From the NCBI RefSeq assembly GCF_000759715.1, contig NZ_BBLU01000007.1, forward strand, positions 107,387-171,386: a DNA stretch of 64,000 bases, in the 5' to 3' direction. The first letter of the stretch is position 1. Every line of letters begins with the position of its first letter. Positions 1-64,000 of the stretch are shown here, piece after piece. Source of the stretch: Demequina mangrovi (lineage in GTDB: Bacteria > Actinomycetota > Actinomycetes > Actinomycetales > Demequinaceae). Position numbers and translations under genes: made by a program. Under the pieces are notes generated by a model. The model saw nothing but the letters and a program-made list of their open reading frames with translations. It was not told the DNA's origin and made no database searches.

Positions 1-5
1 GCGGG

Positions 6-1466
6 TCAGGCTTCGCGCGACTCCCACCAGGCGCGCAGCTCCGCCGTGGCTCGCTCCTCGCCCAGCGGGCCGTGCTCCATGCGCAGCTCGAGCAGGTGCT
101 TGTACGCCTGACCCACCTCGCGGCCCGGCGCGATGCCGAGGATCGCCATGATCTGCGTGCCGTCGAGGTCCGGGCGGATCGCGTCGACCTCCTCCTGCTC
201 GCGCAGCTCGGCGATGCGGTGCTCGAGGTCGTCGTAGGCGAAGGACAGCCGCTCGGCCTTGCGGCGGTTGCGGGTGGTGACGTCCGCCCGCGTGAGCCGG
301 TGAAGCCGCTCGAGCTCCGCTCCCGCGTCGACCACGTACCGCCGCACGGCCGAGTCCGACCACCGGGCGTCCGCGTAGCCGTGGAAGCGCAGGTGCAGGA
401 ACACCAGGTGCTCGACCGCCTTGACCGTGTCCTTGTCGAAGCGCAGCGCCTTGAGCCGCTTGGCCGCCATCTTCGCGCCGACCACCTCGTGGTGGTGGAA
501 GGAGACCCCGCCGCCCGGCTCGAGGCGCTTGGTGGGCGGCTTGCCGATGTCGTGGAGCAGCGCGGCGAGGCGCAGCACCAGGTCCGGGCCGGGCACCGGC
601 CCTTCCGCCGGAGTCTCGAGCGCGATGGCCTGCTCGACCACCGTAAGGGTGTGCTCGTAGACGTCCTTGTGATGGTGGTGCTCGTCCACCTCGAGCTTGA
701 GGGCGGGCAGCTCGGGCAGCACATGGGCGGACAGCCCCGAGTCGACGAGCGCCGCGAGTCCCTCCCGAACCGACCTGCCGAGCATGAGCTTGACCAGCTC
801 GTCCCGCACGCGCTCCGCCGAGACGATCGCGAGCCGGTCCGCCATCTCCGCCATCGCGGAGAACGTGCCCGGCTCGATCTCGAAGCCCAGCTGCGAGGCG
901 AAGCGCGCGGCGCGCATCATGCGCAGCGGGTCGTCGCCGAAGGACACCGCGGGGTCGATGGGCGTGCGCAGCAGGCCCCCCGCGAGGTCGGAGAGCCCGT
1001 CGAACGGATCGACGAACTCCATCGACGGCAGGCGCACCGCCATCGAGTTGACGGTGAAGTCGCGGCGGGCGAGGTCTCCCTCGAGCGAGTCGCCGAAGGC
1101 CACCACGGGCTTGCGGGTCTCGCCGTCGTACTCGTCGGCGCGGTAGGTGGTGATCTCGACCACCAGGTCGCCCCGCCGTCCGCCGATGGTCCCGAACTCG
1201 CGCCCCATGTCCCAGGTCGCCCTGGTCCAGCGCTTGAGGAGGCGTTCGATCTCGTCCGGACGCGCGGACGAGGCGAAGTCGAGGTCCGCGCTCGAGCGGC
1301 CGAGGAACGCGTCGCGCACCGGTCCGCCGACGAGCGCAAGCTCGTGCCCGGCGTCGGCGAAGGACTGCGCGAGCGCACCGATCTCCGGCGGCAGCGCGGC
1401 CCACAGTCCGGCGGCGCGACGGCGCAGCACGTCGAGCGTGGGCGGGGTGGCGGAAGCGGCGGTCAC
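6..1466 (-). CDS. cca: CCA tRNA nucleotidyltransferase
   Basis: This enzyme adds or repairs the 3' CCA of tRNAs in the cytoplasm, using CTP and ATP. The 486-residue product has the class II nucleotidyltransferase head, with LVGGPVRDAFLG at about residues 45-56 and the metal-binding pair in DLDFA (61-65). An HD domain follows (LLHDIGKP near residue 300), as in the actinobacterial Cca/HDIG form. The open frame runs upstream to 1979, but that extension lies over the divergent NUDIX gene and is low-complexity. I therefore start at the GTG at 1466, which gives a normal family length. It is divergent from the NUDIX gene, the usual actinobacterial arrangement. The identification is firm; the exact start is less so. 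Confidence 0.93.
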   Translation of the reverse strand: MTAASATPPTLDVLRRRAAGLWAALPPEIGALAQSFADAGHELALVGGPVRDAFLGRSSADLDFASSARPDEIERLLKRWTRATWDMGREFGTIGGRRGDLVVEITTYRADEYDGETRKPVVAFGDSLEGDLARRDFTVNSMAVRLPSMEFVDPFDGLSDLAGGLLRTPIDPAVSFGDDPLRMMRAARFASQLGFEIEPGTFSAMAEMADRLAIVSAERVRDELVKLMLGRSVREGLAALVDSGLSAHVLPELPALKLEVDEHHHHKDVYEHTLTVVEQAIALETPAEGPVPGPDLVLRLAALLHDIGKPPTKRLEPGGGVSFHHHEVVGAKMAAKRLKALRFDKDTVKAVEHLVFLHLRFHGYADARWSDSAVRRYVVDAGAELERLHRLTRADVTTRNRRKAERLSFAYDDLEHRIAELREQEEVDAIRPDLDGTQIMAILGIAPGREVGQAYKHLLELRMEHGPLGEERATAELRAWWESREA

Positions 1467-1535
1467 CGCACCAGTGTCCCAGACGGGGAGCGCCCGGACC
1501 CGGTCCTGCCTCCCTGCACGCACCCGCGGGGTCGT

Positions 1536-1547
1536 TAGAGTTGCCCC
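1536..1547 (+). promoter_or_regulatory. -10 element of a probable leaderless promoter for the NUDIX gene
   Basis: TAGAGT at 1536-1541 is followed by six bases and then the ATG at 1548. A -10 this close to the start codon puts transcription initiation at or next to the ATG. No Shine-Dalgarno sequence precedes the ATG. I see no convincing -35. Confidence 0.45.
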
Positions 1548-2093
1548 ATGCCCACGCCCCCCGTCCCGCGTCCCGGCCCCATGCCGATGCCTCCGCAGGG
1601 AGCCGGCGTCCGGCCTCGTCGCGACGGGGTGGCACACCGTGCCCCGCACCTTCCGGTGAGCAACGAGACCTCGGCGGGCGGCATCGCCGTGCGCGTCGAG
1701 GACGGCGTCGCGTACGCCGCGTGCATCGGCCGCCGCAACCGCGCGGGACGCCTCGAGTGGTGCCTGCCCAAGGGCCACATCGAGGAGGGCGAGACCCCCG
1801 AGATCGCGGCCGTGCGCGAGGTCGCGGAGGAGACGGGGATCACGGCGGAGATCATCCAGCCCCTCGGGATCATCGACTACTGGTTCACCGGCGACGACCG
1901 CCGCGTCCACAAGGTGGTGCATCACTACCTGCTCGAGGCGAAGGGCGGGATCATCACCACCGAGAACGATCCCGATCACGAGGCCGAGGTCGCCCGATGG
2001 ATCGCGGTGAACGAGCTCACCCGCGAGCTCGCTTACCCCAACGAGCGGAAGATGGCGCAGGCGGCCGCGCGCCTCCTCGCGATCGCGCCGTGA
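1548..2093 (+). CDS. NUDIX hydrolase
   Basis: A 181-residue member of the NUDIX pyrophosphohydrolase family, which cleaves nucleoside diphosphates linked to another group. The NUDIX box is complete: GHIEEGETPEIAAVREVAEE, with the REVAEE catalytic helix followed by TGI. The substrate cannot be read from the sequence; MutT/diadenosine-polyphosphate types are the nearest by look. The first 35 or so residues are Pro/Arg-rich and may not belong to the fold. It begins the rightward murJ operon: its TGA overlaps the GTG of the DUF6049 gene (GTGA), so translation is probably coupled. The gene sits next to cca and upstream of murJ in many actinobacteria. Confidence 0.9.
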   Translation: MPTPPVPRPGPMPMPPQGAGVRPRRDGVAHRAPHLPVSNETSAGGIAVRVEDGVAYAACIGRRNRAGRLEWCLPKGHIEEGETPEIAAVREVAEETGITAEIIQPLGIIDYWFTGDDRRVHKVVHHYLLEAKGGIITTENDPDHEAEVARWIAVNELTRELAYPNERKMAQAAARLLAIAP

Positions 2094-4048
2094 CCGCTCG
2101 GACGATGCGCGGCACCCGCGCGCGTCCCGCGACGCGGCGGACGCTCGCCGCCGTCGCGACGCTCGCGCTGGCGATGCTCGGCACCTCCGCGGCCGCAGGC
2201 GCGCCTGGCCCTACCGAGGTTCCCGACGAGCTCGGTCTCGAGGCCGAGGTGCTCGCCGCACCCGCCGCGCTGCTCGAGGACGGCGACGACGTCTCCGCCA
2301 CGGTCGCGGTCGAGAATCTCGGCACCACCGACGTCGACGACGCGCTCGTGGTGCTGCGGCTCACCCGGCAGCCGTTCGCGGACCGCGCCGCGCTCGCCCA
2401 GTTCCTGGCAGGCGAGCCCGCGGCCATGAAGGACGTCGGCCGGCAGGAGCTGGGCCTTGAGGTCACCCTCGAGCCGGCGACCGACGAGACCGAGGCCGAG
2501 ACGGTCACGCGCTTCCACGCGGGCTCGTCGACCACGGTCGAGGTGGACGCCAACCCCGAGCGCCTGCCCTTCGAGACCGACGCCTGGGGCGTCCACGGCG
2601 TCCAGGTCGAGCTCCGCACCGAGACTGACACGTCGGTCGTCTTCACCGGCGCCGTCACCTGGAGCGACGCCGAGGTCCCCGAGCTCGAGCTCGCGACCCT
2701 GGCCACGGCCTCGGGGCTCAGCACCCGCGCCCGCGCGGTGGCGTCCGCCTCGAACATCGACGGTGTGACCCTCGCGGTCGACGGCACGGCGTTGTCGGTC
2801 CTCGGGACCAGCACGTTCGACGCCAAGGCTCGCGACATCCTCACGCTCCCCGCTCAGGATCCCGACCTCGTCTCGCTCGCTCATGCGGAGGACTCCGCGC
2901 TGCTCGAGTACTCCCTGGAGCGCTCCGCCGAGGCCGGCTCGGGCGCGCTCGCCGGCCTGCCGTGGCTCGGCATCGTCGGCACGGTCGATCGCGACACGAT
3001 CGCCCTGGCCGCGGCGCAGGGCGCTCGTGCGCTGCTCGTGACCGAGGACGCCGTGGACGGCCAGGCGGGCGACGTGACGCCCGCGGCTCGGCTCGGGCGC
3101 GGAGGAGGCAGCCGGCTCCCGCTGCTCTCTCCCGACTCCTTCCTGTCCGGCTACGCGGTCGCGGACGCCTCGCTCTCCCCCGGCGCGGTGGGGCTCTCGG
3201 TGGCCGCCGGCGCGCTCACCGCCGCGGGCGCGGACGGTCCGGTGCTCGTGTGGACGGGCGACACCTGGACACCGGGCGATGCTGGGGCCACCGAAGCCCT
3301 GACCGCGCTCCTCTCCGCGCCCTTCGTCGCGCCGGTGAGCGTGACAGCGCTGGCGCGCGAGGAGGACCTGGCCACGTACCGACCCGAGCAGACGCTCGAC
3401 GCCGGCGACGATCTCGGCGCACCCGCGATCGCGGGGCTCCGCACCAGGCTCGCCGACCTCATCGAGCTGAGCGCGGTGGCCGAGGACCCCGACGCGATCA
3501 TGGGGCCCGGCGGGCAGGCCGTGCTCTCTCCGCTCACGCGCTCCCTGCGCGGCGACGAGGTGGCACGCGACCTTCGCCTGACCGAGGCGACCACCTCGAT
3601 CGACGAGACGCTCGACGCGCTGCACGTCGCGGCGGGCTCCGACATCAACTTCATCGCGGACAAGGGCGCGCTCCCCGTCACGGTGGTCAACGACCTCGAC
3701 GTCGAGGCGACCGTGGTGGTCGACATGACCTCGTTCTCCCCGAACCTGCAGATCCGGGACGCGCCGACCGTTACGGTCCCGCCGCGCTCGACCACGACGG
3801 TCCCCGTCGAGGTGTCGGCGGTGTCGACCGCGAACGTGCGCGCCCGCACCGTCCTGCGCAACGTCGAGGGAGCCGCCATCGCGGCGCCGGTGACGATGTC
3901 GGTCCGCGTCCGCGCGGACTGGGGCACCGCGGTCACGGCGGTCTTCACCGTCGGGCTGATCGCGATGCTCGTGCTCGGCGTGATCCGCACGATCCGCCGC
4001 GGCCGCAAGGACACCCGCACGGCGCAGACGGGCGACGGGGAGGCCTGA
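2090..4048 (+). CDS. DUF6049 family secreted, membrane-anchored protein
   Basis: A 652-residue exported protein of unknown function, found beside murJ in actinobacteria. An N-terminal signal sequence (basic RPATRR, then a hydrophobic stretch with LAMLGTSAAAGA, about residues 10-42) precedes a large extracytoplasmic region. That region has two beta-rich parts, one after the signal and one near residues 520-610. One C-terminal membrane segment (AVFTVGLIAMLVLGVI, about residues 615-635) is followed by a basic cytoplasmic tail. Its conserved place between the NUDIX gene and murJ suggests a role with the lipid II flippase or cell envelope, but that is inference. The GTG at 2090 overlaps the previous stop; an in-frame ATG at 2105 is an alternative. 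Confidence 0.82.
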   Translation: MTARTMRGTRARPATRRTLAAVATLALAMLGTSAAAGAPGPTEVPDELGLEAEVLAAPAALLEDGDDVSATVAVENLGTTDVDDALVVLRLTRQPFADRAALAQFLAGEPAAMKDVGRQELGLEVTLEPATDETEAETVTRFHAGSSTTVEVDANPERLPFETDAWGVHGVQVELRTETDTSVVFTGAVTWSDAEVPELELATLATASGLSTRARAVASASNIDGVTLAVDGTALSVLGTSTFDAKARDILTLPAQDPDLVSLAHAEDSALLEYSLERSAEAGSGALAGLPWLGIVGTVDRDTIALAAAQGARALLVTEDAVDGQAGDVTPAARLGRGGGSRLPLLSPDSFLSGYAVADASLSPGAVGLSVAAGALTAAGADGPVLVWTGDTWTPGDAGATEALTALLSAPFVAPVSVTALAREEDLATYRPEQTLDAGDDLGAPAIAGLRTRLADLIELSAVAEDPDAIMGPGGQAVLSPLTRSLRGDEVARDLRLTEATTSIDETLDALHVAAGSDINFIADKGALPVTVVNDLDVEATVVVDMTSFSPNLQIRDAPTVTVPPRSTTTVPVEVSAVSTANVRARTVLRNVEGAAIAAPVTMSVRVRADWGTAVTAVFTVGLIAMLVLGVIRTIRRGRKDTRTAQTGDGEA

Positions 4049-4049
4049 C

Positions 4050-5747
4050 ATGACCGAGGACAACGCCGTGGCCCCCGGGACCGAGGAGCCGCCGCGCCCC
4101 GCCTCGCTCCGCCGCAACACCCTGGTGATGGCCTCGGGCACGTTCGTGTCCCGCGCCCTCGGCTTCGTACGCAACGCGATGCTCGCCGGGGCGATCGGCG
4201 TCAACACCATCGCGGCCAACGCCTACGACGTCGCCAACAAGATCCCCAACGCCCTCTACGCCGTCATCGCGGCGGGCGTCCTCAACGCGGTGCTCGTCCC
4301 GCAGATCGTGCGGGCGTTCCGGCGTCCGGACGGCAAGCGCACGGTCGACCGCCTGGTCACGCTCGGCGTCTTCGGCTCGCTGGGCCTCACGGCCGTGCTC
4401 ACCCTCGCGGCCCCCGTGTTCGTCGCCCTCTACACGCAGGACTGGAGCGCGGAGCAGCGCCAGCTCGCGGTGGGCTTCGCCTTCTGGGTCATCCCCCAGC
4501 TGTTCTTCTACAGCCTCTACACGATCCTCGGGCAGGTGCTCAACGCGCGCGAGCAGTTCGGGCCGTACATGTGGGCGCCGGTACTCAACAACATCGTGTC
4601 GATCGTCGGCCTCGCCGTGTACCTGGTGGCCTACGGCGGGTACCTGGCGGACGATGCGTTCGTCGCGGGCGCGGAGTTCGGCGGGTGGGGACCGACGCAG
4701 ATCGCGATCCTCGCCGGCACCGCCACGCTCGGCATCGCGGCCCAGTCGCTCATCCTCATCTGGCCGCTCATGCGGGGCGGGTACCGCTGGAAGCCGGTGT
4801 GGACGGGCCCGAAGGGGGAGCTCCGCGGCGTCACCTCGGTCGCGGGATGGGCGCTCGGCGCCGTGCTGCTCGACCAGGTGGGCGTCATCATGGCGACCCG
4901 CATCGCGTCCTCCGCGAACGCGGGCGGCGCCGATGTCGACATCGCCGGGAACGCCGCCTACTTCAACGCGATGATGCTGTACCTGGTGCCGCACTCGCTG
5001 GTGACGGTGTCGCTCGTCACCGCGCTCGCCACCCCCATGGCTCGGCACGCCGCGGCGAAGGACACGGATGCGCTGCGCGAGACCACGGTGCGCGGCATGC
5101 GCATCGTCACGGTGTTCTCGCTGTGGTCGACCGCGGTCCTCTTCGCCCTCGCCCCCGCCATCGTCCGCATCGCGCTGCCGGTGCAGCCCAACGCCGAGGT
5201 CATGTCCGTCGCGTACGTGCTCATGGGCCTCTCGCTCGGCGCGGTGCCGCTCGCGCTGCTGTCGGTGTTCAAGCGCGTGTTCTTCGCGCTCGAGGACGGT
5301 CGCGCGGTCTTCTACATCCAGATCCCCGTCACCGTGGCCTGGCTGGCCGGAATGATCCTCGCGCAGGATCTGTTGGCGCGGGAGTGGTGGACGGCCGGGG
5401 TTGCGCTGACGTTGAGCCTGTCGAACGTGGTCGGCGTGGCGCTGCGCGCGGCAGGCGTCCGGCGTCGCATCGGCGGTCTCGACGGGCGCCGCACCGCCTC
5501 GGTGATGCTGCGCGCCACGCTCGGGGCTGTGGTCACGGGTCTGGTCGGCTGGTCGCTGCTGCGCTTCATCCCCGCACCGGACCCGGACGACAGGATGGGC
5601 AGCCTGCTCGTCGCGTTCGGCGCCCTCGCGGTGCTCATCCCGCTCATGGGCTTCGTCTACTGGCTGCTGCTGCGGCTGCTGCGGGTCCCCGAGGCGGGCG
5701 AGCTGTTCGCCCCCCTCACCCGCCGTCTGAAGCGCACCGTACGATAG
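4050..5747 (+). CDS. murJ: Lipid II flippase MurJ (MviN)
   Basis: MurJ moves lipid-linked peptidoglycan precursor (lipid II) across the cytoplasmic membrane. The 565-residue product is a polytopic protein of the MOP superfamily with about 14 hydrophobic segments. It has the conserved N-terminal region around ASGTFVSRALGFVRNAML and a matching start of the second half (SVAGWALGAVLLDQVGVIMA). The ATG follows the DUF6049 stop by one base. In mycobacteria and some other actinobacteria MurJ carries a C-terminal pseudokinase domain; here the protein ends after the membrane domain and a separate kinase-like membrane protein follows. The sigM/anti-sigma pair often found downstream of murJ is absent. 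Confidence 0.95.
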   Translation: MTEDNAVAPGTEEPPRPASLRRNTLVMASGTFVSRALGFVRNAMLAGAIGVNTIAANAYDVANKIPNALYAVIAAGVLNAVLVPQIVRAFRRPDGKRTVDRLVTLGVFGSLGLTAVLTLAAPVFVALYTQDWSAEQRQLAVGFAFWVIPQLFFYSLYTILGQVLNAREQFGPYMWAPVLNNIVSIVGLAVYLVAYGGYLADDAFVAGAEFGGWGPTQIAILAGTATLGIAAQSLILIWPLMRGGYRWKPVWTGPKGELRGVTSVAGWALGAVLLDQVGVIMATRIASSANAGGADVDIAGNAAYFNAMMLYLVPHSLVTVSLVTALATPMARHAAAKDTDALRETTVRGMRIVTVFSLWSTAVLFALAPAIVRIALPVQPNAEVMSVAYVLMGLSLGAVPLALLSVFKRVFFALEDGRAVFYIQIPVTVAWLAGMILAQDLLAREWWTAGVALTLSLSNVVGVALRAAGVRRRIGGLDGRRTASVMLRATLGAVVTGLVGWSLLRFIPAPDPDDRMGSLLVAFGALAVLIPLMGFVYWLLLRLLRVPEAGELFAPLTRRLKRTVR

Positions 5748-5778
5748 TGACCGAAACGACCAGAGGGGTACGACGCAG

Positions 5779-7194
5779 GTGAAACCGGGCACGATTCTGG
5801 GCGCGCGTCTCACGCTGCTCGAGCAAGTCGACCACGACATCCCCGGCATCCAGCGGTACCTGGCCCAGGACTCGCGGCTCGGTCGACGCACCCTCGTCGA
5901 CATCGTCGACGGAGAGCTCGCGGGAGACGTCCGTACCGAGGCGGCCCGTGCCTCGCGGCTGCGCGACCCCCGCCTCGCCCGCATCGTCTCCGCGGGCCAG
6001 GAGGACGCACCCGACGGACCCGTGACGTACGTCGCTGTCGAGCACGTCCCCGGCGCACGCCTCTCGGACGTGCTCGCGCGGCATCGGGTGGAGCCGCGCC
6101 GCGCCCTCGCGATCGCCGCGGGTGCCGCTCGCGCCCTCACCGTCGCCCGCGCCACCGGCATGTCGCACGGATTCGTCCGTCCCGCCTGCGTGACCGTGTC
6201 GCCGCGTGGACGCGTGGTGATCGCCGGCCTCGGCGTCGACGGTCACGTGGCGGCGCATGCCGGCCTGGTCCCGGCGCCCTCCGAGAAGGCCGATGCGCGC
6301 GCCGTCGCGGCCATCCTCGTCCGCGCGCTCACCGGCATCGACGTCGGCGAGGCCACCGCGGACGACCTTCCCGACGGGATCCCCGCCTCCGCACGCGGTC
6401 TCGTGCTCGAGACGCTCCAGGGCACCGGCCCCGACACGTTGGCGGAGCTGGTCTCAGCGCTCTCGGGCGCCGATTCGCGCGCGCTCGTCGACTTCGCCTC
6501 GACGGTCGACACGCTCCCCCTCACCCCGCGCCTCGAGCGCGAGGCCGCCGAACGCGCGCAGCGGGAGGCCGAGGAGGCCGCACGGCGCGAGGAGGAGGCA
6601 CGCGCCGCCGCACGCGCGCTGGTGGCCGCGGAGACGCTCGTGGTCGCGCAGCGGTCCGCCGACGAGGCGATCGCGGAGGCGCGGTCGGAGCCCGGCCTTC
6701 ACGAGGGTCTGCGCACCGTCGTCGCGACGGTGGTCGGGCCCGCCGAACCGGAGCAGGAGGTCGAGGAGGAGCCGCTCCCGCTCGACGAGCCTGAGCCCGT
6801 GACGGAGTCGATCCCCGAGGTCGCCCGGCCCGCGGACCGCCACGAGGCGGCCTTCGACACCCTCGAGATCATGGTCGCGGAGCAGAACCGGACGCGCGAG
6901 CCCGGCACCTGGGAGTCGGTGCTCGCCGCGCTCCATCGGCGCTGGCCCGGCAATCCGCTGGTCGCCCGGAGCCTGCGCCGCGCTCGGGAGCGCGCCATCC
7001 ATGGCGGACCGCTCAACGGCGCGCGCGTGGTGATCGCGATCGCGCTCTTCTCGCTCGTGCTCGCGGTGCTGCTCGCCTTCGGGTGGCTCGACTCGCCGCT
7101 GGACCCTGCCATCGTGATCGAGCAGGACCCGTCCAGCATCCCCAATCCGGCCGTGACGGCGACCCTCACGCCCTCGCCCGACCCATCCGCCTGA
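5779..7194 (+). CDS. Kinase-like (pseudokinase) membrane protein next to MurJ
   Basis: A 471-residue protein whose first ~230 residues resemble a degenerate Ser/Thr protein kinase fold (TYVAVEHVPGARLSDVLARH, MSHGFVRPACVTVSPRGRVV), without an HRD or DFG motif. It is probably a pseudokinase that binds partners rather than phosphorylates. A long charged helical region (about residues 245-300, many E/A/R, coiled-coil-like) and an acidic linker lead to one membrane helix near residues 420-440 (VVIAIALFSLVLAVLLAFGW). A short Ser/Pro/Thr-rich outer tail ends the protein. GTG at 5779 is preceded by AGGGG at 5763-5767. It matches the pseudokinase part of mycobacterial MurJ, so a role in regulating lipid II flipping through FhaA-type partners is likely but inferred. 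Confidence 0.75.
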   Translation: MKPGTILGARLTLLEQVDHDIPGIQRYLAQDSRLGRRTLVDIVDGELAGDVRTEAARASRLRDPRLARIVSAGQEDAPDGPVTYVAVEHVPGARLSDVLARHRVEPRRALAIAAGAARALTVARATGMSHGFVRPACVTVSPRGRVVIAGLGVDGHVAAHAGLVPAPSEKADARAVAAILVRALTGIDVGEATADDLPDGIPASARGLVLETLQGTGPDTLAELVSALSGADSRALVDFASTVDTLPLTPRLEREAAERAQREAEEAARREEEARAAARALVAAETLVVAQRSADEAIAEARSEPGLHEGLRTVVATVVGPAEPEQEVEEEPLPLDEPEPVTESIPEVARPADRHEAAFDTLEIMVAEQNRTREPGTWESVLAALHRRWPGNPLVARSLRRARERAIHGGPLNGARVVIAIALFSLVLAVLLAFGWLDSPLDPAIVIEQDPSSIPNPAVTATLTPSPDPSA

Positions 7195-7302
7195 TCACCC
7201 GCGGCGAACGCCATGGGGAACGGGAACATCGTCCGCCTACCATCTGTTCTGAGAACGCCGCCTCGCCGTCACCGGTGAGGCCCCATCGAACGAGGAATCA
7301 TC

Positions 7303-8631
7303 GTGAGCGACATCCGCAACGTCATCATCGTCGGGTCCGGTCCTGCCGGGTACACGGCTGCCATCTATGCCGCGCGTGCGGGTCTGTCGCCGTTGGTGGT
7401 GGCGGGGTCGGTCACGGCGGGTGGGGCGTTGATGAACACCACGGAGGTGGAGAACTTCCCGGGCTTCGTCGAGGGCGTTCAGGGTCCGGAGCTGATGGAG
7501 ACCCTGCAGGCGCAGGCGGAGCGTTTCGGTGCCGAGGTGATCTTCGACGATGCGACGTCCCTGGACCTGGAGGGGGATGTGAAGTCGGTGGTGACGGGCA
7601 TGTCGGGCACGTTCACCGCGAAGGCGGTCATCCTGGCCACGGGGTCGGCCTACCGTGAGCTGGGGTTGGACGATGAGAAGCGTCTGTCGGGCAAGGGTGT
7701 GTCGTGGTGCGCGACGTGCGACGGGTTCTTCTTCCGTGATCAGGAGGTCGTGGTCGTCGGCGGTGGCGACAGCGCGGTCGAGGAGGCCACGTTCCTGACC
7801 CGGTTCGCGTCCAAGGTGTACCTGGTGCATCGTCGGGACGAGCTGCGGGCGTCGAAGATCATGGCCGACCGTGCCTTCGCGGATCCGAAGATCGAGTTCG
7901 TGTGGAACTCCGAGGTGACCGGCCTGGACGGCGAGGACAAGCTGTCCGGCGTGCGGGTGCGCAACCGGGTCACCGGCGAGGAGTCGACGCTGGCCGCGAC
8001 GGGCCTGTTCGTCGCGATCGGTCATGAGCCGCGCTCGGAGCTGGTCAAGGGCGTCATCGACACCGACGCCGAGGGGTACGTGCAGGTCCTGGGACGCACC
8101 ACCGCGACCAACATCTCCGGTGTGTTCGCGTGCGGCGACCTGGTCGACAACCGCTACCGCCAGGCCATCACCGCCGCAGGCTCGGGCTGCGCCGCGGCGC
8201 TGGACGCCCAGCACCACCTCGACACGCTCACCGACGTCACGACCGAGACCGTCGAGGTCGCGAAGGAGGCCGCCGCCGAGGCCGAGCTGCCCACCGCGCC
8301 TGTCGACGCGACCGTCGACTCGTTCCCGGCCGAGGTGCTGCAGTCCTCCGTGCCCGTGGTGGTCGACTTCTGGGCCACGTGGTGCGGTCCGTGCCGCGCC
8401 GTCGCACCGCTCCTCGACGAGCTCGCGCAGGAGTACGCCGGCCGGCTCAAGGTGGTCAAGGTCGACACGGACGCGAACCCCGAGCTCGCGATGGCCTACG
8501 GCGTGACCTCGATCCCGACCATGAGCTTCTTCAAGGACGGCCAGGTGGTGAAGTCCGTCGTCGGCGCGCGTCCCAAGCCCGCGCTGATCCAGCTCTTCGA
8601 CGAGGTCCTGGGCGCGCCCGTCTCCTCGTAG
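7303..8631 (+). CDS. trxB: Thioredoxin reductase-thioredoxin fusion (TrxB-TrxA)
   Basis: One reading frame encodes a whole NADPH-thioredoxin disulfide reductase system. Residues 1-310 are the flavoprotein: FAD-binding GSGPAG at 11-16, redox pair CATC near 136-139, NADPH-binding [10 protein letters not shown] near 153. A 20-30 residue Glu/Ala-rich linker leads to a thioredoxin domain with WCGPC near residues 360-364. No stop or start codon separates the parts, and the protein ends where a thioredoxin normally ends. Fused TrxB-TrxA is known from Mycobacterium leprae, whereas most actinobacteria have two adjacent genes. GTG at 7303 is preceded by CGAGGAA. Codon use in about 7330-7950 (TTG, GTG, GGT, CGT) differs from the C-ending codons of neighbouring genes and of its own 3' half. 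Confidence 0.95.
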
Positions 8632-8638
8632 CCGGCGT

Positions 8639-8675
8639 CGCCGGGGTCCACCCGCCTGCGGGCTGGACCCCGGCG
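8639..8675 (+). terminator. Hairpin terminator after trxB-trxA
   Basis: Arms CGCCGGGGTCCA (8639-8650) and TGGACCCCGGCG (8664-8675) are perfectly complementary over 12 bp with a 13-nt loop. It lies directly after the fusion gene stop. There is no clear T-run. Confidence 0.65.
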
Positions 8676-8694
8676 TCCGTGCCAGACTTGCGCC

Positions 8695-10005
8695 ATGAGC
8701 GACGGCACTCCCACCCCTCGTGAGGGCACCCGCCTCGACCCCTGGTACGGGTCGTACGCGCAGCGCGCGCACCAGATGCGCGCCTCGGAGATCCGAGCGC
8801 TCTTCGCGGTGGCGAGCCGCCCCGAGGTCGTCTCCCTCGCCGGCGGCATGCCGTTCATCGGCGGCCTCCCGCTCGAGGAGCTCGGCGAGATGACCCGACG
8901 GCTCATCGTCGAGCAGGGCGAGGTCGCGCTGCAGTACGGCTCCGGCCAGGGCGATCCCCTGCTCCGCGAGAAGATCCTCGACGTCATGGCCCTCGAGGGC
9001 ATCTCCGCGCATCCGGACGATGTCGTGGTCACCACCGGCTCCCAGCAGGCGCTCGACCTGGTGACCACCGTCTTCATCGACCCGGGCGACGTGATCGTCG
9101 CCGAGGCGCCGTCATACGTCGGTGCGCTCGGGGTGTTCCGGGCGCACGAGGCCGAGGTGGTGCACGTGCCCATGGACGCGCACGGGCTCGTTCCCGAGGC
9201 GCTCGAGGAGACGCTCGGCCGCCTCGCCGCCGCAGGCAAGCGCGTGAAGTTCCTCTACACGGTCCCCAACTTCCACAACCCCGGCGGCGTCACGCTGTCC
9301 CTGGAGCGCCGCCCGCGGGTGCTCGAGATCTGCCAGCGTTACGGCGTCCTCGTGCTCGAGGACAACCCCTACGGACTGCTCGGATTCGATACGGAGCCGC
9401 TGCCGGCGATGCGCTCGATGAGCACCGAAGGTGTGATCTACCTGGGGTCTTTCTCGAAGACCTTCGCACCCGGGTACCGCGTCGGCTGGGCCGTCGCCCC
9501 GCACGCGGTTCGCGAGAAGCTGGTGCTGGCCTCCGAGGCCGCCATCCTCTCGCCCTCCAACGCGTCCCAGATGGCGATCGCCTCGTACCTCGAGCACTTC
9601 GACTGGCAGGGCCAGATCAAGAAGTTCCAGGTCCAGTACCGCGAGCGTCGCGACGCCATGATCTCCTCGCTCGGCGAGCACATCCCCGAGGCGTCGTGGA
9701 ACGTGCCTGACGGCGGCTTCTACGTCTGGGTGAAGCTCCCGGAGGGCCTCGACGCCAAGTCCATGCTCCCCCGCGCCATCACCGCGCGCGTCGCGTACGT
9801 GTCGGGCAGCGCGTTCTACATCGACGGCTCGGGCACCGACCACCTGCGGCTGTCGTACTGCTTCCCCACCCCGGACCGCATCCGCGAGGGCGTGCGTCGC
9901 CTCGCCACCGTGGTCGACGCCGAGCTCGAGACGGTCCAGATCTTCGGCACCGCCGGCGGCGGCCGCGCGGATGCCGTCGATTTCCCGTCACCCGACCTCT
10001 TCTGA
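8695..10005 (+). CDS. PLP-dependent aminotransferase, LysN/MocR-like class I
   Basis: A 436-residue fold type I pyridoxal-phosphate aminotransferase. The Schiff-base lysine is in GSFSKTFAPGYRVGW, the Asp/Tyr pair that holds the cofactor is in VLEDNPYGLL, and FHNPGG is the usual asparagine loop. The sequence is closest in look to 2-aminoadipate/branched-chain or aromatic amino-acid transaminases (LysN/KAT II type). The true substrate cannot be decided from sequence. There is no DNA-binding domain, so it is not a MocR regulator. A -10-like CAGACT at 8683-8688 lies six bases before the ATG, so the message may be leaderless. ddl follows 16 bp downstream. Confidence 0.88.
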   Translation: MSDGTPTPREGTRLDPWYGSYAQRAHQMRASEIRALFAVASRPEVVSLAGGMPFIGGLPLEELGEMTRRLIVEQGEVALQYGSGQGDPLLREKILDVMALEGISAHPDDVVVTTGSQQALDLVTTVFIDPGDVIVAEAPSYVGALGVFRAHEAEVVHVPMDAHGLVPEALEETLGRLAAAGKRVKFLYTVPNFHNPGGVTLSLERRPRVLEICQRYGVLVLEDNPYGLLGFDTEPLPAMRSMSTEGVIYLGSFSKTFAPGYRVGWAVAPHAVREKLVLASEAAILSPSNASQMAIASYLEHFDWQGQIKKFQVQYRERRDAMISSLGEHIPEASWNVPDGGFYVWVKLPEGLDAKSMLPRAITARVAYVSGSAFYIDGSGTDHLRLSYCFPTPDRIREGVRRLATVVDAELETVQIFGTAGGGRADAVDFPSPDLF

Positions 10006-10021
10006 GCACGAAGGGACATTC

Positions 10022-10966
10022 ATGCATGCCTTGATCCTCGCTGGGGGGCTCTCACACGAGCGGGACGTGTCCATCAGGTCCGGCCGTCGCGTCATGGAGG
10101 CGCTGCGCACCACGGTGGACAAGGTGACGATGGTCGACGTCGACACCGAGCTCATCCCCACGCTCCGCCACGGCGACATCGACGTCGTCTGGCCCCTTGT
10201 TCATGGTGCCACCGGCGAGGATGGGTCGCTTCAGGCGCTCCTCGAGCTGGTCGGCGTGCCTTTCGTCGGCACCGCCTCGCCCTCGGCGCGCGTCGCCTGG
10301 AACAAGGCGGTCTCCAAGGCCGTGATGGCCCGGAGCGGCATCTCCACGCCCGATCACGTGACGCTGCCGCAGTCCCTGTTCCGGGAGGTCGGAGCCGAGC
10401 AGGTGCTCGACACCGTGGTCGCGCGTTTCGGACTGCCCGTGGTGGTGAAGCCGGTCCGCGGCGGCTCCGCGCTGGGCGTCTCCATCGTCCACGACCGCGG
10501 CGACCTCGCACGCGCGATGGTGCACTGCTTCGCCTACGGCGACACCGCGCTGGTCGAGAAGCACATCCCCGGCACCGAGGTCGCGATGAGCGTGCTGGGC
10601 ACCGGGGACGATGCGCGGGTCCTGCCGGCCGTCGAGACCGTCACCGACGGCGCCTACGACTACGACGCCCGCTACAACCCGGGACGCGTCGAGTACTTCG
10701 CTCCCGCGCGCCTCACCGAGTCGCAGGCCGCCGAAGCCGCGACGACCGCGCTCGCCGTGCATCGTTCGATGGACCTCCGCGACCTCTCGAGGATCGATCT
10801 CATCCTCGACGAGACCGGCGTCGCCCAGGTCATCGATATCAACATCACCCCTGGTATGACCGAGACTTCGCTCTTCCCGCAGGCCGCGGAGGCCGCGGGC
10901 CTCGACCTCGGTCGCGTGTACCGCGAGGTGGTCGACACGGCGGCGGCGCGCGGCGCGACCCGCTGA
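10022..10966 (+). CDS. ddl: D-alanine--D-alanine ligase family protein (ATP-grasp)
   Basis: A 314-residue ATP-grasp ligase, the DdlB-size form that joins two D-alanines for peptidoglycan precursors. It shows the N-terminal LAGGLSHERDVSIRSG, the ATP-binding VVKPVRGGSALGVSIV, and the metal/substrate region IDINITPGMTETSLFPQA near the C terminus. The open frame begins at 9971, but the ATG at 10022 has a good ribosome site (AAGGGA, 10011-10016) and starts exactly where the family starts. Many actinobacteria have another ddl elsewhere, so this could be a paralogue with a related role. Its place beside parB, convergent with it, is recurrent in Micrococcales as far as I recall. Confidence 0.85.
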   Translation: MHALILAGGLSHERDVSIRSGRRVMEALRTTVDKVTMVDVDTELIPTLRHGDIDVVWPLVHGATGEDGSLQALLELVGVPFVGTASPSARVAWNKAVSKAVMARSGISTPDHVTLPQSLFREVGAEQVLDTVVARFGLPVVVKPVRGGSALGVSIVHDRGDLARAMVHCFAYGDTALVEKHIPGTEVAMSVLGTGDDARVLPAVETVTDGAYDYDARYNPGRVEYFAPARLTESQAAEAATTALAVHRSMDLRDLSRIDLILDETGVAQVIDINITPGMTETSLFPQAAEAAGLDLGRVYREVVDTAAARGATR

Positions 10967-10975
10967 ATCGGGCAC

Positions 10976-11014
10976 GAAGAAGCCCCCGGCGCCGTTGGCA
11001 CCGGGGGCTTCTTC
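10976..11014. terminator. Bidirectional terminator between ddl and parB
   Basis: A 14-bp perfect stem, GAAGAAGCCCCCGG at 10976-10989 and its complement at 11001-11014, with an 11-nt loop. It sits between convergent ddl and parB and ends in CTTCTTC, so it can work both ways. Confidence 0.85.
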
Positions 11015-11027
11015 TCTGCTGTGCGGG

Positions 11028-12050
11028 TCAGCCCTGCGCGAGGACGCCTGGGTCCTGAGGGTCGATCATGTTGACGATCCTGTTGAGGTCGTCGACGGTC
11101 GCGAAGTCGATGGTGATCGATCCCTTCGAGCGGCCCAGCTTGATCTTCACGCGGGTGTCGAAGCGATCGCCCAGCCGGCCCCCGAGCTCGTCGAGCGCCT
11201 CGGTCCTGCCCCCCGGTCGCGTCGCGCCCCGGCGCGCCTTCGGCGCCTCGACGCCGAGAGCGACGGCCTCCTCCGTCGCGCGAACGGAGAGGCCCTCGGC
11301 CACGATGCGGTTCGCGAGGTGCTCCATCGCCTCGTGAGAGTCGAGTCCGAGCAGCGCGCGGGCGTGGCCGGCGCTCAGCACACCGGCGGCGACACGTCGC
11401 TGCACCGTCGCGGGCAGCTTGAGCAGGCGCAGCGTGTTCGAGATCTGCGGACGCGACCGGGAGATCCGCGTCGCGAGCTCCTCATGCGTGATGCCGAAGT
11501 CCTCGAGAAGCTGCTGGTAGGCGGCCGCCTCCTCGAGAGGGTTGAGCTGGCTGCGGTGCAGGTTCTCCACGAGCGCGTCACGGAGCATGTCCGTGTCGTC
11601 CGTCGAGCGGATGATGGCAGGGATCTCGGTGAGCCCGGCCTCCTTGGTCGCGCGCAGACGGCGCTCACCCATGATGAGCTCGTAGCCCTCCCCCGCGGGG
11701 TTGGGGCGCACCACGATGGGCTGCAGGACGCCGATCTCCTGGATCGACGCGACCAGCTCGGCGAGGGCGTCCTCGTCGAAGACCGTGCGCGGCTGACGAG
11801 GATTCGGCACCACGGCGTGAGGATCGATGTGAGCGAACGACGCACCCGGGACCGGCACCAGCTCCCCGTCCTCCGAGACCTCGGTGATCGTGGGGATCTG
11901 CGAGGTCGACGTGTCGGAGAAGAAGACGTCGCGCGGACGCTCGCGCGCCGGCGGCGCCGCCGGATCCGCTGTCGCGACCGCAGAGGACTCCGCTTCCGTC
12001 GGGATCAGTGCGCCCAGACCGCGTCCGAGACCGCGCTTCGCCTTGCTCAC
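11028..12050 (-). CDS. parB: Chromosome-partitioning protein ParB
   Basis: A 340-residue DNA-binding CTPase that loads on parS sites and spreads to form the origin-segregation complex. The ParB/Srx CTP-binding motif region is visible as NPRQPR..., QEIGVLQPIVV and GERRLRA (about residues 97-150). A helix-turn-helix follows (LATRISRSRPQISNTLRLL), and a short C-terminal dimerisation domain ends in IDFATVDDLNRIV. The first ~90 residues are a variable Ala/Pro-rich ParA-contact region beginning SKAKRGLGRGLGALIP. The start is a GTG whose GTGA overlaps the parA stop, so the two are one translationally coupled unit. Confidence 0.96.
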   Translation of the reverse strand: MSKAKRGLGRGLGALIPTEAESSAVATADPAAPPARERPRDVFFSDTSTSQIPTITEVSEDGELVPVPGASFAHIDPHAVVPNPRQPRTVFDEDALAELVASIQEIGVLQPIVVRPNPAGEGYELIMGERRLRATKEAGLTEIPAIIRSTDDTDMLRDALVENLHRSQLNPLEEAAAYQQLLEDFGITHEELATRISRSRPQISNTLRLLKLPATVQRRVAAGVLSAGHARALLGLDSHEAMEHLANRIVAEGLSVRATEEAVALGVEAPKARRGATRPGGRTEALDELGGRLGDRFDTRVKIKLGRSKGSITIDFATVDDLNRIVNMIDPQDPGVLAQG

Positions 12051-13039
12051 TTGCTCTCCGCTCCCGCGGCGCCCCGCACCGCGATGTCCCGTGCGATCGA
12101 CGTGTAGGCGACCGCCCCCGAGGAATGGGGGTCATGTGTGATGACAGTCTGGCCGAAGCCGGGCGCCTCCGAGACGCGCACCGAACGCGGCACGGTCTGC
12201 TCGAGCGTCTCGGTCGGGAAGTGCGAGCGCACCTCGTTCGCGACCTCGCGCGCGAGGTTGGTGCGGCCGTCGTACATCGTGAGGACGATGGTCGACACAT
12301 GGATGCCCTGATTGAGGTGCTTACGCACCATCTCGACGGTACGCATGAGCTGGGTCAGCCCCTCGAGCGCGTAGTACTCGCACTGGATGGGGATCATCAC
12401 CTCGGTGGCGACGACCATGGCGTTGAGCGTGAGGAGCCCCAGGCTCGGAGGGCAGTCGATGAAGACGTAGTCGAGATCCTTGCCGTGACCCTCGAGCAGC
12501 TCCTTGAGCGCATCGTGGAGCCTGAACTCGCGCCGCACCACCGACACGAGCTCGATGTCCGCGCCCGCGAGATCGATCGTGGCCGGCACGCACCACAGGG
12601 TGTCGATGTCGGGGCATCGCTGCGCGACCTTGTGCATGGGGGTGTCGTCGAGCAGCACCTCGTAGATCGAGGGGGTGCCGGAGCGGTGCTCGACACCCAG
12701 CGCCGTCGAGGCGTTGCCCTGCGGGTCGGCATCGACCACGAGCACGTTCGCGCCGCGCTTGGCCAGCGCCGCAGCCACGTTGACGGAGGTGGTGGTCTTC
12801 CCTACCCCGCCCTTCTGGTTGGACACGGCGATGATGCGGGTGCGAGGGGGCTTCGGGAAGTCGGCCGCCTCCAGCTCGCGCCTGTGCCGCTCGGTGGCCA
12901 TCATCTCGGCTGCCAAGGGGCTGCCGGCATCGTCCGCGAGGCCATCGAACGGATCTCCCGTTTCACGTGAAACAGCGGTGGCGCTGCCGCCCAGTGGGTC
13001 ACCTGACACGATCGGATCGTGCATGTTGTCGCTGGACAC
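12047..13039 (-). CDS. parA: Chromosome-partitioning ATPase ParA
   Basis: A Walker-type ATPase that drives segregation of ParB-parS complexes from the nucleoid. The deviant Walker A is NQKGGVGKTTTSVN, preceded by RIIAVS; VVDADPQGNAS and FIDCPPSLGLLTLNA are the switch and Walker B regions. I start at the GTG at 13039 because AGAAGGGA lies five bases upstream; this gives 330 residues with a ~70-residue variable leader. Other in-frame starts lie at 13072, 13111 and at ATG 13024. One parS lies inside this leader (12960-12973) and is translated as VSRET. A second lies just upstream (13087-13100). Confidence 0.94.
   Translation of the reverse strand: MSSDNMHDPIVSGDPLGGSATAVSRETGDPFDGLADDAGSPLAAEMMATERHRRELEAADFPKPPRTRIIAVSNQKGGVGKTTTSVNVAAALAKRGANVLVVDADPQGNASTALGVEHRSGTPSIYEVLLDDTPMHKVAQRCPDIDTLWCVPATIDLAGADIELVSVVRREFRLHDALKELLEGHGKDLDYVFIDCPPSLGLLTLNAMVVATEVMIPIQCEYYALEGLTQLMRTVEMVRKHLNQGIHVSTIVLTMYDGRTNLAREVANEVRSHFPTETLEQTVPRSVRVSEAPGFGQTVITHDPHSSGAVAYTSIARDIAVRGAAGAESK
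12960..12973. promoter_or_regulatory. parS: parS site 1 (inside parA)
   Basis: GTTTCACGTGAAAC, a perfect 14-bp palindrome and the core of the conserved bacterial parS. It lies within the 5' coding part of parA. ParB should load here. Confidence 0.95.
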
Positions 13040-13086
13040 CCAGTTCCCTTCTGCGTACGGCGGTACTGACATGCGTGGCGTTGTTC

Positions 13087-13100
13087 GTTTCACGTGAAAC
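13087..13100. promoter_or_regulatory. parS: parS site 2 (upstream of parA)
   Basis: GTTTCACGTGAAAC, identical to site 1 in the core and also followed by A. It lies 48 bp upstream of the chosen parA start, so ParB bound here could also influence parAB transcription. Confidence 0.95.
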
Positions 13101-13328
13101 ACGAGCCCCATTCGAGACGTAGAAGAGCCGCGTCGGAATCGTGGACGAGCCTGCCGGAGTCCCCGACTCTACCCCAGCGGTGCGCGTGGGAACAGGCCTC
13201 CACGCCGCGGGTCGGAGCGGTGTCGGAGCGCCTCCGAGCCGACGCCTCACCTGTGGAGAAAACGGTCAGGAAGCGCGATTCCCCGCACAGATGACTGTGG
13301 AGAGCGCTGTGGAGACCCCTTGTGGAGA
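13101..13328. other. Spacer between parA and rsmG
   Basis: About 290 bp lie between the parA start and the rsmG stop. Besides parS site 2 the spacer contains DnaA-box-like words such as CCTGTGGAGAAAA (near 13250) and CTGTGGAGA (near 13298). I see no gene in it. It probably carries the parAB promoter. Confidence 0.4.
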
Positions 13329-13970
13329 TCACGCGCGCGAGAGCACCACGACGGTCGTCGCCTCGACACCCGGCACCGTGCCGGCGCGATGCACCTCGCC
13401 CGTGAACCGGTGCTTGCGGAGCGTGTACTTCGCGCGCTCGAGCTCGTCGGGAGCGCTGCGTCCCTTGAGGAGCACCATGCGTCCGCCCTCGGACAGCAAC
13501 GGGGTGCACCACTTCACGAGCTTGTCGATGGCAGCCACCGCACGTGCGGTCACCACCTCGACCTCGACCGACTCCGCGACCTCCTCGGCGCGACCGCGCA
13601 CGACGATCGCGTTGTCGATCCCGCACTCGCGCGCGGCCTCGAAGAGCCACTGCGTGCGGCGCTCCATCGGCTCCACGAGGACGTAGTCGCGCTGCGGGTC
13701 CATCGCGGCGAGCACCAGACCAGGAAGACCGGCACCGGAGCCCACATCCGCCACCCTCCCCTCGCCGAGGTAGGGCAGCAAGGCGGCGGAGTTGAGGATG
13801 TGACGCTCCCAGAGCCGCGCCACCTCGCGCGGTCCGATGAGCCCCCGCTCGACCCCCTGCTCGGCGAGCATCTCCGCGAACGCGAGCACGCGGGGATACG
13901 TGTCCCCGAAGTACTCGCGGACATCCGCGCTGCCGTGCAGCGGGTCGTCGCTCAGATTCGCCTCGGTCAT
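13329..13970 (-). CDS. rsmG: 16S rRNA (guanine-527-N7) methyltransferase RsmG
   Basis: A 213-residue class I SAM-dependent methyltransferase that modifies G527 of 16S rRNA; loss gives low-level streptomycin resistance in other bacteria. The SAM-binding motif is VADVGSGAGLPGLVLA, preceded by ERHILNSAALLPYL, which is typical of GidB/RsmG. Later motifs include VTARAVAAIDKLVKWCTPLL and a GGRMVLLKG strand. Start ATG at 13970. It lies in the conserved jag-rsmG-parA order, with a parS site between it and jag. Confidence 0.96.
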   Translation of the reverse strand: MTEANLSDDPLHGSADVREYFGDTYPRVLAFAEMLAEQGVERGLIGPREVARLWERHILNSAALLPYLGEGRVADVGSGAGLPGLVLAAMDPQRDYVLVEPMERRTQWLFEAARECGIDNAIVVRGRAEEVAESVEVEVVTARAVAAIDKLVKWCTPLLSEGGRMVLLKGRSAPDELERAKYTLRKHRFTGEVHRAGTVPGVEATTVVVLSRA

Positions 13971-13973
13971 CGC

Positions 13974-13988
13974 TGTTTCACGTGAAAC
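13974..13988. promoter_or_regulatory. parS: parS site 3 (between jag and rsmG)
   Basis: TGTTTCACGTGAAAC, with the 14-bp palindromic core at 13975-13988. It lies four bases upstream of the rsmG ATG. Three parS sites within ~1.0 kb make this the centromere cluster. Confidence 0.95.
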
Positions 13989-13989
13989 G

Positions 13990-14469
13990 TCAGGAGGGCA
14001 GCACCACGACGTAGCGCTGCGGGTCCTCGCCCTCGGACTCCGAGGACAGGCCGGCCTCGAGCACGACGTCGTGGACGACCTTGCGCTCGAACGCGTTCAT
14101 GGCGGGCAGGGAGACCTTCGCGCCGGACTCGCGCACCTGGGCGACGGCCTCGCGGGCCTGCTCCGCGAGACGCTCACGGCGTCCCGCACGGAAGTCGGCG
14201 ATGTCGAGCATGAGGCGGCTGACCTCGCCCGTCTCCGACTGCACGGCGAGGCGCGTCAGATCCTGGAGAGCCTCGAGCACCTCTCCCTCGGGCCCGACCA
14301 GGCGCTTGAGGTCCTGGCTGGGACCGTCAGCGACGATCGCCACCTTCGCACGACCGGCCTCGACGGAGATGTCGATGTCCCCGTCCATGTCGAGGATGTC
14401 GAGCAGCTCCTCGAGGAAGTCGGCTGCGACGTCGCCCTCGGCGTCCAGCTTCTTGATGTTGTCGGTCAT
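13990..14469 (-). CDS. jag: Jag/KhpB-type RNA-binding protein (KH and R3H domains)
   Basis: A 159-residue cytoplasmic single-strand nucleic-acid-binding protein. The KH domain is in residues ~35-85 (RLVGPEGEVLEALQDLTRLAV) and the R3H domain at ~90-150 (RRERLAEQAREAVAQVRESG, then MNAFERKVVHDVV). It lacks the long N-terminal Jag_N region of Bacillus SpoIIIJ-associated protein, as in most actinobacteria. Its ATG overlaps the yidC stop (ATGA), so it is coupled to the insertase gene. Role in RNA binding and cell-envelope control is known for Firmicute homologues and inferred here. Confidence 0.93.
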   Translation of the reverse strand: MTDNIKKLDAEGDVAADFLEELLDILDMDGDIDISVEAGRAKVAIVADGPSQDLKRLVGPEGEVLEALQDLTRLAVQSETGEVSRLMLDIADFRAGRRERLAEQAREAVAQVRESGAKVSLPAMNAFERKVVHDVVLEAGLSSESEGEDPQRYVVVLPS

Positions 14470-15482
14470 GACGGGTCCTTGTCGTCGTTGGCGGGCAGCG
14501 CCTGAGGCTTGCCTCCGCCGCGGTTCTTCCGCTTGGGCTGTTGACGCTGGCCGGAGCGCTTGGTCTCGGTGGCGTCCTCCTCGGAGGCCTCGATCTCGGG
14601 CTTCGCGTACGGGTCCTCACCCTTGCGCAGCGCACGCTTCACGCGCTTCGCCTCCATGCGCTCCTTGTAGGCGCGGTCCGCCTCGGAACCCGGCGTCGGG
14701 TTGTTGCGGATCACGTACCACTGCTGCCCGAACGTCCACACGTTGGTCGTGGTCCAGTAGATGAGCACGCCGACCGGGAAGTTCGGGCCGGTGATGACGA
14801 AGATGAACGGCAGCGCGTACATGAGGATCTTCTGCTGCTGCGCCATCGGACCCTCGAGAGCCGAGGCCGGCAGGTTCCTGCGCGTGAGCTGGTGCTGCGT
14901 GAGGAACGTGGTCGCGACCATTGCGACGATGAGCACCACCGAGAGGACCTTGGCGGCCGCGCCCTCGGAGTTGAAGAAGCTGTCGGACAGCTGCGCTCCG
15001 AAGAGCGTCGCGTTCTGCGCCTGCTCGGCGAGCTGGTCGGTCAGCAGACCGATGCCAGCGGACTGCTCCGCGGTGCCTCCGCCCTCGAGGCGATAGTTGA
15101 GCACGCGGAAGAGCGCGAAGAAGATCGGCGCCTGGACCAGCATCGGAAGGCACGAGGCGAACGGGTTCGTCTTGTGCTTGGAGTAGAGCTCCATGGTCTC
15201 GCGGCTCATCGCCTCGCGGGACGCCTGGTCCTTCTTGCCCTTGTACTTGTCCTGGATCTTCTTGAGGTCCGGTGCGATCACCTGCATCGCGCGCGAGGCG
15301 TTGATCTGCTTGACGAAGAGCGGGATCAGCGCCGCGCGGATCGTGACCACCAGGCCGACGATGGCGAGGGCCCAGGTGATGCCGGAGGCCGGATCCAGAC
15401 CGATGAAGGTCCAGATCTGGTGCCAGATCACCATGACATTGGCGACGACCCACTCGAGCGGGTAGAGGATGGTGTCAAGCAT
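14466..15482 (-). CDS. yidC: Membrane protein insertase YidC
   Basis: YidC inserts and folds membrane proteins alone or with SecYEG. The 338-residue Gram-positive-type protein has five membrane segments: an N-terminal helix, LAIVGLVVTIRAALIPLFV with the conserved hydrophilic-groove Arg, PMLVQAPIFFALFRVLNY, VLSVVLIVAMVATTFL, and ALPFIFVITGPNFPVGVLIYW. A basic cytoplasmic loop follows the second segment (LKKIQDKYKGKKD). The C terminus is a long charged tail ending in NDDKDPS, likely ribosome-contacting. There is no lipobox, unlike many Bacillus homologues. yidD lies 14 bp upstream. Confidence 0.97.
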   Translation of the reverse strand: MLDTILYPLEWVVANVMVIWHQIWTFIGLDPASGITWALAIVGLVVTIRAALIPLFVKQINASRAMQVIAPDLKKIQDKYKGKKDQASREAMSRETMELYSKHKTNPFASCLPMLVQAPIFFALFRVLNYRLEGGGTAEQSAGIGLLTDQLAEQAQNATLFGAQLSDSFFNSEGAAAKVLSVVLIVAMVATTFLTQHQLTRRNLPASALEGPMAQQQKILMYALPFIFVITGPNFPVGVLIYWTTTNVWTFGQQWYVIRNNPTPGSEADRAYKERMEAKRVKRALRKGEDPYAKPEIEASEEDATETKRSGQRQQPKRKNRGGGKPQALPANDDKDPS

Positions 15483-15496
15483 GGAGGCGCTGTTCC

Positions 15497-15793
15497 TTAG
15501 ATCGGACGTGCAGAGGTCTGGTCGGTAAGCATCGCGGCATTATTGCGCGTCAGGCGGAACAGGCGCTCCCCCTTCGCCGGCACGTCGTCGACGCCGCCGT
15601 TGCTCCACGGGTTGCAGCGCAGCAGCCGCCAACCCGCGAGACCCGCGCCCACGAACGCGCCGTGCACCTGGATCGCCTCGATGGCGAAGTGCGAGCACGA
15701 CGGGTGGTACTTGCAGCGGGGGCCGGTGAGCGGGGAGACGGTGAGCTGGTAGCCACGGATCGCTCCGGTCAAGGCCCTGCTCGCGACGCTCAT
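15497..15793 (-). CDS. yidD: Membrane protein insertion efficiency factor YidD
   Basis: A 98-residue member of the small YidD family with the signature YQLTVSPLTGPRCKYHPSCS, then HFAIEAIQVHG and the C-terminal RLLRCNPWSNGGVDDVP. The paired cysteines in this motif are conserved. It assists YidC-dependent insertion. Its start codon overlaps the rnpA stop by four bases. Confidence 0.96.
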   Translation of the reverse strand: MSVASRALTGAIRGYQLTVSPLTGPRCKYHPSCSHFAIEAIQVHGAFVGAGLAGWRLLRCNPWSNGGVDDVPAKGERLFRLTRNNAAMLTDQTSARPI

Positions 15794-16134
15794 CGGGCCG
15801 TCTTCGACATCGCGTGCCGCAAAGCACCTGCGACATCGCTCTCGAGCTCGGCGTAGGACGCGTCGGCCGCAGGCGGCAGCGCGCGCACGACGACGATCGC
15901 ACCGTCCGGAAGCGCGTCGAGGCGCGTGGACATGATCGCGCGCAGGCGTCGCTTGACGCGATTGCGGACCACCGCACCTCCTACGGCCTTAGAAACAGCG
16001 AAACCGGCCATGCGTCGAGCATCGCCGGTCAGCGCCATGTGCACCACGACGGTGCGCCGGCCGCTTCTCGCCCCCGATCGCATCGCGGAGCGGAACTCCG
16101 CGGACGATCGCAGGCGTGCGTCGGCCGGCAGCAA
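15790..16134 (-). CDS. rnpA: Ribonuclease P protein component RnpA
   Basis: The protein subunit of RNase P, which helps the catalytic RNA mature tRNA 5' ends. The 114-residue product carries the family core AVVRNRVKRRLRAIM (the RNR basic helix) and an N-terminal LRSSAEFRSAMRSGARSG. The start appears to be TTG at 16134, two bases after the rpmH stop; no ATG or GTG fits the conserved MLPADARLR beginning. Its basic composition fits RNA binding. Confidence 0.95.
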   Translation of the reverse strand: MLPADARLRSSAEFRSAMRSGARSGRRTVVVHMALTGDARRMAGFAVSKAVGGAVVRNRVKRRLRAIMSTRLDALPDGAIVVVRALPPAADASYAELESDVAGALRHAMSKTAR

Positions 16135-16136
16135 CC

Positions 16137-16274
16137 TCAGGCCGAGAGCTTGCCGCGGCCCTTGCGACGGCGCGACGCCATGATGGAGCGTCCGGCGCGC
16201 GTGCGCATACGCAGACGGAAGCCGTGCGTCTTAGCACGCTTGCGGTTGTTCGGCTGGAAAGTCCGCTTGCTCAC
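16137..16274 (-). CDS. rpmH: 50S ribosomal protein L34
   Basis: The 45-residue ribosomal protein L34: it begins [19 protein letters not shown] and ends [11 protein letters not shown]. The start is GTG at 16274 with TTGGAG 9-14 bases upstream. It is too short to be found by length-filtered ORF calling. It heads the leftward rpmH-rnpA-yidD-yidC-jag-rsmG block, divergent from dnaA, as in nearly all bacteria. Confidence 0.97.
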
Positions 16275-16359
16275 GGGTAACTCCAAGTTTCAGGGCATGG
16301 TCAAATCAGCGCACTCACGTTACGCGACGGCACCACGGTGGTCAAATCGCGGCGCGCCC

Positions 16360-16389
16360 TTGGGACGTGCCACCCGAACAGGATAGGCT
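16360..16389 (+). promoter_or_regulatory. Candidate dnaA promoter
   Basis: TTGGGA (16360-16365) and TAGGCT (16384-16389) are 18 bp apart and give a plausible sigma-A-type promoter about 115 bp before dnaA. A DnaA-box-like TGTGGAAAC (16478-16486) lies between it and the start codon, so DnaA autoregulation is possible. Confidence 0.4.
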
Positions 16390-16504
16390 CCACCATCACG
16401 GCCCCGCACCATGTGAGCGACACGCGTCATCGCGGTAACGAGCAGGTGACGGGCCATGCACCGACTGTGAGCAACTCTGTGGAAACAACTTGGGGGTGAC
16501 GCCA

Positions 16505-17902
16505 GTGGCGGCAGAGCCTGCCCCGGAATCGATCGACGCGGTGTGGCGAGGAGCACTCGACTTCCTGACGGAGGACGGGTCGCTGAGCGCACAGGCGCGA
16601 TCGTTCCTTCGGCTCGTGAAGCCGCTGGCGGTGGTCGAGGACAACGTGTTCCTCGCCGTCGCCGAGGACTTCACCAAGAACTATGTCGAGACGACCCTGC
16701 GCGGCCCGGTCACCGAGGCGCTGAGCGAGGTCATCGGCCGCGACGTGCGCATCGCCGTGACCGTCGACGCGTCGGTCACCCCTCCGGCCCCGGCCGAGGA
16801 CGGTGCCGCAGCTGAGGATGTCCCGCGTCCGCCGATGCGTCGCCCCGAGCCGGCGCCAGCGCCTGTGGTCGAGGACCCGCACCTCAACCCGAGGTACACC
16901 TTCGACACGTTCGTCATCGGTCCCTCGAACCGCTTCGCGCACGCAGCCGCTCTGGCCGTGGCCGAATCGCCTGGTAAGACCTACAACCCCCTGTTCATCT
17001 ACGGAGGGTCCGGGCTGGGCAAGACGCACCTGCTGCACGCGATCGGGCACTACACGCGGCACCTCAAGCCGCAGACCCGGGTGCGCTACGTGAACTCCGA
17101 GGAGTTCACCAACGACTTCATCAACTCGATCCGTGACGACCGTTCGCTCAGCTTCAAGCGCACGTACCGCGAGGTCGACGTCCTCCTCATCGACGACATC
17201 CAGTTCCTTCAGGGCAAGGAGCAGACGCTCGAGGAGTTCTTCCACACCTTCAACGCGCTTCACAACGCCGGCAAGCACGTGGTCATCACCTCGGACGTGA
17301 GCCCGCGCTATCTCGACGGCATCGAGGAGCGCATGCGGACCCGCTTCGAGTGGGGCCTCATGACCGATGTCCAGCCCCCGGACCTCGAGACCCGCGTCGC
17401 GATCCTCCGGAAGAAGGCCGCAGCCGATGCCGTCCAGGCGCCGTCGGACGTGCTCGAGTACATCGCCTCGAACATCACGAGCAACATCCGCGAGCTCGAG
17501 GGCGCCCTGATCCGTGTCACGGCCTTCGCCGCCCTCAACCGCCAGCCGGTCGATCTCTCGCTGGCCCAGGTGGTGCTCAAGGACCTCATCTCCGACGACG
17601 ACTCCGAGATCACGGCGGCCGCGATCATCGGCAAGACGGCCGAGTACTTCGACATCTCGCTCGAGGAGCTCACCGGCACCAGCCGATCCCGTGTCTTCGT
17701 GACCGCGCGACAGATCGCCATGTACCTGTGCCGGCAGCTCACCGACCTCTCTCTTCCCAAGATCGGCGAGCACTTCGGCGGCAAGGACCACACCACGGTC
17801 ATGTATGCGGTCAAGAAGGTCGAGGACCAGATCGCGCAGCGTCGCCAGATGTACAACCAGGTCAACGAGATCCACGCCCGCATCAAGCAGTCGCGCGCGT
17901 AA
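16505..17902 (+). CDS. dnaA: Chromosomal replication initiator DnaA
   Basis: DnaA is the AAA+ ATPase that opens oriC and loads the helicase. Domain I is at residues 1-80 (IDAVWRGALDFL) and a Pro/Ala-rich linker at 80-125. The AAA+ domain has Walker A GGSGLGKTHLL near 167-177 and Walker B LLIDDIQFL near 229-237. The DNA-binding domain IV carries GKDHTTVMYAVKKVE near 426-440. I choose GTG 16505 because GGGGGTGA lies five bases upstream; in-frame GTG 16496 and TTG 16490 are alternatives and change only a few residues. The C terminus ends NEIHARIKQSRA. Confidence 0.97.
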   Translation: MAAEPAPESIDAVWRGALDFLTEDGSLSAQARSFLRLVKPLAVVEDNVFLAVAEDFTKNYVETTLRGPVTEALSEVIGRDVRIAVTVDASVTPPAPAEDGAAAEDVPRPPMRRPEPAPAPVVEDPHLNPRYTFDTFVIGPSNRFAHAAALAVAESPGKTYNPLFIYGGSGLGKTHLLHAIGHYTRHLKPQTRVRYVNSEEFTNDFINSIRDDRSLSFKRTYREVDVLLIDDIQFLQGKEQTLEEFFHTFNALHNAGKHVVITSDVSPRYLDGIEERMRTRFEWGLMTDVQPPDLETRVAILRKKAAADAVQAPSDVLEYIASNITSNIRELEGALIRVTAFAALNRQPVDLSLAQVVLKDLISDDDSEITAAAIIGKTAEYFDISLEELTGTSRSRVFVTARQIAMYLCRQLTDLSLPKIGEHFGGKDHTTVMYAVKKVEDQIAQRRQMYNQVNEIHARIKQSRA

Positions 17903-17926
17903 CCTCCCCACCTTCCCTCTCGATCG

Positions 17927-18007
17927 TTCCTGACGAACGTTTCGAGCGCTTCGGCGCGCCCGCGAGGCACCGCGCGGCTCCCGAGCGCCCGAAACGGTGC
18001 TCAGGAG
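17927..18007. repeat. oriC hairpin repeat, unit 1
   Basis: Forward arm TTCCTGACGAACGTTTCG (17927-17944) faces reverse arm CGAAACGGTGCTCAGGAG (17990-18007). Over the 15-base core, 11 positions can pair. The arm starts are 63 bp apart. The reverse arm is followed by GATCCTCCCGG, also found after unit 4. Confidence 0.8.
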
Positions 18008-18095
18008 CGATCCTCCCGGGCGCCCCGGCGCATCGTCCCCGCGGCCCCGCCGCGACGTCGCCTTGAGGACGTTCGCGCATCGTCGCTGTGGTGCC

Positions 18096-18175
18096 GTCCT
18101 GACGCACGAATCGGGGAGCCGGCGGGCCGGGACGATGCCCGGAGCCCCGGAACGGCCCGAAACGTGCGTCAGAAC
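18096..18175. repeat. oriC hairpin repeat, unit 2
   Basis: Forward arm GTCCTGACGCACGAATCG (18096-18113) and reverse arm CGAAACGTGCGTCAGAAC (18158-18175), starts 62 bp apart. Thirteen of 15 core positions pair. Compared with unit 3, GACGAACG has become GACGCACG and the facing arm has changed to match. A GGACGATGC 9-mer lies in the loop (18130-18138). Confidence 0.82.
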
Positions 18176-18461
18176 GGGTTCTGCGGGCGATAGACCCGTC
18201 CCCGCCTCGCTCGGCCCGACCCGTACGGCTCGTCGCCCCCGGCGTCGCCGGCTGTCGACGCATGCGGGAGCGCCTCCCACCCCACCGGCCACGTCGCCCG
18301 ACCCGAGCTGCCCGCGCGTTCCCTGGTCGCTCGCCACGGCGCCTTCCGTCCTGCCGCTGCGCCGGGCCCGCGCCGCGCCGTGCGCGCCTCAGGAGAACGG
18401 TTCCCCACGGAGGATTCGCGGCACTCGGGCTGCGCGACGCGTCGCGCGCGCCCGACGGGGT

Positions 18462-18530
18462 CGAAACCGTCGTCAGGAGCGGTCCTCAGCGTGCTCAGGG
18501 ACCACCGTCGACGCGACCGCCCCTGAGCAC
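18462..18530. repeat. oriC repeat, single reverse arm plus short hairpin
   Basis: A reverse arm CGAAACCGTCGTCAGGAG (18462-18479) has only a degenerate forward partner near 18387-18404. It is followed by a separate 10-bp perfect inverted repeat, GTGCTCAGGG (18491-18500) and CCCTGAGCAC (18521-18530). Confidence 0.65.
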
Positions 18531-18599
18531 GCCGCATGCGCGCGCACCGTGCCCTCGTACGCCGGAGAGGCCTTCCACCGACGACATCGCTCAGAGCGG

Positions 18600-18678
18600 C
18601 TCCTGACGAACGTTTCGGGGGCTCCGACGGATGAAGGGGCCGAGGAGCGCGCCGAGGACCCGGATTCGTTCGTCAGAA
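18600..18678. repeat. oriC hairpin repeat, unit 3
   Basis: Forward arm CTCCTGACGAACGTTTCG (18600-18617) and reverse arm CGGATTCGTTCGTCAGAA (18661-18678), starts 61 bp apart. CTGACGAACG and CGTTCGTCAG pair perfectly over ten bases. Confidence 0.82.
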
Positions 18679-18766
18679 AGCGATATGACGCGACCTATCG
18701 CCCGAGGGCGCACGCCGATGGTCGAGGCGACGGGCGCGAGCTCCCGCGGCCGGGCATTCCTGAGGC

Positions 18767-18845
18767 GTCCTGACGAAGGAATCAGGCCGTCTCTCACCGC
18801 GACACGCGCGCGACGCGCCGGGACGACCGAAACGTTCGCCACAAC
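18767..18845. repeat. oriC hairpin repeat, unit 4
   Basis: Forward arm GTCCTGACGAAGGAATCA (18767-18784) and reverse arm CGAAACGTTCGCCACAAC (18828-18845), starts 61 bp apart. It is the most diverged unit; about 9 of 15 core positions pair. Confidence 0.7.
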
Positions 18846-19013
18846 GGATCCTCCCGGCGCGAGCGTGATCAGGGCGGCACCATCCGCGAGGCCGCGACGC
18901 ACCCGATACGTCCCCTCACCCGCGCGCACGAGGACCGACGCCGCCTCCGGAGCGGACCCTCATGGGCCGCTACGTCCCATCTGAGGCCCTGAGAGCCCTA
19001 TTTCCCTCACAAA

Positions 19014-19059
19014 TGTGGAAAACTCTGTGGACGCCCGTGGACAGCATGCTCAGTCCACA
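19014..19059. promoter_or_regulatory. DnaA-box-like cluster in oriC
   Basis: Compared with TTATCCACA/TTGTCCACA, this stretch has TGTGGAAAA (19014-19022), TGTGGACGC (19026-19034), CGTGGACAG (19036-19044) and CAGTCCACA (19051-19059), each 7-8 of 9 matches. A further TTCTCCACA lies at 19248-19256. None is a perfect box. Confidence 0.65.
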
Positions 19060-19164
19060 GGGGACGGCCTGTGAAGAATTACAGGAATCCCGGGGTGGTC
19101 GATCCGCCCGTCCCAAGCCCGTCCCCAGACGCAGCTGGACTCGCCCTCAGGATTCGCACATGAT

Positions 19165-19250
19165 GAATCACAAGTTTTCCAGGCGCGACGCGAGAACTCC
19201 ACAGAATCCACGGTCCCTAATACGACTATGAGACCAACTTCTTGTGATTC
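19165..19250. repeat. Inverted repeat in the AT-richer part of oriC
   Basis: GAATCACAAG (19165-19174) and CTTGTGATTC (19241-19250) are perfect 10-bp complements enclosing 66 bp of relatively AT-rich sequence (including CTAATACGACTATGAGACC). The enclosed segment is a candidate duplex-unwinding element. Confidence 0.6.
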
Positions 19251-19333
19251 TCCACATGGCCTTCATCTGAGCCCGCGCGCCGACGCCCGCCCGCCGGGTG
19301 GAAGGGCCTCCCGGCATCGTCGGACCCGTGGCA

Positions 19334-19339
19334 TAGTCT
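19334..19339 (+). promoter_or_regulatory. -10 element upstream of dnaN
   Basis: TAGTCT at 19334-19339 lies 24 bp before the dnaN ATG, leaving room for the ribosome site AGAGGAG (19352-19358). No clear -35 is visible. Confidence 0.4.
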
Positions 19340-19363
19340 GTGTTCGGAATCAGAGGAGCAAGC

Positions 19364-20491
19364 ATGAAGTTCACCGTCGAGCGCGACGTTCTGGCAGACG
19401 CCGTCGCATGGACGTCGCGTGCCGTGCCGGCACGCCCCCCGGTCCCCGTACTCGCGGGCGTCCGCATCACCGCGGACGCCGAGGGTCTCGTGCGTCTCGC
19501 GAGCTTCGACTACGAGGTGTCCGCGCGCGGTGAGTTCCCCGCCGATGTCGAGGAGGCCGGCGAGGTCCTCGTCAGCGGGCGTCTCCTGCGCGAGATCGCG
19601 AACGCGCTCCCGCACAAGCCGGTCGAGCTGTCGCTCGAGGGCACCAAGGTGTCCGTGACGTGCGGCGCCTCGCGCTTCACGCTCGCGACGATGCCGGTCG
19701 ACCAGTACCCCTCGCTTCCCGAGCTTCCCGAGCACTCCGGCACCATCGACGGCGCAACGCTGCAGCAGGCGGTCGCGCAGGTGACCTCGGCAGCCTCGCG
19801 TGACGAGACGCTCCCGATCCTCACCGGCGTGCGGGTCGAGATCGAGGGCTCGCACATCTCGCTGCTCGCGACCGATCGCTACCGCCTCGCGCTGCGCGAG
19901 CTCGAGTGGACGCCGTCGCAGCCCGACATCAGCGCCGTGGCCCTGGTGCGAGCGAAGACCCTGGCAGACACCGCGAAGGCGCTCGGTGCCGGTGAGGTCA
20001 CCGTCGCGCTGAGCTCCGGTCAGGGCATGGACCTCATCGGTTTCGAGGCCGGCGGCCTGGTCACCACGTCGCTGCTCATGGACGGCGATTACCCGCAGGT
20101 GCGCCGCCTGTTCCCCGACTCGAGCCCCATCACGGCGACCGTCCGCACGCAGGACCTCATCGACGCCACCCGACGCGTCGCGCTCGTCGCCGAGCGGAAC
20201 TCGTCGGTGCGGCTGGCCTTCGCCGAGGGCGAGGTCACCCTCGACGCCGGGCAGTCCGACGACGCCCAGGCCTCCGAGGCGCTCACCGCGCACCTCCACG
20301 GCGAGCCCATCACCGTCGCGTTCAACCCGCAGTACCTGCTCGACGGCCTCTCGGCGCTGGGCAGCGACTTCGTGCAGCTGGGCTTCACTCAGGAGACCAA
20401 GCCCGTCGAGTTCGTCGGGCTCTCCGAGCCGGGTGGCGAGGTCGCGGCGGACTTCCGCTACCTCCTCGTGCCCATCCGTATCGCCTCGTAG
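19364..20491 (+). CDS. dnaN: DNA polymerase III beta sliding clamp DnaN
   Basis: The ring-shaped clamp that tethers DNA polymerase III and binds many replication and repair partners. The 375-residue protein begins [20 protein letters not shown] and has the three-fold repeated clamp domain, with characteristic [14 protein letters not shown] in the middle and the C-terminal [13 protein letters not shown] 19364 has AGAGGAG six bases upstream; the frame upstream to 19340 is not needed. The stop shares one base with the recF GTG (TAGTG). Confidence 0.97.
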
Positions 20492-21615
20492 TGCGCGTCA
20501 CCCATATCCAGCTCGCCGACTTCCGCTCGTATCCGCAGGCAGAAGTCGAGCTGGGTCCGGGCGTCACCACGTTCGTCGGCCGCAACGGCCAGGGGAAGAC
20601 CAACCTCGTCGAGGCGGTCCGCTACCTCTCGGTGCTCGGCTCGCACCGCGTCGCCTCCGACGCGCCGCTGATCCGGTTCGGTGCCGAGCGGGCCATCGTG
20701 CGCGCCAAGGTCGAGAAGGCGGGGAGGTCTCTCGGTCTCGAGGTCACGCTGACGAGCGGTCGGGCGAACACCGCGCGTCTCAACCGCGGGGCGGCGCGAC
20801 CGCGCGACCTGCTCGGGATCCTCCGCACCGTGCTGTTCGCACCCGAGGACCTCGCCCTGGTCAAGGGCGACCCGTCGGGACGTCGGCAGCTGCTCGACGA
20901 GCTCTGCGTCGCGCTGCAGCCCGCCGTCGCCGGTGACCTCGCCGACTACGAGCGGGTGCTGCGCCAGCGCACCTCGATGCTCAAGACCTCGCGCAATGCA
21001 CGCGGCGACCTCACGATGCTCGACATCTGGGACGAGAAGCTCGCGGAGCTGGGCAGCCGCATCGTCGCCGCGCGGCTGCGCGCGGTCGCGGCGCTCGCCC
21101 CGTACGTGCAGGCCGCGTACCAGGACGTCGCCCCGGATGGCGGGGACTGCGCCATCTCCTATGCGTCGTCCCTGGCCGAGACTCTTCCGAAGGAGGCGTC
21201 CGAGCTGTCGGAGCTGCTCCTGGCGAAGCTCCGCGAGGTCCGACCCAAGGAGCTCGAGCGCGGGGTCACGCTCGCAGGTCCGCAACGGGACGACCTCGAG
21301 ATCCGGCTCGGCGGGATGCCGGCGAAGGGCTATGCGAGCCACGGCGAGTCGTGGTCGTGCGCCCTCGCCCTGCGTATCGGCACCTACGACCTCCTCACCT
21401 CGGAGACCGGACCCGACTCGGATGAGGACGGCGAGCCGGTGCTGATCCTCGACGACGTCTTCGCGGAGCTCGACGCGGGGCGACGCACGGCGCTGGCGGC
21501 GCGCCTCGAGCGCGCGAGCCAGGTGCTCATCACGGCGGCGGTGGCCGAGGACGTCCCCGCAGCCCTCGCCGGACGGGTGATCCCGGTGACCAAGGGACGG
21601 GTCGGCGATGAGTGA
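20491..21615 (+). CDS. recF: DNA replication and repair protein RecF
   Basis: RecF is an SMC-like ATPase that acts with RecO and RecR to load RecA on gapped DNA. The 374-residue product has Walker [15 protein letters not shown] near residues 30-43, the ABC signature region ([15 protein letters not shown]) and Walker [13 protein letters not shown] near the C terminus. The GTG start overlaps the dnaN stop by one base. Standard dnaA-dnaN-recF order. Confidence 0.96.
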
Positions 21616-22228
21616 CGACCGGGAGGATGCGGTGCCGGACCTCGGTGAGGCCGAGGGCGCCGGCGAGCAGCCGGATCCGATCATCGCTCCTGATGAGAAG
21701 CAGGATTCCGCGGAGGAGCCGCTGGTCCCCGTCGACGCCGCGCGCATGGCTCGCGAGGCGCTCGAGCGCGCGCGAGCAGCGGCTCGGCAGCGGGGCGCCA
21801 TGCGGACCAGTCCCAAGCGCGGTCGTAAGCAGCGCGCGGAGGCCCGCCGCTCGACCGAGCCGTATACCAACGGTCGCGACCCGGCTCCGATGAGCGACGC
21901 GGTGGCCTCGCTGCTCCGCCGCATGGGCTGGACCGAGCAGATCGAGGTCTCGTCGGTGACCGGCCGGTGGCGCGAGGTGATCGGCGACCGGATCGCGGAT
22001 CATTGCGAACCGCTCGGCTTCGACGAGGGCGTGCTCACCGTCAAGGCCACGTCGACCGCGTGGGCGACGCAGCTGCAGATGATGTCGGGCCAGATCCGGC
22101 ACCGCATCAACGAGGAGTTCGGGCGGGAGATCGTCACGGAGCTCAAGGTGCTCGGCCCGACCGCGAGGTCGTGGACCAAGGGACCGCGCACGGTGAAGGG
22201 CCGCGGTCCCCGCGACACCTACGGGTGA
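21608..22228 (+). CDS. dciA: DUF721 protein (DciA-type helicase loader)
   Basis: A 206-residue protein with an acidic, variable N-terminal half and a C-terminal DUF721 domain ([39 protein letters not shown]). DUF721/DciA proteins are the ancestral loaders of the replicative helicase DnaB in bacteria that lack DnaC. Position after recF and before gyrB is typical of actinobacteria. The start overlaps the recF 3' end by eight bases (ATGAGTGA). The assignment to DciA rests on family membership and position; I see no catalytic motif and none is expected. Confidence 0.88.
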
Positions 22229-22248
22229 TCGACGGACGGAGCACCCCG

Positions 22249-22271
22249 GTGCCCCCATAAATAAGGGCACC
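22249..22271. terminator. Small hairpin after dciA
   Basis: GGTGCCC (22249-22255) and GGGCACC (22265-22271) with an AT-rich 9-nt loop. It may end the dnaN-recF-dciA message. The rest of 22229-22475 is unusually AT-rich for this genome; it has a possible -10 (TACGCT, 22323-22328) and no gene. Confidence 0.45.
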
Positions 22272-22475
22272 ATGTGACATTACGCACATCTGTTTCGTCG
22301 AGAGTGCCCGTTTCCGTCTGCCTACGCTTCTCGGGCCGCACGCGGCGGAGGCGCGCTGGGGGCGTGTCCGCTGCAGTGTCAACCGACGTCGCGCATCGCG
22401 CGTCCAGGTGACTGAGCGGCTCTAGACACCGAGACGACACACCCGAGCCGAGGGGCCTGGGCTGAGGGAGAAGCG

Positions 22476-23255
22476 ATGACCGACCAGACCATCACCGACG
22501 AGAACGAGACCGTCACCGACGCGCCCAAGAAGCAGAACTGGTTCGCGCGCCACAAGATTCTCACCGGAGTCGGAGCCGTCGCCGTCATCGCGATCGCCAT
22601 GAACACCGGCGGCGGCGACGAGGCTCCCGCCGAGGACGATGCAGCGACCGTCGAGCAGCAGATCGAGGACGCGGCGGACGCCGAGGTCGACGAGGTCGAC
22701 GAGGCCCAGCCGGCGGCCGACGCCGAGGCTGACGAGGCCGATGCGGCCGCCGAGGTGGTCGTCGAGGATGAACCCGAGAACGCGAAGCCGGAGGCGCCGA
22801 GCAAGGAGGCCGAGCAGGCCCTCGAGCAGGCGGAGTCCTACCTCGAGTTCTCCTCCTTCTCCGAGGCGGGCCTCTTCGATCAGCTCACGTCCGACTACGG
22901 CAGCCAGTTCACCGACGAGGCCGCCACCTGGGCGCTCGAGAACGTCGAGGTGAACTGGAAGGACGAGGCCCTCGAGCAGGCGCAGTCGTACATCGACACC
23001 ATGCCCTTCTCGGAGGCGGGTCTCTACGACCAGATGACGAGCGAGTACGGCAGCCAGTTCACTGCGAAGCAGGCCGAGTACGCGGTCGCGAACGTCGAGG
23101 TGGACTGGATGGCCGAGGCGGTCGAGCAGGCCGAGTCCTACCTCGACACGATGACGTTCAGCCGCGCGGGCCTCATCGACCAGATGACGAGCGAGTACGG
23201 CAGCCAGTTCACCCAGGCGCAGGCGGAGCACGCCGCGAACCAGGTCGGGTTCTGA
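22476..23255 (+). CDS. Membrane-anchored protein with three Ltp repeats
   Basis: A 259-residue protein with a short cytoplasmic N terminus, one membrane helix (about residues 28-43, ILTGVGAVAVIAIA), an acidic Ala/Glu/Asp-rich spacer (48-108) and three tandem 48-residue repeats. Each repeat has the form E-ALEQAESYL, F-EAGL-DQ-TS-YGSQFT, then A-WA-ENVEV-W. This is the Ltp (host cell surface-exposed lipoprotein) domain family; streptococcal phage Ltp blocks injection of superinfecting phage DNA. No lipobox cysteine is visible, so anchoring is by the helix. It interrupts the usual dciA-gyrB junction and has its own flanking terminator. A surface or phage-exclusion role is inferred from the domain only. 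Confidence 0.82.
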   Translation: MTDQTITDENETVTDAPKKQNWFARHKILTGVGAVAVIAIAMNTGGGDEAPAEDDAATVEQQIEDAADAEVDEVDEAQPAADAEADEADAAAEVVVEDEPENAKPEAPSKEAEQALEQAESYLEFSSFSEAGLFDQLTSDYGSQFTDEAATWALENVEVNWKDEALEQAQSYIDTMPFSEAGLYDQMTSEYGSQFTAKQAEYAVANVEVDWMAEAVEQAESYLDTMTFSRAGLIDQMTSEYGSQFTQAQAEHAANQVGF

Positions 23256-23287
23256 TCTGAGCGAGTCAGGGCGCGTCCCTGGCGCAT

Positions 23288-23324
23288 GCACGCCGCCGCC
23301 GGCCTTGGGTCGGCGGCGGCGTGC
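23288..23324 (+). terminator. Strong hairpin terminator after the Ltp gene
   Basis: GCACGCCGCCGCCG (23288-23301) and its complement (23311-23324) form a perfect 14-bp stem with a 9-nt loop. It isolates gyrB from upstream transcription. Confidence 0.75.
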
Positions 23325-23383
23325 GTCGTTCTCCGGCAGGCGACGGGCTGGGACCGAAGTCGGATCACAACCCAGGGGAACCT

Positions 23384-28359
<4,976 letters not shown>

Positions 28360-28371
28360 TCCCGAGCCGAA

Positions 28372-28410
28372 CAGGAGGGGCCGGTCGCATCGCGCGACCG
28401 GCCCCTCCTG
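28372..28410 (+). terminator. gyrA terminator
   Basis: A perfect 17-bp stem, 28372-28388 with 28394-28410, and a 5-nt loop. Its 3' half is part of a tandem duplication (next entry). Confidence 0.8.
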
Positions 28411-28439
28411 CATACCCGGCCCCTCCTGCATACCGGCCC
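28398..28439. repeat. Tandem duplication of the terminator 3' arm
   Basis: CCGGCCCCTCCTGCATAC occurs at 28398-28415 and again, identically, at 28416-28433, followed by a partial third CGGCCC (28434-28439). Both copies can pair with the single 5' arm. The remaining bases to 28603 hold no gene I can support. Confidence 0.85.
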
Positions 28440-28603
28440 GCCTCTCCTCCGCCGCTCCCCGCATCGTCCCGCCGGAATGGGGCATCGACGGACGCCTCAG
28501 CGACATCGATGCTTCGCATGGGGCGCTCACCGTCGCTCCCCGTCCCCGTCGCGAGAGGCGTAGCGTTCTTCCCGGGGGAGCACGGGGCGTCCGAGGCGGG
28601 GAC

Positions 28604-29494
28604 ATGGCCGATGCGATCGTGGTGGAGGGGCTCGAGAAGTCCTTCGGTGACCAGCGCGTGCTGGACGGCATCCGGTTCTCCGTGGCGCGCGGCAGCATCG
28701 TGGCGCTGCTCGGCGAGAACGGGGCCGGCAAGACCACCACGCTGAGGATCCTCACGACCGTGACGCCGGCGGACGCCGGAAGGGTCGCGGTCGCGGGCCA
28801 TGACGTGGCGTCCGCGGGCCGCGAGGTGCGCCGGCGCATCTCCGCCACGGGGCAAAACGTCTCCGTCGACGCGACACTCACCGGCGCCGAGAACCTCGAG
28901 CTCATGGGCGAGCTCCGGGGTCTGAGCAGGCGCGACGCCCGAGTGCGCGCGCAGGAGCTGCTCGAGCGGTCGGGCCTCAGCGACGCGGGCCGCAAGCGCG
29001 TCCGCACCTACTCGGGCGGCATGCGCCGGCGGCTCGACCTCGCGCTGTCGATGGTCGCGCCCGCCGACGTGGTGTTCCTCGACGAGCCCACCACCGGGCT
29101 CGACACGCGTGCACGCTCGGCGCTGTGGGAGCGGGTCCGCGAGCTCGCCGAGGCGGGGGCCGCCGTGCTGGTCACCACGCAGTATCTCGAGGAGGCGGAC
29201 GCCCTCGCTGATCGGGTGCTCGTGCTCCACCGCGGGCGCATCGTCGCCGAGGGGACACCCGCGGAGCTCAAGGCACGGATGGGAGGCGCGACCGTCGCGG
29301 TGGTCGACGGCGACGGCGCGGAGGTCGACTCGGAGGGATCCGACGGCACGGCCGCAGGCCTGCGCGATGCGCTCGCGCGGCTCGAGGCGCGCGGAGCCCT
29401 CGGTGCGGACAGCGTCATCGCGGTCCATGCCGCCACGCTCGACGACGTGTTCCGTCGCCTCACCGACGACGATGGCGATGAGGCCCCGCGGTGA
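28604..29494 (+). CDS. ABC transporter ATP-binding protein, drug/lipid exporter type (DrrA-like)
   Basis: A 296-residue ABC ATPase of the DrrA/CcmA export family, working with the permease encoded next. Walker A is GENGAGKTTTLRIL near residues 37-50, the ABC signature is TYSGGMRRRLDLALSM, Walker B is DVVFLDEPTTGLD and the H-loop follows with VLVTTQYLEEAD. The C-terminal ~70 residues carry the DrrA-type extension. The open frame starts at 28244 inside gyrA; ATG 28604 (GGCGGGG upstream) is where the family begins. Its stop overlaps the permease GTG. Substrate unknown; anthracycline-type drugs or lipids are the family norm. Confidence 0.9.
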   Translation: MADAIVVEGLEKSFGDQRVLDGIRFSVARGSIVALLGENGAGKTTTLRILTTVTPADAGRVAVAGHDVASAGREVRRRISATGQNVSVDATLTGAENLELMGELRGLSRRDARVRAQELLERSGLSDAGRKRVRTYSGGMRRRLDLALSMVAPADVVFLDEPTTGLDTRARSALWERVRELAEAGAAVLVTTQYLEEADALADRVLVLHRGRIVAEGTPAELKARMGGATVAVVDGDGAEVDSEGSDGTAAGLRDALARLEARGALGADSVIAVHAATLDDVFRRLTDDDGDEAPR

Positions 29495-30243
29495 ACGCCG
29501 TCCTGCCGTTCACCCGCCGCGCCGTCCTTCACGCGGTCCGCGATGTGGAGACGCTGATCGAGTCGGTGCTGCTCCCCGTGGTGCTCATGCTCATGTTCGT
29601 CTACGTGTTTGGAGGGGCGCTCGCGGGCCGCAGCGAGGCGTACCTCGACTTCGTGGTGCCGGCCGTGGTGCTCGTCTGCGCGGGGTTCGGCGCCGCGACC
29701 ACGGCCGTGTCGGTAGCGCGGGACATGAACGAGGGCATGATGGATCGCTTCCGCACGATGGACGTGCCGCGTTGGGCGCCGATGCTGGGCCACGTCCTGT
29801 CCTCGGTGCTGCGCAACCTCGTCGCGACAGCGGTGGTGATCGCGGTCGCCATGCTGCTCGGCTACCGCCCGGGGGCAGGTCCGCTCGACTGGCTCGGATT
29901 GCTCGCGGCGGTGACGATGTGGGTCCTCGCGATCACCTCGGTCTTCGCCGCGATCGGCGTCGCGGCCCGGTCGGTCGAGGCGGCGAGCGGTTACGGCTTC
30001 GCCCTGCTCTTCCTCCCCTACGCGTCGAGCGCCTTCGTGCCGATCGAGACGATGCCGACGTGGCTCCAGGGCTTCGCCCGCCATCAGCCCATGACGCCGG
30101 TGGTCGACACGATGCGCGCCTTCCTCGGCGGCGAGAGCCCAGGCTCCTCGGCGGGGGTGATGACGGTGTGGTGCGCAGCGATCACGCTGCTGGGCCTGGC
30201 CGGCGCCGGCTGGGCCTTCGCGCGGCGGCAGCCGCGGATCTGA
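29491..30243 (+). CDS. ABC-2 type permease (DrrB-like)
   Basis: A 250-residue ABC-2 membrane protein with six hydrophobic segments (for example LLPVVLMLMFVYVFGGAL, VVPAVVLVCAGFGAATT, LLFLPYASSAFVP). It contains the family's cytoplasmic loop DMNEGMMDRFRTMDVPRWAPM and the C-terminal GFARHQPMTPVVDTMRAFL. GTG 29491 overlaps the ATPase stop by four bases, so the pair forms one exporter. Substrate is not inferable. Confidence 0.9.
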   Translation: MNAVLPFTRRAVLHAVRDVETLIESVLLPVVLMLMFVYVFGGALAGRSEAYLDFVVPAVVLVCAGFGAATTAVSVARDMNEGMMDRFRTMDVPRWAPMLGHVLSSVLRNLVATAVVIAVAMLLGYRPGAGPLDWLGLLAAVTMWVLAITSVFAAIGVAARSVEAASGYGFALLFLPYASSAFVPIETMPTWLQGFARHQPMTPVVDTMRAFLGGESPGSSAGVMTVWCAAITLLGLAGAGWAFARRQPRI

Positions 30244-30302
30244 CCGGGGCGCGTCCCGGCCCCTCTTGATAGATTCCGAGGAGCGCACGAACGGAGGCAC
30301 AC

Positions 30303-30602
30303 GTGGCTGGTCGCGGTTTCTGGTTCGGCGTGGGCGGGCTGGTGTGCGCGATCATCGCGCTCGTGCTGTTCTGGGTGCCCGTCGCCGGCGTCATCGTCGC
30401 GGTGATCGCGACGGCGCTGTCCGTCACCGCGCTCGTGCTCGGCGTGCGGGACCGCAGCGGCTCGGGTATCGCGCTCGGGGTGATCGTCACCCTGGCGTCG
30501 CTGATCGCGCTGCTCCTCGGGATCGCCTTCACGGGGATCTTCGGCGAGGGCGTGACCCCCACCTCGGACGAGGTGACGGAGCAGGCGGCGGCCTTCGGCT
30601 GA
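30303..30602 (+). CDS. Small DUF4190-like membrane protein
   Basis: A 99-residue protein made almost wholly of two or three hydrophobic helices (about residues 8-28, 29-48, 53-76) with the short loop GVRDRSGSG between them, the pattern of DUF4190 proteins. The C terminus is a short soluble tail. GTG 30303 is preceded by GAGGCA. Function unknown. It stands alone between the ABC exporter and a terminator. Confidence 0.7.
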   Translation: MAGRGFWFGVGGLVCAIIALVLFWVPVAGVIVAVIATALSVTALVLGVRDRSGSGIALGVIVTLASLIALLLGIAFTGIFGEGVTPTSDEVTEQAAAFG

Positions 30603-30610
30603 CATGACGA

Positions 30611-30645
30611 CGCCGCACCGCCCCCCGAAGGGACGATGCGGCGTG
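30611..30645. terminator. Terminator between convergent genes
   Basis: ACGCCGCA (30611-30618) and TGCGGCGT (30638-30645) form an 8-bp stem between the small membrane protein gene and the persulfide enzyme gene. The 3' arm includes a GGACGATGC word. Confidence 0.6.
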
Positions 30646-30661
30646 TCGGTCCGTAGGGGCG

Positions 30662-33163
30662 TCAGATGAAGAGCGTGGTGCCGCTCTCGTTCGCCTCGCC
30701 CAGGAAGGTCGCGACGCCCGCGAGCTCGACGCCGTCGAGCAGGTCGGACTGCGCCATGCCCAGCAGGTCCATCGTCATCGTGCAGCCCAGCAGGCGGGCG
30801 CCGCCGTCCTGGGCCGACTTGATGAGCTCGGGCAGCGACGCCACGTCGTTCTGCTTCATGACGTTCTTGATCATCGCGGTGCCCGCGCCGGCCATGTGCA
30901 TCTGCGACAGCGTGAGCTTCTCCGCTCCGCGCGGCATCATGGCGCCGAACATCTTGTCCATCATCTTCTTCTCGCGCTTCGGCGGCTCGGCCTTGCGCAG
31001 GGCGTTGAGTCCCCAGAAGGTGAAGAACATCGAGACCTCGTCGCCCATGGCGACCGCGCCGTTGGCGATGATGAACGCCGCGAGCACCTTGTCGAGGTCG
31101 CCGCTGAAGACCACCATCGAGGTCTTGTTGGCGCCGGTGGACGATGCTCCGGTCGAGACCGGGACCACGCCGCCCTTGCGGAAGGTGCCCACAAAACCAG
31201 GGCCCTTCGGCTCGAGCGTGACGAGGGTGTGGCCGTTCTTGGACGCCCAGGCCGGACCGTCGAGCGCGAAGCCCGGGTCGGAGACGGTCACGCGGACCTC
31301 GTCGCCGGCGTTGGCCTTCTTCATCGCGTCCGCGAGGCGCATGATCGGTCCGGGGCACGCCAGCCCCGTGCAGTCGAGCTCGGTCAGCTGCCCGGTGGCG
31401 GCGGCGACGGCCGAGGCGACCGAGACCTTCTCCGCGTAGTTCTCCATCGGCGGCTGCGCGACGTACTGGTCGGCAGGGTTGTCGTGGACATGGCCGAAGG
31501 TGGTCGAACCGCCGGAGAGGGTGGCGACGTCGGTGAAGCCGTTCTGGACGAGGATGCGGTGCGCGAGGTACGAGCGGAAGCCGACGGCGCAGTACAGGCG
31601 GATGGGCTGGTCCTTGTCCTCCCACCCCTTCACCGCCTCGCGGAACGTGGCCAGCGGGACCGACTCCGCGCCGGCGAGGTGGTGGATGCCGTACTCCTCG
31701 GGCGTGCGCACGTCGATGAGGCGCGTGCCCTGCGGCAGCGGCCACTCCTGGGCGTACCAGAGGGTGAAGTCGCCGCGGATGGTGTTCGAGGCGACGAAGC
31801 CCGCCATGTTGACCGGGTCCTTCGCGGAGCCGAAGGGCGGCGCGTACGCGAGCTCCTGCTCCTCGAGGTCGAAGACGGTGAGGCCGGAGCGGACCGCCAT
31901 CGCGAAGAGGTCGAGGCGCTTGTCGACGCCGTCGAAGCCGCAGGCCTGCGCGCCGAGCACGCGGCCGTCGGTGGGCGAGAACAGCAGCTTGATGTGCATC
32001 ATCGCCGTGCCGGGGTAGTAGCCGGCGTGGCCCGACGGGTGGACGTGCGCGACGCGGTACTCGACGCCCGCGGCGTCGAGCTGGCGCGAGGTCGCGCCGG
32101 TGCCGCCCGCGGTCATGTCGAAGACCTTGACGATGCTGGTGCCCTGGGTCGACTTGTACTCGGTGTCGCGGCCGCAGATGTTCTCCGCGGCGACGCGCGC
32201 CTGGCGGTTGGCGGGTCCGGCGAGAGGTGCGAGGTAGTTGCCGGGGAGCACGGGGTGCGGCGTCTCGACGGCGTCGCCCGCGGCGTAGATGTCGGGGTCG
32301 GAGGTCTGCATGTGCGTGTCGACCTTGATGCCGCCGCGCTCGCCCAGCTCGATCCCGGCGGCCTTGACCAGCTCGACGGCAGGCTTGACGCCCGCGGCGA
32401 GGATGACGAGGTCGGCCTTGAGCACGGTGCCCGAGTTGAGCTCGACGCTCACGCGGTCGGCGCCGTCGCTGTCGGAGAGGGGCTGGAAGGCCGCGGCCGC
32501 CGTCGAGAGGTGGAGGCCGATGCCGCGCATGCGGAGGTGCTGCTCGACCGGGGTGGCGATCTCGTGGTCCACCGGCGGGAGGATCTGGTCGGAGAGCTCG
32601 ACGACGTCGACGTGCACGCCGCGGTGGTGGAGGTTCTCGGCCATCTCGAGGCCGATGTAGCCGGCACCGACGACGACGGCGGTCACGGTGCCGCGCTTGC
32701 CGGCCTTCTGCTCGGCGATCGCGTAGTCGAGGCGGGACTTGATGCGGTCCATGTCGCCGATGCGGCGCAGCACCTCGACGGCGGGGTGGTCGATGCCGGG
32801 CAGGGGCGGGCGGACAGCCTCGGCGCCCATGCAGAGGGCGAGCTTGTCGTAGGACTCGGTGTACTCGCGGCCGCTGTCGACCTCGCGCGCGGTGACGGTC
32901 TTGGCCTCGCGGTCGATCGACACGACCTCGGTGGCGATGCGCACGTCGAGGTCGAGCGACTCGCGCAGGCTCTCGGGGGTCTGCAGCAGGAGGCGCGAGC
33001 GCTCCGAGATGACCTCGCCCACGTGGTACGGGAGCCCGCAGTTCGCGAACGAGACGTGGTGGCCGCGCTCGAAGACCACGATCTCGGCGGACTCGTCGAG
33101 ACGCCGCGCCCTCGCGGCGGTGGATGCTCCGGCGGCGACACCACCGATGACGACAAGCTTCAT
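30662..33163 (-). CDS. Four-domain persulfide enzyme: CoA-disulfide reductase-rhodanese-TusA-DsrE
   Basis: An 833-residue fusion. Residues 1-450 are an FAD/NAD(P) CoA-disulfide (persulfide) reductase with VIGGVAAGASTA at 5-16 and the redox Cys42 in SFANCGLPYHVG. A rhodanese domain at ~465-560 has RLIDVRTPEEYG and catalytic Cys in LYCAVGFRS. A TusA/SirA domain at ~595-670 has LDCTGLACPGPIMRL. A DsrE/DsrF-like domain at ~678-833 has a conserved Cys in RLLGCTMTMD. Together these parts would generate, carry and reduce sulfane sulfur in the cytoplasm. ATG 33163 has GGAGGT eight bases upstream; the frame to 33325 crosses the operator region. GGGGTAT-type operators upstream suggest CsoR/CstR control. 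The related fusion is known in other phyla; the substrate is inferred. Confidence 0.92.
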   Translation of the reverse strand: MKLVVIGGVAAGASTAARARRLDESAEIVVFERGHHVSFANCGLPYHVGEVISERSRLLLQTPESLRESLDLDVRIATEVVSIDREAKTVTAREVDSGREYTESYDKLALCMGAEAVRPPLPGIDHPAVEVLRRIGDMDRIKSRLDYAIAEQKAGKRGTVTAVVVGAGYIGLEMAENLHHRGVHVDVVELSDQILPPVDHEIATPVEQHLRMRGIGLHLSTAAAAFQPLSDSDGADRVSVELNSGTVLKADLVILAAGVKPAVELVKAAGIELGERGGIKVDTHMQTSDPDIYAAGDAVETPHPVLPGNYLAPLAGPANRQARVAAENICGRDTEYKSTQGTSIVKVFDMTAGGTGATSRQLDAAGVEYRVAHVHPSGHAGYYPGTAMMHIKLLFSPTDGRVLGAQACGFDGVDKRLDLFAMAVRSGLTVFDLEEQELAYAPPFGSAKDPVNMAGFVASNTIRGDFTLWYAQEWPLPQGTRLIDVRTPEEYGIHHLAGAESVPLATFREAVKGWEDKDQPIRLYCAVGFRSYLAHRILVQNGFTDVATLSGGSTTFGHVHDNPADQYVAQPPMENYAEKVSVASAVAAATGQLTELDCTGLACPGPIMRLADAMKKANAGDEVRVTVSDPGFALDGPAWASKNGHTLVTLEPKGPGFVGTFRKGGVVPVSTGASSTGANKTSMVVFSGDLDKVLAAFIIANGAVAMGDEVSMFFTFWGLNALRKAEPPKREKKMMDKMFGAMMPRGAEKLTLSQMHMAGAGTAMIKNVMKQNDVASLPELIKSAQDGGARLLGCTMTMDLLGMAQSDLLDGVELAGVATFLGEANESGTTLFI

Positions 33164-33166
33164 GAC

Positions 33167-33232
33167 ATACCTCCAGGGGTACTCGATCCTGCGCACCAAG
33201 ATATCCCCCGGGGTATCCACACCTGGGGGTAT
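33167..33232. promoter_or_regulatory. CsoR/CstR-like operator repeats
   Basis: Three G/C-tract dyads with TA edges: ATACCTCCAGGGGTAC (33167-33182), ATATCCCCCGGGGTAT (33201-33216) and ACCTGGGGGTAT (33221-33232). CsoR-family repressors (copper CsoR, persulfide CstR) bind sites of the form ATACCCC-n-GGGGTAT. The sites overlap the ribosome site and probable promoter of the persulfide enzyme gene. No CsoR-family gene is in the window. Confidence 0.6.
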
Positions 33233-33306
33233 CAAGTCCCGACTCCATTGTCGGAGCGCGGGCGCTCGGCCGCGCGTTATGTCCATGGTCCAGACGGCAC
33301 GGAGCG

Positions 33307-33341
33307 ATTCATTTGAATGATTCAAAAAAAGCGCGTACGCT
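33307..33341 (+). promoter_or_regulatory. furA promoter with overlapping Fur/PerR-like palindromes
   Basis: -35 TTGAAT (33313-33318), 17-bp spacer, -10 TACGCT (33336-33341), then seven bases to ATG 33349: a leaderless promoter. Two overlapping palindromes cover the -35: ATTCATTTGAAT (33307-33318) and TTGAATGATTCAA (33313-33325). Such AT-rich dyads are typical of FurA/PerR autoregulation. Confidence 0.65.
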
Positions 33342-33348
33342 GTCCGTC

Positions 33349-33804
33349 ATGACCCTCAGCGACGCCACCGGACTGCTCCGCGGAGCGGGCCTGCGCGTCA
33401 CCGAGCCCCGACGTGCGGTCCTCGAAGCGCTCGAGGGTCTCCCGCACGCCTCGGCCGATGCGATCCACGCGCAGGTCGTGCGCACGCTCCCCGACGTGTC
33501 CCTCCAGACCGTCTACAACGTGCTGCGCGACCTCACGGGCTCCGGCCTCACCCGTTCGATCGAGCCCGGGGACCACCCGGCTCGCTACGAGCTCCGGGTC
33601 GGAGACAACCACCACCACCTCGTCTGCACGCGATGCAGCGCGATCGTCGACGTGGACTGCGTGGTCGGCCACGCTCCGTGCCTGACCCCCAACGAGAGCC
33701 ACGGCTTCGTCCTCAACGAGGCCGAGGTCACGTTCTGGGGCCTGTGCCTCGACTGCCAGGCCGCCGTCGGCCTCGCATCGGATCCCGTCCCCTCCACCCA
33801 CTGA
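33349..33804 (+). CDS. furA: Fur family transcriptional regulator (FurA/PerR type)
   Basis: A 151-residue metal-dependent repressor. The winged helix is in residues 5-80 ([32 protein letters not shown]). The metal-binding domain has the HHHLVCTRC motif and a second CLDC near the C terminus, together the structural zinc site. The gene lies 26 bp upstream of a catalase gene, the usual furA-kat pairing for peroxide control. ATG 33349 is chosen because a complete leaderless promoter precedes it; a TTG at 33313 lies inside that promoter. Confidence 0.92.
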
Positions 33805-33830
33805 ACGCCACATCCCAAGGAGGAGCCTCC

Positions 33831-35345
33831 ATGTCGGAGAAGTTCACCACCACCAACTCCGGCGCCCCCGTCGCCTCGGACCAGCACTCGCTGACCGTCG
33901 GCAACAACGGCGTCACCGCGCTGACCGACCACTACCTGGTCGAGAAGCTTGCGCAGTTCAACCGTGAGCGCGTTCCGGAGCGTGTGGTCCACGCCAAGGG
34001 CGGCGGTGCGTTCGGTACGTTCACCACCACCAACCCCGAGATCGCGAAGTACACCCGCGCGGCGCTGTTCCAGGACGGCGTCCAGACCGAGATGCTCGCG
34101 CGCTTCTCCTCGGTGGCCGGCGAGCACGGCTCGCCCGACACGTGGCGCGACCCCCGCGGCTTCGCGCTGAAGTTCTACACGACCGAGGGCAACTACGACC
34201 TCGTCGGCAACAACACCCCGGTGTTCTTCATCCGCGACGGCATCAAGTTCCCCGACTTCATCCGCTCGCAGAAGCGCCTCCCCGGCTCGCACATGCGCGA
34301 CAACGACATGCAGTGGGACTTCTGGACCCTGCAGCCGGAGTCGGCGCACCAGGTGACCTGGCTCATGGGTGAGCGCGGTCTCCCCCGCTCGTGGCGCGAG
34401 ATGCAGGGCTACGGCTCGCACACCTACCAGTGGATCAACGCCGAGGGCGAGCGCTTCTGGGTGAAGTACCACTTCAAGAGCCAGCAGGGCGTGCACGGCC
34501 TCACCATCGAGGAGGCGGGCCAGCTCGCCGGCTCGGACGGCGACCACCACATCCGCGACCTCTACGAGCACATCGAGGCCGGCGACTTCCCGCGCTGGGA
34601 CCTCTACGTGCAGGTCATGCCCTACGAGGACGCCAAGACCTACCGCTTCAACCCGTTCGACCTCACCAAGGTGTGGCCGCACGGCGACTACCCGCTCATC
34701 CCCGTGGGCGTCATGGAGCTCAACAAGAACCCCGAGAACTACTTCGCGCAGATCGAGCAGGCGACCTTCGCCCCGTCGAACTTCGTCCCCGGCATCGGCG
34801 CCTCGCCCGACAAGATGCTGATGGCGCGCATCTTCTCCTACGCGGACGCGCACCGCTACCGCGTCGGCACCAACCACGCCGACCTCCCGGTCAACTCGCC
34901 GCACGCCGCGGACGCGAACGGTCACTCGTACGCCAAGGACGGCGCGATGCGCTACTCGTTCGCCTCGCCCGACACCCCGGTCTACGCGCCCAACTCGCAC
35001 GGTGGCGCGCACGCCGACGCCTCCCGTGCCGGTGACGCGGGCAACTGGGAGTCGGACGGCGAGATGGTCCGCGCCGCCGCGACCCTGCACGCCGAGGACG
35101 ACGACTTCGGTCAGGCCGGCACCATGTACCGCGAGGTCTTCGACGACGCGGGCAAGGCCCACATCCTCGAGCAGATCACCGGTCACGTCGGCGCGGTGAA
35201 GTCCGACGCGATCCGCGAGCGTGCGATCCAGTACTGGACCAACGTCGATGCCGACCTCGGCGCCAAGCTCCGTGCGAACCTCGCGGGCGAGGCGCCCGTC
35301 GAGGCCGGCGAGCCCGGCACCGGCGTGGAGCCCGTCACCGTCTAA
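33831..35345 (+). CDS. katA: Monofunctional heme catalase (KatA)
   Basis: Catalase converts hydrogen peroxide to water and oxygen. The 504-residue small-subunit clade enzyme has the distal His54 in [18 protein letters not shown], the catalytic Asn near 127 ([12 protein letters not shown]) and the proximal heme Tyr near 337 in [15 protein letters not shown] strong ribosome site (AAGGAGGAG, 33818-33826) precedes ATG 33831. It is the probable target of the upstream FurA. This is not the bifunctional KatG usually paired with furA in mycobacteria. Confidence 0.96.
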
Positions 35346-35356
35346 GCAGGACCCGG

Positions 35357-35402
35357 AAGGCCCGGTCCGCGCTCCTCCCCCTCGGAGCACGGGCCGGGCC
35401 TT
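35357..35402 (+). terminator. Terminator after katA
   Basis: AAGGCCCGG (35357-35365) and CCGGGCCTT (35394-35402) with an inner GCTCC/GGAGC stem. It ends in CTTCGT. Confidence 0.75.
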
Positions 35403-35624
35403 CGTCATGCCCGCCCGCCCCCGCCGATTGCCAATGACAAAGGTGACGCATGTGCCTCCCGGGACGATGCGTCGGTCCCGTGCGTCACATGCGACGCGGC
35501 ATTCACATTCGCCATTGGGAGTCGACGGACGGGGTGCAGGTACCCTGGTCGCGGCCGATGCCGGCCTCCCCTTCACGCACGTGGCGCCGCCGCGCGCTCG
35601 CACCTGCCCCGGATGGAGAGCACC
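35403..35624. promoter_or_regulatory. Upstream region of the SulP gene
   Basis: About 220 bp without a gene. It contains GTGACGCA (35443-35450) and TGCGTCAC (35480-35487), an 8-bp inverted repeat whose loop carries a GGACGATGC word. CCAATG and CATTGG form a wider repeat around it. It probably carries the transporter promoter and operator. Confidence 0.4.
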
Positions 35625-37136
35625 ATGTCCGCGCCCACCCGCACCGCGACCGGCGTCCCCGAGGCGACCGTCGCCTCGTCCTGGCGCGCCGCGCTCAAGC
35701 CGCGCACCCTCCGCATCGAGCTCGTGTCGGGCCTCATGGTCGCGCTCGCGCTCATCCCCGAGGCGATCTCCTTCTCCATCATCGCAGGCGTCGACCCGCG
35801 CGTGGGCCTCTTCGCGTCCTTCACCATGGCGGTGTCGATCGCGATCCTCGGCGGCCGCCCGGCGATGATCTCCGCCGCGACCGCCGCGGTCGCGCTCGTG
35901 GTCGCGCCTCTCGCGAAGGAGCACGGCCTCGACTACCTGGTGCTCGCCGTGATCCTCGGCGGGCTCATCCAGGTGGCGCTCGGCCTCCTGGGCGTCGCCA
36001 AGCTCATGCGCTTCATCCCGCGCTCCGTCATGGTCGGCTTCGTGAACTCGCTCGCGATCCTCATCGCGATGGCGCAGCTGCCGCACCTCGCGGGCAAGGG
36101 CTGGGTGGTCTACGCGCTGGTCGCCGCGGGCCTGGCGATCATCTTCCTGTGGCCGCGGATCACCACGGTGGTGCCTGCGCCGCTCGTCGCGATCGTGATC
36201 CTCACGCTCGTCACCGTGGTCGCGAGCATCGCGGTGCCCACGGTCGGCGACGAGGGCGCGCTGCCCGAGGGCCTGCCCGGCCTCTTCATCCCCGACGTGC
36301 CGTGGACGCTCGACACGCTGCGCATCGTCCTCCCCTACGCGCTGGGCCTCGCGCTCGTGGGCCTGCTCGAGTCGCTCATGACCGCGAAGCTGGTCGACGA
36401 CATCACGGACACCCACTCCGACAAGACCCGCGAGGCCTGGGGCCAGGGTGCGGCCAACATCATCACCGGCATGTTCGGCGGCATGGGCGGCTGCGCGATG
36501 ATCGGCCAGACGATGATCAACGTCAAGGCCGGCGGCGCGCGCACCCGCCTGTCGACGCTGTCCGCAGGCGTGTTCCTGCTCATCCTCATCCTGCTGCTCG
36601 GCGACGTGGTCGCGATCATCCCCATGGCGGCGCTCGTCGCGGTCATGCTCTTCGTGTCGTGGGCCACGTTCGACTGGCACTCGATCCGGCCGTCGACGCT
36701 GCGCCGCATGCCGCGCTCGGAGACGTCGGTGATGCTGCTCACCGTCGCCGTGGTGGTCGTGACGCACAACCTCGCGTACGGCGTCGTCGCGGGCGTGCTG
36801 CTCGCTTCGGTGCTGTTCGCGCGCCGCGTCGCGCACCTCGCGGAGGTCGCGGGCGGACCGGTCGAGGACGGCGTGCGCCGCTACACCGTCGCCGGCGAGC
36901 TGTTCTTCGCCAGCTCCAACGACCTCTACAGCCAGTTCGACTACGCGGGCGACCCCGAGAAGGTCGTCATCGACATGACGCACTCGCACGTGTGGGACGC
37001 CTCGACCGTCGCGGCGCTCGACGCGGTCGAGCACAAGTACGCCGCGCACGGCACCGAGGTGGAGATCGTGGGCCTCAACGAGGCCTCGCGCGAGTTCCAC
37101 GGGCGGATGACCGGGCACCTCGGGGCAGGGCACTAG
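35625..37136 (+). CDS. SulP family anion transporter with STAS domain
   Basis: A 503-residue SLC26/SulP transporter, the family that carries sulfate, bicarbonate or dicarboxylates. The first ~390 residues form the membrane domain (ALIPEAISFSIIAGVDPRVGLF, then GFVNSLAILIAMAQLPHL, GMFGGMGGCAMIGQTMINV). Residues ~405-495 are a STAS domain (YTVAGELFFASSNDLYSQFDY, VVIDMTHSHVWDASTVAALD). ATG 35625 is chosen for GGAGAG four bases upstream, over ATG 35613. Nearness to the persulfide enzyme could hint at sulfate, but nothing ties them, and bicarbonate is equally likely. Confidence 0.9.
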   Translation: MSAPTRTATGVPEATVASSWRAALKPRTLRIELVSGLMVALALIPEAISFSIIAGVDPRVGLFASFTMAVSIAILGGRPAMISAATAAVALVVAPLAKEHGLDYLVLAVILGGLIQVALGLLGVAKLMRFIPRSVMVGFVNSLAILIAMAQLPHLAGKGWVVYALVAAGLAIIFLWPRITTVVPAPLVAIVILTLVTVVASIAVPTVGDEGALPEGLPGLFIPDVPWTLDTLRIVLPYALGLALVGLLESLMTAKLVDDITDTHSDKTREAWGQGAANIITGMFGGMGGCAMIGQTMINVKAGGARTRLSTLSAGVFLLILILLLGDVVAIIPMAALVAVMLFVSWATFDWHSIRPSTLRRMPRSETSVMLLTVAVVVVTHNLAYGVVAGVLLASVLFARRVAHLAEVAGGPVEDGVRRYTVAGELFFASSNDLYSQFDYAGDPEKVVIDMTHSHVWDASTVAALDAVEHKYAAHGTEVEIVGLNEASREFHGRMTGHLGAGH

Positions 37137-37217
37137 CCCCGAGGGCAGGTGGGCGTCCCGTGGGGCGCGAGTATCGCCGGATTGGCGTGGTGAGTGTCCC
37201 GGCCGAGTGGTGAGGGG

Positions 37218-39572
37218 TCAGTCGGGGCGGGTGACCGCCGCCTTGACCAGGTCCGTCGCTGTCGCGTCGGGGAGGTAGGCCCGCAGGATCGCGAGGGCGA
37301 TCGCGGGCAGCTGGGCCTCGTCCGGGTACATGAGGAACAGCGGACGATGCTCGGGCTTGAACTTCGCCTTGTACCGCTCGAGGCTCGCGAAGCCGTAGTA
37401 GGGCTCCATCGCGTCCGCGAGGACGTCGAGCATGCGCTCGACGCTGCCCTCGACCTCGCCCGAGTAGCTCAGCGGCGCGGCGGACAGCGAGATGAACTCG
37501 TAGCCGGCCTCCTTGAACTCCACCGCCGACTGCGCGATGAGGAACTCCATGACGCCGCTCATCACGCCGTCGTCGAGGCGCCGCTTCATGATGTCGATGG
37601 TCCAGCCGACCACGTCGCCCTCCCGGTAGACCGGCATCCAGCTGGTCATGCCGTGCACGGTGCCGTCCGCGTCGACCGCGACGTGCATCTCGACGTTCGG
37701 GTCGTCGGCCTCGCGGAGGTCGCCCAGCGTGAAGCCCATCTCGGGCAGCGACTTGTCGCCCGCCCACTGCGCCGAGATCGTCTCGAGCTGGTCCTTCATG
37801 CCGCGCGGCGCGTCCGAGAACCGCACCGTCCGCATGGTCACGCCCTCGCGCTTCGCACGGTTGATCGCCGAGCGCACGTCCTGCCAGGCCTTTCCCGTGA
37901 AGGCGAGGTCGGGCAGCCGTACCACCGTGTCCTCGGCGACCTGGATCGCGCGCCAGCCCGCTCCCTCGAGCGTCGCGCGCGCCTCCTCGCTCACCCCGAA
38001 GTAGCACAGCCGCCACCCGCGGGAGCGGCAGAAGTCCGCGAACTCGAGGTGGGCGCGCTCGACGGCTCCCGCCGGACCCACGGGATCCGACAGCACCACC
38101 ACGGTGCTCCCGACCTGCTTGAACCCGATGCCGACGTCGCCCTCGTCCGAGATCCAGTGGTCGATGCCCTCCCAGCGGGTCATGTAGCCGATGCTCGTCA
38201 TGCGGGCGGTGCCCCGCTGGATCTCGATGAAGCGCTCGCGCACCGACTCGTCGGTGCGGTGCTGCCGCGAGACGAGCAGCAGGCTCGTGAGAAAGATCGC
38301 AAAGGCGAGGAACCAGATCACGCCGATGCTCGCGAGCAGCGCGCGCGCGAGGGGCGTCGTGCCCTCGATCCCGGTGGTGCCGCCGAACACGCGGACCGCG
38401 GCCTCGCCCACCGCCGTCCCCAGCGTGGGGGCGGGCTCGAGCTGGTCCTGCAGCGCCATGATCGCCACGACCGTGAACGTCATGAGCGCCGCGAGGGTGA
38501 CGAGCCCGCGCTTCCACACGCGGCCCCGGCTGGACCGGTCGCCCTTGACCGAGAAATGGCGCCGCCACCCGATCACGAGGACCAGCAGCGCGACGTCGAG
38601 CGCCAGGTCGAGCGCGCCGGACGGCGAGAGGCCGTCGAAAATGGCGACCGCGACGAGCGCGAGCACCGTGAAGCCCGTGAGGATCACCACGTACCACCAG
38701 GCTCCCCGCCGCCCACGATGGAGCGCGTATGCGAAGGCGAGCGAGACCACCGCCCCGCCGACGAGCGCGAGGGTGGTGAGGCCGCCATCGTCCGGCGCCT
38801 CGCCGTAGCCGAGGATCCCCCCGTGCCCGGGCCAGATGCGCACCAGCAGCTGGTGCAGGCTCCCGAAGGCGAGGAGCACCGCCGCGGTGTCGCGCACCTC
38901 CTGCGGGCCGAAGCGCCAGTCGAAGGGCTCTCGCGCGCGGCCCACGATCCACGGGCCCACGAGGATGCCGACGCCGAAGGCCATCGCGTGCGTGAAGTCC
39001 CAGATCTCGGCGGCGTAGAGGATCATCGCGGCGCAGTACAGCAGCCCGATGAGCCTCACCCGTCGCCGCCACAGCAGCGGGAACCCGGCCGTCGCCGCGC
39101 CCACGGCTCCGAAGCCGCCGTTGCTGAGGCCCACGTCGGGGACGTGCGCGAGCTCCTCGGCCCAGCCGACGCCGAGCGCCCCGAGGCCGAGCAGCAGGAG
39201 CGCCGTCCCGAGCACCGCGGCCACGTGGGTGCCGAGCACCGCGATGAGCATCCGGAGCGTGCCGTAGTGCAGTTCGAGGTAGCCGCCGCCGAGGCAGAAC
39301 GTGCCGAGGATGAGCGCGTACATCCACGGCTCGGGGGCGATCGCGGCGCCGGCGAGCAGGTTGATCCAGCGCCCGTCGGCGAACTCGTCGACGCCCCAGC
39401 CCCAGCGCTCGACGAGCCCGCTCGACTCCGCGGATCGCCAGAGCGCGCCGGTGAGCGCGCCGACCGCGAGCACCAGCACGGTGACGGCGATCGTGCCGGG
39501 CACGCGCGCTGCGAGGGCGAGCGCGCGTGAGAGTCGTGACGAGGGCTCGGAGGCGGGAGCATCGGGCGCCAT
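37218..39572 (-). CDS. Rhomboid-like membrane domain fused to a DUF2156 (MprF/LysX C-terminal) domain
   Basis: A 784-residue protein. Residues ~60-215 look like a rhomboid fold, with YLELHYGTLRMLIAVLG, then GLSNGGFGAVGA (Ser150) and the helix DFTHAMAFGVGILVG (His195); the serine motif is GxSN rather than GxSG. Several more membrane helices follow (~225-450). Residues ~470-784 are a DUF2156 domain, the GNAT-like catalytic part of aminoacyl-phosphatidylglycerol synthases (GFKQVGSTVVVLSDPVGP, INRAKREGVTM, WMPVYREGDVVGWTIDIMKR, YGFASLERYKAKFKP). It probably transfers an amino acid to a membrane lipid; the lipid and the amino acid are unknown. There is no tRNA synthetase domain as in LysX. Confidence 0.8.
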   Translation of the reverse strand: MAPDAPASEPSSRLSRALALAARVPGTIAVTVLVLAVGALTGALWRSAESSGLVERWGWGVDEFADGRWINLLAGAAIAPEPWMYALILGTFCLGGGYLELHYGTLRMLIAVLGTHVAAVLGTALLLLGLGALGVGWAEELAHVPDVGLSNGGFGAVGAATAGFPLLWRRRVRLIGLLYCAAMILYAAEIWDFTHAMAFGVGILVGPWIVGRAREPFDWRFGPQEVRDTAAVLLAFGSLHQLLVRIWPGHGGILGYGEAPDDGGLTTLALVGGAVVSLAFAYALHRGRRGAWWYVVILTGFTVLALVAVAIFDGLSPSGALDLALDVALLVLVIGWRRHFSVKGDRSSRGRVWKRGLVTLAALMTFTVVAIMALQDQLEPAPTLGTAVGEAAVRVFGGTTGIEGTTPLARALLASIGVIWFLAFAIFLTSLLLVSRQHRTDESVRERFIEIQRGTARMTSIGYMTRWEGIDHWISDEGDVGIGFKQVGSTVVVLSDPVGPAGAVERAHLEFADFCRSRGWRLCYFGVSEEARATLEGAGWRAIQVAEDTVVRLPDLAFTGKAWQDVRSAINRAKREGVTMRTVRFSDAPRGMKDQLETISAQWAGDKSLPEMGFTLGDLREADDPNVEMHVAVDADGTVHGMTSWMPVYREGDVVGWTIDIMKRRLDDGVMSGVMEFLIAQSAVEFKEAGYEFISLSAAPLSYSGEVEGSVERMLDVLADAMEPYYGFASLERYKAKFKPEHRPLFLMYPDEAQLPAIALAILRAYLPDATATDLVKAAVTRPD

Positions 39573-39739
39573 GAGGTCACGCTAGCCCGGGACGCGCCGT
39601 CGCGGCAGGGTGAGGAGCGCCACGCGACCAGGGGGAATGACCTCCGCACGCGCCTCGGTTACCCTTGACGATGATGCCTGCATGCCTGAGCGTGCGGGAA
39701 CGGCCCGCTGAAGAGCGCGTCACACGACAGGGAGCATGA

Positions 39740-40708
39740 ATGAACGCGGACGACCGCACCACCTCGACGGCCCGCGGGCTGTACACGCCGCGACCGACCG
39801 AGCCGACCACGGGCCAGGTCCCGTCGCGTCGGGCGTTCATGCCGGTGGGAGCGGAGACACCCGCCCAGCCCCAGACCCCGTCGACGCAGGTGCCGACCAC
39901 GCGACCCGCCTCCACGCAGACGCCCACGTCGCGCACCGCGGCGCCGCAGACCCCCGCCGCGCCGGCGCCCGCGCCGCAGCGCACGCCCGTGACCGGCCAG
40001 ACGCCCACCGCGCCGTCCGCAGCCCCCACGTCGACCGGCTCGATCCCGACCCGCACGGCCTTCCGTCCGCAGAGCGCGCCCGACGGCATCTCCACCACGC
40101 GCGCCGCTCAGCCCCAGCAGCCCCAGGCCTTCGCGCCCACGGGCGTGCCCGCGCCCGCCGCGACCCCCGCCGAGGCGCCCGCAGCTCCGCAGGCACCCGC
40201 GGACTCCCCGAACCGCCGTGACGCGGCCAAGGTCACCAGCACCGCCGCGATCGGCGCCGGCGCCGCCAAGGTGCGCGACCTCGCCGGCCGTGCCGCGGAC
40301 AGCTTCAAGGCGGGCGACGACCTCGGCATGCCCGCGAGCAAGGGCGGCCCGCGCAAGGCGCGCGTCCTGCTGTCGCGCATCGACCCGTGGTCGGCCCTCA
40401 AGCTCGGCTTCCTGCTCTCGATCGCCGCGGGCATCATGTTCGTGGTCGCGGTCTTCGTGCTGTGGACCGTGCTCAACCAGGCCGGCGTCTTCGCGCTCGT
40501 CAACGAGTGGGTGGTCAAGCTCTTCTCGACCGACTCCGAGATCGACATCATGCAGTTCGTCGACCCGAACAAGGTCATGGGCGCCGCGACCCTCGTCGCG
40601 GTCATCAACGTGGTGCTCCTCACCGCGCTGTCGACCATCGGGGCGTTCCTCTACAACGTGGTCTCGTCCGTGGTGGGCGGCGTCTACGTGACCCTCACCG
40701 ACGACTGA
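39740..40708 (+). CDS. DUF3566 membrane protein
   Basis: A 322-residue protein. Residues 1-160 are a disordered Pro/Thr/Ala-rich cytoplasmic arm. The DUF3566 domain follows (ARVLLSRIDPWSALKLGFLLSIAAG, then two membrane helices, ending GAFLYNVVSSVVGGVYVTLTDD). In most actinobacteria this gene directly follows gyrA and precedes tRNA-Ile and tRNA-Ala; here 11 kb separates it from gyrA but the tRNAs still follow. The ATG is preceded by AGGGAG. Function unknown. Confidence 0.9.
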   Translation: MNADDRTTSTARGLYTPRPTEPTTGQVPSRRAFMPVGAETPAQPQTPSTQVPTTRPASTQTPTSRTAAPQTPAAPAPAPQRTPVTGQTPTAPSAAPTSTGSIPTRTAFRPQSAPDGISTTRAAQPQQPQAFAPTGVPAPAATPAEAPAAPQAPADSPNRRDAAKVTSTAAIGAGAAKVRDLAGRAADSFKAGDDLGMPASKGGPRKARVLLSRIDPWSALKLGFLLSIAAGIMFVVAVFVLWTVLNQAGVFALVNEWVVKLFSTDSEIDIMQFVDPNKVMGAATLVAVINVVLLTALSTIGAFLYNVVSSVVGGVYVTLTDD

Positions 40709-40797
40709 TCGTCGCCTGAACGAGGCCGCGCCGGCCGCGATTTTGTTTCGTGGCCGGCGTCAGGTATCGTTTAACGCCGCAGCAGGGATGCTGCGAG

Positions 40798-40874
40798 GGG
40801 CCCATAGCTCAGGCGGTTAGAGCGCTTCGCTGATAACGAAGAGGTCGGAGGTTCAAGTCCTCCTGGGCCCACCA
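40798..40874 (+). tRNA. tRNA-Ile (GAT)
   Basis: A 77-nt tRNA with encoded CCA. Acceptor arms GGGCCCA and TGGGCCC pair perfectly, the anticodon loop is CTGATAA with GAT at 40832-40834, and the T arm is GGAGG-TTCAAGT-CCTCC. It precedes tRNA-Ala in the usual order. Confidence 0.98.
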
Positions 40875-40958
40875 CGGTGATTCGATGGCAGACACGACGT
40901 CGCTCATCACCTTCAGATCGACACCCGAGATGTGGGATGATGACCATCTCCCGCGCAC

Positions 40959-41034
40959 GGGGCCTTGGCGCAATTGGTAGCGCACCTGCTTTGCAAGCAG
41001 GGGGTTATGGGTTCGAGTCCCATAGGCTCCACCA
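40959..41034 (+). tRNA. tRNA-Ala (TGC)
   Basis: A 76-nt tRNA with encoded CCA. Acceptor GGGGCCT pairs with AGGCTCC (one G-U), the anticodon loop is TTTGCAA with TGC at 40992-40994, and the T loop is TTCGAGT. Eighty-four bases separate it from tRNA-Ile. Confidence 0.98.
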
Positions 41035-41039
41035 CTGAT

Positions 41040-41069
41040 GAAGGCCCTCGCCCACCGGCGGGGGCCTTC
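41040..41069 (+). terminator. Terminator of the tRNA transcript
   Basis: GAAGGCCC (41040-41047) and GGGCCTTC (41062-41069) form an 8-bp stem, with further inner CGCC/GGCG pairing, five bases after tRNA-Ala. Confidence 0.8.
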
Positions 41070-41110
41070 TGCGTTCCCCGGACGATGCGGGGCGCGCGCC
41101 CGCGCGGCTC

Positions 41111-41584
41111 CTACCGCCCGAGCGTGCGCACCAGCAGGCGCAGCGCCTCCGCGCGCTCCCAGGCCGCGGCGGCGTCCTCGTGCAGCCCGCGCTCGAGGCG
41201 CCACTGCCGCACGCCCTCGTACGAGCGGATGTGGGCCATGATCGTCTGGATGGTCTGGCCGAGCGGCGTCACCGGGATCGGCGACGTGAGAAGCTCCGCG
41301 CCGCCGGTCTCCGCCCAGTCGCTGAGGACCTGGGCACCGAGGTTGTCGTGGTCCGTGCCGGCGTGCCCGTGGTCGCGCGTGCAGCGCAGCACGCGCCCGC
41401 TGAGCTCGTCGATGTGGACCACCGCGCCGCACAGGATCCGGCGGGCCGGGGGCGCCACGCGCTTGAGCGGCGGCGACAGCAGCCGGTCGAGGCGCGCACG
41501 ATGCGCGACGGGGTTGTCGTCGAGGTCCGGCTCCGCGACCGGCGGGCGGGAGTGGCCCCGCGTGGCGGTCGGCCAGGCCCTCAT
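41111..41584 (-). CDS. Hypothetical protein, ~157 residues
   Basis: I do not recognise this protein. The coding look is supported by third-position GC and by the well-formed C-terminal half: ILCGAVVHIDELSGRVLRCTRDHGHAG, then LLTSPIPVTPLGQTIQTIMAHI and a helical end (EDAAAAWERAEALRLLVRTLGR). Cys and His spaced as C-x17-C-x3-H-x-H hint at a metal site but match no family I know. I start at ATG 41584, which overlaps the stop of a 20-codon upstream frame that has a strong ribosome site. An in-frame GTG lies just inside that site. Function unknown. Confidence 0.55.
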   Translation of the reverse strand: MRAWPTATRGHSRPPVAEPDLDDNPVAHRARLDRLLSPPLKRVAPPARRILCGAVVHIDELSGRVLRCTRDHGHAGTDHDNLGAQVLSDWAETGGAELLTSPIPVTPLGQTIQTIMAHIRSYEGVRQWRLERGLHEDAAAAWERAEALRLLVRTLGR

Positions 41585-41643
41585 CGCGGCGCTCCCATGG
41601 ACCGCGTGGCGACCGGGTGTCGCGACTGGACGGGAGCGGGCAT
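41581..41643 (-). CDS. Possible 20-residue leader peptide
   Basis: ATG at 41643 follows AGGAGGT (41648-41654) with ideal spacing and encodes 20 residues (begins MPAPVQSRHPVATRS). Its TGA overlaps the ATG of the hypothetical gene (ATGA). This suggests a translated leader coupled to the downstream gene. No obvious attenuation codons (runs of one amino acid) are seen. Confidence 0.4.
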   Translation of the reverse strand: MPAPVQSRHPVATRSMGAPR

Positions 41644-41774
41644 GCACACCTCCTGGACGATGACCCCTCGGAGGTCTCATCGGCATCCAGGGGCGGCGGT
41701 GAACCCTGTCAGGCTGTGCGATATCCCACATTTCGCACGGCGGACGTCCGGCCCGGCCGTGACGCGATGGCGGC

Positions 41775-42179
41775 TCAGGAGCAGCAGCTGCCCGTCGCCG
41801 CGCAGCAGTTCGCCGGGAGGTCGTCGTGCTCGGTGAGCGTGGCGCAGGCAGCGGTCTCGGCCCGATCCGCGCCGCAGCAGCCCTCGCCGCTCGCGCGGTC
41901 GCCCGCGGCCGCGGCGGTGGCCGTGACGTGCGCCGACTCGAGGGTGTAGCCCGCATCGTGCACCGCGGCGTCGGCCTCGAAGGCGAAGTCCTCCGCCACG
42001 ACCTCGGGGGCGAGCAGCACGACCGCGCGGCCGGTCGCATGGTCCACCGACGCGGATCGCACGCCGGGGAGGGCCACGAGCGCATCGTGCACGCTCGAGG
42101 AGCAGCCGTCGCAGGTCATGCCCGAGACGGCGAGGTCGAGGACGGTGCCGGAGGTGCCGGCGAGGGAGAGATCGGTCAT
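41775..42179 (-). CDS. Heavy-metal-associated (CopZ-like) protein with Cys-rich tail
   Basis: A 134-residue cytoplasmic protein with an HMA domain at residues ~10-80 (LAVSGMTCDGCSSSVHDAL; the CxxC binds Cu(I)-type metals). A second part follows with paired cysteines: GEGCCG, then a lone Cys, NCCAATGSCCS at the very end, eight cysteines in the last ~37 residues. The Cys-rich tail is not part of normal CopZ. A MerR/CueR-type promoter lies upstream. No copper ATPase is encoded nearby. Copper chaperone or sink is the likely role; other soft metals are possible. Confidence 0.82.
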   Translation of the reverse strand: MTDLSLAGTSGTVLDLAVSGMTCDGCSSSVHDALVALPGVRSASVDHATGRAVVLLAPEVVAEDFAFEADAAVHDAGYTLESAHVTATAAAAGDRASGEGCCGADRAETAACATLTEHDDLPANCCAATGSCCS

Positions 42180-42185
42180 GCCCCG

Positions 42186-42217
42186 ACCGTAAGCCTTCCC
42201 CTCGGGTGGAAGGTCAA
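42186..42217 (-). promoter_or_regulatory. CueR/MerR-type promoter for the Cys-rich HMA gene
   Basis: On the minus strand, -35 TTGACC (42212-42217) and -10 TACGGT (42186-42191) are 20 bp apart, the overlong spacer typical of MerR-family promoters. The spacer carries the dyad ACCTTCC...GGAAGGC, very like the E. coli copA CueR site. The -10 lies six bases before the ATG, so the message is leaderless. Confidence 0.7.
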
Positions 42218-42253
42218 CCCTTGGTCCCGGTTGTCGCGGATCTGCCAGGCGTC

Positions 42254-43060
42254 TCAGCGCGAGACGGCCTGCGCGTCCTTGGCCGTGAGCCGCTGGGCGA
42301 TCGCGAGCGGGACCACCGACACGACCGCGAGGATCACGGCGATCACCGCGACCACCGGCGCCTGGTTGGGCCGGAACATGTTCTGGAGGATCCACAGCGG
42401 AAGCGTGGTGACGCCAGGGCCGGCGGTGAACGTGGTGACGATGATCTCGTCGAAGCTCAGCGCGAAGGCCAGCAGGCCGCCGGCCAGCAGCGCCGACTTC
42501 AGCCGCGGGAAGGTGACGAGCCGGAACGTGGTGAACAGCCCCGCGCCGAGGTCCATCGAGGCCTCCTCGAGGCGCGTGCCCGAGGCGTTGAGCCGTGCGA
42601 AGGCGTTGTTGTAGACGGTGACGATGCAGAACGTCGCGTGCGCGACGATGAGCGTCCACACCCCGAGCTGCACGCCCACGATGGTGCGGAAGGCGTTGTT
42701 GAGCGCGATGCCGGTGACGATGCCGGGCAGCGCGATCGGCAGCACGATGAGCAGGTTCACGCTCTCCTTGCCGAAGAACCGGTGCCGCGACAGGGCCATC
42801 GCCGCGAGGGTGCCGAGCACCAGCGCGATCGCGGAGGCGACCAGCGCGACGAGCACCGAGGTGCCGAGCGCGTGCAGCGCGCCCTCGCTCTGCAGCGCGC
42901 GCCCCCACCACTCGAGCGTGAAGCCCGGCGGCGGCCACGAGAGGCTCTCGGACGTGCTGATCGAGTTGAGGAAGACCACGCCGAGCGGCAGGTAGATGAG
43001 CGCGAGCACCACGGCGGTGACACCGCCGAGCACCCAACGTGCGGCACGACCGAGCTGCAT
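42254..43060 (-). CDS. Polyamine-type ABC transporter permease (PotC-like)
   Basis: A 268-residue inner-membrane permease with six hydrophobic helices. The ABC coupling motif EEASMDLGAGLFTTFRLVTFP is the EAA loop that contacts the ATPase. The periplasmic-side FNSIS-type region (VVFLNSISTSESLSWPPPGF) is typical of PotC/YdcV. ATG 43060 overlaps the stop of the upstream permease by one base. It is the last gene of the leftward ATPase-binding protein-permease-permease operon. Confidence 0.9.
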   Translation of the reverse strand: MQLGRAARWVLGGVTAVVLALIYLPLGVVFLNSISTSESLSWPPPGFTLEWWGRALQSEGALHALGTSVLVALVASAIALVLGTLAAMALSRHRFFGKESVNLLIVLPIALPGIVTGIALNNAFRTIVGVQLGVWTLIVAHATFCIVTVYNNAFARLNASGTRLEEASMDLGAGLFTTFRLVTFPRLKSALLAGGLLAFALSFDEIIVTTFTAGPGVTTLPLWILQNMFRPNQAPVVAVIAVILAVVSVVPLAIAQRLTAKDAQAVSR

Positions 43061-43926
43061 CAGAGGCTCCTGAGGGCCCCGGTCCGGCGGACCGCGGCGA
43101 GGTAGACGAGGATGATCCCGATGGGGATCAGGGAGATCGCGGCGGCGAGCGGGAGGTTGTTCGCGGCGCCGACGTTCGTGTAGACGAGGTTGCCCAGCAT
43201 CTGCGTGGTCCCGCCGACGATGCCGGTGGTGATGTAGTCGCCCAGGCTGAGGGAGAAGGCGAAGATCGAGCCCGCGATGATCGCCGGCCGGATCATCGGC
43301 AGCACCACCGCGGTGAGGGTGCGCCAACCGCGCCCGCCCAGATCAGCGGAGGCCTCGAGCAGGCGGTCGGGGACGCGGTCGAAGCCCGCGTAGATCGGCA
43401 TGATCACGTACGGCAGCCACAGGTAGGACAGCGCGAGCACCACGCCGATGATCCCGTAGCCGGGGGTGTGGAGGCCGAACGGCGACAGCACCCATTCGAT
43501 GATGCCGTCGGAGGACAGCAGCGCGCGCCACGAGTAGACCTTCACCAGGTAGGACGCCCACAGCGGCGCGAGCACCGCGATGACGAGCAGGTGCCGCAGC
43601 CGCGGACCGGCGACCTTCGCCATGAAGAACGCGACCGGCACCGCGATGAGGACGTCGATCACCGTGACGAGCGCGGCGATCCCTAGCGTGCGCAGCGTGA
43701 CGGTCCGGTAGAGGGCCTCGGTCACCACCTCGACCACGTTCTCGGTGGTCCACTCGATCTGCACCTGACCGGTGAGCTCGTCGACCGTCCAGAAGGCGGT
43801 GACGAGCAGCGCCGACAGCGCGACCACGTAGACGAGGCCGAGCCACAGCACGGGCGCGGTGAGCAGACCGGCGAGCCGGAGGCGCCGGCGAGGGGCGAGA
43901 AACGCGGAGACGCGGTGCGTGGTCAT
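43060..43926 (-). CDS. Polyamine-type ABC transporter permease (PotB-like)
   Basis: A 288-residue permease, partner of the PotC-like protein. Six membrane helices, the EAA loop LLEASADLGGRGWRTLTAVVLPM, and the conserved GDYITTGIVGG before the last helices are characteristic of PotB/YdcU. It follows the binding-protein gene across an 88-bp gap that holds a large palindrome. Confidence 0.9.
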   Translation of the reverse strand: MTTHRVSAFLAPRRRLRLAGLLTAPVLWLGLVYVVALSALLVTAFWTVDELTGQVQIEWTTENVVEVVTEALYRTVTLRTLGIAALVTVIDVLIAVPVAFFMAKVAGPRLRHLLVIAVLAPLWASYLVKVYSWRALLSSDGIIEWVLSPFGLHTPGYGIIGVVLALSYLWLPYVIMPIYAGFDRVPDRLLEASADLGGRGWRTLTAVVLPMIRPAIIAGSIFAFSLSLGDYITTGIVGGTTQMLGNLVYTNVGAANNLPLAAAISLIPIGIILVYLAAVRRTGALRSL

Positions 43927-43972
43927 GGTTCCTTAGGGGTGTCTCGGGTGCGTCCGGCGACCGCCGGGCGGC

Positions 43973-44008
43973 GGCGCGGGGGGACGATGCGCATCGTCCC
44001 CCCGCGCC
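43973..44008. terminator. Perfect 36-bp palindrome between binding protein and permease genes
   Basis: Two 18-base arms (43973-43990 and 43991-44008) are exact complements with no loop; the centre is GGACGATGCGCATCGTCC, two facing copies of the GGACGATGC word. It sits six bases after the binding-protein stop. It probably reduces transcription into the permease genes so that more binding protein is made. Confidence 0.75.
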
Positions 44009-44014
44009 GGGGCA

Positions 44015-45178
44015 TCAGCCCTTGATCTCCTGCCAGGCCTTGGTCCACTCGGAGTAGTCGACGCACTCGACGTCCTCACGGCCGTCGACGCAGTCGCTCA
44101 CGGGGGTGGTCCAGTACCAGATCTGCGACGCGTACTCCTCGTCGCCCGCGTGGTACGCCTCGCAGTCGTCGCGGAAGTCGCACGCGGCCTCGGAGGACGG
44201 GGCCTCGCCGAAGTACGCGGTCGCCGTCGCGTTGATCTCGGGGCTGGCGATGTGGTCGAGCCACGCGTACGCGCAGTTCGGGGCCTCGGTCTCGGACGCG
44301 ATCATCCAGGTGTCGGACCAGCCGGTCGCGCCCTCCTCGGGCAGGACCACGTCGGTGGTGCCGGTGCTGATCGAGTTCTGGATGACCTGCCACGTGGTGC
44401 CGACCACGGAGTCGCCGGACTCGAAGGCCTGGATCTCCTTGAGGTAGTCCGACCAGTACTCGCCGACGCTCTCCTTCTGCGTCTTCAGCAGCTCGACCGC
44501 GGCCGCGAACTGGTCCTCGTCCAGCGCGTACGGGTTCTCGATGCCGAGCTCGGGCGAGTGCGTCATGAGGTAGACGGCCGCGTCCGCGATGTAGATCGGG
44601 GAGTCGTAGGCCGTGACCTTGCCGTCGTAGTCCGAGGCCTTGTCGAAGACCACGTCCCAGCTGGTGGGGGCCGGGGAGACCTCCTCGGTGTTGAACATGA
44701 GGAGGTTGGCGCCGTAGCCGTGCGGGACGCCGTAGGCGACGCCGTCGACCGAGTTCCACTCCTTGTCCTTGAGGAAGCCGAAGATCCCCTCGTAGCTCTC
44801 GAGCAGGTCGGTGTTGACGGGGGACACGAGGTCCGCCGCGACGAGGCGCAGCGTGAGGTCGCCCGAGGCCGCGACCACGTCGTAGCCGCCGCTCTGCATG
44901 AGCTGGTACGCCTCGTCCGAGGTGCCGTAGGTCTTGGCCTCGACCATGCAGCCGGTGGCCTCCTCGAAGCTGGACACCCAGTCGACCGCGGGGTCGTTGG
45001 TGCCGTCCTCGACGTAGCCGGGCCACGCGAGGATCGAGACCGAGCCCTCGGTGTCGCCGAGCGACTCGAGGGCCTCGGAGCCGGAATCGGAGCTGCTGGT
45101 GCCGCACGCGGCGAGCGATGCGACCGCCATGGAGGCGATGCCGGCCCTCAGGGCCGTGCGGGGCAGGGACTTCTGCAC
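44015..45178 (-). CDS. Extracellular solute-binding lipoprotein (PotD-like)
   Basis: A 387-residue lipoprotein: signal peptide with lipobox SLAAC (Cys25), then a PotD-type fold starting VSILAWPGYVEDGTNDPAVDW. Features of polyamine/spermidine-putrescine binding proteins include GYDVVAASGDLTLRLV, YGVPHGYGANLLMFNTE and VGTTWQVIQNSI. The C-terminal ~70 residues carry six extra cysteines (ACDFRDDCEAY, SDCVDGREDVECVDY), probably disulfides. It is the second gene of the operon. The substrate is a polyamine or another small cation by family only. Confidence 0.9.
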   Translation of the reverse strand: MQKSLPRTALRAGIASMAVASLAACGTSSSDSGSEALESLGDTEGSVSILAWPGYVEDGTNDPAVDWVSSFEEATGCMVEAKTYGTSDEAYQLMQSGGYDVVAASGDLTLRLVAADLVSPVNTDLLESYEGIFGFLKDKEWNSVDGVAYGVPHGYGANLLMFNTEEVSPAPTSWDVVFDKASDYDGKVTAYDSPIYIADAAVYLMTHSPELGIENPYALDEDQFAAAVELLKTQKESVGEYWSDYLKEIQAFESGDSVVGTTWQVIQNSISTGTTDVVLPEEGATGWSDTWMIASETEAPNCAYAWLDHIASPEINATATAYFGEAPSSEAACDFRDDCEAYHAGDEEYASQIWYWTTPVSDCVDGREDVECVDYSEWTKAWQEIKG

Positions 45179-45195
45179 TGGTGCTTCCTTTCGTC

Positions 45196-45230
45196 GGGTG
45201 GTGCTGGGGTGCTGCGGTGGGTGGTGCGGG
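45196..45230 (+). other. G-rich spacer with four GGG runs
   Basis: Between the ATPase and binding-protein genes the + strand (the transcription template) has GGG runs at 45196-45198, 45206-45209, 45219-45221 and 45228-45230 within a GGTGGTGC-rich stretch. Four runs with 6-9-base loops could form a G-quadruplex. Confidence 0.4.
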
Positions 45231-45255
45231 TGGTGCGGTCTCGGGGTGCGCCGGG

Positions 45256-46263
45256 TCAGGCCGCCTCGTCCTCGAGCGGCGCCGCGGAGGCGGGCTCGAC
45301 GGAGACGGTGACGCGGTCGCCGCGCGTGCGGCGGTGGCCGGCGCCGATGTTCGGCTCGAGCGCGGTGATGCGGGCGCCCAGGCCGTCCAGGTCGACGACG
45401 ATCCGGTGCTCGGGGCCGGTGTAGATGACCTCGGCGATGGTGCCGGGGACGCCTCCTGCGGGGGCGTCGAGCAGGACGCGCTCGGGGCGCACGGCCATGG
45501 GGGCGCGGGCGAGGCCGAGCGCCTCGGCCACCTCGGGCTCGAGCAGGGTCGCGGAGCCCACGAACGAGGCGATGAAGCGGTTGCGCGGGTGGTCGTAGAC
45601 CTCGCGCGGGGTCCCGAGCTGGACCACCTCTCCGGCGTCGAACACCGCGACGCGGTCGCTCAGGGTGAGCGCCTCGTCCTGATCGTGGGTGACGAAGACG
45701 AACGTGATGCCCAGCGAGCGCTGGAGCTCCTTGAGCTCGACCTGCATCTGCTCACGCAGCTTGAGGTCGAGCGCGCCGAGCGGCTCGTCGAGCAGCAGCG
45801 CCTGCGGGCGCAGCACGATCGCCCGGGCGAGCGCGACGCGCTGGCGCTGGCCGCCGGAGAGCTCATGCGGGCGCCGGTCCTCGAGGCCCGCCAGCCTGAC
45901 CTGCCCGAGCGCCTCCTCGGCGCGGGCGCGGCGCTCCTTGCGGGCGACCCCGGCGACCTTGAGCCCGTACTCGACGTTCGCGATGACGCTGAGGTGGGGG
46001 AAGAGCGCGTAGTCCTGGAAGACCGTGTTGACCGGGCGTGCGAAGGGTGCGAGGGCGGTGACGTCCGCGCCGAAGAGCTCGACGGTGCCGCTGGTCGGCT
46101 GCTCGAAGCCCGCGATGCACCGGAGCACGGTGGTCTTGCCGGAACCCGACGGTCCGAGCATCGAGAAGAACTCCCCCGGCTCGATGTCGAGGTCGAGATC
46201 GGCGACCGCGACGGTCTCGCCGAAGCGCTTGTGCAGGCCCCTCAGGCGGATGGCTGAATCCAT
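45256..46263 (-). CDS. Polyamine-type ABC transporter ATP-binding protein (PotA-like)
   Basis: A 335-residue importer ATPase with Walker A GPSGSGKTTVLRCIAGFE near residues 37-54, Q-loop, signature LSGGQRQRVALARAI, Walker B LLLDEPLGALD and switch His in VTHDQDEAL. The C-terminal ~100 residues form the TOBE regulatory domain (APMAVRPERVLLD). It is first in the leftward operon. Its promoter region contains palindromes likely bound by the divergent GntR regulator. Confidence 0.93.
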   Translation of the reverse strand: MDSAIRLRGLHKRFGETVAVADLDLDIEPGEFFSMLGPSGSGKTTVLRCIAGFEQPTSGTVELFGADVTALAPFARPVNTVFQDYALFPHLSVIANVEYGLKVAGVARKERRARAEEALGQVRLAGLEDRRPHELSGGQRQRVALARAIVLRPQALLLDEPLGALDLKLREQMQVELKELQRSLGITFVFVTHDQDEALTLSDRVAVFDAGEVVQLGTPREVYDHPRNRFIASFVGSATLLEPEVAEALGLARAPMAVRPERVLLDAPAGGVPGTIAEVIYTGPEHRIVVDLDGLGARITALEPNIGAGHRRTRGDRVTVSVEPASAAPLEDEAA

Positions 46264-46273
46264 GCGGACTATT

Positions 46274-46340
46274 CATCTGGTTCCAGATGTCTTTCACAAG
46301 ACCCCTCGTGTAACGGTTCCATTAAATCTCTGGATCCAGA
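46274..46340. promoter_or_regulatory. Two operator palindromes between the ABC operon and the GntR gene
   Basis: CATCTGGTTCCAGATG (46274-46289) and TCTGGATCCAGA (46329-46340) share TCTGG-n2-CCAGA. Their centres are 53 bp apart, about five helical turns. Such paired dyads in a divergent promoter region fit binding by the adjacent FadR-type GntR regulator. Confidence 0.7.
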
Positions 46341-46377
46341 CCTTTCCGGTGGCGCGGCCCACCGTCACAATGGCGGG

Positions 46378-47139
46378 ATGGGACTCACCTGGGGCACGGG
46401 CGCGCATGCCGCCCGCTCCGCCACGCACGCCGCGATCTTCGCGCCGCTCGCGCCGCTCGGGCGCGCGGAGGCCGTCGCCCAGCGCCTCGCCGACGCGATC
46501 CACCTGGGGCTCCTCGAGCAGGGGGAGCGCCTCCCCACGGAGCAGGACCTGGGCAGGCAGTTCGGCGTCGCGACCGTGACCGCGCGCGAGGCGCTCGAGT
46601 CGCTGCGCGCCGCGGGCCTCATCGAGACGCGCCGCGGACGTGCGGGCGGCAGCTTCGTGTGCGGCAGCGGGGACGATGCACGTGCCGTGCTCATCTCGCG
46701 GCTCGCGATGCTCTCGCGCGTCGAGCTGCGCGACATGGGCCTGGTGTACGGCGTGATCGCGGGGGCGGCGGCGGAGCGCGCGGCGCTCTTCGCCACCGCC
46801 GATGAGGTCCGCTCGCTGGGCACGCTGGTCGAGGACGGCGCGGTCTCGAGCGGCGCGGCCGCGCGGCGCGCGGAGAACGGCATCCGCATCGAGGTCGCCG
46901 CGCTGTCACGCTCCGCGCGGCTCGTCGCGGAGCAGGTCCGGCTGCAGTCCGAGTTCGGCCCGCTGCTGTGGATCGCCCTGCAGGAGCACGGAGTGGTGAC
47001 CGGCAACGCGGCGCGTCACCGACGCCTGGTCGAGGCGATCGGGAACGAGAGCCCCGAGGAGGCCCGCGGCATCGTCACGGAGCAGGTGGGCTGGCTGCTC
47101 GACCGCCTGCTCGCGATCCGCGAGGGCATCGAGCGATGA
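46378..47139 (+). CDS. GntR family regulator, FadR/FCD subfamily
   Basis: A 253-residue repressor. The winged helix-turn-helix is at residues ~25-95 (RLADAIHLGLLEQGERLPTEQDLGRQF, then VTAREALESLRAAGLIETRRGRAGG). The helical FCD ligand domain fills the rest, with histidines in the final part (HGVVTGNAARHRRLVEAI) that often bind a metal. A -10-like CACAAT lies six bases before the ATG, so the message is probably leaderless. It is divergent from the polyamine-type ABC operon and overlaps the following Cache gene, so it likely senses the transported compound. Confidence 0.88.
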   Translation: MGLTWGTGAHAARSATHAAIFAPLAPLGRAEAVAQRLADAIHLGLLEQGERLPTEQDLGRQFGVATVTAREALESLRAAGLIETRRGRAGGSFVCGSGDDARAVLISRLAMLSRVELRDMGLVYGVIAGAAAERAALFATADEVRSLGTLVEDGAVSSGAAARRAENGIRIEVAALSRSARLVAEQVRLQSEFGPLLWIALQEHGVVTGNAARHRRLVEAIGNESPEEARGIVTEQVGWLLDRLLAIREGIER

Positions 47140-47852
47140 TCGTCACCGCCATCGTCGAGATCGCCGACGTGCTCGGCGCGGCCCTCGCGCCCGTCTTCGC
47201 CGAGGTCCTCGACTGGCGCACGCGGCTCGAGCGCTCCCTGGGAACCGAGAGCCCGAGCGGCGGCGCGGTCGACGAGGCGGTCGAGTGGCTGGTCGCACCC
47301 GCGCTCGATGATGCGCGGCCGATGCTCGGCGCCGGCTTCGTCGCGGCCCCGGGCTACCTCGAGGACGCCCCGTGGCACCTCGCGTGGTGGCTCAGCGCGG
47401 CCAACGGTGTGGGCCTCGGCGGGCGCGAGGGGTCGCTGCGCCGCCTCGCTTCCGTGGAGAACCCGCTCGACGCCTCGTTCCACGACTACACGCGCCTCGA
47501 GTGGTGGCGGGGAGCGGTGGAGTCCGGCGGGCTCTACCTGACGGGTCCGTACATCGACTACCTCTGCACCGACGAGCTCACGCTCACGCTCACCGCGCCG
47601 GTGACGGTGGACGGTCGGCTCGCCGGCGTGGTCGGCGCCGATCTCTCGGTCGCGCGCCTCGAGCGCCTCACCGACGGCGTGCTGGGGCGTGCGCCTGTGC
47701 CCGCCGTGCTCGGGACCGCCGCGGGACGCGTGATCGCCGCCACGGATGCGGCCGTCGAGCCGGGCACGCCGGCGCGCCGGCTGGGCTCGACCGGCGAGTG
47801 GCATCCCGTCCCCGGCTGCGGCGGGACGCTCGCCGTCGCGCGCAGCGCGTGA
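47136..47852 (+). CDS. Free-standing Cache-domain protein
   Basis: A 238-residue protein with no signal peptide or membrane helix. It begins IVTAIVEIADVLGAALAPVFAEV and has the Cache ligand-binding pattern in its C-terminal half: YTRLEWWRGAVESGGLYLTGPYIDYLCTDELTLTLTAPV, then GRLAGVVGADLSV. Cache domains are normally extracellular sensors tethered to kinases or chemoreceptors; here it is soluble and translationally coupled (ATGA) to the GntR gene. Sensing or binding of the ABC substrate in the cytoplasm is plausible, perhaps to inform GntR. Inferred from context. Confidence 0.75.
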   Translation: MIVTAIVEIADVLGAALAPVFAEVLDWRTRLERSLGTESPSGGAVDEAVEWLVAPALDDARPMLGAGFVAAPGYLEDAPWHLAWWLSAANGVGLGGREGSLRRLASVENPLDASFHDYTRLEWWRGAVESGGLYLTGPYIDYLCTDELTLTLTAPVTVDGRLAGVVGADLSVARLERLTDGVLGRAPVPAVLGTAAGRVIAATDAAVEPGTPARRLGSTGEWHPVPGCGGTLAVARSA

Positions 47853-47891
47853 CGCGACCCACGTCCCGCATCGTGCTCGCGCACGCGCCGT

Positions 47892-47928
47892 TACGATTGA
47901 TCCATGGCAGCTTTCCAACGTTGTAACA
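47892..47928 (+). promoter_or_regulatory. Leaderless promoter and LacI-like operator at the GH127 start
   Basis: -10 TACGAT (47892-47897) lies six bases before ATG 47904. TTCCAACGTTGTAA (47913-47926) is an imperfect palindrome centred on CAACGTTG, a typical LacI-family core. It would lie at about +10 to +25 of the transcript, a good position for repression. No lacI gene is in the window. Confidence 0.5.
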
Positions 47929-50201
47929 GCACGCCTGCACGGTCCTTCCCGCGCGGTTCCGTCGCCCTCACCGGCGGCCCGCTCCTCGCAGCGCTCGACC
48001 GGTCGATCGCGACCGCTCTCGCCCACGACCCGCAGCGGTTCCTCGCCCCCTACCGCCGCGAGGCGGGCCTGCCCGCCGTCGCCGAGTCCTACGGCGACTG
48101 GGAGTCGCGAGGCCTCGACGGGCATATCGGCGGGCACTACCTGTCCGCGCTCTCGCACCTCTACGCCGCGACGGGCCGCGAGGACATCCTCGAGCGCCTG
48201 CGCGCGATGCTCGACGGCCTCCAGGAGTGCCAGGACGCCGTCGGCACCGGCTACCTCGGCGGCACGCCCCGCGGCGTCGCGCTCGGGGAGGAGCTCCGCG
48301 AGGGTCGCATCGATGCGGAGCCCTTCGCGCTCAACGGCCGCTGGGTGCCGATGTACAACCTCCACAAGGTGTTCAACGGGCTCATCGACGCCTACGACGC
48401 CGCCTGCCAGGACGATGCGCTCACCATGGCGATCGCGTGGGCGGACTGGTGGATGGGCATCAGCGCGCAGCTCTCGGACGCGCAGATCGAGCAGATCCTC
48501 ACCGCCGAGTTCGGCGGCATGAACGACGCCTTCTTCCGGCTCGCGACCATCACGGGGCGCGAGGACCTCGTCGCCGAGGCGCGCCGCTGGTCGCACCGCC
48601 TGCTCCTCGACCCCCTCATCGCGGGCGAGGACCGGCTCAACGGGCTCCACGCGAACACCCAGGTGCCCAAGGTGGTCGGGTACGCGCGCTCGGGCGCCCC
48701 GGACCTCGTCGACGCCGCGCACGTCTTCTGGGACGAGGTGGTGGGCGACCGCACCGTGTCGATCGGCGGGCACGGCGTGCGCGAGCACTTCCACGCGCTC
48801 GACGACTTCCGTCCGATGATCCTCGACCCCATGGGCCCCGAGTCGTGCAACACGTTCGGGATGCTCGCGCTGACCGACCTGTTCCGTCAGGACTCGAGCC
48901 GGCTCGACCTGGTCGAGTACGCGGAGCGCGCGATCCTCAACCACGCCCTCACCGCGCAGCACCCCGAGCACGGCGGCTTCGTCTACTTCTCCCCGATGCG
49001 CCCCGCGCACTACCGCGTCTACTCGAGCCACGGCGAGTCGATGTGGTGCTGCGTGGGCAGCGGCCTCGAGGGCCACTGCCGCTACGACCGCTTCCTCTTC
49101 TCCCGCGACGGCGACAGCCCGCGCGTCGAGATGTTCGAGCCCGCGGTGCTCGACTGGGACGGCCTGCGCGTCGAGGTCCGCGCCGATCTCACGCGCGAGT
49201 GGCGCGTCGAGATCGACGTCGCCGCCGAGGCGCCGCACCGTCGTCCGGTGCGCGTCCGCATCCCCGACTGGACCGATGGCGCGGTGCTCGCCGTGGACGG
49301 CGAGACCGAGGACGTCGCCCCCGGCGTCGGCGAGGTCGCGCTCGATCGGGTGTGGGAGGGCACCACGCGCCTCGTGCTCGAGCTGCGCCCGCGTCTCACC
49401 ATCGAGCGGCTGCCCGACGGCTCGCCGTGGGCGTCGTTCCGCTACGGGCCCTTCGTGCTCGCGCATCGTGACGGCGCCGACGACCTCGAGGGGATGATCG
49501 CGACCGGCGACGGCGCACCCCACCTCGCGCTCGGGCCCAAGCGCCGCATGATCGAGACCCCCGCGGTGCTCGCGAACGGACCTGACGGGGTCCTCGAGCT
49601 CGCGGCTCAGGGCGCGACGGCGACGCTCACCGCGTGGCGCCTCGACGGCGACGAGCCGGTCGAGGTGACGCTCGCGCTCGAGCCCTACGCCGGCATCCAC
49701 GACGAGCGCTGCACCGTGTACTTCCCGGTGGGCGAGTCGGCCGAGGAGCCGCGCGAGATGCTGCGCCGCCTCGACCTCGACGAGCAGGAGGACGCGGACG
49801 TCGTCGACCTGGTCGCGCCGGGCGAGCAGCAGTCGGAGATGGACCACGGGTACGTCTCGGAGGCCTCGCGGATCGAGTGGATCTACGCGGCGCGCTGGCG
49901 CATGGCCGAGGGCTGGTTCTCGTACGTCCTCAAGCCGCGCACCCCCGGCGCGCACGTGGTCCGGATCCGGACCCTCGTCGACCGGCCCGACGGCACGGAA
50001 GGAGCGGTCGTGCGCCTCGCGGGCGAGGTCGCGACGCCGGTCGCGACCGAGCAGCGCAACATCCCGCTCTACGGCGACATCGTCGAGGCCCTCTACGCGG
50101 TCGACGTCCCGGCCGAGGGCGTCGAGGTGCGCTTCGAGGCCGGTTCGGGCGGGGCCACCGCGGGCGTCGTCGCGGTCGCGCTCATGACGCCCGCCTCCTG
50201 A
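47904..50201 (+). CDS. Glycoside hydrolase family 127 (beta-L-arabinofuranosidase-like)
   Basis: A 765-residue GH127 (DUF1680) enzyme; characterised members release beta-L-arabinofuranose from plant glycans. The (alpha/alpha)6 barrel occupies residues ~20-400, with HIGGHYLSALS, GYLGG, PMYNLHKVFNGLIDAY, TGPESCNTFGML-like CNTFGML and the Cys pair in ESMWCCVGSGLEGH, which holds the zinc-thiolate nucleophile in the family. Beta-sandwich domains follow (~420-765). No signal peptide is seen, so it acts on imported sugars. It is a single-gene unit flanked by a strong terminator. Precise linkage specificity is not certain. Confidence 0.9.
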   Translation: MAAFQRCNSTPARSFPRGSVALTGGPLLAALDRSIATALAHDPQRFLAPYRREAGLPAVAESYGDWESRGLDGHIGGHYLSALSHLYAATGREDILERLRAMLDGLQECQDAVGTGYLGGTPRGVALGEELREGRIDAEPFALNGRWVPMYNLHKVFNGLIDAYDAACQDDALTMAIAWADWWMGISAQLSDAQIEQILTAEFGGMNDAFFRLATITGREDLVAEARRWSHRLLLDPLIAGEDRLNGLHANTQVPKVVGYARSGAPDLVDAAHVFWDEVVGDRTVSIGGHGVREHFHALDDFRPMILDPMGPESCNTFGMLALTDLFRQDSSRLDLVEYAERAILNHALTAQHPEHGGFVYFSPMRPAHYRVYSSHGESMWCCVGSGLEGHCRYDRFLFSRDGDSPRVEMFEPAVLDWDGLRVEVRADLTREWRVEIDVAAEAPHRRPVRVRIPDWTDGAVLAVDGETEDVAPGVGEVALDRVWEGTTRLVLELRPRLTIERLPDGSPWASFRYGPFVLAHRDGADDLEGMIATGDGAPHLALGPKRRMIETPAVLANGPDGVLELAAQGATATLTAWRLDGDEPVEVTLALEPYAGIHDERCTVYFPVGESAEEPREMLRRLDLDEQEDADVVDLVAPGEQQSEMDHGYVSEASRIEWIYAARWRMAEGWFSYVLKPRTPGAHVVRIRTLVDRPDGTEGAVVRLAGEVATPVATEQRNIPLYGDIVEALYAVDVPAEGVEVRFEAGSGGATAGVVAVALMTPAS

Positions 50202-50222
50202 CGCGCGCGGCCACGGCCGCAG

Positions 50223-50262
50223 ACGACGAGGGGCCCGGCCGAACGGCCGGGCCCCTCGTCGT
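50223..50262. terminator. Bidirectional terminator after the GH127 gene
   Basis: A perfect 18-bp stem (50223-50240 with 50245-50262) closed by a GAAC tetraloop, between convergent genes. Confidence 0.88.
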
Positions 50263-50270
50263 GCGACGGG

Positions 50271-51167
50271 TTACTTCTCGTCGCTCTTGAGCTCCTCGGC
50301 GGCGTCCTCCCAGACATCGCCGGCGTCGTCGATGGTCGAGACGACCTCCTCGGTCGCGCGGGCGCGGGCCTCGTCGGCCGCCTCCTTCACCTTCTTGGCC
50401 TCGGACACCGCGGTGTCCTTGACCTTGGTGAAGGCCGGACCGGCGACGTCCGCGACCTTCTTCGCCTCGGTCACCGCGGTGTCCTTGACGTGCTCGGCGG
50501 CCGGCACCGCGGCCTCCTTGACCTTCTCGTACGTGGGCCCGGCCTTGTCGGTGATGACCTCGGCGGCGGCGTTGGCGGCGGCGGTCGCGGCGTCCGCGGC
50601 CTTCTTCGCGGCGTCCGCGGCGGCGTCGACGGCCTTGTTCACGTTGCGGCGGACCTGGTCCTTGAGGTCGCCCTCGGCGGCGAACTCCCACTCCTCGTCC
50701 TCGCCGGCCCAGGCGTCGCGACCCTGGTCGCGGCGGGCCCACACGACGACGGCCGCGGCGGCGGCTCCCGCCAGCATGATCGGGATGAGCACCTTGCCCC
50801 ACGAGCGGCCCTTCGGCTCGTCCGCGTCCGTGTACGCCGCATCGTCCACCGCGGCCAGTACGGCCGGGATGGCCGCGCCGACGATCGCGGCGTGCGCGAC
50901 GTCCGTCCACTCCGACGCCTTGACGCCGGCCTTGTGGACGTAGGGCGAGGCCTTCTTCGCACCCGAGTGGTACGCGTCCTGGACCTTGGGCGAGGCCCAG
51001 TCCTTCGCGTGCTCGACCTGCGGGCCGGCCCACTCCTTCGCCCGGGCAGCAGCCTTGCGCGCGGCGACCGACGCCTCTCGTGCCGCCTCCCGCGCCGCCT
51101 TGGCCGCATCGGCCGCCTGGTCGCGCGCCTTGTCGGCGTCAAAGCTCTGGAAAGTCACCTTGCTCAT
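50271..51167 (-). CDS. LEA/apolipoprotein-like Ala/Lys-rich helical protein
   Basis: A 298-residue low-complexity protein. Residues 1-95 are repeating amphipathic helix (KARDQAADAAKAAREAAREA, then KEWAGPQVEHAKDWASPKVQ). One hydrophobic segment follows at ~128-148 (VLIPIMLAGAAAAAVVVWA). Residues ~170-285 hold near-11-residue repeats of the type EHVKDTAVTEAKKVADVAGP. The pattern is like group 3 late-embryogenesis-abundant or apolipoprotein-like proteins, which protect membranes or proteins in desiccation. ATG 51167 has GGAGGAG upstream. Function inferred from composition only. Confidence 0.65.
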   Translation of the reverse strand: MSKVTFQSFDADKARDQAADAAKAAREAAREASVAARKAAARAKEWAGPQVEHAKDWASPKVQDAYHSGAKKASPYVHKAGVKASEWTDVAHAAIVGAAIPAVLAAVDDAAYTDADEPKGRSWGKVLIPIMLAGAAAAAVVVWARRDQGRDAWAGEDEEWEFAAEGDLKDQVRRNVNKAVDAAADAAKKAADAATAAANAAAEVITDKAGPTYEKVKEAAVPAAEHVKDTAVTEAKKVADVAGPAFTKVKDTAVSEAKKVKEAADEARARATEEVVSTIDDAGDVWEDAAEELKSDEK

Positions 51168-51294
51168 CCTGCGCTCCTCCTGGTCCGTGCCTGTTTCATC
51201 CTTCTCATCGGACAACAGCCACGCGTCCTCAACCCTTCCGTCCATCGTGCCACTTGCGGCGCGCACATGCGAGGGCCATGGAACAATGGCGGGC

Positions 51295-51834
51295 ATGATC
51301 GCAACCCTTCAGACCACCGCCGGGGACATCCGCATCGAGCTGTTCCCCAACCACGCGCCCGTGACCGTGAAGAACTTCGTGGGCCTCGCCACCGGCGAGA
51401 AGGAGTGGAAGAACCCCCAGACCGGAGAGAAGTCGACCGAGCCCTTCTACGACGGACTGGTGTTCCACCGCGTCATCGACGGCTTCATGGTCCAGGGCGG
51501 CTGCCCGCTCGGCACCGGCACCGGCGGACCCGGCTACAACTTCGACGACGAGATCCACCCGGAGCTCCGCTTCGACGAGCCCTACCTGCTCGCCATGGCG
51601 AACGCCGGCCAGCGCCTCAACCCCATCACCGGCCGCCCGGGCGGCACCAACGGCTCGCAGTTCTTCATCACCGTGGACAAGCCGAGCTGGCTCAACGGCA
51701 AGCACACCATCTTCGGCAAGGTCGCGGACGAGGAGTCCAAGGCCGTTGTGGACAAGATCTGCGCCGTCCCGACCGACGGCCGCGACCGTCCGCTCGAGGA
51801 CGTGATGATCACGTCCGTCACCATCGCCGAGTAA
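51295..51834 (+). CDS. ppiA: Peptidyl-prolyl cis-trans isomerase, cyclophilin type
   Basis: A 179-residue cytoplasmic cyclophilin that speeds proline isomerisation. The catalytic arginine is in FHRVIDGFMVQGG, followed by GTGTGGPGYNFDDE, LAMANAG, NGSQFFITV and WLNGKHTIFGKV. ATG 51295 fits the family start (IATLQTTAGDIRIELFP) and has AACAAT seven bases upstream, so a leaderless message is likely; ATG 51286 is the alternative. Followed by the rhomboid and crgA genes as in many actinobacteria. Confidence 0.96.
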   Translation: MIATLQTTAGDIRIELFPNHAPVTVKNFVGLATGEKEWKNPQTGEKSTEPFYDGLVFHRVIDGFMVQGGCPLGTGTGGPGYNFDDEIHPELRFDEPYLLAMANAGQRLNPITGRPGGTNGSQFFITVDKPSWLNGKHTIFGKVADEESKAVVDKICAVPTDGRDRPLEDVMITSVTIAE

Positions 51835-51840
51835 GACTCG

Positions 51841-52626
51841 ATGGCTCACGATCCGGGTGCCGCGGCGCCCACGTGCCCGCGGCACCCGGATCGGGTGTCC
51901 TACGTCCGCTGCCAGCGCTGCGGACGCCCCACCTGTCCCGAGTGCCAGCGCCCGGCGTCGGTGGGCATCCAGTGCGTCGACTGCGTGCGCGAGGCGGCAG
52001 CCCAGCGGCGACCGCTGGTCAACCGTCTGGGCTTCACGAGCGCGCACGGGACGCCCTATGTGACGTACGCGCTCATCGCCGCCAACGTGCTCGCGTTCCT
52101 CTACGGCACCTACGTGCTCGGCACGGGTCACTGGCGCGTCGACTGGGCCCTGATCCCCAATCCCGGGGTCTACCAGGAGTTCATCGCCGGCGGCGGAGAC
52201 GAGTGGTACCGCTGGATCACGTCCGGCTTCCTGCACTTCGGGCTGTGGCACCTGGGCATGAACATGTTCGTGCTGTGGCAGTTCGGCACCCAGCTGGAGC
52301 CGATCATGGGCCGCCTGCGCTACGGGCTGCTCTACCTGGCGGCGCTGCTGGGCGGCTCGGCTTCGGTCATGCTGCTGGCGTCGGGCGGCATCCACGGCGG
52401 TGCGTCGGGGGCGATCTTCGGGCTCATCGCGGGCTACGCGGTCGTCCTGAAGAAGCTGCGGCTCGACTACCGCTCGCTCATCACCACCGCGGGCCTGTGG
52501 CTGGTGCTGGGCTTCGTCATCCCGGGCGTCTCGTGGGAGGGCCACCTGGGAGGCGCGGTCGCCGGCGCGGCGACGATGCTCGCGATGCTCCACTGGGTGG
52601 ACCGCAAGCCGGCCGTCCGGCAGTAG
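51841..52626 (+). CDS. Rhomboid family intramembrane serine protease
   Basis: A 261-residue protease that cuts membrane proteins within the bilayer. Residues 10-60 form a Cys/His zinc-binding module (CPRHPDRVSYVRCQRCGRPTC, CVDC). Six membrane helices follow with SGFLHFGLWHLGMNMFVL, the serine motif GGASGAIFGL and the catalytic His in WEGHLGGAVAG, so it should be active. It starts six bases after the ppiA stop and is probably co-transcribed. Confidence 0.93.
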   Translation: MAHDPGAAAPTCPRHPDRVSYVRCQRCGRPTCPECQRPASVGIQCVDCVREAAAQRRPLVNRLGFTSAHGTPYVTYALIAANVLAFLYGTYVLGTGHWRVDWALIPNPGVYQEFIAGGGDEWYRWITSGFLHFGLWHLGMNMFVLWQFGTQLEPIMGRLRYGLLYLAALLGGSASVMLLASGGIHGGASGAIFGLIAGYAVVLKKLRLDYRSLITTAGLWLVLGFVIPGVSWEGHLGGAVAGAATMLAMLHWVDRKPAVRQ

Positions 52627-52665
52627 CGGCTCCGCCCTTCGCGGCCCGCCCGCGCCCTTTCACCG

Positions 52666-52693
52666 AGGCCCCGTCGCTCCAGCGGCGGGGCCT
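52666..52693 (+). terminator. Terminator after the rhomboid gene
   Basis: AGGCCCCG (52666-52673) and CGGGGCCT (52686-52693), 8-bp stem, 12-nt loop. Confidence 0.65.
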
Positions 52694-53132
52694 TCGTGCT
52701 GCGCTGGCGCGCCCATCTCGTGATGGGGCATCTACGGTCGCTTCCCGCGCCCACGTGCACGCCATGGGGCGCACACGGTCGGCTCGCGCGGCGACCCCCA
52801 TCGCCCCATGGGAGGCGGCGCAGGCGGCGAGGCGACCGTCAGCGCCCCATTCCGCATGGAGAGGCGGCACGCCCCGGACTGCCGCCGCGGGCCTGCGGAA
52901 CGGCTGTCCACATGCCGGACCGGGGTTATCCCCGGATCCGCCCCGGTTCATCCACAAGCGGAGCCTGTGGACAAGTACGTGGGCGAATGCCGTAATCCCC
53001 ACACTCATCCACAGATGTGAATGACATCCGTGTAGTTATCCCCATCGTTGTGCACACCCTGGGATAACTACACGGATGTGTTTTTGTCCACCGCTGTGGA
53101 GGAATCTGGGGAGAACTACAGGGGTGTGATTC
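52694..53132. other. Intergenic region with a DnaA-box-like cluster
   Basis: About 440 bp without a gene. From 52904 to 53103 it holds many DnaA-box-like words: CTGTCCACA (52904-52912), TCATCCACA (52948-52956 and 53005-53013), TGTGGACAA (52966-52974, a perfect inverted TTGTCCACA), TTATCCCCA (53036-53044), TTGTGCACA (53048-53056) and TTGTCCACC (53084-53092). This density is higher than in the dnaA-dnaN spacer. It may titrate or bind DnaA. Confidence 0.7.
53024..53079. repeat. 19-bp perfect inverted repeat with embedded box-like words
   Basis: ACATCCGTGTAGTTATCCC (53024-53042) and its exact complement (53061-53079), 18 bp apart. A third, degenerate copy in the orientation of the second arm (GAGAACTACAGGGGTGTG, 53111-53128) follows just before the crgA stop. 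Confidence 0.88.
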
Positions 53133-53381
53133 CTACTTCCAGCGGGTGAGGAGCCCCATGCCCACGGCCATGAGCACGAAGCCCACGATGAGGTTCATGT
53201 CGCCGATGCCCGGGATGGGCCAGTTGGCCTTGGTGACGTAGTAGACGACGATCCACACCGGACCCGCGACGAGCAGCGTCAGGGCGGTCGGCAGCAGCCA
53301 CTTGGGGTTGTCGGACTGGGGCTTGCCCAGGTTGCGGGGGGCCTTGTAGACCTTCGCGTCGCTCTTCTTCGATCTCGCCAC
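53133..53381 (-). CDS. crgA: Cell division protein CrgA
   Basis: An 82-residue septum-associated membrane protein that interacts with FtsZ/FtsI and others in actinobacteria. It begins VARSKKSDAKVYKAPR and has two membrane helices (WLLPTALTLLVAGPVWIVVYY and MNLIVGFVLMAVGMGLL) ending in TRWK. I choose GTG 53381, with CGGAG seven bases upstream; ATG 53405 adds eight residues. The large upstream frame is spurious. Confidence 0.92.
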   Translation of the reverse strand: MARSKKSDAKVYKAPRNLGKPQSDNPKWLLPTALTLLVAGPVWIVVYYVTKANWPIPGIGDMNLIVGFVLMAVGMGLLTRWK

Positions 53382-53501
53382 TGCAGTACTCCGTCGCTCA
53401 GCCATGCCCGCGCACCCGCGCGGGGGACCCCACCAGGGTACCGAGCGTGTCGCACGGAACGGGATTCCCGGACGATGCCCCCTCCCGTAGGCTGGTGCAT
53501 C

Positions 53502-54317
53502 ATGTCGTCCTCGCTGGAAGCCCCCGCCCAGCCCGAGGCCTCGGAGCCGGCACGCGCCACCCGCGGCCCGGGCGTCGGCACGCGCCTCGTCTCGCTCATC
53601 GGCGAGCTGTGCATCATCGCCGGAGCCGTCGTCGGCCTCTACGTCGTGTGGCAGCTGTTCTACACGGACGTGGTCGCGGACCGCGAGCAGGCCGAGGTGG
53701 TCGACGAGCTCGACTGGGCCTACACGGGTGCCATCACCGCGGACGAGGCCGAGCCCGACACGGGCCCGCAGATCCTTCCGGACGAGCTCCACCTGTCGCC
53801 GGACACGGCTCCCGTGATGGACGAGCCGGCATTCACCGAGACCTTCGCGACGTTCTACGTCCCGCGCTGGGGCACGGACTACGTCAAGCCCATCTCGCAG
53901 GGCGTGACGCGCCTGGACGTGCTCGACGTCCTCGGCATCGGCCACTACCCCGGCACCGGGATGCCCGGCGCGTACGGCAACTTCGCCATCAGCGCGCACC
54001 GCACCACCTACGGCAAGCCGTTCAACCGGATCGCGGAGCTCCAGGCCGGCGACGCGCTCGTGGTGCAGACCGAGGACGCCTGGTACGTCTACCGCATGAC
54101 GGACCACCTCATCGTCACCCCTGAGCACGTCGAGGTCATCGCGCCCAACCCTTACGTCATCGGCGGCGAGGCCGACGGTCACTACATCACGCTGACGACC
54201 TGCCACCCGATGTTCTCCGCCGCCGAGCGGTACATCGTCCACGGCGAGCTCGAGTACTGGGCTCCCACCGGCAACGGCGTCCCGCCCGAGATCCTCGAGG
54301 AGATCCCCCAGCCATGA
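53502..54317 (+). CDS. srtE: Class E sortase
   Basis: A 271-residue membrane-anchored transpeptidase that attaches or links surface proteins. It has an N-terminal signal anchor (about residues 28-52, LIGELCIIAGAVVGLYVVWQ), a linker, and the sortase fold with catalytic His in FAISAHRTTYGKPF and Cys in ITLTTCHPMFSAAERYIVHGEL. Class E sortases near pabA/pknB are usual in high-GC actinobacteria and recognise LAxTG motifs. A -10-like TAGGCT lies eight bases before ATG 53502. Confidence 0.92.
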   Translation: MSSSLEAPAQPEASEPARATRGPGVGTRLVSLIGELCIIAGAVVGLYVVWQLFYTDVVADREQAEVVDELDWAYTGAITADEAEPDTGPQILPDELHLSPDTAPVMDEPAFTETFATFYVPRWGTDYVKPISQGVTRLDVLDVLGIGHYPGTGMPGAYGNFAISAHRTTYGKPFNRIAELQAGDALVVQTEDAWYVYRMTDHLIVTPEHVEVIAPNPYVIGGEADGHYITLTTCHPMFSAAERYIVHGELEYWAPTGNGVPPEILEEIPQP

Positions 54318-54481
54318 TCTTCCCCGCCGTCTGGCGCATCCTGCCCGGCCCCGCGTGGCTGCGGGTGCTGTTCGTGCTGCTCATCATCGCGGCGGTCGTC
54401 GGCGCGCTGTTCCAGTGGGTCTACCCGTGGTTCTCGGTGACCTTCGACATCGAGGAGGCAAGCGTGGAGGCTGTCCCGTGA
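54314..54481 (+). CDS. Small single-pass membrane protein (55 residues)
   Basis: A 55-residue frame missed by length filters: MIFPAVWRILPGPAWLRVLF, one membrane helix (VLFVLLIIAAVVGALFQWVY), then WFSVTFDIEEASVEAVP. It overlaps the sortase stop (ATGA) and its own stop overlaps the pabA GTG (GTGA), so it is clearly translated in the operon. Similar small proteins occur at this position in relatives as far as I recall. Function unknown. Confidence 0.8.
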   Translation: MIFPAVWRILPGPAWLRVLFVLLIIAAVVGALFQWVYPWFSVTFDIEEASVEAVP

Positions 54482-55104
54482 CGCGCATCCTGGTGGTCGA
54501 CAACTACGACTCGTTCGTCTACACGATCGTCGGATACCTGCGTCAGATGGGCGCGGAGACCGTGGTCGTGAGGAACGATGCGGTGGCGGACGCCGGCGCG
54601 GTCGGCGACTACGACGGCGTCCTCATCTCCCCCGGCCCCGGAACGCCCGCGGAGGCCGGCGCCTCCATGGACGTCATCCGGCAGTGCGCCGAGGCGGGTG
54701 TCCCGATGCTCGGCATCTGCCTCGGGCATCAGGCGCTGGCCGAGGTCTACGGCGGCGTGGTCTCGCACGCCCCGGAGCTCATGCACGGCAAGACGTCCGC
54801 GGTGACCCACGACGGCGCCTCGGTCCTCGCCGGGCTCGCGTCGCCGTTCACCGCGACGCGCTACCACTCGCTGGCGGTCGAGAACCCGACGGTCCCGGAC
54901 GAGCTCGAGGTCACGGCGTCGACGGCGAACGGCATCATCATGGGCCTCAAGCACAAGGAGCTGCCGCTGCACGGCGTCCAGTTCCACCCCGAGTCGGTGC
55001 TGACGGAGGGCGGCCACCGCCTGCTCGCCAACTGGCTCGAGGTCTGCGGCATGCCCGACGCCGAGGGGCGATCGGCGGGCCTCAGCCCGCTCGTGCGGCG
55101 GTAG
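54478..55104 (+). CDS. pabA: Anthranilate/para-aminobenzoate synthase glutamine amidotransferase subunit
   Basis: A 208-residue class I glutamine amidotransferase that supplies ammonia to PabB or TrpE. The active-site Cys is in GICLGHQALAEVYGG and the His-Glu pair in VQFHPESVLTEGG; N-terminal ILVVDNYDSFVYTIVGYL is typical. GTG 54478 overlaps the previous stop by four bases. Position between sortase and pknB marks it as the pabA-like gene of the actinobacterial division cluster. Its last 23 bases overlap the convergent MFS gene. Confidence 0.93.
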   Translation: MTRILVVDNYDSFVYTIVGYLRQMGAETVVVRNDAVADAGAVGDYDGVLISPGPGTPAEAGASMDVIRQCAEAGVPMLGICLGHQALAEVYGGVVSHAPELMHGKTSAVTHDGASVLAGLASPFTATRYHSLAVENPTVPDELEVTASTANGIIMGLKHKELPLHGVQFHPESVLTEGGHRLLANWLEVCGMPDAEGRSAGLSPLVRR

Positions 55105-56365
55105 CGGTCCGGGCCGGGCGGCCGGTCAGCGCCAGCGCGCCCGCCGCGACGGCCGCGCATGCGAGCATGACGAGCGCGAGCGGCACGGCGGACGTGCCGC
55201 CGCCCAGGCTCACCAGCGGCGAGACGAGCGCGGCGAGCCCGAACTGGAGCGCGCCGAGCACGGCCGAGGCGACGCCCGCGGCGAGCGGGACGGCGCCGAG
55301 CGCCAGCGCCGTCGCGTTGCCGAACACGAGGCCCATGCTCGACACCGCGATGAAGAGCGGGAGCGCGAGCCAGCCGGCCGGGACGGCCAGCGCGACCATG
55401 GCGGCGAACAGGACCGAGGCCCCGACGACGGCGACGATGCCGGCGGTGAGCAGGCGTCGCACGTCGTGGGTCGCCGCGAGCTTCGCGGAGACACCGCTCA
55501 CCACCATGAGGCCCAGCGCGTTGACGCCGAAGGCGAGTCCGTAGGCGGCCTCGTCGAGCCCCATCATGCCCTGGTAGAGGAAGGGCGAGGCGGAGATGTA
55601 GGCCATCATTACGCCGAAGGCGAAGGAGAACGCGGCGGCGTAGCCGAGGAAGGCGCGCGAGCGCAGCGCGGAGAGCGCCGATCCGGAGGCGACGCGCTCG
55701 GCGCGGTCGGCGACCCGGCGCTCGGCGGGGTAGGACTCGCGGACCACCGCGACGACCGCGACCAGCATCGCGACGGAGAGCGCGGCCACCACGGCGAGGA
55801 GCCCGCGCCAGCCGATGCGGTCGACGAGCACGCCGCCGAGCACGGGCGCGACCACCGGGGCCACGCCGCCGACGATCATCATGAGGGAGAACGCGCTCGC
55901 CGCGGCCTTGCCCGTGGCGCGGTCGGAGATGATCGCGCGTCCGATCACCATCCCGGCGGCGCCGCCGAGGCCCTGGAGCAGGCGCGCACCGATGAGCACG
56001 CCCGCGGTCGGGGCGAGCACCGTCGCGATGCCCGCGACCACCATGAGCACCGCGCCCGCGATGAGCGGGGGCACGCGGCCGAAGCGGTCGGACAGTGGGC
56101 CGAACACCAGCTGGCCGGCGGTGACGCCGAGGAGGAAGGCGGTGAGGCTCAGCTGGACGGTGGTCGCGCCGACGCCGAGGTCGGTGGCCATCTGCGGGAA
56201 GGCGGGGAGGTAGAGATCCGTCGCGAGGGGTGCGATCGCCGAGAGGAGGCCGAGCACCGCGAGCAGCGCGGCGGTGATCCCGGTGCCGACGGACGGGGTG
56301 GACGAGGCGGACGTGGCGTCGTGCGTCCGGGACGTGGTCGGGGGCGCGCTCGGGGCAGCGGGCAT
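55082..56365 (-). CDS. MFS multidrug exporter, Bcr/CflA type
   Basis: A 427-residue major facilitator with 12 membrane helices of the Bcr/CflA drug:proton antiporter group. It has LGLLSAIAPLATDLYLPAFP in the first helix, the motif GPLSDRFGRVPPL (motif A) and ARLLQGLGGAAGMVIGRAIISD in helix 4-5 (motif C region). It is divergent from a MarR regulator that probably represses it. The substrate is unknown. The 3' end overlaps pabA. Confidence 0.92.
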   Translation of the reverse strand: MPAAPSAPPTTSRTHDATSASSTPSVGTGITAALLAVLGLLSAIAPLATDLYLPAFPQMATDLGVGATTVQLSLTAFLLGVTAGQLVFGPLSDRFGRVPPLIAGAVLMVVAGIATVLAPTAGVLIGARLLQGLGGAAGMVIGRAIISDRATGKAAASAFSLMMIVGGVAPVVAPVLGGVLVDRIGWRGLLAVVAALSVAMLVAVVAVVRESYPAERRVADRAERVASGSALSALRSRAFLGYAAAFSFAFGVMMAYISASPFLYQGMMGLDEAAYGLAFGVNALGLMVVSGVSAKLAATHDVRRLLTAGIVAVVGASVLFAAMVALAVPAGWLALPLFIAVSSMGLVFGNATALALGAVPLAAGVASAVLGALQFGLAALVSPLVSLGGGTSAVPLALVMLACAAVAAGALALTGRPARTATAARAG

Positions 56366-56390
56366 GGTGGGATCCTCTCGGCAGGGGCGA

Positions 56391-56404
56391 TTATGAAATC
56401 ATAA
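56391..56404. promoter_or_regulatory. MarR operator in the MFS/marR intergenic region
   Basis: TTATGA (56391-56396), AA, TCATAA (56399-56404): a perfect dyad in an otherwise GC-rich region, overlapping the probable -35 of the MarR gene. Its size and symmetry fit a MarR dimer. Confidence 0.7.
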
Positions 56405-56437
56405 CTGAATTCCCGACGCGGCGGTAGCCTCTGTCGC

Positions 56438-56893
56438 ATGACCCAGGACGACGCGACCGCGGATCAGCAGCTCGCCGAGCTCGCCGAGCGCATCCTGCGC
56501 CTCGCGCGCGAGCTCGACCCGCACTCCGCGGGCGGCGTCGACGTGGTGCCGCTCACCGGAACCGAGACGGCCGTGCTGCGCTGGATCCACCGCAATCCGG
56601 GCACCTCGCCGAGCGCCGCGGCCGAGGCGACCGGGCTCAAGCGCCCCAACCTGTCGGCGGCGCTGCGGGGCCTCGAGCACAAGGGTCTGGTGCAGCGGTC
56701 GGAGGATCCCGACGATCACCGCCACACGCGCCTCCAAGCGACCGACCTCGCGGACCAGAGCATCGCGCGCCTGCGGGCCTTCTGGGCGGCGCGGCTGCGC
56801 TCCGCGCTCGCGGACGTGGATCAGGACGCCGGTGCTGCGCTCGACCTGCTCGACCGGCTCGACGCGGGGCTGCGCGGCGGCCGCCGCTCCTGA
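56438..56893 (+). CDS. MarR family transcriptional regulator
   Basis: A 151-residue winged-helix regulator with GTSPSAAAEATGLKRPNLSAALRGLEHKGLVQRSEDPDDHRHTRL as core (recognition helix and DDRR-type wing, here DPDDHRHTR). TAGCCT at 56425-56430 lies seven bases before the ATG, a leaderless start. It is divergent from the MFS exporter and convergent with crtEb, one base apart. In corynebacteria a MarR protein (CrtR) represses the carotenoid operon; whether this one does is an open question. Confidence 0.9.
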   Translation: MTQDDATADQQLAELAERILRLARELDPHSAGGVDVVPLTGTETAVLRWIHRNPGTSPSAAAEATGLKRPNLSAALRGLEHKGLVQRSEDPDDHRHTRLQATDLADQSIARLRAFWAARLRSALADVDQDAGAALDLLDRLDAGLRGGRRS

Positions 56894-56894
56894 G

Positions 56895-57818
56895 TCAGCC
56901 CCAGCCCTTCCAGGCCCCGATGACGAGCATCGTCACCGCGAAGCCCGCCGGCTGGTTGAGCCACAGGAAGGTCCGCCAGCCGCGGTTGGCCTCCTCGCAG
57001 GTCTCGTCGTCGACGTGCAGGAAGCGCGCGACGGACGCGACGTAGGCGAGCGGCAGCAGCGCGGCGAGCGTCGCGGGCCACGGCAGCAGCGCCAGCAGCA
57101 GGGACGATGCGGCGTAGAGGGCCAGGGACAGCCGCACCGTGGCGCGGGCCCCGATCACCGTCGCGACCGAGCCGATGCCGCCGGCGCGGTCCGCACGGAC
57201 GTCCTGCACCGCGCCGAAGGCGTGGCTCGCCATGCCCCACAGGATGAAGGCCGTCCACACGGGCCACGTGGTGCGCGCGAGCAGCGGCGTGTCCGCGAGC
57301 ACGAGCGCATAGAGCAGCGGGCCGCAGAAGTGCAGCGCCGAGGTCAGCGAGTCGAGGAAGGGCCGCTCCTTGAAGCGCAGGCCCGGCACCGAGTACGCGA
57401 GCACCCCGGCGAGGACCAGCAGGAGCGTGACGGCCGCGGCGGCGGAGCCCTGGGCGAGCAGCCAGGTCGCGGGCGGGATCACCGTGATCGCGCAGGCCCA
57501 CAGGATCGCCCGGTGCACGCGGCGGGCCTCGTCGAGGTCGCGGATCACGTCGCCCTCGACGCCGCCCTTGCGCGGGTTGGCGAGGTCGGACTCGTGGTCG
57601 AAGACGTCATTGATCCCGTACATCAGCAGGTTGTACGGGACGAGGAAGAACAGCGTGCCGACCACCAGCACCGCGTCGAACGAGTGCGTCGCGAGCAGGT
57701 AGCCCGCCGCGAACGGGAACGCGGTGTTGATCCACGAGACGGGGCGCGAGGCCTTGAGCAGGGACCACAGAAGGGCGGGTGGCTGTCCCGTGCGATGCGG
57801 ATCGGCGGAATCAAGCAT
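56895..57818 (-). CDS. crtEb: Lycopene elongase / UbiA prenyltransferase (CrtEb)
   Basis: A 307-residue UbiA-superfamily membrane enzyme, here most likely the lycopene elongase that adds C5 units to give C50 flavuxanthin-type products. The Asp-rich motif is GINDVFDHESD, with the second DVRADRAGGIGSVATVIG. About eight membrane helices. It is last in the crtE-B-I-Ye-Yf-Eb order known from Corynebacterium and Micrococcus. Its start overlaps the crtYf end by eight bases. Confidence 0.88.
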   Translation of the reverse strand: MLDSADPHRTGQPPALLWSLLKASRPVSWINTAFPFAAGYLLATHSFDAVLVVGTLFFLVPYNLLMYGINDVFDHESDLANPRKGGVEGDVIRDLDEARRVHRAILWACAITVIPPATWLLAQGSAAAAVTLLLVLAGVLAYSVPGLRFKERPFLDSLTSALHFCGPLLYALVLADTPLLARTTWPVWTAFILWGMASHAFGAVQDVRADRAGGIGSVATVIGARATVRLSLALYAASSLLLALLPWPATLAALLPLAYVASVARFLHVDDETCEEANRGWRTFLWLNQPAGFAVTMLVIGAWKGWG

Positions 57819-58149
57819 GGTGAGTGTCCCGGTCGGGTGCGGTGGGCGGGGTCGGGGCCGGGGTCGGGGCCGGGCCGAGCAGGGTCCACAGCGTCGGGAC
57901 CAGCATCACCGCGGCCAGCGCGTAGGCGACGTCCTCGACGGGGGCGCCGGCCCATCGCAGGCCCGAGATCAGCTCCTCGTCGTAGCCGACGATGCCCGCG
58001 CCGACGATGAGCGGGTCGAAGACCGCGGTGAGCGCGACGATCGCGGCGCCGGTGAGAAGCAGGGGACGATGCGGCAGGCGGCGGAGCAAGGGCAGGCACG
58101 CGAGGGCGACGAGCGCGAGCACCGCGACGGAGAGGATCACGTAGGTCAT
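57811..58149 (-). CDS. crtYf: C50 carotenoid cyclase subunit CrtYf
   Basis: A 112-residue protein of three membrane helices, one half of the heterodimeric C50 carotenoid epsilon-cyclase. It shows FDPLIVGAGIVGYDEELISGLRWAGAPVEDVAYAL, the typical PLEE/PVED-type acidic motif of this family. The C terminus is a Pro/Thr tail. Its ATG overlaps the crtYe stop. Ye/Yf naming follows position and could be reversed. Confidence 0.85.
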   Translation of the reverse strand: MTYVILSVAVLALVALACLPLLRRLPHRPLLLTGAAIVALTAVFDPLIVGAGIVGYDEELISGLRWAGAPVEDVAYALAAVMLVPTLWTLLGPAPTPAPTPPTAPDRDTHHA

Positions 58150-58508
58150 GCGGCCGCGCCTCCGGGGTGGGGCGCGGAGGCGGCCGGGCGCCGGCGGGCC
58201 GTGTCGCGCCGGGACAGCGCGCGCCACAGCAGCAGCGTCTGGTAGGTCAGCAGCACGAGGAACAGCGGCTCCTCGAGCGGCACCTCGCGGGCGATGCGGA
58301 TCCCCGTGAGCCACGTCTCCGAGCCGACGAAGAAGATCCCGAGCCCGACCCCGACCAGGTCCCACACCAGGAAGAACGCGACTCCGAGCGCCACCGTGAG
58401 CAGCGCGCGCCGGGGCTGATCGAAGACCGCGAGGCGGAAGCGATGGTCCAGCACCGCCAGACCCGCGAGCGACACGAGCAGCGCGCTCAGGTACGCGAGG
58501 TGGCTCAT
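58146..58508 (-). CDS. crtYe: C50 carotenoid cyclase subunit CrtYe
   Basis: A 120-residue three-helix membrane protein, partner of CrtYf. It has DLVGVGLGIFFVGSETWLTGI and the acidic motif REVPLEEPLFLVLL, diagnostic for heterodimeric lycopene/C50 cyclases. Overlaps crtI by four bases (58505-58508) and crtYf by four. Confidence 0.87.
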   Translation of the reverse strand: MSHLAYLSALLVSLAGLAVLDHRFRLAVFDQPRRALLTVALGVAFFLVWDLVGVGLGIFFVGSETWLTGIRIAREVPLEEPLFLVLLTYQTLLLWRALSRRDTARRRPAASAPHPGGAAA

Positions 58509-60121
58509 CCCTGCGCCCGCCGGGCGAGGTTGCCGAGCACGCCCTTCTCGCGCGAGCGCGCGAGGAAGCCCGGCGGGGCCGGCGTGGGCAGCGGGGAGGC
58601 GTCCACGGCGCCCAGCATGCGCTTGGCGACCAGCTCCGCCGAGACGAGGCACAGCGGCACGCCGATGCCCGGGACCGTCGACGCGCCCGCGTAGAGGAGG
58701 TTGGGGACCTTCGAGGAGACGTTGCCGGGGCGCAGCACCGCGGTCTGCGTGAGGGTGTGCTCGAGGCCGAGCGCGCCGCCCTCCCACGCGCCGAAGCGCT
58801 GAGCGAAGTCCGCCGGGGTGATGACCTGGAGCACGGTGGAGCGCTCGGCGAGGTCGGGCACGTCCGCCCAGGCGCCCACCTGCGCGAGGTAGCGGCGCCC
58901 GAGGGCGACGAGCTCGGCGCGCGAGGCCTCGTCCGCGCCCAGCGACGCGTCGGCGGGGAACGGCACCAGCACGAAGAGCGCGTCCTTGCCCTCGGGGGAC
59001 AGACCCGCCTCGGTCGCACCGGGCCGCGCCACGTACACGGAGGCGGGCACCGGGGGGAGGGTGCCGCCGCTCAGCGCCGCGAAGTTGGCGTCCCAGTCGC
59101 GCGTGAACAGCAGCGTGTGGTGCGCGAGCTCGGGGACCTCGCCGTCGACCTCGGCGAGCACCAGGAGGGTGCTCACGCCGGGAGAGCGACGACGCCAGGA
59201 CTTCTCGGGGTGGGTGCGCCACCGCTCCGGCACCAGCGCGGTCTCGACGTGGTGGAGGTCGGCGGCCGCGACCACCGCGTCGCCGCGGATCACCTCGCCC
59301 GACTCGAGCGTCACCCCTGTCGCGAAGCCCGCATCGTCCACGAGGATCTGCGACACGGGCGCCGACGTGCGCAGCTCGGCGCCCTCCTCGCGCGCGATCC
59401 GCGCGATCGCCTCGACCACGGTGTGGACGCCGCCGCGCGGGTAGCGCACGCCGTCGTTGAGGTCGAGGTGGCTCATCAGCGAGAACAGCGCGGGCACGCG
59501 GTCGGGCGACGAGCCGAGGAACACCGCGTGGAAGCCGAGCACCTGACGCAGCCGGGGATCGCGCACGCGCGAGGCGATGCGCCGTCCCAGCGACCGCGTC
59601 AGCAGCCCCGCGAGGGTCGGGAGCCTGCGCAGCACCGAGCGGTCGGCGACCGTGTGCGGGCGCGCGTAGGTCGTGTAGAGGAAGCGGTCCAACGCCGTGC
59701 GGTAGAGCTCGCGGGCATCCTCGGCGTACGCGCGCATCGCCTCGCCCTCGCCGGGCGCGAGCGCGTCGAAGCGGCGCCAGTTCTCCTCGGCGTCCGCGGA
59801 CACGTCGAGCGCGTCGGCCGCGGACCACGGGTCCTCGCCCTCGAAGAGCACGCGGTACCGCGGATCGAGGTCGACCAGGTCGAGCTCCTCGTCGACGTCG
59901 CGGCCCATGAGCGCGAAGTACTGCGCGAAGGCCTCCGGCATGAGGTACCAGGTCGGACCCGCGTCGAACGTGTGGCCGGCGACCTCGACCCGGCCCGCAC
60001 GGCCGCCGAGCGTGGGGTGACGCTCGACGAGCACCACCTCGGCGCCTCCGCGCGCGAGCAGCCCGGCGGTCGCGAGCCCGGACACTCCCCCTCCGATGAC
60101 GACGATGCGGGGTCCGGTCAT
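58505..60121 (-). CDS. crtI: Phytoene desaturase CrtI
   Basis: A 538-residue FAD enzyme that introduces double bases into phytoene to give lycopene. The N-terminal dinucleotide fold is IVVIGGGVSGLATAGLLARGG. The signature near the C terminus is NLLYAGASTVPGIGVPLCLVSAELVA. DAGPTWYLMP and YPRGGVHTVVEAIARIA are also typical. The longer upstream frame lies in crtB. Overlaps crtB by four bases. Confidence 0.95.
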   Translation of the reverse strand: MTGPRIVVIGGGVSGLATAGLLARGGAEVVLVERHPTLGGRAGRVEVAGHTFDAGPTWYLMPEAFAQYFALMGRDVDEELDLVDLDPRYRVLFEGEDPWSAADALDVSADAEENWRRFDALAPGEGEAMRAYAEDARELYRTALDRFLYTTYARPHTVADRSVLRRLPTLAGLLTRSLGRRIASRVRDPRLRQVLGFHAVFLGSSPDRVPALFSLMSHLDLNDGVRYPRGGVHTVVEAIARIAREEGAELRTSAPVSQILVDDAGFATGVTLESGEVIRGDAVVAAADLHHVETALVPERWRTHPEKSWRRRSPGVSTLLVLAEVDGEVPELAHHTLLFTRDWDANFAALSGGTLPPVPASVYVARPGATEAGLSPEGKDALFVLVPFPADASLGADEASRAELVALGRRYLAQVGAWADVPDLAERSTVLQVITPADFAQRFGAWEGGALGLEHTLTQTAVLRPGNVSSKVPNLLYAGASTVPGIGVPLCLVSAELVAKRMLGAVDASPLPTPAPPGFLARSREKGVLGNLARRAQG

Positions 60122-61011
60122 GCGAGCGCCCTTCCGTGACGGCCGGCGAGGTTGCGGACGGCCAGCGCCGCCTTCACCGGGTCGGCGACGCGCACGCGCC
60201 GCGCGACCAGCTCGCGGGCCGGCGTCTGCGCGATCTGCTCGAGCAGCCGCGCGTAGATGTCGATGGTGGTGCCCACCGCGGCCCGCGCGCGGCGCGGCAG
60301 CGCGTCGAGCACGGACGCGGCGGTGCGCATGTCCTCCCGGCACTCGTCCACCAGCTCCGCGAGGCGGGCGTCGTCGAGGGTCGCGGCGGAGACGCCTGGG
60401 AAGTACGCTCGGCCCAGCTCGTGCTCGTCGACCGCGAGATCGCGCAGGAAGTTGATCTTCTGGTACGCCGCGCCGAGGTGGCGCGCGCCGTCCCGCACCT
60501 CCGGATCGAGCGGCCGGGGGCCGCGCCCGGTGTTGACGAAGACGGCGAGGCACATCTCCCCCACCACCTCGGCCGAGCCGAGGATGTAGAGCGCGAGGGA
60601 GTCCTCGTCGTGCGACGTCTCCACCAGGTCCATCCGCATCGAGGCGAAGAACGGCTCGGTCTGCTCGCGCGTGATGCCCACCTCGCGCGCGGTGAGCGCG
60701 AAGGCGTGTGCGACGAGGTCCGCGCTGAAGCCGCGGTCCATCGCGGCGTGCACCTCGGCCTCGAAGCCGTCGAGCAGCGCGCCGGCATCGGGGCCGCGGT
60801 AGGTGTCGACCAGCTCGTCGGCGACGCGCACCATCGCGTAGACGTTGCGGATGTGCGCCCGCTGCGCGCGCGGCAGCAGGCGGGTGCCGAGGCCGAAGGA
60901 CGTCGAGTACCGCGCGATCACGCGCGCCGCGGCGTCACGGGCCGCGTCGTCGTAGAGCGCGAGCGAGGTCTCCTGCGAGTCGTGGTGGCGGCGCCGGTCG
61001 CGACGGCTCAT
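60118..61011 (-). CDS. crtB: Phytoene synthase CrtB
   Basis: A 297-residue squalene/phytoene synthase that joins two geranylgeranyl diphosphates. Both Asp-rich motifs are present: RVADELVDTY (near residue 60) and YQKINFLRDLAVDEHELGRAYFP (near 190). Overlaps crtE and crtI by four bases each, so the whole operon is translationally coupled. Confidence 0.95.
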   Translation of the reverse strand: MSRRDRRRHHDSQETSLALYDDAARDAAARVIARYSTSFGLGTRLLPRAQRAHIRNVYAMVRVADELVDTYRGPDAGALLDGFEAEVHAAMDRGFSADLVAHAFALTAREVGITREQTEPFFASMRMDLVETSHDEDSLALYILGSAEVVGEMCLAVFVNTGRGPRPLDPEVRDGARHLGAAYQKINFLRDLAVDEHELGRAYFPGVSAATLDDARLAELVDECREDMRTAASVLDALPRRARAAVGTTIDIYARLLEQIAQTPARELVARRVRVADPVKAALAVRNLAGRHGRALA

Positions 61012-62090
61012 GAGGTGCGCTCCTCGAGCCCGTCGATCAGGTCGATGAGGTACCCCGACAGCGGCGCCGGGATGCGCTCGGCGGCGATGGTGCGCGCGGT
61101 GCGGGCGTGCCGCCGCGCGACCACGAGGGCGCGCTTCCGGGCGCCCGACTGCATGAGCACCTCGCGCACGCGCGCCGCGCGCTCCTCGTCGAGCTCGGGG
61201 TCGCCCACGCACTCCTCGAGCACCGCGCGCCCCGCGGCGTCGGCGCGCTCGTAGCCGAGCCGCAGCAGCTCCGTGCGCTTGCCCGCGCGCAGATCCGACA
61301 GCACCGACTTGCCCGTGACCTCCGGGTCGCCGAAGACCCCGAGGTCGTCGTCGACCAGCTGGAAGCTCAGCCCGAGGGACGCGCCCAGCCGCTCGAGGTG
61401 CGAGATCATCGTGGGGTCGGCTCCCGCGAGCTGCGCGCCGGCGAGCAGCGGCACCACGCACGAGTAGGTGGCCGTCTTGAGCTCGGCCACGAGCACCGAG
61501 TCCGCCTCCTCGGGAGCGATGAGGTCGCCGTACATGTCGAGCAGCTCGCCGGCGATGGTCGCGCGCACCGCGCGCGTCACGAGGTCGATGCACGCGAGGC
61601 GGTGGTGCGCGGGCAGGTCGGCCCGCGCGATGAGGTCGTAGGCCGAGGACAGCGCGAGGTCGCCGCCCAGCAGCGCGGCGGTCCGCACATGCGACTCCAC
61701 TCGCGCCTCCTCGAGCCCCGAGCCCTCGAGCGCCCGGCGCCTCCGGCCGGCCACGTTGAGGCGGCCGCGGCGCACCTCGTCGCCGTCGAGCAGGTCGTCG
61801 TGCACCAGCATCGCGGTATGGAGCATCTCCATCGCGGCGGCCACGGGGACGGCCGCGACCGCATCGTCCCCTCCCAGGCCCGCGTAGGCGGCGAGCGTGA
61901 GCGACGGGCGGAGGTTCTTCCCGCCCTGCTGCTGCGCTCCGACCGCGCCCCAGAGGTCGCGATAGTCGGCGCCGGCCTGCGGGATCTCCCCCTGCGCGCG
62001 AGCGACGTGGGACTCGAGGGCGGTCTGGACCGCGACGCATCCGTCCGCGACGAAGTCGCGGACGCCCTCCACGGTCCTCAGCGGCGTCAT
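61008..62090 (-). CDS. crtE: Geranylgeranyl diphosphate synthase CrtE
   Basis: A 360-residue trans-polyprenyl synthase that makes C20 GGPP, first step of the carotenoid branch. The first Asp-rich motif is LVHDDLLDGDEVRRG, the second is FQLVDDDLGVFGDPEVTGK; GKNLRPSLTLAAY is the substrate loop. I choose ATG 62090 because TATGCT lies six bases upstream (leaderless); a GTG at 62093 adds one residue. First gene of the crt operon. No idi gene is in the cluster. Confidence 0.94.
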   Translation of the reverse strand: MTPLRTVEGVRDFVADGCVAVQTALESHVARAQGEIPQAGADYRDLWGAVGAQQQGGKNLRPSLTLAAYAGLGGDDAVAAVPVAAAMEMLHTAMLVHDDLLDGDEVRRGRLNVAGRRRRALEGSGLEEARVESHVRTAALLGGDLALSSAYDLIARADLPAHHRLACIDLVTRAVRATIAGELLDMYGDLIAPEEADSVLVAELKTATYSCVVPLLAGAQLAGADPTMISHLERLGASLGLSFQLVDDDLGVFGDPEVTGKSVLSDLRAGKRTELLRLGYERADAAGRAVLEECVGDPELDEERAARVREVLMQSGARKRALVVARRHARTARTIAAERIPAPLSGYLIDLIDGLEERTS

Positions 62091-62096
62091 CACGCC

Positions 62097-62102
62097 AGCA
62101 TA
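62097..62102 (-). promoter_or_regulatory. -10 element of the leaderless crt operon promoter
   Basis: On the minus strand TATGCT (62097-62102) is six bases before the crtE ATG. The upstream hairpin (62108-62140) overlaps where a -35 would be, and I see no good -35. Confidence 0.5.
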
Positions 62103-62107
62103 GACAG

Positions 62108-62140
62108 CGACGCCCCGCAGGGTATTCCCGCGGGGCGTCG
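62108..62140 (-). terminator. pknB terminator
   Basis: CGACGCCCCGC (62108-62118) and GCGGGGCGTCG (62130-62140), an 11-bp stem with 11-nt loop, between the pknB stop and the crtE promoter. Confidence 0.75.
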
Positions 62141-62156
62141 TGTCATGCCTGGTCGA

Positions 62157-64000
62157 TCAGCGGCACTGCAGCTGGTCGATGGTGGGGACCTCGGCGTCCG
62201 GGTCCGCGGGATCCGGCGTGAAGTCCGGATCCGGGATGGTCACGGTGGTGACCGGGCAACCGACCACGAAGCTCACGACGGTGCCGGGGGCGACCTCGGT
62301 CTCGGGGTTTGGGTTCGAGGACTTCACGATGCCGTCGAAGGCCGCGTCCGGGGTGGTGTCCACCGTGACGTCGCCGACGGTGAGGCCCGCGTTCTGGATG
62401 TCGGAGCGCGCCGCCGCCTCGGACTTGCCGACGATCGCCGGCACCGCCACGGTCGAGGGCTCCTCGGCCACGATGAGCGACACGGTCGAGCCGCGCTCGA
62501 CGCGTCCCGCGCCCGGGTCCTGGGACAGGACGGTGCCGGGCTCCTCGTCGGACGTCTCCTCGTAGGACTCGTCGGCGACGAGGTTGAGCTCGCCCAGCTT
62601 CTTGCGGGCCTCGGACAGGCTCAGCCCGGTGAGGTCCTCGAGCTCGACCTCGCCCGAGGAGAGGTACAGCGTGACGCCGGAGTCCCGGTCGACGGTCTCG
62701 CCGGCGGCCGGCTCGGTGCTGGTGGCGCGGCCCGCGTCGAAGGCCGGGTCGTCCTCGGTGTCGCGCGCGATCACTCTGAGCCCCGCCGCCTCGAGCGCCG
62801 CGATGGCGTCCTCCTCGGAGTCGCCGCGGACATCGGGCACGGAGACCGTGTCGGGCCCGCTCGAGAGGTAGACGGTGATCGTCTCGCCGGCCTCGACGTT
62901 CCGGCCCGCCTCCGGGTCGGTGCGGGTGACCAGGTCCGTCTCGACGTCCTCGGACGGCTCGGTCTCGAACTGGCCGACGAGGCCCAGGCGGTCGAGCTCG
63001 GCTTGAGCCTCGGCGCGCGTCATGTCCGCCAGATCGGTGATCTCGACGCTGGTCTCGGCGCTCGGGCTCGGCTCGGTGATCGGGGCGGCGTCCCTGGTCA
63101 TCATCCACAGCGCGAGGATGAGCAGGATCGCGGCCGCTGCCGCGGCGCCGAGCACGGACCACTGGATGATCTTCTTGCGCCGCGCGGCGGCGGGGTCCTC
63201 GTCCTCGTCCTCGAGCGTCTCGACCGCGCCTGTGGCGGGCTCGAACTGGCCGGGCTCGTCCACGGTCGCCCACGGGCTCGCGCCCGGCATCACCGCGGTC
63301 TCGCCGGCCGTGGTCTGCTCGGGCATGACCTCGGTGGCGTCGGAGCCGTCGTCGAGGGCCGCCGCCGCGACGCCGGCCGCGCCGGCGCCCAGCGCCGCCG
63401 AGCCGAGCGCGATCGCTCCCGTCGACGGGGCGAGCGGCTCGCCCGACATCACGCTGCGGAGGTCGGCGAGGAAGTCCTGGGCGCTCGCGTAGCGCTCGTC
63501 ACGGTTCTTGGTGAGCGCGCGCAGCACCACCCGGTCGAGCTCCTCGGGCACGTCGGAGGCGAACTCCGAGGGACGCGGGGCCGCCTCGCGCACGTGCTGG
63601 TACGCGACCGAGACCGGGGAGTCGCCGATGAACGGCGGGCGGCCGGTGAGGAGCTCGAACAGCACGCAGCCGGTCGAGTAGAGGTCCGAGCGCGCGTCGA
63701 CGTTCTCGCCGCGCGCCTGCTCAGGGGACAGGTACTGGGCGGTGCCCACGACGGCCTGCGTCTGGGTCATCGTCTGGCCCGAGTCCGCGAGGGCGCGGGC
63801 GATGCCGAAGTCCATCACCTTCACCGCGCCCGTGGGGGTGAGCATGATGTTCGCCGGCTTGATGTCGCGGTGGACCAGTCCCGCGTGGTGCGAGTAGTCG
63901 AGCGCGGCGAGCACGCCCGCGGTGATCTCGACTGCCTCGTCGATGGGCGCCGCGACGTCCCCCTTGAGGATCTCGCGGACGGTGTGCCCCTCGACGTACT
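62157..64000 (-). CDS. pknB: Ser/Thr protein kinase PknB with PASTA domains (partial)
   Basis: The window end cuts off the N-terminal part of the kinase domain. What remains begins YVEGHTVREIL and has the catalytic loop HRDIKPANIM, DFG (MDFGIARAL), GTAQYLSPEQA and the PASTA-kinase activation region. A juxtamembrane acidic segment, one membrane helix (IIQWSVLGAAAAAAILLILALWMM) and four extracellular PASTA repeats follow; the end is a short acidic tail with CR at the C terminus. PknB senses muropeptides or lipid II and controls cell wall growth and division. It normally follows pabA/sortase directly; here the crt operon and an MFS/MarR pair separate them. Confidence 0.95.
   Translation of the reverse strand, partial: YVEGHTVREILKGDVAAPIDEAVEITAGVLAALDYSHHAGLVHRDIKPANIMLTPTGAVKVMDFGIARALADSGQTMTQTQAVVGTAQYLSPEQARGENVDARSDLYSTGCVLFELLTGRPPFIGDSPVSVAYQHVREAAPRPSEFASDVPEELDRVVLRALTKNRDERYASAQDFLADLRSVMSGEPLAPSTGAIALGSAALGAGAAGVAAAALDDGSDATEVMPEQTTAGETAVMPGASPWATVDEPGQFEPATGAVETLEDEDEDPAAARRKKIIQWSVLGAAAAAAILLILALWMMTRDAAPITEPSPSAETSVEITDLADMTRAEAQAELDRLGLVGQFETEPSEDVETDLVTRTDPEAGRNVEAGETITVYLSSGPDTVSVPDVRGDSEEDAIAALEAAGLRVIARDTEDDPAFDAGRATSTEPAAGETVDRDSGVTLYLSSGEVELEDLTGLSLSEARKKLGELNLVADESYEETSDEEPGTVLSQDPGAGRVERGSTVSLIVAEEPSTVAVPAIVGKSEAAARSDIQNAGLTVGDVTVDTTPDAAFDGIVKSSNPNPETEVAPGTVVSFVVGCPVTTVTIPDPDFTPDPADPDAEVPTIDQLQCR

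Follow-up and report, generated by a model that had tools for sequence, protein, structure and literature searches.

A clade-specific array of inverted-pair 17-bp sites adjoins the probable replication origin of Demequina mangrovi

The 64,000-nucleotide stretch of Demequina mangrovi DNA analysed here (the window) contains the dnaA gene, recognised by a Bac_DnaA_C match, and downstream of it an open reading frame that we take to be dnaN from its place and sequence. The spacer between the two is 1,461 bp long and carries ten copies of a 17-bp motif, arranged as five convergent pairs (Table 1). The motif consensus, TCCTGACGAACGATTCG, comes from an alignment of 64 sites; this alignment and the single-site model made with it used 64 of 71 sites, the seven scoring below 20 bits being left out. 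The D. mangrovi spacer has 10 sites with at least 12 of 17 matches, where base-composition shuffles yield 0.25, and all matches of at least 12 bits in the window fall within it, the best score elsewhere in the 64 kb being 11.8. Four of the pairs had been described in a sequence-only reading of the window, and all four were recovered at the same coordinates. A fifth unit, which that reading had called partial, proved to be a real pair with a weak forward arm at 18402 and a reverse arm at 18462. It is numbered unit 3 here, and the former unit 3 becomes unit 4.

Table 1. Features of the dnaA-dnaN region in the window (positions are those of the window; spacings are from the start of the forward arm).
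Feature	Position	Strand	Remarks
dnaA, upstream flank	16490..17902	+	ORF, Bac_DnaA_C match
Unit 1 forward arm	17928..17944	+	17/17 to query consensus; PWM 31.5
Unit 1 reverse arm	17990..18006	-	62 bp on; PWM 22.4
Unit 2 forward arm	18097..18113	+	PWM 27.0
Unit 2 reverse arm	18158..18174	-	61 bp on; PWM 27.7
Unit 3 forward arm, degenerate	18402..18418	+	PWM 13.4; 8.7 with matrix of 64 stronger sites
Unit 3 reverse arm	18462..18478	-	60 bp on; PWM 24.5
Unit 4 forward arm	18601..18617	+	PWM 32.4
Unit 4 reverse arm	18662..18678	-	61 bp on; PWM 28.4
Unit 5 forward arm	18768..18784	+	PWM 29.1
Unit 5 reverse arm	18828..18844	-	60 bp on; PWM 20.1
Probable oriC core (inferred)	19000..19363	.	AT-richer, conserved among near relatives
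DnaA-box-like 9-mers, one mismatch each	19014-19022 (-), 19248-19256 (+)		within probable oriC core
dnaN, downstream flank	19364..20491	+	ORF

The distribution of the array was determined across the genus. DnaA was found in 43 of 44 Demequina genomes, and the 43 corresponding spacers were read, genome G010 being excluded for its missing DnaA. G010 is rated 99% complete, yet it gave no DnaA C-domain or HTH_ParB match and its origin region seems to be missing. The array was present in nine of the 43 spacers, with 5-10 sites in each, compared with 0-2 in the other 34. Spacer length was 903-1,461 bp in the array genomes and 365-659 bp in 31 non-array genomes, while the spacers of G003, G016 and G028 measured 952-986 bp without containing the motif. 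Long inverted repeats in these three numbered 0, 0 and 1, and examination of the long spacers of G003, G016, G028 and G017 found no such array. On a midpoint-rooted tree of DnaN and part of DnaA, the nine array genomes form one group (support 96/91), and a single change is needed. All nine members of the group retain the array; D. gelatinilytica is among the species that have it, and the nearest genomes lacking it are G009, G022, G035 and G017. The distribution is best explained by one origin of the array, in the ancestor of one Demequina clade, where the stretch from dnaA to the DnaA-box core would have gained roughly 0.5-1 kb by insertion or expansion. The sequence-only reading had looked to close relatives for conservation of the units and of their spacing. 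Both were found: the array is shared by nine Demequina genomes, and the spacing is near-fixed, with arm starts 60-62 bp apart in 28 of the 32 adjacent plus-to-minus pairs of these genomes (the four exceptions are 50, 83, 83 and 95 bp). Some arms are weak or missing, namely the D. mangrovi arm at 18402, the G042 arm at position 193 and the unit 1 reverse arm of G014, G018 and G023, which argues that not every site is essential.

Searches beyond the spacer were made at several levels of stringency. In the whole D. mangrovi genome, all three pattern matches without mismatch lay in the spacer; with one mismatch there were ten matches, three in the spacer and seven as scattered singles. When up to two mismatches were allowed, 166 matches were obtained compared with 80 for a reversed control, and weak look-alikes of the motif are common outside the spacer, in excess of that control. 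Applied to the 44 Demequina genomes at E ≤0.3, a level at which about 13 chance matches are expected and E-values are rough, the single-site model returned 72 matches: array spacers held 62, other parts of the array genomes 2, and the remaining 8 came from non-array genomes. This search used strict filters and scored part of the candidates. Three off-spacer matches within the genus (G019, G042, G004), examined with the DNA around them, consisted of one site each. Strong copies are thus not spread through the genome in the manner of a generic repeat, a prospect that the sequence-only reading had raised against itself, since the perfect matches (3/3) and 62 of the 64 single-site matches in array genomes fall in the spacer.

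The pair pattern gave a similar picture in a wider sample. It matched 8 of 47 family genomes, giving 15 distinct units that all lay in the dnaA-dnaN spacer, and the control gave 0; G023 is an array genome yet was missed by the exact pair pattern. In the named genome collection it matched ten stretches, eight of them from seven Demequina species, one from Acetobacteraceae and one from a Bacteroidales bin, and it also matched one viral contig. The Acetobacteraceae, Bacteroidales and viral matches were weak or one-sided by the weight matrix, and the array was absent there. Phage and plasmid collections contained no similar DNA, and none of 54 viral stretches with an exact arm has two sites of at least 20 bits. 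A sample of 297 genomes from 94 genera of the order was searched within the same limits as the genus, and 13 genomes outside the genus matched at E ≤0.01. In the 5-11 kb around these matches, 12 of the 13 genomes have a single site of at least 13 bits, and no further array was seen in the 297 genomes. G069 carries four plus-strand sites of at least 18 bits on one 5.4-kb contig, which was rejected as an array: its matches, like those of G191 and G239, translate (by eye) to a VLKNDSD-like stretch, and the cluster looks like an apparently repetitive coding stretch. Such coding look-alikes are false friends for motif searches.

The confinement to one locus bears on the possibility that the pairs are the remains of a MITE-like element with 17-bp terminal inverted repeats that was repeatedly inserted in the spacer. 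Such an element would account for the inverted termini, for several copies of near-constant size (28 of the 32 pairs measure 77-79 bp), and for a spacer expanded in one clade. However, dispersed genome copies, by which a MITE would be recognised, were not found: the pair pattern is restricted to the spacer in the eight matching family genomes, the single-site matches of array genomes lie there with two exceptions among 64, and phage and plasmid collections are without similar DNA. The retention of the array by all nine group members, arms that outlast the interiors between them and a phased spacing between units (below) also weigh against repeated insertion, which we regard as very improbable.

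Conservation within the spacer was compared between arms, the interiors of pairs, the linkers between pairs and the origin core. Between G008 and G006, identity was 0.81 in the arms, 0.56 in the interiors, 0.48 in the linkers and 0.80 in the oriC-proximal 365 bp, while G019 and G014 gave 0.65 for the arms and 0.89 for the core. The D. mangrovi window against three relatives gave 0.46 for arms, 0.27 for interiors, 0.35 for linkers and 0.79 for the core; the poor alignment of this array is probably due to its extra pair and other gaps. It is only in the better-aligned species that the arms are as well conserved as the oriC core, but they exceeded interiors and linkers in every species pair tested. 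Shifting the arm mask circularly never gave the observed arm identity in any of five species pairs out of five.

The gaps between pairs (n = 23) were also non-uniform, with six at 96-97 bp, seven at 105-107 bp and none in between. These two clusters, which hold 13 of the 23 gaps, differ by one helical turn, and the phase strength of the gaps is 0.72 at 10.5 bp. For successive sites of the same orientation, the best phase-zero period in a scan from 8 to 14 was 10.5 bp, for plus and for minus sites; phase zero is expected if same-orientation sites face the same side of the helix. In tests that came after the 96/106 clusters were noticed, with two orientations that are not independent, species that share ancestry and one overlapping site (G042, position 640) omitted, same-orientation phasing with all values gave V = 0.54 (P = 5e-5) and V = 0.60 (0 of 20,000 draws). 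Under the same limits, P rose to about 0.001 with unique values and to 0.014 and 0.012 when values within 2 bp were merged. The gaps by themselves gave a weaker result after removal of duplicates, with P = 0.008 for unique values at 10.5 bp, about 0.11 in a free scan and 0.04 after merging, and gaps of at least 115 bp gave P = 0.07 at 10.5 bp. Helical phasing of the array is thus supported statistically but not proven. The combination of arms better kept than interiors and linkers, a near-fixed spacing within pairs and apparent whole-turn phasing between them points to protein sites on double-stranded DNA, and several conserved motif copies in the dnaA-dnaN region are what characterises the site array of an origin-binding protein.

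An inverted pair can also form a hairpin, and the sequence-only reading had remarked that facing arms often change together, as expected if pairing matters. This holds for unit 2 and for unit 4 (its unit 3) but fails as a general property. Pairing was assessed in the 28 units with an arm spacing of 59-63 bp, the 4 of 32 pairs with other spacings being left out. Facing arms did not agree above shuffled arms in any of the 17 arm columns (lowest P = 0.27), and their summed agreement was 362 of 476 cells, compared with about 365 expected. Over 28 columns, mismatches comprised 34 G-T and 52 A-C; G-T was not favoured over A-C, and a functional plus-strand RNA is therefore not indicated. The mean fold energy of the real units (-39.70 kcal/mol) was no lower than that of units with permuted left and right halves (-39.82 kcal/mol, P = 0.54) or with halves permuted within genomes (-39.87 kcal/mol, P = 0.58), and the sole weak excess among the folding sub-tests was at arm positions 12-28 (P = 0.044). 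Any plus arm can pair with any minus arm, because both follow one consensus. Hairpins are possible, but the data give no indication that selection acts to maintain pairing; neither covariation nor a stability advantage over chimeric units was detected.

These results weigh on the alternative that the units act as RNA or single-stranded DNA hairpins, in a dnaA 3' untranslated region, a small RNA or a single-stranded origin, and that their arms are kept by pairing. Each unit can fold strongly, the average being -39.7 kcal/mol on the plus strand and -41.7 on the minus strand, and some units, such as unit 1 of G006, have longer stems; the weak excess of pairing energy at positions 12-28, and the two columns that adjoin the arms on their inner side (19 and 20, P = 0.07 each), would also fit. 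Against this stand the absence of any match excess in the 17 arm columns, the G-T and A-C counts and the equal folding of chimeras. An Rfam search gave no match in the spacer, its single match being AsdA inside dnaA, below the gathering score. A simple consensus scan found no promoter- or terminator-like site, a result that says little in a GC-rich genome, and an RNA would not predict helical phasing. We consider the hairpin explanation improbable.

If the arms are protein sites, the binder might be a known origin factor such as DnaA, ParB/Noc, MtrA or a Spo0A-like regulator. Proteins of this kind bind oriC in other bacteria, and the sequence TGACGAA, found in 4 of the 10 window arms, fits the published Spo0A box TG[TA]CGAA (PMC4285127). 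However, no Spo0A_C domain over the cut-off was found in the 44 genomes, so that Spo0A was rejected despite the box in these four arms; one sub-threshold match came from G005, a non-array genome. MtrA was likewise rejected: boxes of the form GTCACAgcg with up to one mismatch numbered 21 in the window, against 36.7 expected, and 0 between 17903 and 19363. In the window spacer, 9-mers near TTGTCCACA (up to one mismatch) occur at just two places, -350 and -116 relative to dnaN, and neither is in the array; this argues against DnaA as the binder and agrees with the sequence-only reading that the repeats are not a DnaA-box array. A DnaA paralogue was set aside, with one DnaA C-domain locus in each of 43 genomes (two overlapping matches in G011), as was a clade-wide ParB paralogue, a second HTH_ParB match being present in one of nine array genomes (G006, 40 bits, over the cut-off). 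Palindromes resembling the parS sequence TGTTTCACGTGAAACA gave three matches with one mismatch, at 12959, 13086 and 13974, and 0 in the spacer; they sit in and beside genes that we take to resemble parA and rsmG. A known factor as binder is therefore, on this evidence, very unlikely.

A GntR regulator encoded at 46378-47139 was also considered. Where origin neighbourhoods were compared, it turned up in each of the four array genomes and in none of the stretches covered for three non-array genomes (G009, G022 and G017). Genus-wide, every one of the 9 array genomes has it, as do four others (G035, G020, G028 and G037). It is not favoured as the binder, given its presence in these four non-array genomes and the lack of a motif of at least 7 bits near 46378-47139. 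The surrounding segment of the window, 43060-47852, holds ABC-transporter genes with the GntR/FCD regulator and is absent from the origin stretches covered for G009, G022 and G017. No gene exclusive to the array genomes was found in the origin stretches of seven relatives, or with the one gene followed genus-wide.

The feature is real: sites in inverted pairs form an array that adjoins oriC and is specific to one clade. Our preferred reading, to which we give a probability of roughly two in three, is that it comprises phased, inverted-pair sites for a candidate sequence-specific protein that binds double-stranded DNA, and that it was gained once. Binding of an origin regulator, one of the options offered by the sequence-only reading, is accordingly the one best matched by the conservation and geometry of the sites, from which binding is putatively deduced. 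The putative binder is probably a dedicated factor, because strong sites are practically absent elsewhere in array genomes. Sites of like orientation would lie on one face of the helix, with pairs repeating at whole helical turns. A dimer may bridge each pair, or a dimer of dimers may do so, and the pairs could stack on one face, looping or wrapping about 0.45-0.9 kb beside the DnaA-box core. The resulting complex might modulate DnaA assembly, origin unwinding or origin segregation; it is the position of the array that suggests a possible effect on initiation, on segregation or on the expression of dnaN. A bolder version, that a putative protein, 5-10 phased inverted-pair sites and a looped or wrapped complex by the DnaA-box core make up a new, dedicated origin-organising system, is tentative and falls somewhat short of even odds in our estimation. 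If true, no element described to date for the control of chromosomal replication or segregation would be like it.

The same protein-bound array could instead serve in segregation or anchoring, as a second centromere-like site, or in dnaN control, rather than in the timing of initiation. This is compatible with the preferred reading, and we judge it rather unlikely, though clearly less so than the alternatives discussed above. Centromere-like loci are dedicated, single-locus site clusters by the origin, which the array resembles, and it also lies upstream of dnaN; on the other hand, the window already has a ParB gene and parS-like sites, and the sequence singles out no one role. Plasmid iterons and partition centromeres offer a further likeness: at a single locus, a dedicated protein binds a cluster of sites that are about 17-22 bp long and often in helical phase. 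Iterons, however, repeat directly at short intervals next to a rep gene, whereas the Demequina array is chromosomal and built of inverted pairs, and no candidate gene for its binder emerged from the comparisons above.

Several origin regulators with their own motifs provide a comparison. MtrA binds several sites in the Mycobacterium tuberculosis oriC, and the Demequina array resembles these boxes in placing several putative sites for a non-DnaA protein in an actinobacterial origin region (PMC4285127). The MtrA boxes are described there as two direct GTCACAgcg-like repeats dispersed between DnaA boxes (PMC4285127), whereas the Demequina array lies away from the DnaA-box core, its 17-bp sites form inverted pairs with a 60-62 bp spacing, and the MtrA 9-mer shows no enrichment. 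AdpA at the Streptomyces oriC, CtrA at the Caulobacter Cori and Spo0A at the Bacillus oriC are likewise regulators with motifs at the origin; these motifs differ from that of the array, and the portion of the source consulted describes no set arrangement of inverted pairs, phased by whole turns, for any of the three (PMC4285127). A search of the open-access literature, covering titles and the openings of abstracts, found no paper describing the element.

The usual picture of an origin comprises DnaA boxes and an unwinding element with few further regulators. Close relatives within Demequina differ by a whole site array near oriC, which makes the evolution of origin control testable in this genus.

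Elsewhere in the window, positions 22476-23255 encode an Ltp-type surface lipoprotein with three repeats, and its neighbours presumably correspond to recF/DUF721 and gyrB, which they resemble.
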